A stretch of 51,057 nucleotides of DNA, from assembly GCA_902763365.1 (NCBI GenBank), contig CACWRT010000007.1, positions 1 through 51,057 of the forward strand, given 5' to 3'. Each line of letters begins with the position of its first letter. Position 1 is the first letter of the stretch. Position numbers and translations under genes: made by a program. The stretch comes from an uncultured Ruminococcus sp. (GTDB lineage: Bacteria > Bacillota > Clostridia > Oscillospirales > Acutalibacteraceae). This document shows, piece after piece, positions 1 to 51,057 of this stretch. Below the pieces are notes generated by a model, which was not told the origin of the DNA, did no database searches, and was given only the letters and a program-made list of their open reading frames with translations.

Positions 1-110
1 TCAAGAAGCCTGATACGCGGGCAGTAAATCCTGAGCGGCGAGTTCAGAGCGGATGCGAAGCGGAGCGATACCCGCGTTTAGGGACCGGCGGCTCGCCGGG
101 CCGGCGCCGG
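1..110 (-). repeat. GC-rich interspersed repeat, left copy
   Basis: This stretch is the reverse complement of the repeat at 50788-50977, so the two copies face each other across the window. In its own (minus) orientation it reads a GGCGCC-rich start, one 27-bp unit of the variant ending GGTCCCTAAACGC, then a tail running to TACTGCCCGCGTATCAGGCTT. The tail matches the right copy almost base for base, differing near CAGGATTTACTG versus CAGGCTGTACTG. It is far more GC-rich than the genes around it. Reading frames through it are open on both strands but look like shadows, not genes. It ends exactly where the folE promoter begins. Confidence 0.85.
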
Positions 111-142
111 TTGACGTTGGAGAGAAAATGTGGTAATATAAT
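111..142 (+). promoter_or_regulatory. Sigma-A promoter of the folate operon
   Basis: TTGACG at 111-116 is followed after 17 bp by TAATAT at 134-139; an overlapping TATAAT sits at 137-142 but with a 20-bp spacer. Transcription would start near 146-149, which is where the riboswitch aptamer begins. Confidence 0.65.
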
Positions 143-145
143 GAT

Positions 146-241
146 GCAGAGTAGGAGCAGGAGCGTTAAGTGTCCTATAAACAGGAAGTTGTTATGGGAA
201 CGAAAAGTTTTACTTGCGATTCCTGATCCGCATTCCGCTGC
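146..241 (+). promoter_or_regulatory. Tetrahydrofolate (THF) riboswitch aptamer
   Basis: This leader carries the landmarks of the THF (folT) riboswitch class. P1 is GCAG (146-149) with CTGC (238-241), followed by conserved AGAGTAG (148-154). P2 is CAGGA (158-162) with TCCTG (221-225). The signature GCGTTAAGTG lies at 163-172. P3 is TCCTATAA (173-180) with TTATGGGA (192-199), closing an 11-nt loop, ACAGGAAGTTG, of the length and pattern expected for the pseudoknot loop. ACGAA follows at 200-204, and the 3' part CCGCATTCCGCTGC corresponds to the consensus GCATCCGCTCC. The class is known upstream of folate synthesis and uptake genes. The expression platform (242-329) is less clear: AAAGG/CCTTT can form before TTTTATT, and TGCAG (288-292) can pair with CTGCA (310-314) just before the folE ribosome site. 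Confidence 0.9.
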
Positions 242-329
242 TTCAAGGACCATAAAAACCAAAGGCTTGAAACCTTTTATTCTCCTGTGCAGTTACGGAA
301 TATGATATACTGCATGGGAGGATTTTTTT

Positions 330-884
330 ATGGATCAGAATAAAATAAAGGAAGCAGTAAGACTATTTCTTGAGGGTATAGGAGAAGACCCGGAAAGAGA
401 GGGACTTCTTGATACCCCCGACAGAGTTGCAAGAATGTGTGAAGAAATATACGGCGGTCTTGGATGTAATGCTGAGGAACATCTTTCTAAGCAGTTCAGC
501 GCCGAAGGGAGCGAGATGGTTCTCGAAAAAGATATAACATTCTATTCAACGTGCGAACATCATCTTCTGCCGTTTTACGGAAAGGTTCATATTGCATATA
601 TACCTGACGGAAAGGTCGTAGGACTGAGCAAGCTGGCAAGAACAGTTGAAGTCTATGCAAGAAGACCTCAGATACAGGAACAGCTCACAACACAGATAGC
701 AGAGGCTTTGTGGCAGAATCTAAAGCCTAAGGGAGTTATGGTAATGATCGAGGCCGAGCATATGTGTATGACTATGAGAGGTATCAAAAAACCGGGCAGC
801 AAGACAGTTACTTATGCGAAAAGAGGATGCTTTGAGAATGATCCTGAGAAACAGAAAGAGTTTATGGAGATGATCAGGATTTGA
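330..884 (+). CDS. folE: GTP cyclohydrolase I
   Basis: It converts GTP to 7,8-dihydroneopterin triphosphate, the first step of folate synthesis. The 184-residue length is normal for the family. Visible motifs are [12 protein letters not shown] (25-36), the zinc site Cys75 and His78 in [11 protein letters not shown] with Cys146 in EHMCMTMRG, and the substrate-site stretch [18 protein letters not shown]. The ATG has GGGAGG 8 bases upstream. It is the first gene of the folate operon, sits behind the THF riboswitch, and its stop overlaps the TTG start of the next gene, suggesting translational coupling. Regulation by THF-dependent control is therefore likely. Confidence 0.97.
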
Positions 885-1363
885 ACAGATATATTAAAAT
901 ATACAGACATCCTCGTTATATTGAACTTTTGCAGCGTCTTGAGGTACTTGAAAAAGACAGAAAATTCTGCCGTCACAATATGCAGCATTTCCTTGATGTT
1001 GCAAGGATTATGCTTATATTATCCTTTGAACAAAACCTATCTGTTTCTAAAGATATAATATATGCCGCCGCTTTGCTCCACGATATAGGCAGAGTGAGTC
1101 AGTATGAACAGAATATTCCTCATAATAAAGCAAGTGCAGATATAGCTGAAACTATCCTTAAAGACTGCGGCTATGAAAGCAGGGAACGTCTTGAAATATG
1201 TAATGCAATACTAAACCATAGAAACGGCGGCGATAAATCCTGTGATCTTCTTGAAAGTTTACTTTATCGTGCAGATAAGCTTTCAAGACTTTGTTTTTCA
1301 TGTAAAGCCAATGACGAGTGCTACTGGAGCGCAGAACTCAAAAACAGTGATATTGTAATATAG
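881..1363 (+). CDS. HD-domain phosphohydrolase in folate operon
   Basis: This 160-residue protein has the HD metal-phosphohydrolase pattern: His32/His36, His67-Asp68 in ALLHDIGR, His81, His113 in LNHRNG and Asp132 in RADKLSR. It starts with TTG inside the folE stop (TTGA), with AGGA just upstream, and is clearly cotranscribed with folE. HD proteins commonly remove phosphates from nucleotides. The operon holds no recognisable Nudix enzyme for dihydroneopterin triphosphate, so this protein is a candidate for that missing step; that role is inferred from position only. The alternative is a general nucleotide phosphohydrolase. Confidence 0.88.
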
Positions 1364-1396
1364 CTCAGAGCTCAGAGTTCAGAGCTCTGAGCTGTA
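1362..1396 (+). repeat. Heptamer array AGCTCAG x5
   Basis: Five consecutive 7-bp units, AGCTCAG, AGCTCAG, AGTTCAG, AGCTCTG, AGCTGTA, begin at the A of the TAG stop of the HD gene (1361-1363). The array can fold back on itself through the palindromic AGCTCAGAG/CTCTGAGCT parts. Confidence 0.85.
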
Positions 1397-1440
1397 GCGG
1401 CTTGGATTTTTTATCTTCTTTAGGAATCCGGTTTATGGAT

Positions 1441-1550
1441 TACAGTTATTAGCTTATAGCAGAAACGACTAAGAAAACAATAGCAATCGAAAAAACTATC
1501 AGTCGATAAATAATTCCTGACTCCTGACTCCTGATTCCTAATTCCTAATT
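1441..1550 (-). repeat. Intergenic element, copy 1 (inverted, upstream of folP)
   Basis: Read on minus, it consists of a heptamer array (five units of the TTAGGAA/TCAGGAG type, 1514-1548), ATTATTTATCGACTGATAG, TTTTTTCGATTGC and a part ending CTTAGTCGTTTCTGC. Bases 1465-1506 match the reverse complement of 2471-2512 at 41 of 42 positions, so it forms an inverted pair with copy 2 around folP. Copy 3 lies at 44958-45060. It contains no gene. Confidence 0.8.
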
Positions 1551-1569
1551 AAAAAAGTGGGGTGAGGCT

Positions 1570-2370
1570 GTGAGGATAGGAAACAGGGAATTTGATACAA
1601 AAAACAACACATATATAATGGGGATACTTAATGTGACCCCGGATTCATTTTCCGATGGGGGAAAGTGGAACAATATTGATATGGCTTTGAAGCGCACGGA
1701 AATAATGATAGATGAAGGCGCAGATATTATAGATATAGGCGGAGAATCAACAAGACCCGGGTATGAAATGATATCTGCTGAGGAAGAAATCGGGAGAATT
1801 ATTCCGGTTATTGAAAGCATTAAAAAGCATTTCGACATACCTTTGTCCGTGGATACATATAAGTCACCTGTTGCAAAGGCAGCGCTTGAAATTGGCGCTG
1901 ACCTGATCAATGATATATGGGGGCTTAAATATGATCCGGAAATGGCTCATGTTATTGCAAAGTACAATGCTGCCTGCTGTCTTATGCACAATAAGAAAAA
2001 TGCAGAGTATACCGACCTTTTGAGTAATATCAAAGCCGATCTTTTGGATTCGGCAGATAAAGCATTGTCCGCCGGTATCAGGAAGGATAAGATAATTCTT
2101 GACCCCGGTATAGGTTTCGGAAAAACATATGAGATGAATCTGGAGGTTCTGCAAAGGCTGAAAGAGATAACTGATATTTGCTATCCTGTTCTTCTGGGTT
2201 GCTCAAGAAAATCGGTTATCGGCAATACCCTTCTGCTGCCTTCGGATCAGAGACTTGAAGGAACTCTTGTTACTACCGTACAGGCGGTTTTCTGCGGCTG
2301 TTCATTCGTTAGAGTTCATGACGTTAAAGAAAACTATCGTACCGTAAAAATGGCAAAAGCTCTTTTATAA
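1570..2370 (+). CDS. folP: Dihydropteroate synthase
   Basis: It joins 6-hydroxymethyl-dihydropterin diphosphate to p-aminobenzoate. The 266 residues form one TIM-barrel with the family signatures: IMGILNVTPDSFSDGG (16-31, with Asn21), GADIIDIGGESTRPG, VDTYKSPVA, LINDIWG, LDPGIGFGKTYEMN, CSRKSVIG and the C-terminal VRVHDV. The start is GTG with GGGGTGAGG upstream. It is the third gene of the folate operon but is set off from its neighbours by about 200 bp before and 310 bp after, both gaps holding repeat elements. Sulfonamide-type antifolates act on this family. Confidence 0.96.
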   Translation: MRIGNREFDTKNNTYIMGILNVTPDSFSDGGKWNNIDMALKRTEIMIDEGADIIDIGGESTRPGYEMISAEEEIGRIIPVIESIKKHFDIPLSVDTYKSPVAKAALEIGADLINDIWGLKYDPEMAHVIAKYNAACCLMHNKKNAEYTDLLSNIKADLLDSADKALSAGIRKDKIILDPGIGFGKTYEMNLEVLQRLKEITDICYPVLLGCSRKSVIGNTLLLPSDQRLEGTLVTTVQAVFCGCSFVRVHDVKENYRTVKMAKALL

Positions 2371-2374
2371 AAAA

Positions 2375-2512
2375 TTAGGAGTTAGGAGTTAGGAATCAGG
2401 AATTATTGTAGGCTCATACTTTTTTCGCTGAAAGTCAATTTTATAATAATTCCTGGTTACATATTATTGGTCGACTGATAGTTTTTTCGATTGCTATTGC
2501 TTTCTTAGTCGT
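2375..2512 (+). repeat. Intergenic element, copy 2 (downstream of folP)
   Basis: It starts five bases after the folP stop with a heptamer array (TTAGGAG, TTAGGAG, TTAGGAA, TCAGGAA; 2375-2402), continues through TTTTTTCGCTGA-like sequence, and ends with a 42-base block (2471-2512) that is the inverted repeat of 1465-1506. The remaining gap to folBK (2513-2691) is AT-rich and holds no gene. Confidence 0.8.
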
Positions 2513-2630
2513 GGGGTGGTGTAAAATAACTTTGGGAGAATTGAGTTTTTCAGTAACTTTGAGCGAGCAACAAAAAATAACAGCCGATAATAAAGGTAAT
2601 AACCGCGACTAATAATGCTATGGTTTAACT

Positions 2631-2665
2631 ATAAACTAATAATTATGAATTATAAACTATAAACT
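2631..2665 (+). repeat. Heptamer array ATAAACT x5
   Basis: Five 7-bp units, ATAAACT, AATAATT, ATGAATT, ATAAACT, ATAAACT, lie just upstream of folBK. Low sequence complexity makes this array less certain than the others, but the period of 7 is kept. Confidence 0.6.
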
Positions 2666-2691
2666 GATATCGGATTTGGAATGTGATTATT

Positions 2692-3507
2692 GTGAATGAT
2701 ATAATATGTATAAAGGATCTTGAGATCTTTGCCCGTCACGGGGTATTTGAAGAGGAACAAAGGCTTGGACAAAAGTTTCTTGTATCCTGCGGTATTTCTG
2801 TGGATGCCGCAAAAGCTGCCGCTGAAGATGATATCGCATACAGCGCTGATTACGGGGCGGTTTGCAGAAGTATTGAAAGATTCAACAGGGATAATACTTT
2901 TAAGCTTATAGAAACCGCTGCCAAAAAAACGGCGCAGATGATACTGGATGAATTTCCGCTTGTAAAAGCTGTGAAAATTGAAATAAAAAAACCATGGGCG
3001 CCTATAGGTATGCCTGTGGGATATGTGTCGGTAAGTACAGAACTAAAATGGCATGAGGTTTATGTTGCGGTCGGTTCAAATATGGGGGATAAGGAAAAAT
3101 ATATTCGAAACGGTATTGAGGAACTGAAAAATATCAGGGGCTGTCAGGTCGTTAAGGTGTCAGAGCTTATTGTGACAAAGCCGTATGGTAATGTGGGGCA
3201 GGATGATTTTCTCAACGGTGTCTTGCAGCTGAGAACATATCTTGACCCGCCTGAGCTTCTTGACAGATTACATGAAACCGAAAACAATGCCGGACGCAAA
3301 CGAACAGTTCGTTGGGGTCCGAGAACGCTTGATCTTGACATAATATTGTATGATAATCTTGTTATAGACACTGAGGAACTTACAGTGCCCCACTGTGATA
3401 TGCACAACAGAAGGTTTGTGCTTGAGCCTATGGCACAGATAGCGCCTTTTGTAAGACATCCTGTGCTTAATAAAACTATAATTGAATTGTTGAGGGAAAT
3501 AAAGTAA
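2692..3507 (+). CDS. folBK: Bifunctional dihydroneopterin aldolase / HPPK
   Basis: Two folate enzymes are fused. The first ~118 residues are FolB (dihydroneopterin aldolase): IKDLEIFARHGVFEEEQ, ETAAKKTAQMIL and VKIEIKKPWAPIGMP. The rest is FolK (hydroxymethyl-dihydropterin pyrophosphokinase): VYVAVGSNMGDKEKYI, AGRKRTVRWGPRTLDLDIIL with its catalytic Asp-x-Asp, and the end motif NRRFVLEPMAQIAP. Such FolB-FolK fusions are well known. The start is not certain: GTG at 2692 gives MNDIICIKDLEIF, the usual FolB beginning, with GGA 11 bases before it; an in-frame GTG at 2683 would add three residues. The next gene starts one base after the stop. Confidence 0.93.
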   Translation: MNDIICIKDLEIFARHGVFEEEQRLGQKFLVSCGISVDAAKAAAEDDIAYSADYGAVCRSIERFNRDNTFKLIETAAKKTAQMILDEFPLVKAVKIEIKKPWAPIGMPVGYVSVSTELKWHEVYVAVGSNMGDKEKYIRNGIEELKNIRGCQVVKVSELIVTKPYGNVGQDDFLNGVLQLRTYLDPPELLDRLHETENNAGRKRTVRWGPRTLDLDIILYDNLVIDTEELTVPHCDMHNRRFVLEPMAQIAPFVRHPVLNKTIIELLREIK

Positions 3508-3508
3508 T

Positions 3509-4048
3509 ATGATCTCTATTGTTGCAGCAGTAAGCCGTAACGGTGTTATCGGTAAAGACGGGGGGATCCCTTGGGATCTGCCTGAAGATATGGCTTTTTT
3601 TAAAAGACTTACTATGGGCGGCACCGTTATAATGGGAAGAAAAACCTATGAAAGCATAGGTCATCCCCTCTTGGGAAGAAAGAATATAATAATATCATCA
3701 AGGAAAAAAATATACGGAGATAACTGTATTACAGCAGAAAGCTTTGAAGAAGCAATAAAAAAAAGCTTCGGTCAGGATGTTTTTGTATGCGGCGGGTGCA
3801 GTGTCTATGAAGCAGCATTGAAATATGCGCACAGACTCTATATTACAGAGATAGATGCTGATTTCAGCGGAGATACTTTTTTTCCGTATTTTGATAAGAA
3901 TTTGTATGAACGTACTGTTCTGTCACAGCACCGACGTAATGATGACAATAAAACGGTAGCTTTTGACCATGTACTGTATACAAGAAAGATGATGGGGCTT
4001 GTATCAATGAGCAATATGTATGATACTCAGGATTTTATCATGGTATAA
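3509..4048 (+). CDS. folA: Dihydrofolate reductase
   Basis: It reduces dihydrofolate to tetrahydrofolate with NADPH. The 179-residue protein has ISIVAAVSRNGVIGKDGGIP at the N-terminus, PWDLPEDMAFFKRLT with Asp27 in the catalytic acidic position, GTVIMGRKTYESIG (NADPH-binding) and FVCGGCSVYEAAL. The C-terminal tail beyond the core (MGLVSMSNMYDTQDFIMV) is longer than usual. The gene follows folBK with one base between them, with GAGGG upstream, and is the last of the operon, ended by the hairpin at 4052-4091. Its product is the likely riboswitch ligand, so the operon is probably end-product controlled. Confidence 0.96.
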   Translation: MISIVAAVSRNGVIGKDGGIPWDLPEDMAFFKRLTMGGTVIMGRKTYESIGHPLLGRKNIIISSRKKIYGDNCITAESFEEAIKKSFGQDVFVCGGCSVYEAALKYAHRLYITEIDADFSGDTFFPYFDKNLYERTVLSQHRRNDDNKTVAFDHVLYTRKMMGLVSMSNMYDTQDFIMV

Positions 4049-4051
4049 AGA

Positions 4052-4091
4052 AAAACCTTCTCCGACGTGAAATTCACGCAGAGAAGGTTTT
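4052..4091. terminator. Bidirectional terminator folA / spore protein
   Basis: AAAACCTTCTC (4052-4062) pairs with GAGAAGGTTTT (4081-4091), with a nested CGTGA/TCACG stem inside. T-runs follow on both strands, so it can end both folA and the convergent spore protein gene. Confidence 0.9.
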
Positions 4092-4121
4092 TTATATCGA
4101 AAGGACATAGATCAGTTATGA

Positions 4122-4316
4122 TCACATACTTCTCTCATATGCCTCGATCATTTTCTTTACCATCTGACCGCCTACAGAACCTGCCTGTCTTGAAGTAAGG
4201 TCGCCGTTGTAACCTTCCTTGAGGTTTACGCCTACTTCGTTGGCACATTCCATCTTGAACTGGTTCATAGCCTGTTTGGCTTCAGGTACGTTGATTGAAT
4301 TAGAATTGTTAGACAT
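4122..4316 (-). CDS. Alpha/beta-type small acid-soluble spore protein
   Basis: This 64-residue protein belongs to the SASP family that coats and protects DNA in dormant spores. It has the two conserved blocks: MECANEVGVNL, around the germination-protease site, and GDLTSRQAGSVGGQMVKKMI, the DNA-binding signature. The start is ATG with AAAGGAG about 10 bases upstream. It stands alone as a one-gene unit. Family members are made in the forespore under sigma-G; I could not pick out a convincing sigma-G promoter. It is direct evidence that the organism descends from a spore former. Confidence 0.96.
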   Translation of the reverse strand: MSNNSNSINVPEAKQAMNQFKMECANEVGVNLKEGYNGDLTSRQAGSVGGQMVKKMIEAYERSM

Positions 4317-4340
4317 AAGTGTTTTCTCCTTTTGCGTATT

Positions 4341-4369
4341 ACAGTCTGATCATAATTTTATCTGACTGT
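4341..4369. promoter_or_regulatory. Inverted repeat upstream of spore protein gene
   Basis: ACAGTCTGAT (4341-4350) and ATCTGACTGT (4360-4369) form 10-base arms matching at 9 positions with 9 bases between. It lies about 8 bases before the ribosome site on minus, so it could be a leader hairpin or an operator. Confidence 0.45.
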
Positions 4370-4434
4370 GTTTTTATTATCTGCAAAAGTTTTTGTAATA
4401 TTACATTATTTTTCTGGTAAAATATGCTTTATAT

Positions 4435-4962
4435 TTATTTTGCAAAAAGATCATGTATTTTGTTTACTGATTCCATCACCTTGTCAAAACCGAATATGCT
4501 TTCGTATTTATAATATGAATAGAATGCCCCCATCAGCTGATACGTTATGCGTATATTTGCATAAATATCATTTTCAAGAGCAGGAAATTTGCTGAACAGA
4601 GATTGTTTTATTTTTGCTTCGATCTTTTCGGGCAGTATGGAAAACTGAGGACCGGAAAACAGTATATTTACAATGGTATGATTTGCATAGAATCCTTCCA
4701 TAATCTTCTGACTTGATTTTGAAGGTTCGTACACAAGATCCTTCGGGTCATCTATAAATTTGATAATATCGTCGATGACTTCCATTTGCAGCGTATCGGA
4801 AATATCATAGATATCTCTGTAATGCAGATAGAATGTCGCCTTGCTGATCTCTGCGCGCTCGCATAATTCTTTTACTGTGATTTTTTCAAGAGGTTTTTTT
4901 GAACGTATTTCCAGAAAAGCATTATGCAGACTTCTTTTAGTTTTTTTCTCTCTCAGATCCAT
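4435..4962 (-). CDS. TetR/AcrR-family transcriptional regulator
   Basis: The 175 residues have an N-terminal TetR helix-turn-helix (KTKRSLHNAFLEI, ITVKELCERAEISKATFYLH, residues ~7-50) and a helical C-terminal ligand or dimer region ending in a segment with YQLMGAFYSYYKY. The start is ATG with AAGGAG upstream. It is divergent from glgB1, and the shared intergenic region holds a perfect 14-bp palindrome and a near copy, so it probably controls itself and perhaps glgB1. The ligand is unknown. TetR proteins are usually repressors. Confidence 0.9.
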   Translation of the reverse strand: MDLREKKTKRSLHNAFLEIRSKKPLEKITVKELCERAEISKATFYLHYRDIYDISDTLQMEVIDDIIKFIDDPKDLVYEPSKSSQKIMEGFYANHTIVNILFSGPQFSILPEKIEAKIKQSLFSKFPALENDIYANIRITYQLMGAFYSYYKYESIFGFDKVMESVNKIHDLFAK

Positions 4963-4991
4963 AATAAACTCCTTGCCGATATTTGAATAGT

Positions 4992-5091
4992 GTCAATTAA
5001 TTGACTAAAGACTATAATTGTAAATTGAATTTTGATTCGGATATGTTATATTAATTATAGTACATTATCAGACAGCAGTCAATTATTTGTC
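4992..5091. promoter_or_regulatory. Putative TetR operators between tetR and glgB1
   Basis: GTCAATTAATTGAC (4992-5005) is a perfect 14-bp palindrome. A second site at 5078-5091, GTCAATTATTTGTC, matches it at 12 of 14 positions. They bracket the predicted glgB1 promoter, a usual arrangement for TetR autoregulation. Confidence 0.55.
5025..5052 (+). promoter_or_regulatory. Predicted glgB1 promoter
   Basis: TTGAAT (5025-5030), a 16-bp spacer and TATATT (5047-5052) with an extended TG at 5044-5045. The start point would be near 5059, upstream of the second operator-like site. Confidence 0.5.
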
Positions 5092-5144
5092 TTATCAAAT
5101 CCCGGAAATTTATGAAATCAAAGAATTGAAAAGGAGAATGCTTT

Positions 5145-6920
5145 ATGGATTTTTACGGTTTTTACACAGGCGGTATTTTTGATGCTTATGAATGGCTCGG
5201 AGCCCATTATACAGCGGAGTCAACTGTATTTCGTACATTTGCGCCCCAGGCTCAGAAAATAGAGCTTGTGCTTGAAGATAAGATAATACCCATGGAAAAG
5301 GTTTATAACGGTCAGTTTTATGAAGCAGTCGTAGAAAAACTGCCGAAGGGTACGAAATATGAATACCGTATCTATTCGGGAGGCAGGTTTACTGATCACT
5401 GTGATCCTTACGGATATTTTATGGAACGCAGACCCGACCACAAGTCTGTAACGTGGGATCACAAGAGCTTTCAATTCAAAGATGATGACTGGATGAAAAA
5501 ACGCAGCGATATGCTGAAAAAGCCGTTGAATATATATGAGCTTCATGCGGGTTCTTTCCGCAAGCCGGGAAAAGCACCTGATGACTGGTACAATTATGAA
5601 CAGCTTGGAAGGGTGCTTATACCGTATCTTAAAGAATATGGATACAACTATGTGGAATTTCTGCCCCTCTGCGAACACCCGAGTGATGAAAGCTGGGGAT
5701 ATCAGACCACCGGTTATTTTTCACCTACAAGCCGTTACGGAACACCGGATGATCTGAAAAAGCTTATATCGCTTCTTCATGAAAACGGTATAGGTGTGAT
5801 ACTCGATTTTGTTCCCGTACATTTTGCCATGGATCCTTACGGGCTTGCAAAGTATGACGGTTCAGCCCTTTATGAATATCCGAGCAATGATGTAGGTATG
5901 AGTGAATGGGGCAGCTGCAATTTCATGCACTCGAGAGGTGAAGTAAAATCATTTTTACAGTCGTCTGCAAATTTCTGGCTGAAAGAGTATCATTTTGACG
6001 GACTGAGAATGGACGCTATAAGCAGGATCATTTTCTGGCAGGGAGATGAAAGAAGGGGCGTAAACAGCAATGCTCTTGATTTTGTTAAAAACATGAACAA
6101 GTACCTCAAGAAAGAGAATGAAGGCTGTATGCTGATCGCAGAGGACAGTACAAGCTTCAAAGGCATTACAAAGTCTGCCGAAAAGGGCGGTCTTGGATTT
6201 GACTATAAATGGGATCTTGGCTGGATGAATGACACGCTGAGTTATTTTGAAGCTGCGCCTAAGGACAGACAGGAAAAATATCATAAGATAACCTTCTCGA
6301 TGATGTATTTTGGTGATGAGCATTATCTGCTGCCTCTTTCACATGATGAGGTTGTTCACTGCAAGGGGACTATTGTTAATAAGATGTACGGCGATATTGA
6401 TGAACAGCTCAGTCAGGCAAGAGCGCTTTATATGTACATGATGGTCCATCCCGGAAAGAAGCTTAATTTTATGGGCAATGAACTTGGACAGGTCAGAGAG
6501 TGGGATGAAAAACGTGAGCTTGATTTTGAGCTTCTTGACGATCCCAAGCATAATAAATTCCATGAATATATGAAGCAGCTGAATCATCTTTATCTGACGG
6601 ATGCAGCTTTATCGGAAGACGATTATGATGAAAGCGGATTCAAATGGGCTGACTGTGACCAGGCAGAAAGACTTATATATTCTATTATAAGGAGCAATAA
6701 GAAGGAAAAGCTGCTGGCAATATTCAATTTCAGCGACCGTGTACAGGATAATTATACTTTAGAGATTCCGGATGCAAAAAATACGGAAGTAATACTTTGT
6801 TCGGATTCGGAAGAATTTGGCGGAAAAACAGAAAACGCCGCCTCTCTTATAAGGTTTGAAAACGGCAAATTAATATGCGCACTTCCGGCATATTCGGGAA
6901 TAGCGTTGAAAATTTCATGA
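5145..6920 (+). CDS. glgB: 1,4-alpha-glucan branching enzyme (paralog 1)
   Basis: It makes alpha-1,6 branches in glycogen. The 591-residue protein has a short N-terminal CBM48-like beta domain (~20-105), a GH13 barrel and a C-terminal beta domain. Catalytic residues are visible: nucleophile Asp290 in DGLRMDA, acid/base Glu333 in LIAEDST, and Asp401 in LSHDEV. The ATG follows AAAAGGAG. It resembles the 636-residue GlgB at 28008 along its whole length but lacks that protein's Lys-rich tail. No other glycogen gene is nearby. Its divergent TetR neighbour suggests regulation separate from that of paralog 2. Confidence 0.93.
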   Translation: MDFYGFYTGGIFDAYEWLGAHYTAESTVFRTFAPQAQKIELVLEDKIIPMEKVYNGQFYEAVVEKLPKGTKYEYRIYSGGRFTDHCDPYGYFMERRPDHKSVTWDHKSFQFKDDDWMKKRSDMLKKPLNIYELHAGSFRKPGKAPDDWYNYEQLGRVLIPYLKEYGYNYVEFLPLCEHPSDESWGYQTTGYFSPTSRYGTPDDLKKLISLLHENGIGVILDFVPVHFAMDPYGLAKYDGSALYEYPSNDVGMSEWGSCNFMHSRGEVKSFLQSSANFWLKEYHFDGLRMDAISRIIFWQGDERRGVNSNALDFVKNMNKYLKKENEGCMLIAEDSTSFKGITKSAEKGGLGFDYKWDLGWMNDTLSYFEAAPKDRQEKYHKITFSMMYFGDEHYLLPLSHDEVVHCKGTIVNKMYGDIDEQLSQARALYMYMMVHPGKKLNFMGNELGQVREWDEKRELDFELLDDPKHNKFHEYMKQLNHLYLTDAALSEDDYDESGFKWADCDQAERLIYSIIRSNKKEKLLAIFNFSDRVQDNYTLEIPDAKNTEVILCSDSEEFGGKTENAASLIRFENGKLICALPAYSGIALKIS

Positions 6921-6941
6921 ATATATGATATGATATGAAAA

Positions 6942-6972
6942 GCACCTGATAAATTTTATGTTTATCGGGTGC
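6942..6972 (+). terminator. Hairpin after glgB1
   Basis: GCACCTGATAAA (6942-6953) pairs with TTTATCGGGTGC (6961-6972) with one G-U pair, followed by AGCTTTTG. The short T-run makes it a weak terminator, so some read-through into the hydrolase gene is possible. Confidence 0.65.
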
Positions 6973-7017
6973 AGCTTTTGCGGAAGAGTTTTTTCGTGAA
7001 ATTGCAGGAGGTAAAAA

Positions 7018-8151
7018 ATGACTGATAAAAGGCACTTACCGAGGTCACTGAAAATTATACTGCGGATGATATTGGTGATACTGATCATTATGGGAATAAT
7101 TGTTCTGTCATCCTTCATCTATCACAAAGTCAGATCATCCGAGGAATATGATTTCCTGAAGGATAACGGTTATATAAATTCTGTTCCGGCGGGAGAATAT
7201 AATCTTAATGTTTGCATACGAGGAGCAGATAGACCGCAGCATACATTGGTAGGTTTATCCGGAATGGATGCTGATGATATGTCGGTATGTATTGAGTCAT
7301 TTGCAAAGTATTTCACCGACAAGAACAGGGTAGTTGTTGCAGACCGTGCCGGATACGGGTACAGTGATGATACCAATAAGCCTCAGACATATGAAAGAGT
7401 TGTGAATGATTACCGTACAGCATTAAAGAATTCAGGCTGCGCACCGCCCTATGTTCTGATGGGTCATTCTTACGGAGGCGATTATGCTTCATACTGGCAG
7501 CAGTTTTATCCCGATGAAGTTGAAGGGGTAATATATTTTGATCCTGCATATTATCTTGGTGATCCGTCTGTGATGGATAAGGAGGAAGGCTTCTGGTCAT
7601 ATGGGAATGATTATGATGCTTTCAGTGTTGTATTAAAGGATCTGGGAGTTGTCAGGGTCATTTACGATTTAAATAATGAGCTTTCTTTCTGTGAAAAGTA
7701 CAGTAATGATGTAAAAAATTCAGCTTCAAGAGATCTTTATATGAATTCAATAACCACAATGGCAAAAAGCTCTGAAATGGAGCTGGCAAAAAAGAATAAT
7801 CATGATTTTGCTTCAAAGCTTAAAAAGACTGATATTCCTAAGCTGTACATTGACGCAAGCGCATATTCAAAGGAAGAAATGATCGAGGAATTGCGCTATA
7901 CCTATAAATTCATGAAGGATTCTCTTGATGCGCAGGGGATTGATCCTGATGATGAAAAGCAGATGGATACATTGTGGGAGAAAATATCAGTGAACAATCA
8001 GGAAGCATATGACGCAGTGATAAAGCCGTATGTTGACAAACTCGGCAGCTGTGAGTACATCCGTATTCCCGGCAATCACTATATCTTTGAACACAAGCCA
8101 GAAGAAACCGCCAAGGCCTGTCAGAGCTTTCTTGACAGACTTGACAAATAA
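7018..8151 (+). CDS. Membrane-anchored alpha/beta hydrolase
   Basis: The 377-residue protein has one N-terminal membrane helix (~9-31, LKIILRMILVILIIMGIIVL) and then an alpha/beta-hydrolase fold facing outward. The nucleophile elbow is GHSYGG, preceded by the NRVVVADRAGYGYS strand-turn; the catalytic His is probably in PGNHYIFEHK near the C-terminus. An insertion of ~110 residues lies between core and cap, rich in charged helices. AGGAGGT lies 5 bases before the ATG. Substrate cannot be told; lipase, esterase or peptidase are all possible. It may be partly cotranscribed with glgB1. Confidence 0.85.
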   Translation: MTDKRHLPRSLKIILRMILVILIIMGIIVLSSFIYHKVRSSEEYDFLKDNGYINSVPAGEYNLNVCIRGADRPQHTLVGLSGMDADDMSVCIESFAKYFTDKNRVVVADRAGYGYSDDTNKPQTYERVVNDYRTALKNSGCAPPYVLMGHSYGGDYASYWQQFYPDEVEGVIYFDPAYYLGDPSVMDKEEGFWSYGNDYDAFSVVLKDLGVVRVIYDLNNELSFCEKYSNDVKNSASRDLYMNSITTMAKSSEMELAKKNNHDFASKLKKTDIPKLYIDASAYSKEEMIEELRYTYKFMKDSLDAQGIDPDDEKQMDTLWEKISVNNQEAYDAVIKPYVDKLGSCEYIRIPGNHYIFEHKPEETAKACQSFLDRLDK

Positions 8152-8187
8152 AAATCAGCCCCGGCATTTTGCAGCGGGGCTGATTTT
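8151..8187. terminator. Bidirectional terminator
   Basis: AAAATCAGCCCCG (8151-8163) pairs perfectly with CGGGGCTGATTTT (8175-8187). It serves the hydrolase on plus and nfnB on minus. The arm starts at the last base of the hydrolase stop codon. Confidence 0.92.
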
Positions 8188-8210
8188 TGCTTCTGCTATA
8201 AGTGAAACAA

Positions 8211-9617
8211 TTAGTTTTTGTTTTTAATATACTCGTCAATGGCTTTTGCAGCAGCTTTACCCGCGCCCATTGCAAGTATAACTGTAGCAGCGCCTGTTAC
8301 TGCGTCACCGCCTGCATATACGCCTTCACGTGTCGTAAGACCGTTATCACCGTCTGTAACGATACAGCCTTTGCTGTTTGTTTCAAGTCCGGGAGTGGTG
8401 CTTCTGATAAGAGGGTTGGGGCTTGTGCCTATGGACATGATCATTGTGTCAACGTCAAGTACAAACTCACTGCCTTCTTTTACTATAGGTCTGCGTCTTC
8501 CGCTTGCATCAGGTTCGCCAAGCTCCATTTCAACGCATCTCATGCCGCATACTTCACCTGCTTCGTTGCCGAGAACTTCTACAGGGTTAGTCAGAGTCTT
8601 GAAGATAATGCCTTCTTCCTCTGCGTGTTCAACTTCTTCTTTTCTTGCAGGAAGCTCTTCCATGCCGCGGCGGTATACGATATAAACTTCGTCCGCACCC
8701 ATTCTCTTTGCACTTCTTGCCGCATCCATTGCAACGTTTCCGCCGCCAACAACTGCAACCTTTTTGCTGTGTTTTATAGGAGTCTTGCTGCCCTCTTTGT
8801 ATGCTTTCATAAGGTTGATACGTGTAAGATATTCGTTAGCGGAATATACACCCTTCAGACTTTCGCCAGGGATGTTCATAAAGCGGGGAAGACCTGCGCC
8901 GCTGCCGATATAGACAGCCTCGTTGCCCATCTCAAAAAGTTCATCAATAGTGAGTACCTTACCGATAACCATATTAGTTTCAACGTCAACTCCGATAGCC
9001 TTGAGGTTATCTATTTCCTTCTGAACGATGACCTTCGGCAGTCTGAATTCGGGAATACCATAAACAAGAACGCCGCCTGCAAGGTGGAGTGCTTCGTATA
9101 CTGTTACCTTATAGCCAAGCTTTGCAAGGTCGCCTGCTGCGGTAAGACCGCTGGGGCCTGCGCCGATAATTGCCACTTTATGACCGTTCTGCCGGGGCAT
9201 TTCGGGAGCGTCCTTGCAGTTTTCTCTGTGCCAGTCGGCAACAAAGCGTTCAAGTCTGCCTATTCCGACAGATTCACCCTTGATACCTCTTACACACTTG
9301 CTTTCACACTGCTTTTCCTGGGGACATACACGACCGCAGACAGCAGGAAGGGAACTTGATTTTGCTATGATCTGATATGCGCCTTCCATATCCTCGTTTG
9401 CAACTCTTTCGATAAACGCAGGTATATCTATCTGTACGGGACATCCTGTAGTACAGGGCTTGTGCTTGCAGTTAAGGCAGCGTTTAGCCTCGTTTACCGC
9501 CATTTCATATGTATAGCCCAGCGCTACCTCGTCAAAATTATTTCTTCTGACCATCGGATCCTGTACCGGCATTGGACATTTTTTAGGATCCATATTTCTC
9601 TGAATAGCCATGATCAT
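8211..9617 (-). CDS. nfnB: NfnB: bifurcating transhydrogenase large subunit (GltA-like)
   Basis: The 468-residue protein is a member of the glutamate synthase small-subunit family. It has an N-terminal domain with cysteine clusters CLNCKHKPCTTGCP and GRVCPQEKQCESKCVRG for two [4Fe-4S] centres, an FAD site VAIIGAGPSGLTAAGDLAK, and an NADP(H)-type site VAVVGGGNVAMDAARSAKR, ending with GGDAVTGAATVILAMGAGK. No glutamate synthase large subunit is present. Instead its start overlaps the end of the FAD/NAD subunit gene by 4 bp. That pairing is the known NfnAB layout, which couples reduced ferredoxin and NADH oxidation to NADP+ reduction. Databases often label it gltA or sudA. Confidence 0.9.
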   Translation of the reverse strand: MIMAIQRNMDPKKCPMPVQDPMVRRNNFDEVALGYTYEMAVNEAKRCLNCKHKPCTTGCPVQIDIPAFIERVANEDMEGAYQIIAKSSSLPAVCGRVCPQEKQCESKCVRGIKGESVGIGRLERFVADWHRENCKDAPEMPRQNGHKVAIIGAGPSGLTAAGDLAKLGYKVTVYEALHLAGGVLVYGIPEFRLPKVIVQKEIDNLKAIGVDVETNMVIGKVLTIDELFEMGNEAVYIGSGAGLPRFMNIPGESLKGVYSANEYLTRINLMKAYKEGSKTPIKHSKKVAVVGGGNVAMDAARSAKRMGADEVYIVYRRGMEELPARKEEVEHAEEEGIIFKTLTNPVEVLGNEAGEVCGMRCVEMELGEPDASGRRRPIVKEGSEFVLDVDTMIMSIGTSPNPLIRSTTPGLETNSKGCIVTDGDNGLTTREGVYAGGDAVTGAATVILAMGAGKAAAKAIDEYIKNKN

Positions 9618-10456
9618 TTTACCTCCTTGTTAAGAAGATTGCAGGAATCCTCACGTGCGTGTGCTTCAAAATCTCTGTACATAGTGCCTCTGTGCATTGC
9701 TTCGTCAAAGTCAACAAGGTGCCCGTCAAAGTCAGGACCGTCAACACAGGCAAATTTTGTTTCTCCGCCTACGGTAAGACGGCATCCGCCGCACATTCCT
9801 GTACCATCTATCATTATCGGGTTCATGCTTACTATAGTTTTGATATCATACTTCTTTGTAAGAAGTGATACAAATTTCATCATTATAACGGGACCTATAG
9901 CAATGACCTCGTCGTACTGATTGCCTTCCTTTATAAGCTCTTCGAGAGCATTTGTTACAAGACCCTTAGTACCGTAGCTGCCGTCATCTGTCATCATACA
10001 GAGTTTGCTGCTGACAGCCTTGAATTCGTCTTCCAGAATTACAAGATCCTTATTTCTGAAGCCTACTATGCTGTGTACCTCACAGCCAAGATTATGCAGC
10101 TTCTTTGCGATGGGATAAGCAATGGCGCAGCCTACGCCGCCGCCTACTACAGCGACCTTTTTAAGACCGTCTGTTTCACTGGGCTTGCCAAGAGGTCCTA
10201 CAAAATCCTGAAGACAATCGCCTTCATTAAGTGTATTGAGTTCCATTGTGGCGCCGCCTACTATCTGGAAGATAATTGTTACAGTTCCCTTTTCACGGTC
10301 AAAATCGGCGATAGTCAAAGGTACTCTTTCGCTGTCTTCTTTTGCTCTGAAAATAATGAACTGACCCGGTTCTGCCTTTTTTGCGATAAGCGGAGCTTCG
10401 ATATCCATGAGAGTAACCGTAGGATTCAATTCTTTTTTTCTGACGATCTTATACAT
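9614..10456 (-). CDS. nfnA: NfnA: bifurcating transhydrogenase small subunit
   Basis: The 280-residue protein has a ferredoxin-reductase fold: an FAD part with RVPLTIADFD, an NAD-binding part VAVVGGGVGCAIAYPIAKK, and a C-terminal [2Fe-2S] site from Cys residues in GTGMCGGCRLTVGG and KFACVDGPDFDGHLVDF. Relatives are annotated as sulfide or dihydroorotate dehydrogenase-like electron-transfer subunits; the adjacent GltA-like gene favours NfnA. The start is ATG with AAGGAGAGG upstream. It leads the two-gene minus operon, transcribed away from the AraC regulator. Confidence 0.9.
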   Translation of the reverse strand: MYKIVRKKELNPTVTLMDIEAPLIAKKAEPGQFIIFRAKEDSERVPLTIADFDREKGTVTIIFQIVGGATMELNTLNEGDCLQDFVGPLGKPSETDGLKKVAVVGGGVGCAIAYPIAKKLHNLGCEVHSIVGFRNKDLVILEDEFKAVSSKLCMMTDDGSYGTKGLVTNALEELIKEGNQYDEVIAIGPVIMMKFVSLLTKKYDIKTIVSMNPIMIDGTGMCGGCRLTVGGETKFACVDGPDFDGHLVDFDEAMHRGTMYRDFEAHAREDSCNLLNKEVK

Positions 10457-10490
10457 CTTTTTCCTCTCCTTAACAACAGTGATAAAGATT

Positions 10491-10506
10491 ATACAATAAA
10501 TTGTAT
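10491..10506. promoter_or_regulatory. Palindrome at the nfnA promoter
   Basis: ATACAAT-AA-ATTGTAT is a 7-bp-arm palindrome overlapping a TATAAT on the minus strand (10488-10493), 35-50 bases before nfnA. It is placed where a repressor would block the promoter. It does not match the known Rex consensus. Confidence 0.45.
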
Positions 10507-10772
10507 GATTTTTTCGAATATAATCCGCTCGGAACTTTCAGAATGATACAAATAAGAAAAAAACAAAGTCCGAGGGGAACTTTCGATATAAACACACTTA
10601 GTATAACATACTTATATCTGATTTACAAGTCAAAATGTAAAAACCTTCAGAATTTTTTATAAAAAGATGATAATTAAGGGTATTTTAAGGGAAAAAGTGC
10701 AATTATTGGTTGAATTCAATTTCATAATTTGAACATATGGTAGTTTTTGTCAATAAAATTACAGCTTTAAAA

Positions 10773-10803
10773 TTTTGCAAGAGATTTTATCAATCTTGCA
10801 AAA
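10773..10803. promoter_or_regulatory. Inverted repeat in nfnA-araC gap
   Basis: TTTTGCAAGA (10773-10782) and TCTTGCAAAA (10794-10803) are perfect 10-bp arms 11 bp apart, about one helix turn. It lies upstream of the predicted araC promoter and is a candidate site for the AraC protein or another dimeric regulator. The rest of 10507-10770 is AT-rich without a gene; it includes two imperfect GAACTTTC direct repeats (near 10532 and 10580). Confidence 0.5.
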
Positions 10804-10839
10804 GGCATAATATTATTATAAATTATCAGTATCGTACTA

Positions 10840-10868
10840 TTGATGAAAGGTGCCGTTAGTATTATAAT
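10840..10868 (+). promoter_or_regulatory. Predicted araC promoter
   Basis: TTGATG (10840-10845), 17 bp, TATAAT (10863-10868). It implies a ~220-base leader before the araC start, which includes a hairpin at 10911-10943 (ATCCGG/CCGGAT and GATTTT/AAAATC). A second weak candidate, TTGACA at 11015-11020, lies closer to the gene. Confidence 0.55.
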
Positions 10869-11094
10869 ACTATTGTATTATAAGTGCTATCGATCGGTCG
10901 TGTCTTGTCAATCCGGACGGATTTTCAATAAAATCTGCCGGATCGGATAAATATATACAAAACTGGTAGATATTACAAATCCTTCTATAAATTAGTCATA
11001 AAGGTTTATATTATTTGACAAGGTTTTCGACCCGGATAATGCGCATCATCAATTTATAGTTGCTTATGTTTTTTTGGAAAGGAGTTCTGTTTTT

Positions 11095-11988
11095 ATGCAC
11101 AGAGATGATATGCAAAGCCTGAAAGAAACGGGACAAAAGGGCGATTTTTTGCTCCCGTTTGTGGTTGTTAACACAATAATGCCCGATTTTTATACTACAT
11201 ATCCCATGCACTGGCATGATGAGATGGAGATTGTTTATGTTGAAAACGGAGAATATGAAGAATATATAGATCTGGAAAAATATCATGTAAAGCAGGGCGA
11301 TATAATTCTTGTAGATCCTTGTCTTCTGCATTCTTTCAGAACTATCGACAACAAGCGCACTTCTTTCAGAAGTATTATTTTCAATTTCAGTATGCTTACG
11401 AGCAATAATACGGATGCTTGTTCTATAAAGTATTTTACGCCATTTCTTGACAATTTGTTCATCAACCCCGTAGTTATTTCGCCTGATACGCCGCATTATG
11501 AAACACTGAAAAAAACCGTTAAGAATCTTATCGAGCTTTACGACAATAAAACGGAATGTTATGAGCTGAAGATCAAGTCATGTCTTTTTGAACTGTTTTA
11601 CATACTGTTCAGTCATTTCCTTCTGCCTGAATCCCATGAATCTGCCATGAAGGACAATACTACAAGGAATATCAAAACAATACTTGACTATATTGATACA
11701 AATTATATGAAGCCCATTACAATTGATGAGCTTGCGGCTACCGTAGATCTGAGCAAGCATTATTTCATGAGGTTTTTCAAGAAATATATGGGTATGACCT
11801 GTATAGAATATATCAATGATTACAGGCTTAATATTGCCACTAATCTTCTTCTGACTACAAGTATGCAGATAACCGAAGTTGCCGCAAGGATCGGAATTTC
11901 CAATCTGTCTTATTTCAACCGTATTTTCAAAAAGAAATATCACATGACTCCCAAGGAATACCGTTATAATGTAGATAACAGCAGATGA
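11095..11988 (+). CDS. AraC-family transcriptional regulator
   Basis: The protein has an N-terminal cupin-type sensor (MHWHDEMEIVYVENGEYEEYI, KQGDIILVDPCLLHSF) and a C-terminal pair of AraC helix-turn-helix motifs (ITIDELAATVDLSKHYFMRF and ITEVAARIGISNLSYFNRIF, ending KKKYHMTPKEYR). I chose ATG at 11095, giving 297 residues, because AAAGGAG lies 10 bases before it; an upstream in-frame TTG at 11074 would precede that ribosome site. Proteins of this build usually sense sugars or their derivatives. It is divergent from nfnA-nfnB, but whether it regulates them is unknown. Confidence 0.92.
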   Translation: MHRDDMQSLKETGQKGDFLLPFVVVNTIMPDFYTTYPMHWHDEMEIVYVENGEYEEYIDLEKYHVKQGDIILVDPCLLHSFRTIDNKRTSFRSIIFNFSMLTSNNTDACSIKYFTPFLDNLFINPVVISPDTPHYETLKKTVKNLIELYDNKTECYELKIKSCLFELFYILFSHFLLPESHESAMKDNTTRNIKTILDYIDTNYMKPITIDELAATVDLSKHYFMRFFKKYMGMTCIEYINDYRLNIATNLLLTTSMQITEVAARIGISNLSYFNRIFKKKYHMTPKEYRYNVDNSR

Positions 11989-12013
11989 TCACAGCTTATG
12001 CCTTCTATTGTAA

Positions 12014-12034
12014 TGTGGAATCTGGAAAGTGGAG
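12014..12034 (+). repeat. Short heptamer array TGTGGAA/TCTGGAA/AGTGGAG
   Basis: Three 7-bp units share the core NNTGGAA. They match the reverse complement of the TTCCACT array at 47727-47761, so they belong to the same repeat family. Confidence 0.6.
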
Positions 12035-12105
12035 TTTTTCAGACGTTACCCTTTATAGGACGGATAATGCAGAGTCCGCAGACATTTAAAGATAAAATGA
12101 ACAGG

Positions 12106-12136
12106 CACGCATCGGTTATACGGTGCGTGTTTTTTT
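12106..12136 (+). terminator. Terminator after araC
   Basis: CACGCATCG (12106-12114) pairs with CGGTGCGTG (12121-12129) with one G-U pair, followed by seven T. Confidence 0.88.
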
Positions 12137-12212
12137 GTCTGAAATGAATAAATGATTTGTCAACTTGCAAAATAAACGGTTAAATTCGGCGAATAACTCA
12201 GAATATTAACAA

Positions 12213-12238
12213 TGAGGCAATTATATGAGGCAATTATA
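12213..12238 (+). repeat. 13-bp tandem duplication upstream of V-ATPase promoter
   Basis: TGAGGCAATTATA occurs twice in perfect tandem (12213-12225, 12226-12238), ending 12 bases before the -35 box of the V-ATPase promoter. It may be a regulator site pair or a slippage duplication. Confidence 0.7.
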
Positions 12239-12250
12239 TTAATAAAAGTC

Positions 12251-12279
12251 TTGATTTATCGGATGAAATATGTTATTTT
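12251..12279 (+). promoter_or_regulatory. Predicted V-ATPase operon promoter
   Basis: TTGATT (12251-12256), 17 bp, TATTTT (12274-12279) with an extended TG at 12271-12272. The start point would be near 12286, leaving a short leader with AAAGGGGGG before the first TTG. Confidence 0.6.
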
Positions 12280-12312
12280 TAATATAAATGTGTTCTAAAG
12301 GGGGGTTGAAAT

Positions 12313-12624
12313 TTGGCAAAGGATTTTGTTAGATCTATCTTGGACACTGAGGAAGAATGTAAAAACAAGGAATCGCAGGCAAGGAAGCTGGCGGAGGACA
12401 AGAAGCTTGATGCAAAAAAGCAGGCCGAAAAATTCATTATTGATGCAAATAAGGATGTTGATAAAATGCTTGAGGATGACAGGCAGGCTGTCGGTAAAAG
12501 TATTGAATTAAGGCTTGAAAAAGAAAAGGTCAAGGTTCGCGGCGAATGTGACAAGCTGTCTGCTCTGGCAGACAAGAACAGGGACAATGTTATAAAGCTT
12601 GCGCTTTCTTCTCTGACGGGCTGA
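12313..12624 (+). CDS. ntpF: V-type ATPase stalk subunit (G/H-like)
   Basis: This 103-residue, highly charged protein is almost all helix and coiled coil (heptads through ~10-85, e.g. KLAEDKKLDAKKQAEKF), as expected of the peripheral stalk subunit that pairs with subunit E. It has no membrane segment. Position first in the operon, just before subunit I, matches the Enterococcus ntp order. The start is TTG (TTGGCAAAG) with AAAGGGGGG upstream. Sequence alone is weakly diagnostic; the assignment rests on build and position. Confidence 0.85.
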   Translation: MAKDFVRSILDTEEECKNKESQARKLAEDKKLDAKKQAEKFIIDANKDVDKMLEDDRQAVGKSIELRLEKEKVKVRGECDKLSALADKNRDNVIKLALSSLTG

Positions 12625-12660
12625 GCGTCTGTATAATATTGAAAAGTGTGGTGATAGTAT

Positions 12661-14646
12661 TTGGCTAAACTTAAAATGAAGAGTGTGCGGATCATTGCCC
12701 TCAAAGAGGACCGCAAGCGTATCCTTGAACATCTTCAGAACAGCTCTTTGATCCAGGTCAGGCATAATGAGATTTCCGAAGACGGATTCGGACGTGTGGA
12801 TACTTCTCCCCAGCTTCAGCAGTTTGACAGGAACGAACAGCTGATGACTCAGGCTTTAAAGATACTCGATAAGGTATCCCCCGAAAAGAAAAGTCTGCTT
12901 GATTCATTCAAGGGCAAAAAAGAGGTTGAGCCTGAGCATATCGGCAGTATTGCCGCCGCTTCTCCGAAAATAGTAGGGATATGCAAGAAGATATGTGATC
13001 TTGAAAAGCAGAAGGCCGACCTTTCGGCGGAAAGGGTAAGACTGAAAACCCAGACGGTTCAGCTTGAGCCCTGGCGTACTCTTGATATACCTATGAATAC
13101 GCCCGATACGGCGAGCACGGCTGTGCTTATCGGAACGTTCCCAAAAATGTTTGACGATGTTACTCTTGCCGAGGCGCTTGCTCAGGAAGAAGATCTGGTT
13201 TTTGAATATGAGATCTTTTTCAGCTCTGCAAACCTTACCTGCGCAGTGATATTTGTTCCGAAGGTACAGAAGGAAAAGGCTGAAAATATTCTGAGGACTC
13301 TCGGATTCACAAGACCGCTCAATCCTACGTCAAGGACGCCTTCCGAAAAAATAAAAAGGCTGAGGCAGAAGGATGCGGAACTTGAAGAAAAGATAGCAAA
13401 AACAACTGAGAACCTTAAAAATTACATTGAATACAGACAGGCTATTTCTGATACGATAGATTATTACTCTGTCCGCAGTGAAAAGTACAGGGTCATATCC
13501 GAGCTTGATCAGAGTAACCATACGTTTATATTGTATGGCTATGTTCCTGAATGTGACTGTGATAAGCTGAAGGCGCTTTGTGAAAACGCAGCCTGCTGTG
13601 TTGTGGAATTCTCGGAAGCGGGGGACGACGCGCCCGTAAAGCTGAAAAACAACAAATTTGCCGAGCCTGCGGAAAGTATTGTTACAATGTACTCTCCGCC
13701 GTCGAAGGAAGATGTGGATCCTACACCGATACTTGCGTTTTTCTTCTACTTCTTCTTCGGCATGATGTTCTCGGATGCAGGATACGGACTTGTGATGCTT
13801 ATAGCTACAAGCATTGCGCTTAAAGTGTTCAAGCCTGACAAGTCAATGAGAAACAATCTGAAGCTGTTCAGAAACTGCGGAGTTGCCACAGTGTTCTGGG
13901 GGCTTGTTTTCGGAAGCATATTCGGCGACGCGCCTGCTGTGTACTACAATCTTTTCACAGGCAATAATGTGACAATGGCAGAGCTTCTGCCCTGGCCTGT
14001 TCTTGATACACAGAAGGATGCGCTTACGATAATGATACTGTCTATCGGTCTCGGGCTTGTTCATATACTTGTGGGTATGGGATGCAAGTTCTATGTCTGT
14101 ATGAAGCATAAGCGTTATGCCGAGGCATTCTTTGATACGGGACTGTGGATGACAATGCTCATAGGCTTTGCCGTTCTTGCGGCAGGTGTTGCGGCTTCTC
14201 CTGTTCTTATTACAGTGGGTGCAGGTATTGCCATAGCAAGCGCTGCGGGACTTGTACTGACTCAGGGCAGGGCAAAGAAGGGCATATTCGGCAAGCTTAT
14301 AGGCGGTGTGGCTTCTCTTTACGATATAACAAGCTATATAAGCGATCTGCTGAGCTATTCAAGACTTCTTGCTCTCGGTCTGACAACGGGAGTTATGGCT
14401 CAGGTATTCAATATGCTTTCGACCCTTATGGGTACGAATATTTTCGGTATCATATTTATGATAGTGATATTCATTGCAGGACATCTTATCACAATAGGAC
14501 TGAATGCACTGGGTTCCTATGTTCATACGATGCGTTTGCAGTATGTTGAGATGTTCAGTAAATTCTATGAAGGCGGCGGAAGGAAGTTTGAACCCTTCGC
14601 TGTCAGATGCAATAATTTTAAAATGAAAAATTCTGAAGAAATTTGA
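12661..14646 (+). CDS. ntpI: V-type ATPase subunit I
   Basis: The 661-residue subunit is the membrane stator that carries ions to the K ring. The N-terminal ~350 residues are cytoplasmic with coiled coils (KIKRLRQKDAELEEKIAK); the C-terminal half has about seven to eight membrane helices, beginning with PTPILAFFFYFFFGMMFSDAGYG. The family motif SDLLSYSRLLALGL holds the conserved Arg needed for ion transfer. The start is TTG (TTGGCTAAA). The stop overlaps the region just before the K ribosome site. Confidence 0.95.
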   Translation: MAKLKMKSVRIIALKEDRKRILEHLQNSSLIQVRHNEISEDGFGRVDTSPQLQQFDRNEQLMTQALKILDKVSPEKKSLLDSFKGKKEVEPEHIGSIAAASPKIVGICKKICDLEKQKADLSAERVRLKTQTVQLEPWRTLDIPMNTPDTASTAVLIGTFPKMFDDVTLAEALAQEEDLVFEYEIFFSSANLTCAVIFVPKVQKEKAENILRTLGFTRPLNPTSRTPSEKIKRLRQKDAELEEKIAKTTENLKNYIEYRQAISDTIDYYSVRSEKYRVISELDQSNHTFILYGYVPECDCDKLKALCENAACCVVEFSEAGDDAPVKLKNNKFAEPAESIVTMYSPPSKEDVDPTPILAFFFYFFFGMMFSDAGYGLVMLIATSIALKVFKPDKSMRNNLKLFRNCGVATVFWGLVFGSIFGDAPAVYYNLFTGNNVTMAELLPWPVLDTQKDALTIMILSIGLGLVHILVGMGCKFYVCMKHKRYAEAFFDTGLWMTMLIGFAVLAAGVAASPVLITVGAGIAIASAAGLVLTQGRAKKGIFGKLIGGVASLYDITSYISDLLSYSRLLALGLTTGVMAQVFNMLSTLMGTNIFGIIFMIVIFIAGHLITIGLNALGSYVHTMRLQYVEMFSKFYEGGGRKFEPFAVRCNNFKMKNSEEI

Positions 14647-14663
14647 TCTGGAGGTTTTTGATT

Positions 14664-15137
14664 ATGGAAGGTATAGTATTTGCAATTTTGGCTGCTTCAA
14701 TAGCAACCGTTCTTTCGGGAATAGGTTCCGCAAAGGGTGTTGGCGGCGCTGCGCAGACAGCAATGGGCGTTCTCTCAGAGGACAGTTCAATGTTCGGTAA
14801 GATGCTGGTTCTGACGCTTCTTCCCGGTACACAGGGGCTTTACGGATTTATCGTAGGCTTCCTTATTATGATCAACTGCGGTGTACTTGGCGGAGAAGTA
14901 CCTACACTCATGCAGGGTCTGGCTTATGTTGCGGCTTCACTGGCTATCGGCTTCGGCGGTATGATCTCGGGCTTTGCACAGGGAAAGGCTTCCGTAGCAG
15001 GTATTTCAATGTGCGCAAAGGATGAAAGCAACTTCTCAAAGGCAATGGTATCCATTACTCTGGTTGAGATCTATGCTCTTCTTGCCTTCATTGTTTCACT
15101 TCTTATGGTTATTTCTATTCCCGGTATCAAAATGTGA
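14664..15137 (+). CDS. ntpK: V-type ATPase subunit K (rotor ring)
   Basis: This 157-residue proteolipid has four membrane helices (two fused hairpins) and forms the rotating ring. The ion-site residues of the Na+-type ring of Enterococcus hirae can be aligned by eye: Leu53, Thr56 and Gln57 in LPGTQGLYGF, Gln106 in GFAQGKAS, and Glu135 in LVEIYALLAF. The spacing of LPGTQ and the 29-residue step from Gln106 to Glu135 equal the E. hirae spacing. Only one ion-binding Glu is present per four helices. ATG at 14664 is chosen because GGAGG lies 9 bases before it. Confidence 0.95.
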   Translation: MEGIVFAILAASIATVLSGIGSAKGVGGAAQTAMGVLSEDSSMFGKMLVLTLLPGTQGLYGFIVGFLIMINCGVLGGEVPTLMQGLAYVAASLAIGFGGMISGFAQGKASVAGISMCAKDESNFSKAMVSITLVEIYALLAFIVSLLMVISIPGIKM

Positions 15138-15176
15138 TTTTGAGAAAACTGAATCTGTAAAAAGGCTGGTGAAACT

Positions 15177-15761
15177 ATGAGCAATGCGGATAAAATATTA
15201 TCGGTTATAAAGCAGGAAAGCGAAGATCGTATAAAGGAAATGAACGAACAGGCCGATAAGGTTTATCTTGAGATCACGGGCGAGGCCGAAAAGAAGGCAC
15301 AGGAGATACGCAGACAGGGTGAGCATAAAGTACATCTCCAGGCGGAAAATCTCCTCAAGTCCTTTCAGAGCAAGGCCGAGCTTGAAAAGCGTAATGCGAT
15401 CCTCAAAACAAAGAGGAATGAAATAGAAAAGACAATTGTAATGCTGCATGAGCATATGCTGTCGCTTGATACTAAGGCTTATTTTCGTCTTGTTATTCAG
15501 CTTGCGAAAACACTTGAGGATACAGAGGGAACGATGTATTTCAACAGCGCAGATCTTAAAAGACTGCCCAGGAGTTTTGAAAACATCCTGACCGATCAGT
15601 CGATAAAGTCGAAGATATCGGGAACTCCTGATGACAGTATTGACGGCGGTTTTATTCTCAAAAACGGTGACGTGGAAGAGAATATGAGCTTTTCTGCCGT
15701 TATTGCAGCGAACCGTGAAAAGCTTGAGGATATAATCGGTTCAGAGCTTTTCAAGAATTAA
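15177..15761 (+). CDS. ntpE: V-type ATPase subunit E
   Basis: The 194-residue peripheral stalk subunit has a long N-terminal coiled coil (~1-95, rich in Glu, Lys and Gln, e.g. EITGEAEKKAQEIRRQGEHK) and a globular C-terminal domain that binds the catalytic head (DGGFILKNGDVEENMSFSAVI). The ATG follows AAAGGCTGGTG. Length and order are typical. Confidence 0.93.
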   Translation: MSNADKILSVIKQESEDRIKEMNEQADKVYLEITGEAEKKAQEIRRQGEHKVHLQAENLLKSFQSKAELEKRNAILKTKRNEIEKTIVMLHEHMLSLDTKAYFRLVIQLAKTLEDTEGTMYFNSADLKRLPRSFENILTDQSIKSKISGTPDDSIDGGFILKNGDVEENMSFSAVIAANREKLEDIIGSELFKN

Positions 15762-15773
15762 GGGGGAATTTAT

Positions 15774-16745
15774 ATGTCATTGTCGTATGAATTTTCCATC
15801 GGTTCTGTAAGAGCAAAGGAGAAGAACCTTCTCTCGCAGGCAGAATATGAACAGATGCTTATGCTGAAAAGCGAGGGTGAGCTGATAAGCTTTCTCAAGG
15901 ACAAGGGCTATCCCGAGGGCGACAGTATTGAAGAAATACTGAAAGCCCGTCAGGAAATGATGTGGAAATATATCCGCAGTGTTGCGCCCGATATGGTAAT
16001 ATTTGAGCCCTTCTATATGCAGAGCGATATCCATAATTTCAAAACTATACTCAAGGGCGTTATGTTCGGGAAGGAATATGATGGTCTTTTGCTGAGTCCT
16101 GCGACTGTCAGCACGGATGTTATGCGTAAATGTATAGAGGAAAGAAAGTTTGAAAAGCTTCCCGGGTGGCTTGCGCAGACTGCCGCAAAAGCATATGAGC
16201 TTCTTGCGCATACGAAGGATGCAAGACTGAGCGACGGCGCACTTGACAGGGCGTTGCTTGAAACGCTTATTTCAATGAGCAAAAAATCAGGTTCTGCTTT
16301 TCTTGTGAAATACTTCAATACTATGACATTCTATGCCGATATCAAGATATCCATAAGAGCGTCAAGGACAAAGACAACTATGGAGTTTCTTAATACGGCG
16401 CTTTGCGAATGTGAAGACTTTGATAAGGATAAGATCGTAAAGAAGATCATGGCAGGTCATGATCAGCTTCTGAAATATCTTGAAGGCGTCAGCGCCTATG
16501 ACTGTAAAAAGGCAATAAAGCTGTATGAAGAAAGAGCAGGGCTTTTTGAGAAGTTTGTTGACGACAGGCTGATGGCCGCTGCGAGAGAAATGTGCAGACT
16601 GACAAATGAAGGTCCCGAGCCGCTTTTCGGCTACTATATAGGCTGCGAATACGAAAGACGGGCTGTCAGCATGATAGCCAGCGGTATAAGAACGGCAGCT
16701 TCGCCTGATTCTGTCAGAGAAAGGCTGCGTGAAACTTATGGTTAA
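15774..16745 (+). CDS. ntpC: V-type ATPase subunit C
   Basis: The 323-residue protein is the funnel-shaped C (d-type) subunit that connects the central shaft to the K ring; it is all-helical with no membrane segment. Family features include FEPFYMQSDIHNFKTILKG and the C-terminal EPLFGYYIGCEYERRAVSMI. The start is ATG with AGGGGGAAT upstream. Its end overlaps the start of subunit F. Confidence 0.94.
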   Translation: MSLSYEFSIGSVRAKEKNLLSQAEYEQMLMLKSEGELISFLKDKGYPEGDSIEEILKARQEMMWKYIRSVAPDMVIFEPFYMQSDIHNFKTILKGVMFGKEYDGLLLSPATVSTDVMRKCIEERKFEKLPGWLAQTAAKAYELLAHTKDARLSDGALDRALLETLISMSKKSGSAFLVKYFNTMTFYADIKISIRASRTKTTMEFLNTALCECEDFDKDKIVKKIMAGHDQLLKYLEGVSAYDCKKAIKLYEERAGLFEKFVDDRLMAAAREMCRLTNEGPEPLFGYYIGCEYERRAVSMIASGIRTAASPDSVRERLRETYG

Positions 16746-17058
16746 GAATATAGCGTATATCGGTGACAGCGAAAGTGTAAAGGGCTTTTCCGCAGTTGGA
16801 ATTGATGCGGTCATCTGTAATGAGCCTGAAAATGCTGCGGCTGTGCTCAAGAATATATCCGATAAAGAAAGATATGCTGTTATTTATATAACGGAGGAGC
16901 TTTTTGAAGCCGCTAAAAAAGAAGTAGCAAAGCTTTCACTTATGACTGTTCCAGCCGTTATTCCGATACCGGGAGCAAGAGGCAATACCGGTATAGGTTC
17001 AAAAAGACTTTCACAGTTTGTTGAACAGGCAGTAGGTTCGGATATATTATTTAAATAG
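16738..17058 (+). CDS. ntpG: V-type ATPase subunit F
   Basis: This small subunit (106 residues from ATG 16738) belongs to the central shaft. It has the typical N-terminal strand and turn KNIAYIGDSESVKGFSAVGI and the C-terminal ARGNTGIGSKRLSQFVEQAV. The ATG overlaps the end of subunit C by 8 bases; an in-frame GTG at 16729 is an alternative with AAGG 4 bases before it. The stop is TAG, and a heptamer array begins inside it. Confidence 0.92.
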   Translation: MVKNIAYIGDSESVKGFSAVGIDAVICNEPENAAAVLKNISDKERYAVIYITEELFEAAKKEVAKLSLMTVPAVIPIPGARGNTGIGSKRLSQFVEQAVGSDILFK

Positions 17059-17155
17059 CTTAAAGCTTTTAGCTGTAAGCCCAAAGCATGGCGGTTCGGA
17101 ATTTGTTTGCTGTAGTTCATAGTAATTTAGATTTCTGACCGCTGATTGCTAATTG
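17057..17155 (+). repeat. Two heptamer arrays inside the V-ATPase operon
   Basis: AGCTTAA, AGCTTTT, AGCTGTA, AGCCCAA, AGCATGG (17057-17091) begins at the A of the subunit F stop TAG. A second array, CTGACCG, CTGATTG, CTAATTG, follows at 17135-17155. Together they fill most of the 125-bp gap between subunits F and A, the longest gap in an otherwise tight operon. Confidence 0.8.
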
Positions 17156-17183
17156 TTTAATTCTCCAAAAAGGGGTGTAAAAT

Positions 17184-18950
17184 TTGGCAAACGGAATTAT
17201 TACAAAGGTAGCAGGCCCTCTTGTAATAGCAGAGGGAATGCGTGATGCCAATATGTTCGACGTGGTAAGAGTCAGCAGTCAGAGACTGATAGGCGAGATC
17301 ATCGAAATGCACGGCGACAAGGCGTCAATACAGGTATATGAAGAAACATCAGGTCTGGGTCCCGGAGAAGAAGTAGAATCTACGGGTGCGCCGCTTTCCG
17401 TCGAGCTTGGACCCGGTCTTATCGGAGCAATCTATGACGGTATACAGCGTCCGCTTAACGAGATCATGAAAAAGGTAGGAAATAACCTTACCAGAGGCGT
17501 TGAAGTACCCTCCCTTGATCACAGCAAGAAGTGGCATTTCTACCCGACCGTAAAGAAGGGCGACAAGGTAGTTCCCGGTGATATTATTGGTACCGTAGAA
17601 GAAACTCATGCAGTTTCTCATAAGATAATGGTGCCCGATAAAGTCAGCGGCGTTGTAAAGGAAATAGAAGAAGGCAATTTCACAGTTGATGAAGCAGTTG
17701 CCGTAGTTGAAGAAAACGGCAAAAAAGTGAACATTACTATGTCAACAAAATGGCCTGTACGTGTAGGCAGACCCTATAAGAGAAAGCTTTCTCCAGATAT
17801 ACTGCTTACAACCGGTCAGAGGACGATAGATACACTTTTCCCAATAGCAAAGGGCGGCGTAGCTGCCGTTCCGGGTCCGTTCGGTTCGGGAAAAACTGTT
17901 GTACAGCATCAGCTTGCAAAATGGGCTGCTGCCGACATAATCGTATATATAGGCTGCGGTGAACGCGGCAACGAGATGACGGACGTTCTTAATGAATTTC
18001 CCGAGCTTAAAGATCCTAAGACCGGCAATTCACTTATGGAAAGAACAGTGCTTATCGCAAATACATCGGATATGCCTGTTGCTGCCCGTGAAGCTTCCAT
18101 ATATACAGGTATTACAATAGCAGAATATTTCAGAGATATGGGTTATACCGTAGCACTCATGGCTGATTCTACATCACGTTGGGCAGAAGCGCTTCGTGAA
18201 ATGTCGGGACGTCTTGAGGAAATGCCCGGTGAAGAAGGCTATCCCGCATATCTTGGAAGCCGTCTTGCGCAGTTCTATGAGAGAGCAGGACGCGTAATAG
18301 TAAGAGGTCAGAAGGATGTCGAAGGCGCGCTTTCTGTTATTGGCGCAGTATCTCCTCCGGGCGGTGATATTTCGGAGCCTGTATCACAGGCAACGCTCAG
18401 AATAGTCAAGGTATTCTGGGGACTTGATGCAAGTCTTGCATATAAGCGTCATTTCCCTGCTATCAACTGGCTTACAAGTTATTCGCTTTATACAGATCAG
18501 CTTACGAAATGGTATGAAGAAAATGCGTCCGAGGACTTTATGACACTCAGAGGCAGGATCATGAATATGCTTCAGGATGAAGCTGAGCTTCAGGAGATCG
18601 TTAATCTTGTCGGTATGGATGCTCTTTCCGCATCAGACAGACTCAAGCTTGAAACTGCAAGAGCTATAAGAGAAGACTATCTGCATCAGAACGCATTTGA
18701 CCCGACAGATACCTATACTTCAATAAAGAAGCAGGTACTTATGATGAGAGCAATACTTCTTTGCTATGACAAGTCGCTTGAAGCGCTGCAGTCAGGTGCG
18801 GATATCAATCTGCTTGTAGGTATGCTGGTAAGAGAACGTATCGGAAGATTCAAATATGAAAGTGAAAGTCAGATAGATCAGGAATTTGAATCCATCAAGG
18901 CTATCCTTGATAAGGAGATCAAGGATGTTCTGGAAAGGAGTGAGGACTGA
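17184..18950 (+). CDS. ntpA: V-type ATPase catalytic subunit A
   Basis: The 588-residue subunit hydrolyses or makes ATP. It has the N-terminal beta barrel, the bulge domain special to V/A-type A subunits (~110-190), the P-loop [11 protein letters not shown] (~232-242), the catalytic Glu in GERGNEM, the Walker-B-like [18 protein letters not shown], and [16 protein letters not shown]. The start is TTG (TTGGCAAACGG) with AAAAAGGGG upstream. Its stop overlaps the start of subunit B by one base. Confidence 0.98.
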
Positions 18951-20323
18951 TGCCAAAGGAATACCGTACTATAAGAGAGGTCGCAGGTCCTCTTATGATG
19001 GTGACTGATGTTGAAGGAGTTACCTATAACGAGCTCGGTGAGATAGAACTGCCGAATGGTGAAATACGCAGATGCCAGGTGCTTGAGGTTGAAGGCTCAA
19101 ATGCGCTTGTTCAGCTTTTTGATTCCGCAGCAGGCATTAACCTTGCTCAGTCAAAGGTAAGATTTCTGGGAAAATCAATGGAGCTTCCCGTATCGGGAGA
19201 TATGCTTTCACGAGTATTTGACGGTCTTGGAAATCCTATAGACGGAGGTCCTGCCATTATTCCCGAAAAAAGACTTGATATAAACGGAACACCTATGAAC
19301 CCGGCCGCAAGAGACTACCCTCAGGAGTTCATACAGACGGGTATTTCCGCAATTGACGGACTTAATACCCTTGTAAGAGGTCAGAAGCTGCCTATTTTCT
19401 CGGCATCGGGTCTTCCTCATGCGCAGCTTGCGGCTCAGATCGCAAGACAGGCAGCTGTAAGAGGAAAAAATGAACAGTTTGCTGTTGTATTTGCAGCAAT
19501 GGGTATTACTTATGAGGAGTCTGACTTCTTCGTACAGTCCTTTAAGGAAACGGGCGCTATTGACAGAACAGTAATGTTTGTAAACCTTGCAAACGACCCT
19601 GCTATCGAGCGTATAGCTACTCCGAGAATGGCGCTTACAGCCGCAGAGTATCTTGCATTCGATATGGGTATGCACGTTCTCGTTATAATGACGGATATCA
19701 CAAACTATGCGGATGCTTTGCGTGAGGTTTCTGCCGCACGTAAGGAGGTTCCGGGACGCCGCGGATATCCCGGTTATATGTATACCAACCTTGCAACACT
19801 TTATGAAAGAGCAGGACGACAGAAAGGAAAGGATGGTTCTATTACTCTTATTCCCATACTCACTATGCCTGAGGATGATAAGACTCACCCGATCCCCGAC
19901 CTTACGGGATATATAACGGAGGGTCAGATAATCCTCAGCCGTGAGCTTTACAGAAAGGGTATAATGCCTCCTATAGATGTTCTCCCCTCACTTTCACGTC
20001 TTAAAGATAAGGGTATAGGCAAGGGCAGAACAAGAGAAGACCATGCTGCTACAATGAACCAGCTCTTCTCTGCTTATGCGCGCGGAAAAGAAGCAAGAGA
20101 GCTTATGATAGTTCTCGGTGAAGCAGCCTTGACAGATATAGACAAGAAGTATGCAGAATTTGCCGAACAGTTTGAAAGAGAGTATGTATCACAGGGATAT
20201 ACTACCAACAGAAGTATAGAGGATACACTTAATACAGGCTGGAAACTCTTGCATATTCTTCCGAGAAGCGAGCTTAAACGTATCAAGGACGATATGCTTG
20301 ACGAGTATTACGGAAAACAGTAA
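18950..20323 (+). CDS. ntpB: V-type ATPase regulatory subunit B
   Basis: The 457-residue non-catalytic partner of subunit A has the RecA-like fold but lacks a P-loop; the corresponding stretch reads [19 protein letters not shown]. Other family motifs are [48 protein letters not shown] (split here over two conserved blocks) and [12 protein letters not shown]. The ATG shares one base with the subunit A stop, with AAAGGAG before it. Confidence 0.98.
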
Positions 20324-20341
20324 AGTCGGGAGGTTTTCGGA

Positions 20342-21001
20342 TTGGCTATAATGAATGTGAACCCGACCAGAATGCAGATGACAAAGCTCAAGAAACAGCT
20401 TCAGACGGCAAGACGAGGACATAAGATGCTGAAGGATAAGCGTGATGAGCTTATGCGCCAGTTTATTGAGCTTGTGCAGGAAAATAAAAAACTCCGGGAT
20501 GAGGTTGAGCAGAAGCTCAGGGACTGCAGCGCAGCGTTCACTAACGCAGGCGCGGCAATGAGCCGTGAAGCTCTGGAATCATCGCTTATGTCATCCAAAC
20601 AGCAGACGGGCATTGATATAAGTCAGAAGAATATAATGAGTGTTGACGTACCTGTTTTTTCCGCAGTGAGCGAGAGCCCCGATGAAAATGATATATTTCC
20701 CTATGGTTTTGCTTTTACTTCGTTTGAACTTGACGATGCGGTAATGTCGCTCAATGATCTTCTTCCGGAGCTGATAAAGCTTGCGCAGATCGAAAAAAGC
20801 TGTGAGCTTATGGCTGCCGAGATCGAGAAAACAAGAAGGCGTGTTAATTCACTTGAACACGTAATGATACCGAGATATGAGGAAACTATAAAATATATAT
20901 CAATGAAACTTGAAGAAAATGACAGAAGCAGCCGTACAAGGCTAATGAAGGTCAAGGATATGCTGCTTGAGAAGGCACACCATTATTCTGAAAAACAGTA
21001 A
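20342..21001 (+). CDS. ntpD: V-type ATPase subunit D (central shaft)
   Basis: The 219-residue protein is two long helices of an antiparallel coiled coil that turns inside the A3B3 head; the family start NPTRMQMTKLKKQLQTARRG is present, and the second helix ends RLMKVKDMLLEKA. TTG at 20342 is preferred because GGGAGG lies 8 bases before it; the in-frame ATG at 20351 would be 17 bases away. It is the last gene of the operon and is followed by a hairpin. Confidence 0.95.
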   Translation: MAIMNVNPTRMQMTKLKKQLQTARRGHKMLKDKRDELMRQFIELVQENKKLRDEVEQKLRDCSAAFTNAGAAMSREALESSLMSSKQQTGIDISQKNIMSVDVPVFSAVSESPDENDIFPYGFAFTSFELDDAVMSLNDLLPELIKLAQIEKSCELMAAEIEKTRRRVNSLEHVMIPRYEETIKYISMKLEENDRSSRTRLMKVKDMLLEKAHHYSEKQ

Positions 21002-21005
21002 GGAA

Positions 21006-21038
21006 ACAAAGCCGCAGCCCGAAAATCTGCGGCTTTGT
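21006..21038 (+). terminator. Hairpin after V-ATPase operon
   Basis: ACAAAGCCGCAG (21006-21017) pairs perfectly with CTGCGGCTTTGT (21027-21038). A good T-run is missing after it. A second small hairpin, TCAGCTG/CAGCTGA, follows at about 21059-21084. Confidence 0.7.
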
Positions 21039-21152
21039 CCTATATGATACAGAAAAGGTCAGCTGCTGAATTATCAGCTGAATTTTCTTTAATACAGGCG
21101 GAGATATTTATATGCGTTAATTATTCTGCACTGATCGGAGGATATATCAGAT

Positions 21153-22796
21153 ATGCTAAGCAAAGATGAGATACAGGAAAATACAAAAACACTGCCTTTG
21201 GAAAAATACGGGGAGCTGCTGTCTGAAAACTATCTCAGTCAGTCTGCAAGATTAAAATGTACGGAGCTGGAGGCCGAAAATAAACAGCTCAGAAAAGAAC
21301 TGGAAAAGTTCAAAATGTTAGCAGGAGGGGATATTTCGGAAAAGACAGCGCTGATGTGTCAGCTGTACGACGGACTTCTGAATGAATCCGATATCATTTC
21401 TGAAAGCAGCAGTGATACAGATTTTTCGGAAATTCTTAAAACACTTCATAGTGATGCCGCCGAAGGAAACACGTCATTGAATGACCGCTACGAAAACCGA
21501 AAGTATGAACCATCATATAAAAACATAAGCTGCCGGAAATGTTCAGACGTATGCAAAAAACTGAAAAGCAGTCCTTTGATGTCTGTATATATAGATGATG
21601 AAGGTTTGAAAGTGATTGATGAAGAATTTCCCGTGTACAAATGCGTCAGCTGCGGAGAGATCTGCTATGATATGTATGAAAAATTCAGGAACAGAAAGTC
21701 TTTGCTTAAAGAAAGAGAAGTAACGGCACAGATGGCGGCTTTTCTTCTGAATGAGAAGTTTGTTATGAAAAGATCCTACGCTTTTCTTGAAAACAGTTAC
21801 AGGTCACAGAATATGACATTGTCAAAGGAATTTATGAGCTATATCGTAAATGAGATCTGTGACAGATATCTTGAACCCCTTTATAACTGCATGAAAAATG
21901 AATTGTTTGCAAGCGGATTTATTATATCAGGTGCTGCCGATGTACTGACGTGCAGAGTCAATGAAAAAGAGGCGTCTTCACACGATGAAGGTATGCTTGA
22001 GATGTTTGTTTATACAGCTGAGGCTGTGGGCGGCGGAAGGATAATACTTTTTGACGCCGGAACAGAAGGTGAAATGTCAGAAAATTCCGATATCTCCGAA
22101 AGCGTAAAGATCTTTCTGCGGGGTTACAGTGGAATTATTCATACCGATAAAGCAGAATTGTTTGATTATAAAGAGAAAAAATTTGAAATATTACCTATGT
22201 GGGGCGCGGTGGAAAATCTGCTGACCCGTACTCTTGAGCCTAATTTCGTATCAGGAAAGCCTGATGCAAATGTGATCAAATGTATATCTTCTCTCGGAAA
22301 AATAAAGCAAAAGCTGAAGGATGATAAGGATGTTGATGATGAGATACGTCTTGCGGTAAGAAGGGCGAATTGCTCTGATATTACAGATGAGCTTATTGAG
22401 AAAGCACAGGAATGGGAGAAAAACGGATGCAAGATCAAAACAGAAAAGGCTTTCCGTTATATTCTTGAATATATGAATGAACTTGATTCTTTCTATACAG
22501 ATGCAAGAACTGTGTTTGATAACGAAAGCTGTGAAGAAGAACTGAACGAATTTGGTGTTGATGATATGATCTCAAGGATCATAAAAGACAAAAACGGTTA
22601 CCGCAGAACAGTTATTATTATGAGCATAATAAGGACTGTCAAGGCAAATTCCCTTGATGTTGTGCGATACCTTACATTTTATTTGAAAAATATTCTGATT
22701 GAAAATAATGACGTTTCCGATCTGCTGCCGTGGAAAGCTCCTTCTGAGTGCTGTATTCCCATGGAAAGACGAGCAGATGAGCATCCGATATATTGA
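21153..22796 (+). CDS. Orphan IS66-transposase-like protein, probably domesticated
   Basis: The 547 residues follow the order of an IS66 TnpC transposase: N-terminal coiled coil (~30-55), zinc finger (Cys127, Cys130, Cys164, Cys167), a DDE-like core and the family C-terminus TVKANSLDVVRYLTFYL...LLPW (493-527). The three acidic positions can still be placed (Asp263 in AADVL, Asp332 in IIHTDKAE, Glu461 near FDNESCEEE), but the usual contexts ADET, TDGY and AERAIR are lost. No IS66 tnpA/tnpB genes and no terminal repeats are seen. The gene has its own ribosome site (GGAGG near 21139) and a perfect terminator. It may be a former transposase kept for another DNA-related role, or a decaying one with an intact frame. 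Confidence 0.75.
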   Translation: MLSKDEIQENTKTLPLEKYGELLSENYLSQSARLKCTELEAENKQLRKELEKFKMLAGGDISEKTALMCQLYDGLLNESDIISESSSDTDFSEILKTLHSDAAEGNTSLNDRYENRKYEPSYKNISCRKCSDVCKKLKSSPLMSVYIDDEGLKVIDEEFPVYKCVSCGEICYDMYEKFRNRKSLLKEREVTAQMAAFLLNEKFVMKRSYAFLENSYRSQNMTLSKEFMSYIVNEICDRYLEPLYNCMKNELFASGFIISGAADVLTCRVNEKEASSHDEGMLEMFVYTAEAVGGGRIILFDAGTEGEMSENSDISESVKIFLRGYSGIIHTDKAELFDYKEKKFEILPMWGAVENLLTRTLEPNFVSGKPDANVIKCISSLGKIKQKLKDDKDVDDEIRLAVRRANCSDITDELIEKAQEWEKNGCKIKTEKAFRYILEYMNELDSFYTDARTVFDNESCEEELNEFGVDDMISRIIKDKNGYRRTVIIMSIIRTVKANSLDVVRYLTFYLKNILIENNDVSDLLPWKAPSECCIPMERRADEHPIY

Positions 22797-22803
22797 TTGA
22801 GCT

Positions 22804-22849
22804 AAAAAGATCATTGCAGAACAGGGAGCAAGTCTGCAATGATCTTTTT
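22804..22849 (+). terminator. Strong terminator after IS66-like gene
   Basis: Perfect 17-bp arms, 22804-22820 (ending ATTGCAGA) and 22833-22849 (starting TCTGCAAT), followed from the 3' arm by a T-run. The following 150 bases to the hyd promoter are AT-rich and hold nothing recognisable. Confidence 0.93.
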
Positions 22850-23000
22850 ATAAGTATTGAAATAATAATTCACAACTTTACAGTGATAAATTATGTAATA
22901 AAAAGTCGTGTAAATAAGCCAGAGTTAAATACATCTAATCAAAAAGCTGAATTAATAGGCCGAGATGGAATAAAATTTGTCGAAAATATAAAAAAATAGC

Positions 23001-23029
23001 TTGTATTTTTCCGAAAAATACTGTATAAT
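23001..23029 (+). promoter_or_regulatory. hydCBA promoter
   Basis: TTGTAT (23001-23006), 17 bp, TATAAT (23024-23029). The start point near 23036 leaves a ~50-base AT-rich leader before hydC. Confidence 0.75.
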
Positions 23030-23087
23030 GATTATATTAATTATATATATCAATATATATAAATTTATGATAATGGAGGAATATCCT

Positions 23088-23597
23088 ATGGCAGAAAATT
23101 CCCTAACATTCCAGGGAACAAAGGCTCAGGAAGAGCAGCTTATGTCTGTTATCGAGCAGAATAAGAACGTTCCCGGAGCATTGTTGCCCGTACTCCATGA
23201 GGCGCAGGAGATATATGGCTATCTCCCGATAGAGGTTCAGCAGATGGTAGCTGACGGACTTGGCGTATCACTCAGTGAAGTTTTCGGCGTGGCAACATTC
23301 TACTCACGTTTCAGTCTCACACCTAAGGGCAAGCACAAGATCAGTGTCTGTCTTGGTACGGCGTGTTATGTAAAGGGATCAGATAAGATCCTTGCAGAGA
23401 TCGAGAATCAGCTTGGCATAAAGAGCGGTGAATGTACACCTGACGGTCTTTTCTCGATAGATTCATGCCGTTGCGTAGGTGCGTGCGGACTTGCACCTGT
23501 AATGATGATCGACGAAGATGTATATGGTAAGCTTACCCCTAAAGAAGTCGGAAAGATCCTTAAAAAGTATATGGATGAGGAAGGGGGAGCTAAGTAA
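23088..23597 (+). CDS. hydC: [FeFe] hydrogenase subunit HydC (NuoE-like)
   Basis: The 169-residue thioredoxin-like [2Fe-2S] protein is the small subunit of the trimeric, NAD-linked hydrogenase. Cluster cysteines lie in CLGTACYVKGSD and CRCVGACGLAPVM. The N-terminal helical part PGALLPVLHEAQEIYGYLP is typical of the NuoE family. ATG at 23088 is chosen because GGAGGA lies 7 bases upstream; the open frame extends further up but through promoter-like AT-rich sequence. The stop shares one base with the hydB start. Confidence 0.95.
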   Translation: MAENSLTFQGTKAQEEQLMSVIEQNKNVPGALLPVLHEAQEIYGYLPIEVQQMVADGLGVSLSEVFGVATFYSRFSLTPKGKHKISVCLGTACYVKGSDKILAEIENQLGIKSGECTPDGLFSIDSCRCVGACGLAPVMMIDEDVYGKLTPKEVGKILKKYMDEEGGAK

Positions 23598-25489
23598 TGA
23601 CACTTGAAGAACTCAATAAGATCAAAAAAGAAAACGAAGAACTTGTAATGGTTCGTAAAGTCGTTAAAGAAAAGGGCGAAGAGCTTGCTAAGCATACTCA
23701 GTATCGTAAGCAGGTACTTGTATGCGGCGGTACGGGTTGTACTTCATCAGGCAGTAAAAAGGTAGTTGCCGCTCTTGAAGCTGCTCTTAAAGAAAACGGT
23801 CTTGAGGATGAGATACTGGTTGTAAGAACAGGCTGCTTCGGTCTTTGTTCTCTCGGCCCGATCATGATCGTTTATCCCGAAGGCGCATTCTATGCACAGG
23901 CTACTCCCGAGGGTGTTGCAAAGATCGTTAAGGAACACCTCAAGGAGGGCAATATAGTTAAAGAGCTTCTTTATAAAGAAACTGTTCATGAGGACGGTTC
24001 TATCACTCCTCTTTCAGAAACAAACTTCTATAAGAAGCAGATGAGAATCGCTCTGCGTAACTGCGGTGTCATCGATCCCGAAAATATTGAGGAGTATATT
24101 GCTCTTGACGGTTATCAGGGACTCTATAAGGCGCTTACAAGCATGACTCCCGATGAGGTCATCAAGGAAGTGCTTGACTCCGGCCTCAGAGGAAGAGGCG
24201 GCGGCGGATTCCCCACAGGCAGAAAGTGGATGTTCGCTAAGGCTTCACCCGGAGATGTTAAGTATGTATGTTGTAACGCCGACGAAGGTGACCCCGGTGC
24301 ATTCATGGATCGTTCTATCCTTGAGGGCGACCCCCAGTGTATCATAGAGGCTATGGCTATAGCAGGCTATGCTATCGGCGCACACCATGGTTTTGTATAT
24401 GTCCGTGCAGAATATCCTATCGCTGTACAGAGACTCAGCATCGCTATTGAGCAGGCTAAGAAGTACGGCTTCCTCGGCAAGAATATTCTCGGTACAGGCT
24501 TTGACTTTGACCTTGAGATCAGACTTGGCGCAGGTGCTTTCGTATGCGGTGAGGAAACAGCTCTTATGACATCTATCGAAGGCAACAGAGGTGAGCCTCG
24601 TCCCCGTCCTCCGTTCCCCGCAGTAAAGGGTCTGTTCGAGAAGCCTACAGTACTCAACAACGTTGAGACATATGCTAATATTGCTCAGATCATCTACAAG
24701 GGCAGCGAGTGGTATTCTTCTATCGGTACAGAAACAAGCCGCGGTACAAAGGTATTTGCTCTCGGCGGTAAGATCACTAACGTTGGTCTTGTTGAGATAC
24801 CTATGGGTACAACGCTGCGTGAGATCATTGAAGAGATCGGCGGCGGTATTCCTAACGGCAAGAAATTCAAAGCTGCTCAGACAGGCGGACCTTCGGGCGG
24901 ATGTATTCCCTCTGAGCATATAGATACTCCTATAGATTATGACAGCCTTCTCTCGATCGGCTCTATGATGGGTTCGGGCGGTATGATCATCCTTGATGAG
25001 GATACCTGTATGGTAGATATCGCTAAATTCTATCTTGAGTTCACAGTTGATGAGAGCTGCGGTAAATGTACTCCCTGCCGTGTCGGGACAAGAAAGCTTC
25101 TTAAATACCTTGATAAGATCACACAGGGCAAAGGCACAATGGAAGACCTTGAGAACATCGACGAGCTTGCTAAGCATATGCAGAAGTCGTCTCTCTGTGC
25201 TCTGGGTCAGACAGCACCTAACCCGATCCTTTCGACCCTCCACTTCTTTAAGGATGAGTATATTGCGCATATCCAGGATAAGACCTGTCCTGCTTGTGTA
25301 TGTAAGTCTCTTATCAGATATGAGATTATTGCCGATAAATGTAAGGGCTGTACTCTTTGTGCAAGAAATTGTCCGGTTAAAGCTATCAGCGGAACAGTTA
25401 AGCAGCCTCATGTTATTGATGCAGATAAGTGTATCAAGTGCGGTCTGTGTATGAGCAACTGTAAGTTCGGCGCTATTATAACCAAATAA
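23597..25489 (+). CDS. hydB: [FeFe] hydrogenase subunit HydB (NuoF-like)
   Basis: The 630-residue flavoprotein is where NAD(H) and electron bifurcation are handled. Domains in order: N-terminal [2Fe-2S] thioredoxin-like (VLVCGGTGCTSSG, CFGLCSLGP), FMN/NADH site (GLRGRGGGGFPTGRKW, NADEGDPGAFMDRS), SLBB domain, [4Fe-4S] site ESCGKCTPCRVGTRKL, and a C-terminal two-cluster ferredoxin (CKGCTLCARNCP, CIKCGLCMSNC). The extra C-terminal ferredoxin is typical of HydB and absent from NuoF. It starts on the last base of the hydC stop (TAATG), so the two are coupled. Confidence 0.97.
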   Translation: MTLEELNKIKKENEELVMVRKVVKEKGEELAKHTQYRKQVLVCGGTGCTSSGSKKVVAALEAALKENGLEDEILVVRTGCFGLCSLGPIMIVYPEGAFYAQATPEGVAKIVKEHLKEGNIVKELLYKETVHEDGSITPLSETNFYKKQMRIALRNCGVIDPENIEEYIALDGYQGLYKALTSMTPDEVIKEVLDSGLRGRGGGGFPTGRKWMFAKASPGDVKYVCCNADEGDPGAFMDRSILEGDPQCIIEAMAIAGYAIGAHHGFVYVRAEYPIAVQRLSIAIEQAKKYGFLGKNILGTGFDFDLEIRLGAGAFVCGEETALMTSIEGNRGEPRPRPPFPAVKGLFEKPTVLNNVETYANIAQIIYKGSEWYSSIGTETSRGTKVFALGGKITNVGLVEIPMGTTLREIIEEIGGGIPNGKKFKAAQTGGPSGGCIPSEHIDTPIDYDSLLSIGSMMGSGGMIILDEDTCMVDIAKFYLEFTVDESCGKCTPCRVGTRKLLKYLDKITQGKGTMEDLENIDELAKHMQKSSLCALGQTAPNPILSTLHFFKDEYIAHIQDKTCPACVCKSLIRYEIIADKCKGCTLCARNCPVKAISGTVKQPHVIDADKCIKCGLCMSNCKFGAIITK

Positions 25490-25504
25490 GGAGGGGGATA
25501 ATTC

Positions 25505-27268
25505 ATGGAAACAGTACATCTGAAAATAAATAATATCCCTGTTGAAGTGCCAAAGGGTTATACTATACTCCAGGCTGCAAAGCAGGCTAATATAGAGATA
25601 CCTACGCTTTGCTACCTCAAGGATATTAACTGTATCGGTGCCTGTCGTGTATGTATGGTTGAGGCTAAAATGAATGGCAGACCAATGAGAGGTCTTCTTG
25701 CTGCCTGTGTTTATCCGGCAGAGGAAGGACTTGAGGTATTCACCAATACTCCGGCAGTTATAAAGTCAAGAAAGACTACTATTGAGCTTCTTCTATCAAC
25801 ACACAGAAAGAAATGTCTTTCATGTGTAAGAAATAATAACTGTGAGCTTCAGAAGCTTGCTCTTGAATATGGTGTTGACGAAGATCATTTCGAGAGTGAA
25901 GACGCAGGTTACGAACTGGATGAGCAGTCACCCTATATCGTTCGTGACAACAATAAGTGCGTACAGTGTATGCGCTGTGTATCAATGTGTAAGAATGTAC
26001 AGACTGTATCAGTTATCGGCTCTATCAAGAGAGGATATCAGGTACACATAGGCAGTGCATTTGATAAGAGTCTCGGAGAATCCCCCTGTGTCGGCTGCGG
26101 TCAGTGTATAGTAAGCTGTCCTGTAGGCGCACTTATGGAGAAGCCCCAGGAAGATAAGGTATGGGATGCAATTCAGGATCCCGAGAAGGAAGTTATCTTC
26201 TTTACAGCACCTTCTATCAAGGCTACACTCGGTGAAAGCTTCGGTATGCCGATAGGTACAAACGTAGAAGGCAAAATGGCAGCAGCTGTCCGCCGTCTCG
26301 GCGATGGCGTAAAGATCTATAACATGGACTTTACTGCTGACCTTACTATCCTCGAAGAGGCTCATGAGCTTATCGAAAGAATTCAGAACGGCGGCACACT
26401 CCCGATGTTTACATCATGCTGCCCCGGTTGGGTTAAATTCGTTGAGCATTATTATCCCGATTTCATTCCTAACCTGTCAACGTGTAAGTCACCGCAGGCT
26501 ATGTTCGGCGCAGTTCTCAAGGGCTACTATGCTCAGAAGACAGGTATGGATCCCAATAAGATGTTCGTGGTCAGCGTTATTCCGTGTACAGCAAAGAAAT
26601 TTGAATGTACTCGCGAGCAGCTCCGCAGCGGCGACGGTGACTATGATGATGTTGATGTTGCTCTTACAACAAGAGAGCTTGCAAGAATGATCAGACGCGC
26701 AGGTCTTACATTTGCTGACCTTCCCGAGGAAGACTACGATACACCGTTTAACAAGGCTACAGGCGGCGGTGTTATCTTCGGCGCTACAGGCGGTGTTCTT
26801 GAGGCAGCGCTCCGAAATGCAGCAAGAACTCTTGACGGCGACTTTAAGATGATAGACTTTGAAGAGGTTAGAGGACCTGAGGCTATCCGTGAGGTTACTT
26901 ATAACGTAGCAGGTATGGATATCAAGGTTGCAGTTACTTCCGGTCTCGGCAATGCCCGCAAGATCCTTGAAAAGATCAAGAGCGGCGAAGCTGACTACCA
27001 TATGGTAGAGATCATGGCTTGCCCCGGCGGCTGTATCAACGGCGGCGGTCAGCCCTATCAGCCTGACAGCGTAAGAAATTACGTTGACTATAAGGCACTT
27101 CGTTCCAAGGCTCTTTATGACCAGGATAAGAACAGCGAAATGAGAAGCAGTGAGGAAAGCCCTGTTTGTAAGATGGTATATGACGAGTTCTTTGAGGCTC
27201 CCGGCAAGGAGAAGGCTCATAAGTATCTCCATACATCTTATGTTGCAAGAGGCAATAAAATGTCCTGA
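25505..27268 (+). CDS. hydA: [FeFe] hydrogenase catalytic subunit HydA
   Basis: The 587-residue protein makes or uses H2. Domains: N-terminal [2Fe-2S] (LCYLKDINCIGACRVC), His/Cys [4Fe-4S] (HRKKCLSCVRNNNC), two-cluster ferredoxin (CVQCMRCVSMC, CVGCGQCIVSCP), then the H-cluster domain. L1 is TSCCPGW with Cys305 and Cys306; L2 is IPCTAKKFE with Cys361; L3 is MACPGGC with Cys506 and Cys510. The residue before PC in L2 is Ile359 where Met is usual (Met353 in Clostridium pasteurianum CpI). GGAGGGGG lies before the ATG. With HydB and HydC it should form the ferredoxin/NAD-dependent bifurcating enzyme; maturases are not in the window. Confidence 0.97.
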   Translation: METVHLKINNIPVEVPKGYTILQAAKQANIEIPTLCYLKDINCIGACRVCMVEAKMNGRPMRGLLAACVYPAEEGLEVFTNTPAVIKSRKTTIELLLSTHRKKCLSCVRNNNCELQKLALEYGVDEDHFESEDAGYELDEQSPYIVRDNNKCVQCMRCVSMCKNVQTVSVIGSIKRGYQVHIGSAFDKSLGESPCVGCGQCIVSCPVGALMEKPQEDKVWDAIQDPEKEVIFFTAPSIKATLGESFGMPIGTNVEGKMAAAVRRLGDGVKIYNMDFTADLTILEEAHELIERIQNGGTLPMFTSCCPGWVKFVEHYYPDFIPNLSTCKSPQAMFGAVLKGYYAQKTGMDPNKMFVVSVIPCTAKKFECTREQLRSGDGDYDDVDVALTTRELARMIRRAGLTFADLPEEDYDTPFNKATGGGVIFGATGGVLEAALRNAARTLDGDFKMIDFEEVRGPEAIREVTYNVAGMDIKVAVTSGLGNARKILEKIKSGEADYHMVEIMACPGGCINGGGQPYQPDSVRNYVDYKALRSKALYDQDKNSEMRSSEESPVCKMVYDEFFEAPGKEKAHKYLHTSYVARGNKMS

Positions 27269-27303
27269 AAAACTATCTCTTGATCATATTAGAATCACTC
27301 CTT

Positions 27304-27342
27304 AATGTCAGAGACCCGGGTTTGTCCCGGGTCTTTGGCATT
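27304..27342 (+). terminator. Terminator after hydA
   Basis: AGACCCGGG and CCCGGGTCT pair around TTTGT, extended by AATGTCA/TGGCATT, followed by TTTTCTG. Confidence 0.85.
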
Positions 27343-27430
27343 TTCTGTTAAAATGCAGTATTTTGTTATCAATTAAGAAAATTTAATGTTGAAAATGACA
27401 TAAAATAAAGCGCAAAATTCTATTAAAGAA

Positions 27431-27458
27431 TTTAAAAATAGTTCGGATATGATATAAT
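27431..27458 (+). promoter_or_regulatory. Promoter of the SCP2-like gene
   Basis: Extended -10, TGATATAAT (27450-27458), with a weak -35 TTTAAA (27431-27436) at 16 bp. Confidence 0.55.
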
Positions 27459-27492
27459 TATTCCGTATTTAATTGGGATCAGGGATGATGCG

Positions 27493-27813
27493 ATGAATTT
27501 CAAGGATTGTTATAATTATATGGAAAGCTTTCTGTATTCACAGGATTTTTCCTCTATTGGCAAAGATTTTTCTTCTCAGCTTTACCTGACGGGTGAGGAC
27601 AGCGGTTATATATATTTCTCATATAAAGATGGTGTGAAAAAGGTGGAACCGGTAAAGCACGATCTTGTAAACATTTACATTGCGATGTCCGTGGGGAATT
27701 TTGAAAAAATGATAAACGGCGAGCTGGATGTGCTGAGAGCTTTTACAACCAAACAGATACAGGCTAAAGGAAATGTTGTTCTTGCGCTCGCTATTTATAA
27801 TTTATTGAAGTAA
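27493..27813 (+). CDS. SCP2 sterol-carrier-like domain protein
   Basis: The 106-residue protein fits the SCP2 lipid-binding fold: a beta sheet part (YLTGEDSGYIYFSYKDGVKKVEPV), then NIYIAMSVGNFEKMINGELDVLRAFTTKQIQAKG, where the order 'gs.edf..mi.Ge.d...a...gki...G' is the family pattern, then a final helix. Bacterial members of this size are usually of unknown function; lipid binding is a family guess. It stands alone between the hydrogenase operon and glgB2 with its own promoter. No terminator is evident after it, so read-through to glgB2 is possible. Confidence 0.75.
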   Translation: MNFKDCYNYMESFLYSQDFSSIGKDFSSQLYLTGEDSGYIYFSYKDGVKKVEPVKHDLVNIYIAMSVGNFEKMINGELDVLRAFTTKQIQAKGNVVLALAIYNLLK

Positions 27814-28007
27814 ACTGTATGTCCGATATGTTGAGAAAAGGTACGACATTCGTATTGATATGTCTAATGACATGAAGTTTTGTATATTTTAAAATAAAAT
27901 ACAGATATAACGGTCATACACTTCTGACAGTGCCGTGATCGTATAAATAAACAGTATCTGACTGCAAAGAGGCCTTCAGATGCAAAAAAATTGTAGGAGA
28001 TGATGTA

Positions 28008-29918
28008 ATGGCAGCTTTCTCAATGGATGAATATTATCAGGGTGTATCAACTAATGCGTATACATATTTTGGTGCACATCCCGTATCGGAAACGGATGAC
28101 AGCGGGATAATATTCAGAGTATATGCGCCTTCTGCACACGGAGTGGATGTTGTAGGTGAATTCAACGGATGGAACGGCGGTTATCATCCTATGAACAGAC
28201 AGCCTAACGGTGTTTATGAGCTTACTGTGCCTGATGCAAGAGTTGGTCAGCTATACAAGTTCAGAGTTTATCAGCAGGGCGGCGGCGTAGTGGATAAGTC
28301 TGACCCCTTTGCTTTCCACAGTGAACTGAGACCTAATACTGCATCGGTGATCACAAGGATTGCACCCGAGAAAATATTTCATGATGAAAAATGGATGAAG
28401 AGCAGAACAAAATGCTTTGATAAACCTCTCAGTATCTATGAAATGCACATGGGTTCTTGGAAAAAGCCTTACGGAAAAAGCGAGGCTGACGGCGGTGCAC
28501 AGTGGTTCAGATATGACGAAGTGGCCGATGAGCTTGTTAAATACGTAAAAGAAAATAACTTCACACATATTGAGATACTCCCCCTTGCCGAATTCCCGTT
28601 TGACGGTTCGTGGGGTTATCAGACATCCCAGTATTATAGTGCAACATCGAGATACGGAACACCCGAGCAGCTTATGATGTTTGTTGATAAGTGTCATCAG
28701 GCAGGTATCGGTGTAATCATAGACTTTGCTTTTGTTCATTTTGTAAAGGATAATTATTCTCTTGCTCATTTTGACGGAACCGATCTTTATGAGTATCCGC
28801 CCTCAGACGTTAATCAGAGTGAATGGGGTACATATAATTTCAATGTTTCAAGAGGAGAAGTACAGAGCTTCCTTATTTCGGCAGCTGCCTTCTGGCTTGA
28901 CGCGTATCACTTTGACGGTATCAGGATGGATGCTATCAATAACGGTATTTACTGGATGGGTAATAAGGACAGAGGCGTAAACGATCGCTCTGTTGATTTC
29001 TTCAGAAAGATGAATACAAGACTTAATGAAGAATTCGGAAATATAATGCTTATCGCAGAGGACTCATCTGACTATCCTCATGTTACAGATCCCGTTGAAA
29101 TGGGCGGTCTGGGCTTTGATTATAAGTGGGATATGGGCTGGATGAATGATACTCTTGAATATATGAAGATAGATCCCCTGTTCAGAAAGGGCAGTCATAA
29201 TAAGATAAACTGGTCAATGGCTTATTTCGGATTTGAAAAGTTTATCCTGCCGCTGTCGCATGATGAGGTAGTTCACGGAAAGGCTACTATTGTTCAGAAG
29301 ATGTGGGGCGGCGATTATGCAAACAAGTTTGCTCAGGCAAGATCACTTTATGCATATATGTTCACACATCCCGGAAAGACTCTGAATTTCATGGGTAACG
29401 AGCTGGGTATGTTCAGAGAATGGGATGAAACAAAGGAGCTTGACTGGTTCCTTGTAGAGGAGTATGAGATGCACCGCTGTTTCCAGAGATTTTTCCGTGA
29501 AATAGGTGAGCTTGTAACAAAGAATCCTGCCTTCTACGAGAAGGATTACGATAAGGACGGCTTCCTCTGGATAAATGCAGATGATGCGGATCATAATGTA
29601 TTCTCATACTACAGAATGACAGATGGTCAGAAGTATGCGGTTGTTATCAATATGTCCAATACAACATGGGAAAATTATAAATTGGGTCTCAGCGACAGCT
29701 GTACTCTCACAGAGGTACTTAATACTGATTTTGAGATCTACGGCGGCAAGGGCATAACCAATGCCGAGCCTATAAAGTCGGAGCCTGTTCCATGTGCTCA
29801 GTGGCAGCATTCGGCTGATATAAGGCTTGCGCCCTTTGGCACGGCTATATTTGCTGTCAAGGATGACCCCAAGCCTAAGGTAAAGGCTAAGAAAACAGCT
29901 GAAAAGAAAACTAAATAA
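28008..29918 (+). CDS. glgB: 1,4-alpha-glucan branching enzyme (paralog 2)
   Basis: The 636-residue protein has a CBM48 domain (~28-115, VDVVGEFNGWNG), the GH13 barrel and a C-terminal beta domain, with Asp308 (DGIRMDA), Glu351 (LIAEDSS) and Asp419 (LSHDEV) as catalytic residues. The last ~17 residues form a Lys-rich tail (KPKVKAKKTAEKKTK) that paralog 1 lacks. The ATG follows TAGGAG. Its CBM48 strand is closer to textbook GlgB than that of paralog 1, so it may be the housekeeping enzyme. The 190 bases before it hold only a small ATCTGA/TCAGAT hairpin (27956-27981). Confidence 0.95.
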   Translation: MAAFSMDEYYQGVSTNAYTYFGAHPVSETDDSGIIFRVYAPSAHGVDVVGEFNGWNGGYHPMNRQPNGVYELTVPDARVGQLYKFRVYQQGGGVVDKSDPFAFHSELRPNTASVITRIAPEKIFHDEKWMKSRTKCFDKPLSIYEMHMGSWKKPYGKSEADGGAQWFRYDEVADELVKYVKENNFTHIEILPLAEFPFDGSWGYQTSQYYSATSRYGTPEQLMMFVDKCHQAGIGVIIDFAFVHFVKDNYSLAHFDGTDLYEYPPSDVNQSEWGTYNFNVSRGEVQSFLISAAAFWLDAYHFDGIRMDAINNGIYWMGNKDRGVNDRSVDFFRKMNTRLNEEFGNIMLIAEDSSDYPHVTDPVEMGGLGFDYKWDMGWMNDTLEYMKIDPLFRKGSHNKINWSMAYFGFEKFILPLSHDEVVHGKATIVQKMWGGDYANKFAQARSLYAYMFTHPGKTLNFMGNELGMFREWDETKELDWFLVEEYEMHRCFQRFFREIGELVTKNPAFYEKDYDKDGFLWINADDADHNVFSYYRMTDGQKYAVVINMSNTTWENYKLGLSDSCTLTEVLNTDFEIYGGKGITNAEPIKSEPVPCAQWQHSADIRLAPFGTAIFAVKDDPKPKVKAKKTAEKKTK

Positions 29919-29931
29919 TTTCGTTCAATAC

Positions 29932-29966
29932 GAGCCTTGCACATTTTATCTGTGCAGGGCTCTTTT
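29932..29966. terminator. Bidirectional terminator glgB2 / DUF4363
   Basis: GAGCCTTGCACA (29932-29943) pairs with TGTGCAGGGCTC (29951-29962) with one G-U, then five T. The right arm ends three bases before the end of the DUF4363 gene. Confidence 0.9.
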
Positions 29967-30355
29967 TACAGTATATTCTGTGGTGTAGGGTATTCCATAT
30001 CTTTCAGATGACGCAGAAGAATGATAGTGCGCTGACCTTCCTCTAAAAATAGATTTGTTTCGTTGTTTTTCAGATCAGTTTCTGCTATATGAAGGCACTG
30101 GTCAATATTATCGGTTTTGTCGTGAGAGTTGAACATTGTAAGAATATTTAACATACTTTCCCAGCTGTTTATAGCTGAGCGTGTATAATATTCAGCATTA
30201 TTCTTATTTCCGTTTTCGATATTGGAAATTGCCGTCTCAAGATCATTTGTGATAGTATCGACCATCCTGATATTTATGATCGTTCCTGAGGCAACAATTA
30301 TCACTGTAACCGCAAGAACAATTAATGCAATATTAGTTCTTTTCAATCTAAACAC
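29966..30355 (-). CDS. DUF4363-like single-pass membrane protein
   Basis: The 129-residue protein has an N-terminal membrane helix (~8-30, NIALIVLAVTVIIVASGTI) and a helical outer part (TNDLETAISNIENGNKNNAEYYTRSAINSWESML, in two blocks) as in the DUF4363 family found in clostridia. It is the second gene of a two-gene minus operon, overlapping the DUF421 gene by 8 bases. DUF4363 and DUF421 genes are often paired near spore genes; here they face a gerA locus. A spore-membrane role is inferred from that context. Confidence 0.75.
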   Translation of the reverse strand: MFRLKRTNIALIVLAVTVIIVASGTIINIRMVDTITNDLETAISNIENGNKNNAEYYTRSAINSWESMLNILTMFNSHDKTDNIDQCLHIAETDLKNNETNLFLEEGQRTIILLRHLKDMEYPTPQNIL

Positions 30356-31031
30356 CTGCTTTTTTTATGATATTGTAATGCTTTGATTTGTCCGCAGTCA
30401 TTATAAAGATATCTTTAAGGCGTACCTTTTCTTTTATCAAAGTCTTTTTCAGCCATGGCTTGGTAAGTTTGCAAAGCTGCATTGATGAATCAGCTATTTC
30501 GCCGTCGCTGACTATTACAGTCTGTATACCATTGTCCCGGGTCTGTACACCTAACTGTCCTGCTTTTACAGTATCGCAGGAGGGTTTTTTTAATATACTC
30601 ATTTTACCGTTGGTTTCGATAATTGCGAATGCAACCTCTTTTATGTCAAAAACATCCTTCTGACGCAGCTCTTCAAAAAGATCTTCCGTACTCATTCTGA
30701 GCTCGGTCATGGCTTTCTGATCTACTTCTCCGTTATTTATGACAATAACGGGATTGCCGCAGATTATTTTTCTGAATTTATTGTTTTTCATCATCAGTAT
30801 AGAAATGAATATCTCGCAGATCAGAAGCACAAATATCGGAATTATACCGCTGAGCATTGGCTGATCGGTGTTCTGCATAGGAATAGACGCAATGTCTGAA
30901 ATAAGGAGCGTAACAACAAGCTCGCTTGTCTGCAGGTCACTTATCTGACGTTTTCCCATCAGCCGCACTGCAAAAATTATTACAACATATAGAAGTATCG
31001 TTCTAAGTACAGTTATTATCAATGTCATCAC
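30348..31031 (-). CDS. DUF421 (YetF-like) membrane protein
   Basis: The 227-residue protein has three N-terminal membrane helices (ILRTILLYVVIIFAVRLMGKRQI, ELVVTLLISDIASIPM, IIPIFVLLICEIFISILMM) and two small cytoplasmic alpha/beta lobes (GNPVIVINNGEVDQKAM, MTELRMSTEDLFEELRQKDVFD) as in B. subtilis YetF/YdfS. In bacilli, a DUF421-containing protein is linked to spore inner-membrane properties and heat resistance. The start is ATG after GGAGTG. It is divergent from gerAA with only 15 bases between the longest possible starts. Confidence 0.88.
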   Translation of the reverse strand: MMTLIITVLRTILLYVVIIFAVRLMGKRQISDLQTSELVVTLLISDIASIPMQNTDQPMLSGIIPIFVLLICEIFISILMMKNNKFRKIICGNPVIVINNGEVDQKAMTELRMSTEDLFEELRQKDVFDIKEVAFAIIETNGKMSILKKPSCDTVKAGQLGVQTRDNGIQTVIVSDGEIADSSMQLCKLTKPWLKKTLIKEKVRLKDIFIMTADKSKHYNIIKKAGV

Positions 31032-31046
31032 TCCGATCGTGTATTC

Positions 31047-32687
31047 ATGAGATTAGTTTTGACTGATTTCTTTGTTTTATTCATAAAATGTATATTTTTG
31101 AACCGAATGCAGAAATTAGTTAATGAAAAGAAACTTCAGAATATGAAAGAAGGGATCAGTTTGTATGATGTTATAAGGCGCATAAACAGAATGTTTGCGC
31201 AACATGAAAAAAACAATGTCGCCGCCCCGAAAACACCGTTATACGAAAGTATCTTGCAAAACGAGAATGAGATAAAATCAAGTTTTTCATCTTCATGTGA
31301 TCTGACGATACATCATGTCACTCTCAAAGGCGCAGATGGTGTTGTTATCTCAATTGATAATATGGTGAGCAAGGATATAATGTCCCAGGCAGTTCTGCAC
31401 CCGCTTTATTCATATACTTTTACGGGGAGCGGAGAAAAATGTATTGACGATATCTGTACGAAAGTGCTTTTTACGGATGATATAACAATAATTGATACCT
31501 TTGAGCAGCTGTATACCCTGATACTTTCAGGCTTTGCCGTGATAGGTATAGAGGGCAGCAGACGCATGGTATCTGTTGGTGTTCAGGGATACAGATCACG
31601 CAGTATTTCCGAACCCGAATCCGATATAATACAGCGCGGTTCCCGCGAAAGCTTTGTAGAGCCAGTAAGAACAAATATGTCAATGCTGAGAAGACGAATG
31701 AAAACGCCCTCACTTACATTTGAGATGATGACTATCGGAAATGTTTCAAAAACAGAAGTATGTCTGTGTTATCTCAGAGATACCGTATCGGATGATGTTT
31801 TGAATGAGGTACGAAAAAGACTGAATAAAGCGGATATAGATACTGTTTTTTCGGCGGGATATCTTGCGCCCTATCTTGAGGACAGCGGAAGCATATCGCC
31901 CTTCAGCAGTGTGGGAGTTACAGAAAGACCCGACAGCCTTTGCGGAAAAATGATGGAAGGTCGTATAGGTATTCTTATTGACGGTGTGCCGTCTGCTTTA
32001 GTTGTCCCGTGTATATTTGCGGAATATTTTCAGACAATGGATGATTATTCAAACAGACCCTATTTTGCATTTTTTACAAGAATGTTGAAATTTGCGGCAT
32101 TTTTTATTGCCATGTTTCTGCCCGGATTTTACACTGCTCTGGGAACATACGACCCTGAGATGTTTCCGACTCTTACTCTTAATAAGATAGCGATTTCCAT
32201 AGGCAGTACTCCTCTTTCACTTACGGCAGAAACTATCATGATACTGCTTGTCTATGAGATAATGAGAGAATCGGGGCTGAGAATGCCTCAGCCCTTGGGT
32301 TATGCTGTAAGTATCGTCGGAGGACTTGTGATAGGGGATACTGCCATAAATGCAGGACTTATCGGCGCACCTACGCTTATGGTAGTAGCTATCTCGGCAA
32401 TATGCTCATATATAATACCTGATCTTTATGCTCCTACTGCTGTTCTGAGAATAGTTTTTTCAGTCATAGGCGGATTGTTCGGAATATGGGGAATGGCTGC
32501 TGCAATGTGTATTCTGTTTGTCAATCTATGCAGTAAAAAAAGCTTCGGTATTCCTTATATGTCGCCTGTTACACCATTAGGTGCAACGGTACTCAGGGAT
32601 GTTATTTTCCGTGCCGGATGGAAAAGACTTTCTTACAAAAATGCAAGGGTACAGAATATGCCCGGAGCGCACACGGAGGTGATGTAA
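31047..32687 (+). CDS. gerAA: Spore germination receptor subunit A
   Basis: The protein (546 residues from the first ATG) is a GerA-family germinant receptor subunit of the spore inner membrane. It has a soluble N-terminal domain of about 260 residues, the family signature MEGRIGILIDGVPSALVVPCIFAEYFQTMDDY (read in two blocks), then about five membrane helices to FGIPYMSPVTPLG. The start is uncertain: ATG 31047 has no ribosome site, while TTG 31161 has GAAGGG 6 bases upstream, gives 508 residues, and leaves room for divergent promoters. The next gene follows the stop directly. Confidence 0.93.
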   Translation: MRLVLTDFFVLFIKCIFLNRMQKLVNEKKLQNMKEGISLYDVIRRINRMFAQHEKNNVAAPKTPLYESILQNENEIKSSFSSSCDLTIHHVTLKGADGVVISIDNMVSKDIMSQAVLHPLYSYTFTGSGEKCIDDICTKVLFTDDITIIDTFEQLYTLILSGFAVIGIEGSRRMVSVGVQGYRSRSISEPESDIIQRGSRESFVEPVRTNMSMLRRRMKTPSLTFEMMTIGNVSKTEVCLCYLRDTVSDDVLNEVRKRLNKADIDTVFSAGYLAPYLEDSGSISPFSSVGVTERPDSLCGKMMEGRIGILIDGVPSALVVPCIFAEYFQTMDDYSNRPYFAFFTRMLKFAAFFIAMFLPGFYTALGTYDPEMFPTLTLNKIAISIGSTPLSLTAETIMILLVYEIMRESGLRMPQPLGYAVSIVGGLVIGDTAINAGLIGAPTLMVVAISAICSYIIPDLYAPTAVLRIVFSVIGGLFGIWGMAAAMCILFVNLCSKKSFGIPYMSPVTPLGATVLRDVIFRAGWKRLSYKNARVQNMPGAHTEVM

Positions 32688-34361
32688 ATGCAGCAGGTCG
32701 ATAAGGAAAGGATAGCCTCCTATCAGCTTGTTATAATGATGTTTGTCATAAGGATTTGTGCTGTTATAATGTACCCATACAGCTTTGGTGAGGATATGTC
32801 TGTTTGGGGACTTATGATACCGCTGCTTATGGAGATAGTCTGGAATTTTATTGTTATCATACCCATAATCGGATGTACCTCTCTTGAAAAGCATGAAATA
32901 CTTCCGCCTTTGTTTTCGGGGAAGGGGGAAAGAATTTTGCTTGGAGCTGTATTTTTTTATCGAAGCATTTCCGATCTTTACAGGTTCAACGGATTCGGAA
33001 CGGAATATGCGGGACAGGATCTCAGCAGAGTTATGATAACTATACTTGTTTTTATTGCAGCAGTATATGCCGCAGTAAAAGGAATAGAGGGAGTTGTAAG
33101 ATTTTCTTTTCTTGTTTTTATCTGGATAATACTGGGAAGTATAGTTGTGATGTCGGGATTGATTCCTTCATTTGACATTAATATGATAAAGAATGCGGGA
33201 TATAACCCGACAAGAGACAATATGAAGGGGCTGCTCATGCTTATATCTGAAAACACAGAACTGAGTCTTCTTTTTTGCTTTCTGAGCAGAACAAAGGGGA
33301 GAAGGACAAGGCCCGTAATACTGTGGAATATCTTCAGCGGAATTTTTCTTGTATTTATGCTGATACTTGTAAGCGGAACTATGGGAGAATATCTTATTGG
33401 GATGAATTATCCTTTTTATCATATTACAGACGGAGCAGGTACTCTGCAAAGGCTTCATCCGGTGTTTATAGGAATTGTTATATCTGCTTTTGTTTGTATG
33501 CTTGGGGCGGATCTGCTGATCCTGAAAGAGGTTTTATCATTTACTATTGAAAAGGAAAAAAACGTAAACAGATCATTTCTTGCGGTATCAGGAACAGCTG
33601 CCGCAGCTGCAATCATCCTGAGTAATAATAAAACAACTGCCGATATGATATTTGACGGTAAAATAATGCTTTTAGCCTCCGTATCCGTAATCGTTATCCT
33701 GCCGTTGGTCAGGATCATGTCTATACTTCTGAAAGAAAAAAGAGTATTAATAAGGACAGTGTCCTTATTTCTTGCTATGACAGTAATGGTAATGCTTTTC
33801 ACAGGATGCAGCAGCACGCCTTTGGATCAGAGAATAATAATACAGGGAATAGGAGTGGACAAAACTGACGGCAGAACTTCTCTTACACTTCTGACGCTTG
33901 ATACGGATGACAACGAAAAATATAACAGTATAAAGATAATAAAGGGGTACGGAAACAGCGTATCTTCCGCAATAGATAATGTAGAAATATCAACAGGAAA
34001 AAAGTGTCTTTTCAGTCAGTGTCTTTTTGTGATCTTGAACAGGTATTCTTTAAATGATACGGGAGCGTCTTTGGACTATTTCAGCGATAACAAGGAAGTC
34101 ATGAAAACGATGAATATTATGGCTTGCGGCAGCAACAGCGGCATGATTCTTACGAAGGCTGTGATGGAAATGGATTATCACAGTGAAGATATAAACATGA
34201 TTTCCGACAGCAATGCTGTAGATCAGAATGATTTCCATTGTACCCTTTTTGATTATATAGTATATGAAAAAAACCGTAATTCCGAATTGAAAATACCCGT
34301 AATATCTATAGATCCCGATACAGAACGTCTTTGCGTGTCCGGCGTATTCCCTGTAGAATGA
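32688..34361 (+). CDS. Fused spore germination subunits B and C (GerAB + N-terminal GerAC)
   Basis: Residues 1-352 are a GerAB-type permease with about ten membrane helices, ending VRIMSILLKEKR as GerAB proteins do. Residues ~353-374 then look like a complete lipoprotein signal, with lipobox LFTGC and Cys374, followed by a GerAC N-terminal domain (QRIIIQGIGVDKTDGRTSL, GKKCLFSQCLFVIL, KIPVISIDPDTERLCVSG). The frame is continuous and stops at residue 557, just where the GerAC C-terminal domain would start, so ~170 residues usual for GerAC are missing. AGGTGATGTAA precedes the ATG. If the internal signal is cut, the fusion would release a lipoprotein; otherwise the lipobox helix is an extra membrane segment. 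Confidence 0.88.
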   Translation: MQQVDKERIASYQLVIMMFVIRICAVIMYPYSFGEDMSVWGLMIPLLMEIVWNFIVIIPIIGCTSLEKHEILPPLFSGKGERILLGAVFFYRSISDLYRFNGFGTEYAGQDLSRVMITILVFIAAVYAAVKGIEGVVRFSFLVFIWIILGSIVVMSGLIPSFDINMIKNAGYNPTRDNMKGLLMLISENTELSLLFCFLSRTKGRRTRPVILWNIFSGIFLVFMLILVSGTMGEYLIGMNYPFYHITDGAGTLQRLHPVFIGIVISAFVCMLGADLLILKEVLSFTIEKEKNVNRSFLAVSGTAAAAAIILSNNKTTADMIFDGKIMLLASVSVIVILPLVRIMSILLKEKRVLIRTVSLFLAMTVMVMLFTGCSSTPLDQRIIIQGIGVDKTDGRTSLTLLTLDTDDNEKYNSIKIIKGYGNSVSSAIDNVEISTGKKCLFSQCLFVILNRYSLNDTGASLDYFSDNKEVMKTMNIMACGSNSGMILTKAVMEMDYHSEDINMISDSNAVDQNDFHCTLFDYIVYEKNRNSELKIPVISIDPDTERLCVSGVFPVE

Positions 34362-34459
34362 CAGAGGATAAAATAATACGGAAATTCTTCGCATTTGGAA
34401 TGATAATTTGATAGTTATTAACGATATTTTGAAATACAAATGTAAAAGCTTCTATTTTC

Positions 34460-34488
34460 TTGACAAAACTAAACAGTTAATGTATACT
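34460..34488 (+). promoter_or_regulatory. ugd promoter
   Basis: TTGACA (34460-34465), 17 bp, TATACT (34483-34488). This strong sigma-A promoter starts a ~60-base leader. The bases from the gerAB-AC stop to here (34362-34459) hold no gene and no rest of GerAC. Confidence 0.85.
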
Positions 34489-34555
34489 AAAGAATGTTGG
34501 AAAATACAGGTATTTATGTAGTATAGAGTTTACTACGCATCAGGGGGATAAGTAA

Positions 34556-35803
34556 GTGGAAGATATGGTAATAGCTGTAGCGGGTACGGGTTATGTTGGT
34601 CTGTCAATAGCAACATTACTTTCTCAGCATCATAAAGTTTATGCGGTAGATATTGTGCCCGAAAAGGTGGAAATGATAAATAACAGGATTTCTCCTATCC
34701 AGGATGATTATGTAGAAAAGTATCTAACCGAAAAGAAGCTTGATCTGACGGCTACTCTTGACGGAAAAGAAGCGTACAGTAAAGCTGATTTTGTTGTAAT
34801 AGCTGCGCCAACGAATTATGATTCAAAAACACAGCATTTTGACACCTCGGCAGTAGAAAGCGTCATAGATCTTGTTATGGAAACTAATCCGGATGCTGTT
34901 ATGGTAATAAAATCCACGATCCCTGTTGGATATACAGATTCGATAAGAAAGAAAAAGGGCACCAAGAATATAATATTCAGTCCCGAATTTCTCAGAGAGT
35001 CAAAAGCGCTTTATGATAATCTTTATCCCAGCCGTATAATAGTAGGTACGGATATGGATGATGAAAGACTTGTAGACGCTGCTCATAAGTTTGCTTCACT
35101 TTTGCAGGAAGGCGCAATAAAGGAAGATATAGATACCCTTTTCATGGGCTTTACGGAAGCTGAGGCAGTGAAGCTTTTTGCAAACACTTATCTTGCGCTG
35201 CGTGTAAGCTATTTCAACGAGCTTGATACCTATGCCGAGATGAAAGGGCTGGACACTCAGAAGATAATCGAGGGTGTATGCCTTGATTCGAGAATAGGCG
35301 ATCATTACAATAACCCCAGCTTCGGCTACGGCGGATATTGTCTGCCAAAGGATACAAAGCAGCTGCTTGCAAATTACAGTGATGTACCTCAGAATCTTAT
35401 TGAAGCTATAGTAGAAAGCAACCGGACAAGAAAAGATTTTATTGCCGACAGAGTTTTGCAGATGGCAGGTTACTACTCTTATTTCAACCGCGGTGATTTT
35501 GACCCTGATGAAGAAAAGAGCTGTGTTGTCGGAGTATACAGGTTGACAATGAAATCCCATTCCGATAACTTCCGTCAGTCATCCATACAGGGTGTTATGA
35601 AAAGGATAAAAGCAAAGGGCGCACAGGTTATAGTATACGAACCTACGCTTGAGGACGGTTCTACATTCTTCGGAAGTAAGGTAGTCAATGACCTTGGTAA
35701 GTTCAAGGAGCTTTCGGGTGCCATTATTGCAAACAGATATGATCCATGCCTTGACGATGTAATTGAAAAGGTTTACACAAGGGATCTGTTCAGAAGAGAT
35801 TAA
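34556..35803 (+). CDS. ugd: UDP-glucose 6-dehydrogenase
   Basis: It oxidises UDP-glucose to UDP-glucuronate with NAD+, for surface polysaccharide. The 415 residues show the NAD-binding start [54 protein letters not shown], the central-domain block [21 protein letters not shown] and the catalytic Cys in [15 protein letters not shown]. The start is GTG with AGGGGG 8 bases upstream. It looks like a single-gene unit; no glycosyltransferase genes are adjacent. Confidence 0.95.
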
Positions 35804-35869
35804 ACTACGATGCCGCTTTGCACTTGCAGGGCGGCATATAAAATATACATAATGAAAGCCGGTGGATGA

Positions 35870-36724
35870 ATGAAGGTACTTGAAAATGAAGCTTTGAAAA
35901 AATACACTACATTCCGCATGGGTGGTACTGCAAGGAAAATGTATTTCCCCGAAAATACGGAGGAGCTGGAAGAGCTTGCAGGAAAAAACCGTGATATATT
36001 AAAATATGTTATCGGCGGCGGTTCTAATCTTATTATAAATGATGAGAAAGAATTTGATGAGGTTTTGTGCCTTCGTGAATTCAATAAGACGTTTGAAAAC
36101 AAGGGAGACGGACACTTCTATATAGGTGCGTCGGTAAGACTTCAGAAAGCGATAAGATCGGTAAATGAAGCGGGATACGGAGGAATGGAGTTCCTTTTTT
36201 CAGTACCCGGACTCATAGGCGGAGCATTGTACATGAATGCAGGAACAGGACGAAAGACCGGGAAATATATTTCCGATTTTGTTATATCCGTAGACATTCT
36301 TAAAAACGGAGAAAAAAAGACGCTTACAAAAGAAGAATGTGGATATGCTTTCCGTACATCTGTTTTTCAGACCTATGACGACTGTATCATACTTGGAGCG
36401 CAGTTCAGATTTCCTGAAATGACGAAGGAACAGGCGCAGAAGGGTATAGATGACAGACTCGCTCTGTGCAAAAAGACTCAGGATATGAGCTATCCAAATT
36501 TCGGAACAGTGTTCTGTGTGTCTAATACAAAAATAATGGATCTTGTGCGTAAGATGCACATAGGTTATAAAAACGGCTGTACATATTCACCTGTGCGGAA
36601 AAACTGGATGCTCAACCGTGAAGAAGGAAATTTCAGACAGGCTATGAAGCTTTTAGATAAAGTTAAAAGGCTTCATAAATTCTTCCGAAAGGAATGTAAA
36701 TGCGAAGTCCGTATATGGGAATGA
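35870..36724 (+). CDS. murB: MurB-like UDP-N-acetylenolpyruvoylglucosamine reductase (divergent)
   Basis: The 284 residues show MurB FAD-binding motifs: YTTFRMGGTA, YVIGGGSNLIINDE, GMEFLFSVPGLIGGALYMNAG and YAFRTSVFQ with the conserved Arg. The place of the usual catalytic Ser (GSFFKNP in E. coli MurB) reads FGTVFCVSN, so Ser appears replaced by Thr. The C-terminal part before EVRIWE also departs from MurB (NWMLNREEGNFRQAM), with a basic stretch KRLHKFFRKECKC. It precedes murD. It could be the working MurB, a paralog, or an enzyme on another sugar nucleotide. Confidence 0.8.
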   Translation: MKVLENEALKKYTTFRMGGTARKMYFPENTEELEELAGKNRDILKYVIGGGSNLIINDEKEFDEVLCLREFNKTFENKGDGHFYIGASVRLQKAIRSVNEAGYGGMEFLFSVPGLIGGALYMNAGTGRKTGKYISDFVISVDILKNGEKKTLTKEECGYAFRTSVFQTYDDCIILGAQFRFPEMTKEQAQKGIDDRLALCKKTQDMSYPNFGTVFCVSNTKIMDLVRKMHIGYKNGCTYSPVRKNWMLNREEGNFRQAMKLLDKVKRLHKFFRKECKCEVRIWE

Positions 36725-36888
36725 ATAATGAAGCGGAAAGTCAAAGCTGTGAAAAAAGCGGTCAAGGTATAAGACGTAAAAGCTTAGTTTGACGGTATTT
36801 CCCATAGGAGAAGCCAAGGGGATAACTTTTAAAAGCTGTCCGGAGAATAGGGTACACTTCAAGATAAACTGATAAAGAGAGGATAATT

Positions 36889-38280
36889 ATGGATAATAAG
36901 ATAATGTCATTTTTTGAAAGTATTAACGGAAAGACCATTGCGCTGTGCGGTATAGGGGGCAGCAATCTGCCTTTAATAAAGCTTTTCGGAAAATACGGTG
37001 CAAAAGTAATTGCCTGTGATAAGCGTGAAAAGGAAGCACTGGGAGAAAATGCCGACCTTGCACAGGAGTACGGAGCATCATTAAGGCTGGGAGAGGATTA
37101 TCTCAGAGATCTTGATGCGGATATAATTTTCCGTACCCCCGGAATGAAATACTATATGGAGGAGCTTTGCGCTGCAAGAAATAAGGGTATAGTTGTCACA
37201 AGTGAAATGGAAGTATTTTTTGATCTTTGTCCCTGTAAGATAATTGCAGTTACGGGAAGCGACGGAAAGACTACCACAACAACGATCATTTCCGAGATAC
37301 TAAAGGCACAGGGATATACAGTTCATTTAGGCGGAAACATCGGCAGACCGCTTCTTCCCGATATAGAAGCTATCTCATCCGAGGATGTTGCAGTTGTCGA
37401 GTTATCCAGCTTTCAGCTTATCTCAATGCGTAAGAGCCCCGATATTGCGGTAGTGACTAACCTTGCGCCGAATCACCTGGATATACATAAGGATATGCAG
37501 GAATATATTGATTCAAAGAAAAATATCGTACTTCACCAGAACGCTTTCGGCAGGGCAGTGCTGAATCTTGATAATGATATATCTTATTCTTTTAAGGATG
37601 ATATACGGGGAAGAATGTATCTTTTCTCAAGAAAACAGCCTGTTGCAAACGGCGCATATCTGTCCGATAACGGTATGATCTGTATGAATGAGTACGGCAA
37701 AGTTACAGAAATAATGAAGGCTGAGGATATAAAAATTCCCGGACTTCATAATATAGAAAACTACCTTGCGGCAATAAGCGCAGTGTGGGGTATGGCTGAC
37801 GCTGACACGATAAAAAGTGTTGCCGAAAACTTCGGAGGAGTAGAGCATCGTGCCGAGCTTGTACGTGTGCTTGACGGAGTAAGATACTATAACGATGCTA
37901 TCGGTACAAGCCCGACAAGAACCGTCAAGGGAATGCTTTCACTTTTCGATCAGAAGATAATACTTATCTCAGGCGGCTATGATAAAAAGATACCATATGA
38001 TGAAATGGGCAGGGTAGTGCCCGAAAAGGTAAAAACACTTATACTTTTCGGTGCAACAGCAGATAAAATAGAAGCTGCAACAAAGGCAGCTCCTTCGTAT
38101 AAAGAGGGTAATCCTGTGATAATACGTGTAAACAATATGGAAGAAGCTGTAGCTGCGGCAAGGGAAAATGCAGAAGACGGCGATATAGTTTCAATGTCTC
38201 CTGCCAGCGCAAGCTTTGATATGTATAAGAATTTTGCCGAAAAGGGACTTCACTTCAAAAAGATTGTAAACGAACTATGA
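36889..38280 (+). CDS. murD: UDP-N-acetylmuramoyl-L-alanine:D-glutamate ligase
   Basis: It adds D-glutamate to the peptidoglycan precursor. The 463 residues hold the N-terminal nucleotide-sugar domain (IALCGIGGSNLPLIKLFGKY), the P-loop VTGSDGKTTTTT, VVELSSFQL, NLAPNHLDIHKDMQEYIDSK with the carbamylated-Lys region, and the C-terminal YNDAIGTSPTRTVKGML and GGYDKKIPY. The start is ATG with AGAGAGGA upstream. The 164-bp gap before it holds no gene that I can support. Confidence 0.95.
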   Translation: MDNKIMSFFESINGKTIALCGIGGSNLPLIKLFGKYGAKVIACDKREKEALGENADLAQEYGASLRLGEDYLRDLDADIIFRTPGMKYYMEELCAARNKGIVVTSEMEVFFDLCPCKIIAVTGSDGKTTTTTIISEILKAQGYTVHLGGNIGRPLLPDIEAISSEDVAVVELSSFQLISMRKSPDIAVVTNLAPNHLDIHKDMQEYIDSKKNIVLHQNAFGRAVLNLDNDISYSFKDDIRGRMYLFSRKQPVANGAYLSDNGMICMNEYGKVTEIMKAEDIKIPGLHNIENYLAAISAVWGMADADTIKSVAENFGGVEHRAELVRVLDGVRYYNDAIGTSPTRTVKGMLSLFDQKIILISGGYDKKIPYDEMGRVVPEKVKTLILFGATADKIEAATKAAPSYKEGNPVIIRVNNMEEAVAAARENAEDGDIVSMSPASASFDMYKNFAEKGLHFKKIVNEL

Positions 38281-38317
38281 TCGGGTGTATTTGCCCTCCT
38301 GAGAAAGTGTGAAAAAA

Positions 38318-39337
38318 ATGGAAACAGAAAAGATACTGCAAAAGCTTTGTACCGAACAGGGTGTTTCGGGCAGAGAAGAGGAAATGCTTGAAATTTTAAG
38401 GGAACTGACTAAGGATATCTCGGATGATATTCGCCTTCTGCCAACGGGAACAGTTGTTGTGACTATAGGTGATGATAATGCAAAACGCCATATAATGCTT
38501 GATGCACACATAGACAGGATCGGTCTTGTTGTGACATATATGGGGGAGGGCGGCTTTGTAAAAGCAGAACCTGTGGGCGGAATGGACCTCAGGGCATTGC
38601 CGGGAACTGTTGTAACCATTCAGGGTAAGGAAAACATTACCGGAGTCATAGCCTCACTTCCGCCTCACCTTGTTGATAAGGAAAAGGGAATGACCCGTGA
38701 CGATATATGGATAGATACGGGACTGTCGGAAGATAAGGTAAAAAGCAATATCACTCTTGGCGACAGAGCAGTTGTCAGAAGCAGTTACAGAAAGCTTTTA
38801 GGCGGCTGCGCGTCAGTGTCCGCTCTCGATAACAGAGCAGGCTGTACGGTCATTATAAAAGCAGCAGAGATGATGTCTGACAAATTGCACGATATAAAGG
38901 TGTCGCTTGTATTTTCTTCTCAGGAGGAAACGAATGAAAGCGGCGCAAAATCTGACGCATTCCTGCTTGCGCCTGATGAAGCAATCGTTGTTGATGTAGG
39001 ATTTGCAAAGCAGGACGGTGTTCCTGCTTCTCAGAGCGGAGAGATAGGAAAAGGACCGATATTCAGTATAGCTCCTGTTCTTTCAAGAAAGCTGACTGAT
39101 GATCTTATGAAAACAGCAGAAAAACTGGGATATACATACGATCATGAGGTTGACGGCGGAGGGACAGGAACAAATGCCGATGGTATTGCGGTAACAAAAG
39201 GCGGTATCCCCTGCGCAGTTATATCTGTTCCGGTAAAAAATATGCACACACAGACGGAAACAGTCTGCATAAAAGATATAGAGGACACTGCGGCAATTAT
39301 TGCGGAATATATTCTTGACGGAGGTGCAGAGAGATGA
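38318..39337 (+). CDS. M42-family aminopeptidase (first of tandem pair)
   Basis: The 339-residue cytosolic metallopeptidase has all expected metal ligands: His-Asp in DAHIDRIG, Asp in SALDNRAGC, Glu-Glu in SSQEETNESG, Asp in VVDVGFA and His in VKNMHTQTE. The family forms large tetrahedral 12-mers that trim peptides. ATG 38318 fits GAGAAAG 10 bases before it; a GTG at 38309 would add three residues. The stop overlaps the next start (ATGA). Specificity is not readable from sequence. Confidence 0.92.
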   Translation: METEKILQKLCTEQGVSGREEEMLEILRELTKDISDDIRLLPTGTVVVTIGDDNAKRHIMLDAHIDRIGLVVTYMGEGGFVKAEPVGGMDLRALPGTVVTIQGKENITGVIASLPPHLVDKEKGMTRDDIWIDTGLSEDKVKSNITLGDRAVVRSSYRKLLGGCASVSALDNRAGCTVIIKAAEMMSDKLHDIKVSLVFSSQEETNESGAKSDAFLLAPDEAIVVDVGFAKQDGVPASQSGEIGKGPIFSIAPVLSRKLTDDLMKTAEKLGYTYDHEVDGGGTGTNADGIAVTKGGIPCAVISVPVKNMHTQTETVCIKDIEDTAAIIAEYILDGGAER

Positions 39338-40368
39338 TAGACTATAAACTTCTTGAAAAGCTTTGCACAGCAGCAGGCATATCGGGTGATGAGGGAGAAG
39401 TCAGGGATATTATACTTGAAGAGATAAAGGATCTTGCTGATGATATAAAAGTCGATAACTGCGGAAACATTATTGCGTTCAAAAAAGGAAAAACACGTCC
39501 CGAAAAGAAGCTTATGCTGTCCGCACACATGGACGAGGTGGGTTTTATCGTTACGGATATACTGAGCAATGGTGATCTGAAATTTGCCTGCGTGGGCGGT
39601 ATAAATGACAGCGCGGTTTTTGCAAAACAGGTATTTGTCGGTAAAAACAAGCTCCCGGGAGTAGTATGCTGCAAGCCTGTTCATGTACTTAAAGCAGACG
39701 AGAAAGGTAAAAATCCATCGCCTGAAAATCTGACCATAGACATAGGCGCTTCAACTAAGGAAGAAGCAATGAAATATGTCCGTTATGGCGACAGTATTGT
39801 GTTTGACAGTATTTATGAAAATAGGGACGGCAGGATAATAAGCAAGGCAATAGACGACCGTTTCGGATGTCTTGTGCTTATAGAGCTTATGAGATCCGAA
39901 CCTGTATATGATATGACATTTGTTTTCTGTGTTCAGGAAGAGGTAGGGCTGAGGGGATCGGCAGCTGCGGCTTATACGGTTGCTCCCGACAGCGCAATAG
40001 TTATAGAGGCTACGACAGCGGCAGACGTTCCCGGAAACGAAAACGAGAAAAAAGTCTGCTGTGTAGGCAAAGGTGCGGTAGTTTCGTTTATGGACCGCGC
40101 AACGATCTATGATAAGGGATATTACGAGCTTGCCATGAAAACCGCAGATGAAAACAATATCCCTGCCCAGACAAAAACAATGATAGCCGGCGGAAATGAC
40201 GCAGGCGCAATACATAAAAGCAGAGGCGGCGTCAGGACAATAGCCGTGTCTGTACCGTGCCGTTATCTTCATGCGAATGCAAGCCTTATAAGCACAGATG
40301 ACGCACAGGCAGTATATGATCTTGTTAAAATTCTTGCCGAAAGGATATGCAGTGATACGACCTGTTGA
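39334..40368 (+). CDS. M42-family aminopeptidase (second of tandem pair)
   Basis: The 344-residue relative of the previous gene keeps the dinuclear site: SAHMDEVG, KAIDDRFGC, CVQEEVGLRG, Glu in VIEATTAADVP (in place of Asp, as in the glutamyl-aminopeptidase group) and His in CRYLHANAS. It starts within the stop of the first gene and overlaps the following GNAT gene by 17 bases. The two belong to different M42 subgroups and may form a mixed complex; that is a guess. Confidence 0.93.
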   Translation: MIDYKLLEKLCTAAGISGDEGEVRDIILEEIKDLADDIKVDNCGNIIAFKKGKTRPEKKLMLSAHMDEVGFIVTDILSNGDLKFACVGGINDSAVFAKQVFVGKNKLPGVVCCKPVHVLKADEKGKNPSPENLTIDIGASTKEEAMKYVRYGDSIVFDSIYENRDGRIISKAIDDRFGCLVLIELMRSEPVYDMTFVFCVQEEVGLRGSAAAAYTVAPDSAIVIEATTAADVPGNENEKKVCCVGKGAVVSFMDRATIYDKGYYELAMKTADENNIPAQTKTMIAGGNDAGAIHKSRGGVRTIAVSVPCRYLHANASLISTDDAQAVYDLVKILAERICSDTTC

Positions 40369-41095
40369 CAATGATAATCTGAAAGCTTTTCGGATTCTTT
40401 CAAATATGCCTGACCCGTGGGCTTGCCGTATAGCCTGCCTGTATGAAAGCTACAGCGGTTATGAAGGTCTTGCGCAGTTTGCCGTTCAGGAAGCGGAAAG
40501 CGGATTATCGGCAGTTCTGTCAAAGTACGGAGCTGATTTTACGGTTTTTGCCTTGCCCTCAGCTGACAGGACAGAAATAGAAAACTATATAAAGATGTCG
40601 GGATATGGAAGTGTGCATGGGAATATCACACTTTTCTACGAGGATACAGAGGGTACGGTTATGAAGCTGACCGACAGAATAAAGCTTTTCTCCGACAAAC
40701 CCACTGAAACGGATATAACCCTTTCATATCCCGATATAAAAGAAATATACCGCCTTATGAAGGAATGTGAGGATGAAAGCTTTATCGTACCGAGGTATGA
40801 AGACATTGTCGTTGAGCTTTCTCACCGTCTCAGACATGGCACAGCGCTGTGCTGCCGGGCGGATACAGACGGTAAGACGGTTTCCTTTGCTATGACGGCG
40901 GCGCTTAGTGAAACAGCAGCTGTTATAGGCTCTGTATGTACAGCTCCCTCTTACAGGCGAAAAGGTCTTGCAAAAGGATGTATCTGTGAAATTGTACGCA
41001 GACTTGACGGCAGAGAGATATTTATTATATGCGCGAAAAAAAATATCGGCTATTACCAAGGCATAGGATTTGATAAAGTTTCGTTGACACTCTGA
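40352..41095 (+). CDS. GNAT-family N-acetyltransferase
   Basis: The C-terminal half has the GNAT acetyl-CoA motif VIGSVCTAPSYRRKGLAKGCI followed by YYQGIGF. The N-terminal ~100 residues are a poorly conserved extra domain (IRPVDNDNLKAFRILSNMPD onward). I chose GTG at 40352 (247 residues) because AAGGA lies 6 bases upstream; the frame could start at 40298 but would lie deeper in the M42 gene. The 17-base overlap suggests coupling with the peptidase pair. The substrate is unknown. Confidence 0.85.
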   Translation: MIRPVDNDNLKAFRILSNMPDPWACRIACLYESYSGYEGLAQFAVQEAESGLSAVLSKYGADFTVFALPSADRTEIENYIKMSGYGSVHGNITLFYEDTEGTVMKLTDRIKLFSDKPTETDITLSYPDIKEIYRLMKECEDESFIVPRYEDIVVELSHRLRHGTALCCRADTDGKTVSFAMTAALSETAAVIGSVCTAPSYRRKGLAKGCICEIVRRLDGREIFIICAKKNIGYYQGIGFDKVSLTL

Positions 41096-41266
41096 TGAGC
41101 GCAGTCATGAAGAATCCATTTGTCAGCGCTGCTCTTGTAATAATGATCCACCGCTTCTGCTAAGGATGGAAATACGGAAAATAATTTTTATTGGCTATAT
41201 TTTTTCTATAATAACGTTTAAAGTAAAGACAGTAAAAAACAGGATGGTGTCCGAAGGGGGAAAAAT

Positions 41267-42148
41267 ATGTTCTATACATTGCTTGACAGTAATATACTTG
41301 ACAGTAATCTGCTTGAAGGAGATGTTCAGGAAAATTTAGACAAGCTTCAGGTATGGCTGAACGGTCTTGGAGATTGGTTTATAGGTTATCTTCCGAATCT
41401 TATTGCTGCGATAATATTGTTTATAGGCGGGTTCTGGCTTATACGTCTTTTAGTGCATATAATAACAAGAGCCTTGAAAAGAAGCAAAGCAGATCATACG
41501 ATCATAAGTTTTATAACCTCAGTTACAAAGACACTTTTATGGATCTGTCTGAGTGTTTGTATTCTTGCGGCACTCAGATTTGATGTATCGACTCTTATAG
41601 CGACACTTGGCGCAGCAGTCGTAACGATAGGACTTGCACTGAAGGACAGTCTTGCAAACGTTGCAAGCGGGACGCTGATAATCCTGAACAGAAAATTCAA
41701 AACCGGAGATTTCATTGAAACCGAAGGTATAATCGGCGAAGTTATGAAAATAGACATGATGTACACTACTCTCAGGACATATGATCATAAGGAAGTGCTT
41801 ATTCCGAATTCAAGGATAGCTTCCAATAATGTAATAAATCATTTCAACCTGGGTGACAGACGTCTTGAGATACCGATACCTATATCCTATGAGCAGGATA
41901 TTCCGAAGGCGCGTAAAGTAATAATGGACTATGTTGCCACAGTGGAAAAGGTCATGCAGGATAAGCCCAATAAGATCATTGTAGACGGATTTGGTGAAAG
42001 CAGCGTAAATATGATACTTTATGTATGGTGTGATTCAGGCGAATACTGGCCTGTTATTTATGAAGTCCGTGAAGGCGTAAAACAGGCGCTTGACAAGGCA
42101 GGAATAGAGATACCGTTCAATCAACTGGATGTTCATCTTGATAAATAA
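41267..42148 (+). CDS. mscS: Small-conductance mechanosensitive channel
   Basis: The 293-residue protein has three membrane helices (~35-60, 75-100, 105-130) and then the MscS beta domain. The pore helix and following part read TLGAAVVTIGLALKDSLANV, then SGTLIILNRKFKTGDFIE and IPNSRIASNNVINHF. The C-terminal alpha/beta domain is present. The channel opens on osmotic down-shock. The start is ATG with GGGGG upstream. The 170 bases before it hold a TATAAT (41207-41212) without a clear -35. Confidence 0.94.
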   Translation: MFYTLLDSNILDSNLLEGDVQENLDKLQVWLNGLGDWFIGYLPNLIAAIILFIGGFWLIRLLVHIITRALKRSKADHTIISFITSVTKTLLWICLSVCILAALRFDVSTLIATLGAAVVTIGLALKDSLANVASGTLIILNRKFKTGDFIETEGIIGEVMKIDMMYTTLRTYDHKEVLIPNSRIASNNVINHFNLGDRRLEIPIPISYEQDIPKARKVIMDYVATVEKVMQDKPNKIIVDGFGESSVNMILYVWCDSGEYWPVIYEVREGVKQALDKAGIEIPFNQLDVHLDK

Positions 42149-42259
42149 CAGATGGAAACAATACAGGATTTCAGCATAGAATTATTAGTAGGGGTCAGTG
42201 ATCGGAGGTAAGTTACGGGGCAGCAATCAATACTTTTCATAGTTGTTCGCTACATGGGG

Positions 42260-42293
42260 GGAGTATTTTGTATCAGTATACAAAAATAGCTCC
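42260..42293. promoter_or_regulatory. Inverted repeat in mscS-glnN gap
   Basis: TTTTGTAT (42266-42273) and ATACAAAA (42278-42285) form a hairpin extended by GGAG/CTCC. It ends 40 bases before the glnN -35 box and could be the mscS transcript end or an operator. The rest of 42149-42332 shows no gene. Confidence 0.4.
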
Positions 42294-42332
42294 GTATCCC
42301 GTCTTAATAACAAAAACACACCTTATATATCA

Positions 42333-42361
42333 TTGACAAACAAAATAAAAGGGTTTATAAT
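42333..42361 (+). promoter_or_regulatory. Consensus sigma-A promoter of glnN
   Basis: TTGACA (42333-42338), exactly 17 bp, TATAAT (42356-42361): a full-consensus promoter, the best in the window. The start point would be near 42368. Confidence 0.92.
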
Positions 42362-42376
42362 TCAGATGTAAACAGC

Positions 42377-42416
42377 AAAGGCGCTGTAGATCAAAGAAAG
42401 GATCTACGGCGTCTTT
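42377..42416 (+). terminator. Terminator-like hairpin in the glnN leader
   Basis: Bases 42377-42392 and 42401-42416 make a 16-bp stem with two G-U pairs and an 8-base loop AAAGAAAG; four T end the 3' arm, then GTGTATAAC. It begins ~10 bases after the predicted start point and ends 42 bases before glnN, so it looks like an attenuator or the end of a ~50-base RNA. Confidence 0.75.
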
Positions 42417-42458
42417 TGTGTATAACTGATTATTTATTTTTCGGAATGGAGAGTTTTT

Positions 42459-44549
42459 ATGGTTAATGTACCTGAAATGTTCGGAACAGCAGTATTCAAT
42501 GACGAATCTATGAAGAAGTATCTTCCAAAAGGTACTTATAAGGAGCTTAAAAAGACCATAGAGGACGGCAAGCCTCTTGATATCAATATTGCAAATATAG
42601 TAGCTCATGCAATGAAGGAATGGGCAATAGAAAACGGTGCAACTCATTATACCCACTGGTTCCAGCCTATGACGGGTATAACTGCCGAAAAGCACGACAG
42701 CTTTATTTCCCCTACGGCAGGCGGCGGAGTAATAATGGAGTTCTCTGGCAAAGAGCTTATAAAGGGTGAGCCTGACGCATCAAGCTTCCCTTCAGGCGGT
42801 ATCCGTGCAACATTTGAAGCAAGAGGCTATACAGCCTGGGATCCGACTTCATACGCATTTATTAAAGACGGTTCACTTTGTATTCCCACTGCTTTCTGCT
42901 CATATACAGGCGAAGCACTTGATAAAAAGACTCCGCTTCTGCGTTCTATGGAATGTATCAATACTCAGGCGCTGAGAATACTTCGCGCATTCGGCGATAC
43001 ACAAACGACTCATGTCTCAACTACAGTAGGACCCGAGCAGGAGTACTTCCTTGTTGACAGAAAGGTTTATGAAAAAAGAAAAGACCTTATATACTGCGGA
43101 AGAACACTTTTCGGCGCAAGACCTCCTAAAGGTCAGGAGCTTGATGATCACTATTTTGGTTCAATAAAGCCCAGAGTATCTGCATTTATGAAAGATCTTG
43201 ATCAGGAGCTGTGGAAATACGGAATTCTTGCAAAAACAAAGCACAACGAGGTCGCTCCCGCACAGCACGAGCTTGCGCCGATATTTGATACAACAAATAT
43301 TGCGACAGACCATAACCAGCTTACAATGGAGATCATGAAGAAGGTCGCAGAAAAGCACGGACTTGTCTGCCTGCTTCATGAAAAGCCCTTTGCAGGCGTA
43401 AACGGCTCGGGCAAGCATAACAACTGGTCCATGTCCACAAACACAGGAAAGAACCTTCTTGACCCGTCTAAGAAGCCAAGACAGAATATCCAGTTCCTCA
43501 CATTCCTTGCAGCAGTTATCAGAGCAGTTGATGAGAACCAGGATCTTCTCAGAATATCCGTAGCAAGCGCAGGAAACGATCACAGACTTGGCGCAAACGA
43601 AGCGCCTCCAGCAATCATCTCAATGTACCTTGGCGATGACCTTACGGAAGTACTTCATTCCGTACTCAGCGGTGAGGATTACACCGGTGAAAGCAAACCA
43701 ATAATGGAAACAACTGCTGAGGTCCTTCCTAACTTTACAAAGGATACATCCGACAGAAACCGTACATCACCCTTTGCATTTACAGGAAATAAGTTTGAAT
43801 TCAGAATGTTGGGTTCTGCCGAAAACATTGCTTGTGCAAACTTCATGATAAACACAATGGTAGCAGACGTTCTTGAGGATTTTGCAGATCAGCTTGAAAA
43901 AGCAGAGGATGTTAATGCAGCAGCTGAGAAGCTTATCAAAAAGACTGTAAAGCAGCACAGACGCATTATCTTCAACGGCAACAACTATTCCGATGAATGG
44001 GTAAAGGAAGCAGAGAGAAGAGGTCTGCTTAACCTTCGCACACTTCCCGAGGCACTTCCGCTTTATACGACAGAAAAGAATATACGTCTTTTCACAAAAC
44101 ACAATGTTCTTACTGAAGTTGAGCTTCGCTCAAGATGTGATGTGCTGTTGGAGAAGTATTCAAAGATCATCAATATAGAAGCGCTTACAGCACTTGATAT
44201 GGCTAAAAAAGATATCGTTCCCGCTGTAACATCCTACATCAAAGAGCTTGCGCAGACAGCAAGCCTTGTAAAATCCGTTGATCCCGAGCTTGTACCTGCT
44301 GCTCAGACTGAGCTTATGAAGAAGCTGACAAATCTTCTCAACTGCTTCGTAAAGAAGATCGATGTTCTCGATAAGGCAGTAGTAGGCGCAAAAGAGGTCA
44401 CAGATGTTGCTGAAAATGCTATGTATTTCAAGGATTCCGTTCTTTCTGCCATGCAGGAGCTTCGTGCGGTTGCAGATGAGATGGAAGCAAATATGTCCGC
44501 GAAGGCTTGGCCCTATCCTTCATACGGCACAATGCTTTTCAGTGTTTAA
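42459..44549 (+). CDS. glnN: Glutamine synthetase, type III
   Basis: It makes glutamine from glutamate, ammonia and ATP. The 696-residue length and N-terminal [12 protein letters not shown] mark the GSIII class, a large form common in Bacteroides, cyanobacteria and clostridia. Conserved blocks include [80 protein letters not shown] and the C-terminal [14 protein letters not shown]. The start is ATG with GGAGAG upstream. The strong promoter followed by a leader hairpin suggests nitrogen-dependent attenuation. Confidence 0.97.
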
Positions 44550-44562
44550 ATAAGCGTTATTA

Positions 44563-44590
44563 GTGAATAATGAATAGTGAATAATGATTG
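44563..44590 (+). repeat. Heptamer array GTGAATA/ATGAATA x4
   Basis: GTGAATA, ATGAATA, GTGAATA, ATGATTG, starting 14 bases after the glnN stop. Confidence 0.7.
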
Positions 44591-44612
44591 AAATGAATTA
44601 TGAGATATTTTT

Positions 44613-44804
44613 TTGGAATTACTTGTGGGTCTGCCCATAGTGATAGGCATTTATATTCTACTTGATTTTCTTTATTTCACGTTCATTTTACACAGCCCTT
44701 TTATGTTTGATGCAAAATCAATTATTATGCCTGTAACATTATGGACCGTAATGAAGATCGTTTCTTTTCTTTCGAGGAAATTGAAAAAAGATAAAGACAT
44801 ATGA
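44613..44804 (+). CDS. Small two-helix membrane protein (hypothetical)
   Basis: The open frame of 63 residues starts with TTG and encodes two hydrophobic stretches (LLVGLPIVIGIYILLDFLYF and IIMPVTLWTVMKIVSFL) and a basic end (RKLKKDKDI). I do not recognise it. The ribosome site is poor (GAG about 10 bases before). The membrane-protein pattern with the positive end and the terminator just after it make a real gene plausible, but it could be chance. Confidence 0.45.
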   Translation: MELLVGLPIVIGIYILLDFLYFTFILHSPFMFDAKSIIMPVTLWTVMKIVSFLSRKLKKDKDI

Positions 44805-44827
44805 TTATTTAATATTATAAACTTTTT

Positions 44828-44860
44828 TATCCCGGACAAGGTTAAGCTTTGTTCGGGATA
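44828..44860 (+). terminator. Terminator
   Basis: TATCCCGGACAA (44828-44839) pairs with TTGTTCGGGATA (44849-44860) with one G-U, followed by TTGTTATTTT. It ends the glnN or small-ORF transcript. Confidence 0.85.
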
Positions 44861-44957
44861 TTGTTATTTTGCAGTAAAAAAATGTATCTATTTTGTATAA
44901 AATCACGGTGTTCTCATGAACGTTTTTATTATATAATTTACATAGCACCAAACAGAC

Positions 44958-45060
44958 TTTTTTAATTAGGAATTAGGAGCTAAGAATTAGGAATTATTTA
45001 TCGGCTGAGGTTTTTTCGCCTGTTATGCATTTTTTCGCCGTTTCTGCTCTATGTTTACTA
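44958..45060 (+). repeat. Intergenic element, copy 3 (upstream of glpK)
   Basis: It has the same order as the folP-flanking copies: heptamers TTAGGAA, TTAGGAG, CTAAGAA, TTAGGAA (44966-44993), then ATTATTTATCGGCTGA, TTTTTTCGCC, and GTTTCTGCTCTA...ACTAATAACT. It is more diverged than copies 1 and 2 are from each other. It fills the glpK leader; the nearest -10-like box is TATAAT at 44932-44937, with a poor -35. Confidence 0.7.
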
Positions 45061-45094
45061 ATAACTATAAATTAAAACCGGAGATGTATTGGAA

Positions 45095-46585
45095 ATGAAA
45101 AAATATGTACTTGCCCTTGATGAGGGGACTACCAGTGTAAGGGCTATACTTTTTGATAAGCAGGCGCAAGTAGTATCTGTCGCTCAGCATGAATTTGCGC
45201 AGATATATCCTGAGCCGGGATGGGTAGAGCATGACCCGATGGAGATATATGCCGATCAGTATGCTGTAATGACGGAATGTATAGCTAAGAGCGGGGTATC
45301 ACCCAATGAGATCGCAGCAGTGGGAATTACAAATCAGCGTGAAACTACTGTTGTATGGGACAAAACCACAGGAAGACCCGTGTATAATGCAATAGTGTGG
45401 CAGTGCAGACGTACTTCGGATATATGTGAGAAAATAGTCAGCGACGGCATGGAAGAGTATATACGTGAAAAAACCGGACTAAGAGCGGATGCTTATTTCA
45501 GCGCCTCAAAAATAAAATGGATACTGGACAATGTTGACGGCGCACGAAAACTTGCAGAAAAGGGAGATCTTATTTTCGGCACAATAGATACGTGGCTGTT
45601 GTGGAAGCTGACGGACGGACGTGTACACATCACTGACCGCACAAATGCGTCAAGAACAATGCTGTATGATCTGAGAAATAACTGTTGGGATAAGCGTCTG
45701 CTTGAGTATTTTGATATACCTGAATCCATGCTGCCTGAGATACGCAGCAGCAGTGAAATTTACGGCACAATAAGTATTATGGGCTGCGAAATACCCATTT
45801 CCGGCATGGCAGGGGATCAGCAGGCTGCGCTTTTTGGGCAGGGCTGTTTCAGCTCGGGAGAGGCAAAGACTACATATGGAACAGGATGCTTTCTTCTTGC
45901 GCATACGGGCGGTGAGCTTGTTTCGGGCAGCAACGGTCTGATTACTACGGCAGCAGCTTCGGAGAGGGATCATTTTCCGGAATTTGCGCTTGAGGGCAGT
46001 GTATTTATAGGCGGCGCAGTTCTTCAATGGCTGAGAGACGGTACAGGACTTTTGAGAGATGTAAAGGACAGCGAGTATTTTGCGCGAAAGACCTCAGACA
46101 GCGGCGGAGTGTATATGGTTCCTGCTTTTACAGGACTGGGCGCACCATATTGGAGAATGGATGCAAAGGGCGCAATACTTGGTATCACAAGAGGAACAAA
46201 GACAGAGCATATTATCCGCGCAGCGCTGGAGTCTATTGCTTATCAGACAAATGATCTTGTGGATGCGATGGTGGGCGACAACAGAATGGATATTACAGAG
46301 ATGAAGGTTGACGGAGGAGCCTCGGCAAACGATCTGCTTATGCAGTTTCAATCGGATATTTCGGATATCAATATAGTAAGACCTGTATCAGGAGAGGCTA
46401 CAGCTATGGGAGCAGCCTTTCTTGCAGGACTCGGAGTAGGATTTTTTAAAGACAGGGACGAATTGCTGAAACTATGCCGGAGCGGGAAAAGGTTTACACC
46501 TTCCATGAACAGTGAAGAAAGGAGAAAATGCCTTGCCGGCTGGAAAAAGGCAGTAAAATCAGTGATAACCAATGCGGAGGAATGA
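45095..46585 (+). CDS. glpK: Glycerol kinase
   Basis: It phosphorylates glycerol to glycerol-3-phosphate. The 496 residues carry [54 protein letters not shown], the sugar-kinase signature [14 protein letters not shown], and [21 protein letters not shown] 45095 is preferred (GGAG 11 bases before); an in-frame TTG lies at 45089. The glycerol facilitator and glycerol-3-phosphate dehydrogenase are not nearby. The next gene, a lipase-like hydrolase, starts two bases after the stop. Confidence 0.96.
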
Positions 46586-46587
46586 AA

Positions 46588-47508
46588 ATGCAAATAAAAT
46601 ACATAGAAAAAAAGGTATTGTCTACAGATATGATCCATCATTTAGCAGGATTTGTAATGGTTCCCGAAGGCGAGATAAAGGGATTATTTCAGATAGTGCA
46701 TGGAATGAAAGAATATACGGGGAGATATGAGGGATTCATGAGAAAGCTTGCACAGTCAGGTTTTATAGTTTTCGGTTATGATCATCTTGGTCACGGTCAC
46801 ACAGCAGGAGACAAAAGCGAGCTTGGTTTTATTGCATCAAAAAACGGTTGGAAATATCTTGTAGATGATGTTGCCGTATTTGCAAATGCAATGAAAAAAG
46901 AATACGGAGAGGAGCTTCCGTATTATCTTTTTGGTCACAGCATGGGGTCATTTGTTGCGCGTCTTACCGCAGAAAAATATGATATGCAGGATAAGCTGAT
47001 ATTAATGGGTACAGGCGGTCCCACTCCGGGAACGAGAACAGCAATATCCCTTCTCAGAAAAATCAAAAAAAGAAACGGAGATAAATTTATTTCTGAAAAG
47101 ATAAATACACTTGTTTTCGGAACATATAACAAAAGGTTCGGCTATGACGATCCGAATAACTGGCTTAGTAATATTGAAGAAGTGAGAAAAGCGTATGCGA
47201 ATGACGAACTGTGCAATTACGGATTTACAGTATCTGCCCTTGAGGATCTTCTGACTCTCAGCCGAGAGTGCAACAAAGGCAGATGGTTCTCATCCTGTGT
47301 ACGAAAAAAGCCGATACTGCTTTTGTCAGGAGCTGACGATCCTGTGGGCGATTACGGAATGGGCGTAAAAAAGGTCCGTGACCGTCTTGCGAAAAACGGC
47401 GCGGACGTCAAATTCATACTTTACAAGAACTGCCGTCACGAACTTCTCAACGATATCTGCCGTGACAGGGTAACGGAAACAATTATTGACTATGTCAATA
47501 ATTGTTAG
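46588..47508 (+). CDS. Alpha/beta hydrolase, lysophospholipase/monoacylglycerol-lipase-like
   Basis: The 306-residue protein has the S33-type hydrolase pattern: oxyanion-side IVHGMKEYTGRYEGFM, FGYDHLGHGHTAG, nucleophile elbow LFGHSMGSFVARL, acid in LLLSGADDPVG, and His in KNCRHELLND. HGMxEHxxRY plus GHSMGS are marks of monoacylglycerol lipase and lysophospholipase relatives. It lies two bases after glpK, with GGAGG 7 bases before ATG 46588, so the pair probably frees and traps glycerol from acylglycerols. No signal peptide is seen, so it should act in the cytoplasm. Confidence 0.92.
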   Translation: MQIKYIEKKVLSTDMIHHLAGFVMVPEGEIKGLFQIVHGMKEYTGRYEGFMRKLAQSGFIVFGYDHLGHGHTAGDKSELGFIASKNGWKYLVDDVAVFANAMKKEYGEELPYYLFGHSMGSFVARLTAEKYDMQDKLILMGTGGPTPGTRTAISLLRKIKKRNGDKFISEKINTLVFGTYNKRFGYDDPNNWLSNIEEVRKAYANDELCNYGFTVSALEDLLTLSRECNKGRWFSSCVRKKPILLLSGADDPVGDYGMGVKKVRDRLAKNGADVKFILYKNCRHELLNDICRDRVTETIIDYVNNC

Positions 47509-47534
47509 CTCAAAGCAATAAGCTCAAAGCCTGG
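47507..47534 (+). repeat. Heptamer array AGCTCAA/AGCAATA
   Basis: AGCTCAA, AGCAATA, AGCTCAA, AGCCTGG begins at the A of the TAG stop of the hydrolase gene. Its end AGCCTGGCGG resembles the end of the array at 17057-17091 (AGCATGGCGG). Confidence 0.85.
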
Positions 47535-47683
47535 CGGCTCATGGTTCTTTTCGTTAAGGGATGCTTTTATCGTCGCTGAAACTTCGTCAGATCTCTCTGT
47601 CAGCTGTGCTGATATTTACATTTTCAGAACTATTGCGGCTTTGTGAAAATCCGATGCGGCATTTTCTGAAAGGAGAAAGTTCA

Positions 47684-47764
47684 ATGCGAGTGATTGAGGG
47701 GGTTATCCGGATACTGACTAAAATAATTCCGCTTTCCACTTTCCACTTTCCAAATTCCAAATAA
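47684..47764 (+). CDS. Possible 26-residue peptide, C-terminus from heptamers
   Basis: ATG at 47684 is preceded by AAAGGAG with 6 bases between, giving MRVIEGVIRILTKII and then a tail (STFHFPNSK) encoded by the TTCCACT array. The start signal is good, but the short length and repeat-coded end leave it doubtful. It may be a decayed gene start. The rest of 47535-47683 shows nothing else. Confidence 0.25.
   Translation: MRVIEGVIRILTKIIPLSTFHFPNSK
47727..47761 (+). repeat. Heptamer array TTCCACT x5
   Basis: TTCCGCT, TTCCACT, TTCCACT, TTCCAAA, TTCCAAA: five perfect 7-bp steps ending 7 bases before the AAGGG of the amidohydrolase. Confidence 0.85.
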
Positions 47765-47783
47765 AAAAAGGGTGTTTTATAGA

Positions 47784-48590
47784 ATGATTATAGATACGCA
47801 TGTGCATATAGGAAAGATATTTAATTTTAACATGAAGAAAGAGGAAGTTCTTTATGCCATGGAAAAATATGGCATAGATCATGCGATAGTGTCTGACATC
47901 CGTGCGGCAGAGTATGATCACAAGCAGAGACCGCTGCCGTTCTTTTTGCAGACATCCCAGATAAAATGTCTTAAAGAAACGATAGAATTTGCAAAGGAAA
48001 ATGAAGGCAGGATCAGTGCTGCATTGTGGATGAAGCCATGCAGTGAAACTGCCGATGAAAATGTATACAAGCTCATAAGCGAGAACCGTAAATATGTAAA
48101 AGCACTGAAGTTTCATCCATTCCATAATGCGCTGCCCTTTGACGACAAAAAAATGGAGCCTTATATGGAGCTTGCAAAATATTATTCACTGCCTGTTGTA
48201 AGTCATACAGGGGGATGTGATGAAGCGTCCTGTGTACGTGTCTATGAAATGGCGAAGCGTCATCCCGATATAAATTTTGTCATGGTACATATGGGGCTTG
48301 GCACAGACAATAAAGAAGCCGAGGAACTGATAGGTCGGCTTCCTAATCTTTTCGGTGATACTACATGGGTACCTATGGAAAACACTATACGGTTTATTAA
48401 TAAAAACGGTGATGAGAAAATAATGTTTGGCAGTGATATGCCTATTGACGGACCTGATACCTATCTTCACAATAAAACAGGTCAGCCGTCTATATATCAG
48501 GATTATTTCCATAAGCTGCCTCATCTTATTCCATCGGAAAGCTATGAAAAAATCATGCACAAGAATGCTGAAAGAGTATTTTCGGTTTAG
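47784..48590 (+). CDS. Amidohydrolase-2 family metal-dependent hydrolase
   Basis: The 268-residue TIM-barrel protein has the family metal sites: IIDTHVHIG (first His pair), KALKFHPFHNA, PVVSHTGG, NFVMVHMGLG and the Asp in MFGSDMPIDG. The family includes decarboxylases and lactonases; the substrate here cannot be told. ATG 47784 is preferred (AAGGG 11 bases before); a GTG at 47772 would add four residues. It is separated from the glpK pair by two repeat arrays, so cotranscription is unclear. Confidence 0.88.
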   Translation: MIIDTHVHIGKIFNFNMKKEEVLYAMEKYGIDHAIVSDIRAAEYDHKQRPLPFFLQTSQIKCLKETIEFAKENEGRISAALWMKPCSETADENVYKLISENRKYVKALKFHPFHNALPFDDKKMEPYMELAKYYSLPVVSHTGGCDEASCVRVYEMAKRHPDINFVMVHMGLGTDNKEAEELIGRLPNLFGDTTWVPMENTIRFINKNGDEKIMFGSDMPIDGPDTYLHNKTGQPSIYQDYFHKLPHLIPSESYEKIMHKNAERVFSV

Positions 48591-48620
48591 CTGTTACTTT
48601 GCAGGATATAGAATAAATTC

Positions 48621-48679
48621 AGCTCAAAGCGTGAGAACTTGCAGTTTTCATGCTTTGAGCTTATTGCTTCGTGCTTTGA
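48621..48679. repeat. Heptamer array with hairpin between convergent genes
   Basis: On minus the order is an AGC-type heptamer array (GCTTTGA, GCTTATT, GCTTCGT, GCTTTGA on plus, 48652-48679), which starts next to the TAA stop of hslO. AGCTCAAAGCGTGA (48621-48634) pairs with TCATGCTTTGAGCT (48648-48661), a 14-bp stem with one G-U. It may end both convergent genes, though T-runs are poor. Confidence 0.7.
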
Positions 48680-48683
48680 GAGC

Positions 48684-49577
48684 TTATTCATGTTTTCTTT
48701 TTATTAGGTCTTCGAGGTCGTCTTTTGTAAGGCGGTAAACCTTGTTGCAGAAATGGCAGCTTGCCTGTGCAAATCCCAGATCCTCTGCGCTTGCTCTGAT
48801 ATCTTCGTCGCTCATGGTCATGAATGCACGTTCGACTTTTTCTCTGCTGCACGCACATTTATAGTCTATGGGCATTTCATCCAGCACTTCTACTTCAAAG
48901 CCATCCAATGCAAGATCGCAGATTTCTTTTATACTGAGCCCTTTTGCCAGCATTGTGGTAACGGGTTCTAATTCTTCAATGTTTTTTTCGATTTTTTCAA
49001 TAGTGCTGTTGTCGGCTCCGGGGAGAAGCTGAAGGAGAAAACCGCCTGATAACAGTACCTCGTGACTTTCTTTTTCAAGCAGCACACCTAATGCGCAAAC
49101 AGTAGGTATCTGTTCGCTTGAAGCAAAATAGCTTGTGATATCTTCAGCTATCTCGCCTGATACGAGGGGTACCATACCGATATAGGGCTCACCGGTTCCG
49201 TAATCACGCATTACGTTCAGAACGCCTGTTCTGCCTACAGCTTTGCCCACATTGATCTTTCCGTTTTCATAGTATTCCGTATGACACGCAGGGTTCTGTA
49301 CATATCCTCTGACATTGCCACTGCTGTCGCTTACGGCAATAACAGCTCCGAGCTCGCTGTTGTCACCGTTTACTCTCAGCGTTATAGAAGCATCCTTTTG
49401 CTTCAGCTGTGCGCCCATTATGGAACAGGCTGTCAGAAGCCTGCCCAGCGCAGCAGTCGCAGCAGGCGATGTTTTGTGTATGCGTGACGCTTTGAACACT
49501 ATATCTGATGTCAATGCGGCAGATATCACTACAGCGCCGTCGGATGTTATACATCTGATGATCTTATCTTCACTCAT
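48684..49577 (-). CDS. hslO: Redox-regulated chaperone Hsp33
   Basis: The 297-residue heat-shock protein holds unfolded proteins under oxidative stress. The N-terminal fold is normal (IIRCITSDGAVVISAALTSD), and the C-terminal redox switch has four Zn-binding Cys in CACSREK and CHFCNKVY. The start ATG shares one base with the stop of the methyltransferase upstream on minus (TAATG), so it is coupled to it. Confidence 0.96.
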   Translation of the reverse strand: MSEDKIIRCITSDGAVVISAALTSDIVFKASRIHKTSPAATAALGRLLTACSIMGAQLKQKDASITLRVNGDNSELGAVIAVSDSSGNVRGYVQNPACHTEYYENGKINVGKAVGRTGVLNVMRDYGTGEPYIGMVPLVSGEIAEDITSYFASSEQIPTVCALGVLLEKESHEVLLSGGFLLQLLPGADNSTIEKIEKNIEELEPVTTMLAKGLSIKEICDLALDGFEVEVLDEMPIDYKCACSREKVERAFMTMSDEDIRASAEDLGFAQASCHFCNKVYRLTKDDLEDLIKRKHE

Positions 49578-50323
49578 TATAAACTTACCTTCCTTACAAC
49601 ATATATTTCTCTTTGAGAATTTTCTTTTGGCTTTTCAAAGGACATATCATCATAAATTGCTATTACCTCAAGACCTGAGGAAGTAAGCATATCTTCCATT
49701 TCTTTGTGAGTATATGCTCTTTCGGAGAATTGTTCGGAGGAGCGTACATATACATCTTCGTCAGGTTCAAAAAAATCAAGGGTTATAAGAACTTCGTTAG
49801 TATCGGGGGAGTAGTCATTCTGCCATGCACAGAATACGCTGTCGGTTTCAAGTATGAAGCAGTTATCCCCAAGTATCTCACGGTGTTTGAAAACGGTATT
49901 TACATCAAAAACAAAAAGACCGTTGTCGGTAAGATACTTTGAAATGTTTGAAAATGCCCTGACAAGTTCTTTTTTTGAAACAATATGGTTGATACTGTCG
50001 AGTGTACAGACGCAGGTATCTATTTTTTCGGGAAGTTCAAGCTCCTGCATAGAACTGTGTATGAGCATCACGTGCAGTCCGGATTCCTGTAATTTCATCT
50101 GTGCCTGCGCCAGCATATCCTCGGACATATCTGCGCCGAATACATCTATATTACGTTTTTTTAGTTCAATAATGAAAGAACCCGTTCCGCAGGCAAGATC
50201 GAGAGTTACGCCTGCCTCATGACCGTGTCTTTTGAGCAATTCAAGAAAATAATCCGCCTTTGTGCCGTAATCAACATCTTCCATAAGAAGATCGTAATAA
50301 TCCGCAAAATATGAATAGCTCAT
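49577..50323 (-). CDS. SAM-dependent class I methyltransferase
   Basis: The 248 residues have the SAM-binding motif VTLDLACGTGSFIIELKKR, acidic loop GADMSEDML, and a post-motif CTLDSINHIV, as in small-molecule methyltransferases (Methyltransf_25 type). The start is ATG at 50321-50323 with AAGGAG about 7 bases upstream; the open frame extends 16 residues further up without a ribosome site. Middle gene of the minus operon; substrate unknown. Confidence 0.9.
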   Translation of the reverse strand: MSYSYFADYYDLLMEDVDYGTKADYFLELLKRHGHEAGVTLDLACGTGSFIIELKKRNIDVFGADMSEDMLAQAQMKLQESGLHVMLIHSSMQELELPEKIDTCVCTLDSINHIVSKKELVRAFSNISKYLTDNGLFVFDVNTVFKHREILGDNCFILETDSVFCAWQNDYSPDTNEVLITLDFFEPDEDVYVRSSEQFSERAYTHKEMEDMLTSSGLEVIAIYDDMSFEKPKENSQREIYVVRKVSL

Positions 50324-50333
50324 TATGTACTCC

Positions 50334-50627
50334 TTATTCGTCGTCCTTTGTTCTCTCAAAAGTAATTGCATAGCCTTCGCTTCCGTAATTGAGGGAACGG
50401 TTTACCCTGCTGATAGTAGCAGTACTTGCACCTGTCTGTTTAACGATATCCGTATATATATCGCCGTCGTTAAGCATTTTGGCAACTTCATATCTTTGCG
50501 CCATAGCTTTAAGTTCGGGCACGGTACAAAGATCGTCGAAAAACCTGTAACATTCTTCTACAGTCTGTAATGTGAGAATTGCTTTGAACAATTTTTCCAT
50601 GCTTTCAAATTTTATCTTTCTGTTCAT
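50334..50627 (-). CDS. TrpR-like regulator of the YerC/YecD family
   Basis: The 97-residue protein has a TrpR-type fold: an N-terminal helical dimer part (MEKLFKAILTLQTVEECYRFF) and a helix-turn-helix (YTDIVKQTGASTATISRVNR). The match PELKAMAQRYEVAKML is typical of YerC/YecD. ATG at 50625-50627 is preferred because AGGTGAT lies just before it. The protein is small, probably a homodimer, and the effector is unknown. It leads the operon yerC-methyltransferase-hslO. Confidence 0.9.
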   Translation of the reverse strand: MNRKIKFESMEKLFKAILTLQTVEECYRFFDDLCTVPELKAMAQRYEVAKMLNDGDIYTDIVKQTGASTATISRVNRSLNYGSEGYAITFERTKDDE

Positions 50628-50736
50628 TTTATCACCTGCTCTCATGTACACTGCAAAACCAAGCGGCTTTCTTGTCGCATCATCTGTTTATAATGTTTGT
50701 TACAGTGTATTATGTTCTTCTGAATCAATAATAAAT

Positions 50737-50765
50737 ATTTTAACACATAAAAGTGTAAAAATCAA
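50737..50765 (-). promoter_or_regulatory. Promoter of yerC-like operon (minus)
   Basis: On minus: TTGATT (50760-50765), 17 bp, TAAAAT (50737-50742). The leader of ~100 bases to the ATG holds no clear structure. The spacer holds ACAC/GTGT arms. Confidence 0.6.
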
Positions 50766-50787
50766 CCATAACACATTTTATATTTTC

Positions 50788-50977
50788 CCCGGCGCCGGCG
50801 CCGGCGAGCCGCCGGACCCCAAACGCGCCGGCGAGCCGCCGGACCCCAAACGCGCCGGCGAGCCGCCGGACCCCAAACGCGCCGGCGAGCCGCCGGTCCC
50901 TAAACGCGGGTATCGCTCCGCTTCGCATCCGCTCTGAACTCGCCGCTCAGGCTGTACTGCCCGCGTATCAGGCTTTT
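50788..50977 (+). repeat. GC-rich interspersed repeat, right copy, with 27-bp tandem units
   Basis: After a GGCGCC-rich start come four 27-bp units (50800-50826, 50827-50853, 50854-50880, 50881-50907), the first three identical and the fourth changed from ACCCCAAACGC to TCCCTAAACGC at its end. Each unit contains CCGGCG-AGC-CGCCGG, a 6-bp hairpin with a 3-base loop. A tail of about 70 bases (CGGGTATCGC ... CGTATCAGGCTT) follows, matching the left copy at 1-110 in inverted orientation. Frames through the units stay open on both strands because 27 is a multiple of three. Beyond it, 50978-51057 holds the small inverted repeat TTAGCGGCTC/GAGCCGCTAA (50978-50987, 51042-51051) and no gene. Confidence 0.9.
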
Positions 50978-51057
50978 TTAGCGGCTCGTTACTATCAAAA
51001 TAGAATGTATCGCTTAAAACCAGTTCAAGCATTATTTACCTGAGCCGCTAAGCTTTG

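Follow-up and report, generated by a model that had tools for sequence, protein, structure and literature searches.

Published accounts describe the A, B and C proteins of germinant receptors as separate subunits, of which C contacts both A and B and is fixed by a lipid anchor to the outer side of the spore inner membrane (PMC13170314, PMC11841064). On a contig of an uncultured Ruminococcus sp. (CACWRT010000007.1; the window, that is, the whole stretch of DNA analysed, spans 51,057 nucleotides), the B and C subunits of such a receptor share one open reading frame, which raises the question of whether the fusion is genuine and, if so, in what form its C subunit would be made. The features of the locus are the following.

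29966..30355, minus strand: DUF4363 gene (PF14276, E 1.4e-16)
30348..31031, minus strand: DUF421 (YetF-like) gene (PF04239, E 2.9e-39)
31047..32687, plus strand: gerA, receptor A subunit, 546 aa as listed (PF03323, E 7.9e-150), abutting gerBC with no gap
32688..34361, plus strand: gerBC, fused GerAB-GerAC, 557 aa, a single open frame
32688..33737, plus strand: GerAB-type permease part of gerBC, residues ~1-350 (PF03845; APC/LeuT-fold Foldseek matches)
33738..33806, plus strand: eleventh helix and putative internal lipoprotein signal, residues 351-373 (model helix 351-371; h- and n-region statistics)
33807..33809, plus strand: codon of the lipobox Cys374, a residue kept in related fusions
33813..34310, plus strand: GerAC N-terminal domain, residues 376-541 (PF25198; genus profile against 3n54)

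The gerBC frame and its parts

The gerBC frame opens with an ATG at 32688, the base directly after the gerA stop, and runs through 557 codons with zero internal stops to a TGA ending at 34361. Its permease half reaches the Pfam family Spore_permease (PF03845) with 27.0 bits against a cut-off of 23.4, the best stretch covering only residues 89-234, and obtains only 13.9 bits with the TIGR00912 permease model, so far under the cut-off of 139.55 that the B half must be regarded as divergent. The C half matches Spore_GerAC_N (PF25198, E 7e-13) over residues 376-541 and model positions 2-176 of 176; the TIGR02887 model (Ger(x)C) is matched only at positions 4-204 of 371, with 56.7 bits, under its cut-off of 163.25. 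The Pfam search of the protein returned no GerAC C-terminal domain (PF05504).

The AlphaFold2 model of gerBC (pLDDT 83.9, pTM 0.63) predicts permease helices, an additional helix at residues 351-371, Cys374 and an alpha/beta domain ending at residue 557. The 50 of 566 Foldseek matches listed for this model, which represents the short form of the protein defined below, are APC/LeuT-fold transporters such as CodB, AdiC and ApcT. Furthermore, the GerBC crystal structure 3n54 is matched at the sequence level by a genus profile of 30 rows (E 1.9e-8), and it was also the first Foldseek match for the predicted structure of a full-length relative, in which residues 346-377 have a pLDDT below 50. The open reading frame, the Pfam families and the AlphaFold2 model all agree with the original prediction, made from the nucleotide sequence, that a GerAB-type permease and a GerAC N-terminal domain lie in one frame.

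Fusion of gerB and gerC across the genus

Sixty-four genomes of the genus, the host genome included, were searched, and 61 of them match gerBC; the completeness of the other three is 62-83%. In 59 of the 61 matched genomes gerB and gerC lie in one frame, comprising 58 complete fusions and one (L059) that runs into a contig end, and the relatives, which align with almost all of gerBC at 26-49% identity, keep the frame. The complete set of 58 leaves out L059, the split locus L027 and L061, a contig-end locus from a genome (G042) in which pieces of gerBC lie on two contigs. Those relatives that have names are uncultured bacteria, often designated Ruminococcus sp., and many come from rumen and gut samples. 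This comparison of sequences indicates that the B-C fusion is a variant of the GerA-type receptor that is common to the genus and looks functional.

One locus that falls within the fused genus clade (L027, in genome G057) has a TAA between gerB and gerC, after which comes a TTG start. The fusion is therefore not indispensable, and the position of this locus on a long branch within that clade suggests that fission may also occur. Two further genomes show additional matches. In G061, gerBC occurs with equal score on two contigs (C18 and C46), as a duplicated stretch or an assembly repeat, and the fetched genus loci comprise neither the second of these copies nor one of the G042 pieces. In G053, a second GerAC-like frame of 429 aa (G053:C248:1686-2150) lies on a contig other than that of gerBC and may represent a second receptor or contamination.

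gerA and its neighbours

The gerA gene is the sole PF03323 match in the host genome. Its listed ATG at 31047 has no evident ribosome site, with later in-frame ATGs at 31107, 31143 and 31191 as alternatives, and the true start may lie further in, at 31107 or 31143. Among 54 named related loci (L093-L146), gerA is found upstream in 53, and the DUF421 and DUF4363 genes lie near it in 49 and 40, respectively, in divergent orientation except in L141; glgB is also nearby in 22 of these loci, several of which end before it. According to one study, YetF (DUF421) proteins reside in the spore membrane, and spores that lack them germinate more slowly (PMC10126465); the conserved DUF421 neighbour fits this description. 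Across the same loci gerA is 55-83% alike in its best segment, compared with only 25-48% for its gerBC partner, which implies a much higher rate of evolution in gerBC than in gerA.

Genes of the SpoVAC/SpoVAEb family are present in 64 of 64 genus genomes, the host genome holding two. A scan for sigma-70 promoters performed at chance level, with 12 found and 12.6 expected.

Conservation of an internal lipobox

The lipobox LFTGC, with Cys374, lies at the end of the additional helix of gerBC, where the original prediction had placed it, and the comparison bears it out: all 58 complete genus fusions have the Cys, and so do all 13 fusions scored outside the genus. In the genus fusions, position -1 to the Cys is occupied by G (54), S (3) or A (1), and the Cys itself lies anywhere between positions 352 and 393. 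The uncharged h-region that precedes it has a median length of 17 residues (13-24), close to the median of 16 in 39 separate GerAC signals with a Cys, and is itself preceded by a net positive charge in all 58 proteins. Unlike N-terminal lipoprotein signals, the gerBC signal sits inside the chain, after some 350 residues. Three of the 42 separate or abutting GerAC genes (L206, L160 and L172) have no lipobox Cys, from which it follows that lipidation is not always needed.

Among four regions compared, the helix before the Cys varies most, with a mean pairwise identity of 0.22 in full-length and 0.17 in short forms, as a generic signal would; the permease averages 0.33 and 0.29, and conservation is highest in the GerAC N domain, at 0.49 and 0.41. 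Because the Cys is kept and the helix drifts, selection appears to act on a working lipoprotein signal and not on a particular membrane anchor.

Predicted release of the C subunit

Taken together, these data incline us towards reading gerBC as a polyprotein, from which Lgt and signal peptidase II would produce one B subunit of 11 helices and one lipidated mini-C. The ten permease helices would leave the end of the chain on the core side, and the eleventh helix would serve as an internal lipoprotein signal by which the C part crosses the spore inner membrane. With lipid attached at Cys374 by Lgt and a cut before this residue by signal peptidase II, B, with its 11 helices, and C, anchored by its lipid, would arise in an exact 1:1 ratio, and both products would assemble with GerA into the receptor. 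In the host species and in several related lineages, the C subunit would be a mini-form without the C-terminal domain, which is seemingly dispensable here. Lsp normally acts after Lgt, and the host genome has one lsp and one lgt match. We infer the topology from the single AlphaFold2 model (pTM 0.63) and from knowledge of the family, and likewise infer lipidation, the cut, assembly and the function of the products. Whether bacteria regularly produce a lipoprotein subunit as the last part of a polytopic polyprotein and free it at an internal signal with Lgt and signal peptidase II, so that B:C is 1:1 in a receptor that tolerates the loss of the C-terminal domain of C, is a close call that falls just short of even.

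The main rival of the polyprotein is a C domain permanently tethered to the B subunit through an uncut eleventh helix, perhaps lipidated at Cys374 by Lgt, in which case the fusion would lock B and C together mechanically. The fusion as such suits a tether, and hydrophobic stretches of 17 residues (up to 24) are able to span a membrane. However, the Cys and the G, S or A at position -1 are kept even though the helix drifts more than the three other regions, and a lipobox would be superfluous for a structural link unless the lipid were also wanted; we consider a tether rather unlikely, though by no means negligible. A review voices a doubt on cleavage that extends to C subunits in general, and if this doubt holds, natural C subunits would be lipidated but uncut. 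The original prediction had left the choice between cut and tether open; the Cys, the n-region, the h-region and the unconserved helix favour a working lipobox, and the cleavage that would follow from it stays at the level of a proposal.

Two products could also arise from an internal translation start, which would give a normal GerAC lipoprotein beside the full-length B-C protein. Codons suitable for such a start and giving a charged n-region occur in 46 of the 58 fusions, gerBC itself having an ATG at codon 344, 30 residues ahead of Cys374. Against this, a Shine-Dalgarno start is present at the junction in 6 of 58 fusions within the genus and 0 of 13 outside it, compared with 35 of 42 separate gerC genes and 66 of 348 background permease windows, these windows being scored more loosely, without demanding an n-region; a looser scan that also counted GGTG gave 18 of 58 genus fusions. 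These counts led us to reject internal initiation as the main route, and we regard it as improbable altogether. Since the junction is not above background in this respect, any C subunit that exists in free form would have to be released by cleavage, as in the polyprotein reading.

Repeated absence of the GerAC C-terminal domain

The distance from the Cys to the end of the protein divides the 58 complete genus fusions into 22 of short form (178-209 residues) and 36 of full length (290-340 residues), with none between. A profile made from 18 full-length rows to represent the part that the short forms lack matches all 36 long proteins and none of the 22 short ones. In the DNA that follows the short genes (up to 1.5 kb, or the available flank), the same profile gave no match at E < 0.001, the best being E 0.77, and a frameshift remnant of the C domain was rejected on this search. 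A whole-genome search of the 22 short-form genomes (76-100% complete) with a 22-row genus profile likewise detected the C domain elsewhere in 0 of 22, and on these grounds its relocation within the genome was also rejected. This 22-row profile matches 5 of 5 controls, of which three had given rows to it and two independent ones match at E 2e-13 and 5e-4; given that the latter control (G032) is matched only at this level, a divergent copy could be missed. PF05504 detected no GerAC C-terminal domain in the host genome, with a sensitivity so low that it matches 24 of 64 genus genomes, once at another locus (G053), even though 36 full-length fusions exist. The absence of this domain from the protein, as originally predicted, was thereby upheld by Pfam, and neither PF05504 nor the genus profile detects it in the genome.

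In a careful tree of 66 rows, the short form requires 8 changes (8-11 over bootstrap trees), at least five of them forced by well-supported branches, although such changes cannot tell loss from gain. A single short-form clade is rejected on a quick tree (p-AU 3.0e-10; 22 versus 37 rows), and a single origin of the short form was discarded on the basis of this test. Fusion and truncation, which the original prediction had treated as one event, are thus two: the fusion is genus-wide, and the short form is scattered within the genus through several changes. Among 30 close full-length pairs (permease pN < 0.25; the pairs overlap), mean pN is 0.261 in the C-terminal domain versus 0.129 in the N domain, and the former is the faster in 30 of 30. 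The dN/dS ratio was calculated for ten chosen pairs, eight short and two full; in the eight short-form pairs, which cover 13 of the 22 short genes, it is at most 0.22, with saturated dS in several of them. On the simplest reading of these sequence comparisons, a protein that still works would have shed a weakly constrained domain on several occasions, and a regain of the C-terminal domain by recombination is possible.

A decaying receptor, in which the fusion and the loss of the C-terminal domain would be steps of pseudogenization, would agree with the repeated loss of this domain and with its outpacing of the N domain in all 30 pairs, which are not independent. We nevertheless judge it very improbable in view of the low dN/dS of the short-form pairs (several with saturated dS), of the N domain, which remains the most conserved part of the short forms, and of the lack of C-domain matches downstream of the short genes. 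The description of the locus as a reduced or rebuilt receptor thus fits, provided that the receptor is taken to be still under selection, as the eight short-form pairs indicate. Finally, the host genome is a draft of 211 contigs (99.36% complete) and many relatives are metagenome assemblies, but an assembly or sequencing artefact is hardly credible and assembly error is refuted by the relatives, in which this structure recurs at the identities given above; the search for the same fusion in related genomes, a check proposed with the original prediction, hence leaves no room for a local error.

Fusion outside the genus

The fusion profile matches 177 of 300 genomes of the wider family. An order-wide search gave matches in 91 of 295 genomes, and the loci fetched were classified as fused or separate. 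Outside the genus, 55 loci were scored as fused (13, in six genera by group code), abutting in frame (6) or separate (36), numbers that do not represent frequencies, as the loci were drawn from the best matches; the count excludes loci lacking either half, frames under 200 aa and two duplicates. In a quick tree of 113 rows, at least six changes separate fused from non-fused states, the genus forming one clade, and in genus g85 two fused loci (L200 and L201) are closely related to a separate one (L210). On this phylogenetic evidence, the fusion appears to have had several origins or reversals.

In six loci (L203, L204, L206, L208, L220 and L221), gerB and gerC share one frame with only 3-12 bases between them, stop included, and these abutting pairs are possible intermediates of fusion or splitting. 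Another locus (L219, in G128) holds a fused-looking frame of 767 residues with a lipobox PGC recognized by eye, its GerAC part being too divergent for the genus profile. A further candidate fusion (L239) was rejected, the upstream half not being a permease in that frame.

Comparison with known systems

Literature searches, mostly confined to papers outside subscription, returned neither an earlier report of a B-C fusion nor precedents, and passages of two comparative papers (PMC5083711, PMC3533761) mention no B-C fusion. A 2021 study reports that A and C rely on B for stability and describes GerAC as a lipoprotein of unknown function (PMC8617281), and it is still debated whether the receptor is a pentamer or a hexamer of ABC trimers (PMC11841064). 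A natural B-C fusion throughout a genus provides independent evidence that B and C stand side by side at 1:1, and the repeated loss of the C-terminal domain suggests that the N domain, the best conserved, is the essential part of C and that the C-terminal domain is not. Furthermore, gerBC offers a clean test case for the cutting of an internal signal of a polytopic protein by signal peptidase II.

With GerA-type receptors (B. subtilis GerA, GerB and GerK; B. cereus GerI) the locus shares the order A-B-C, an APC-type permease as B, a lipobox ahead of C, a GerAC N domain whose profile is related to GerBC (3n54) and an adjoining GerA gene. In those receptors A, B and C are separate genes, whereas gerBC has a single frame for B and C, a signal in its interior, in this species a C without its C-terminal domain, and scores that do not reach the NCBIfam cut-offs for B and C. 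Loci from other genera of the same family, such as L210, L212 and L203, have gerB followed by gerC, as in gerBC, with gerC overlapping the end of gerB or following in the same frame after the stop, but they differ from gerBC in having a stop codon, a gerC start of its own and a long GerAC.

Beyond germination, the Bradyrhizobium FbcH cytochrome b/c1 polyprotein also joins a polytopic protein through an internal signal to an exported domain and is cut into two subunits, although by signal peptidase I, with no lipid and in a respiratory enzyme. In OpuABC-like transporters, a solute-binding domain is fused to the C-terminal end of an ABC permease, which is, as in gerBC, the fusion of an extracellular partner to a membrane protein, and there the fused domain stays tethered.
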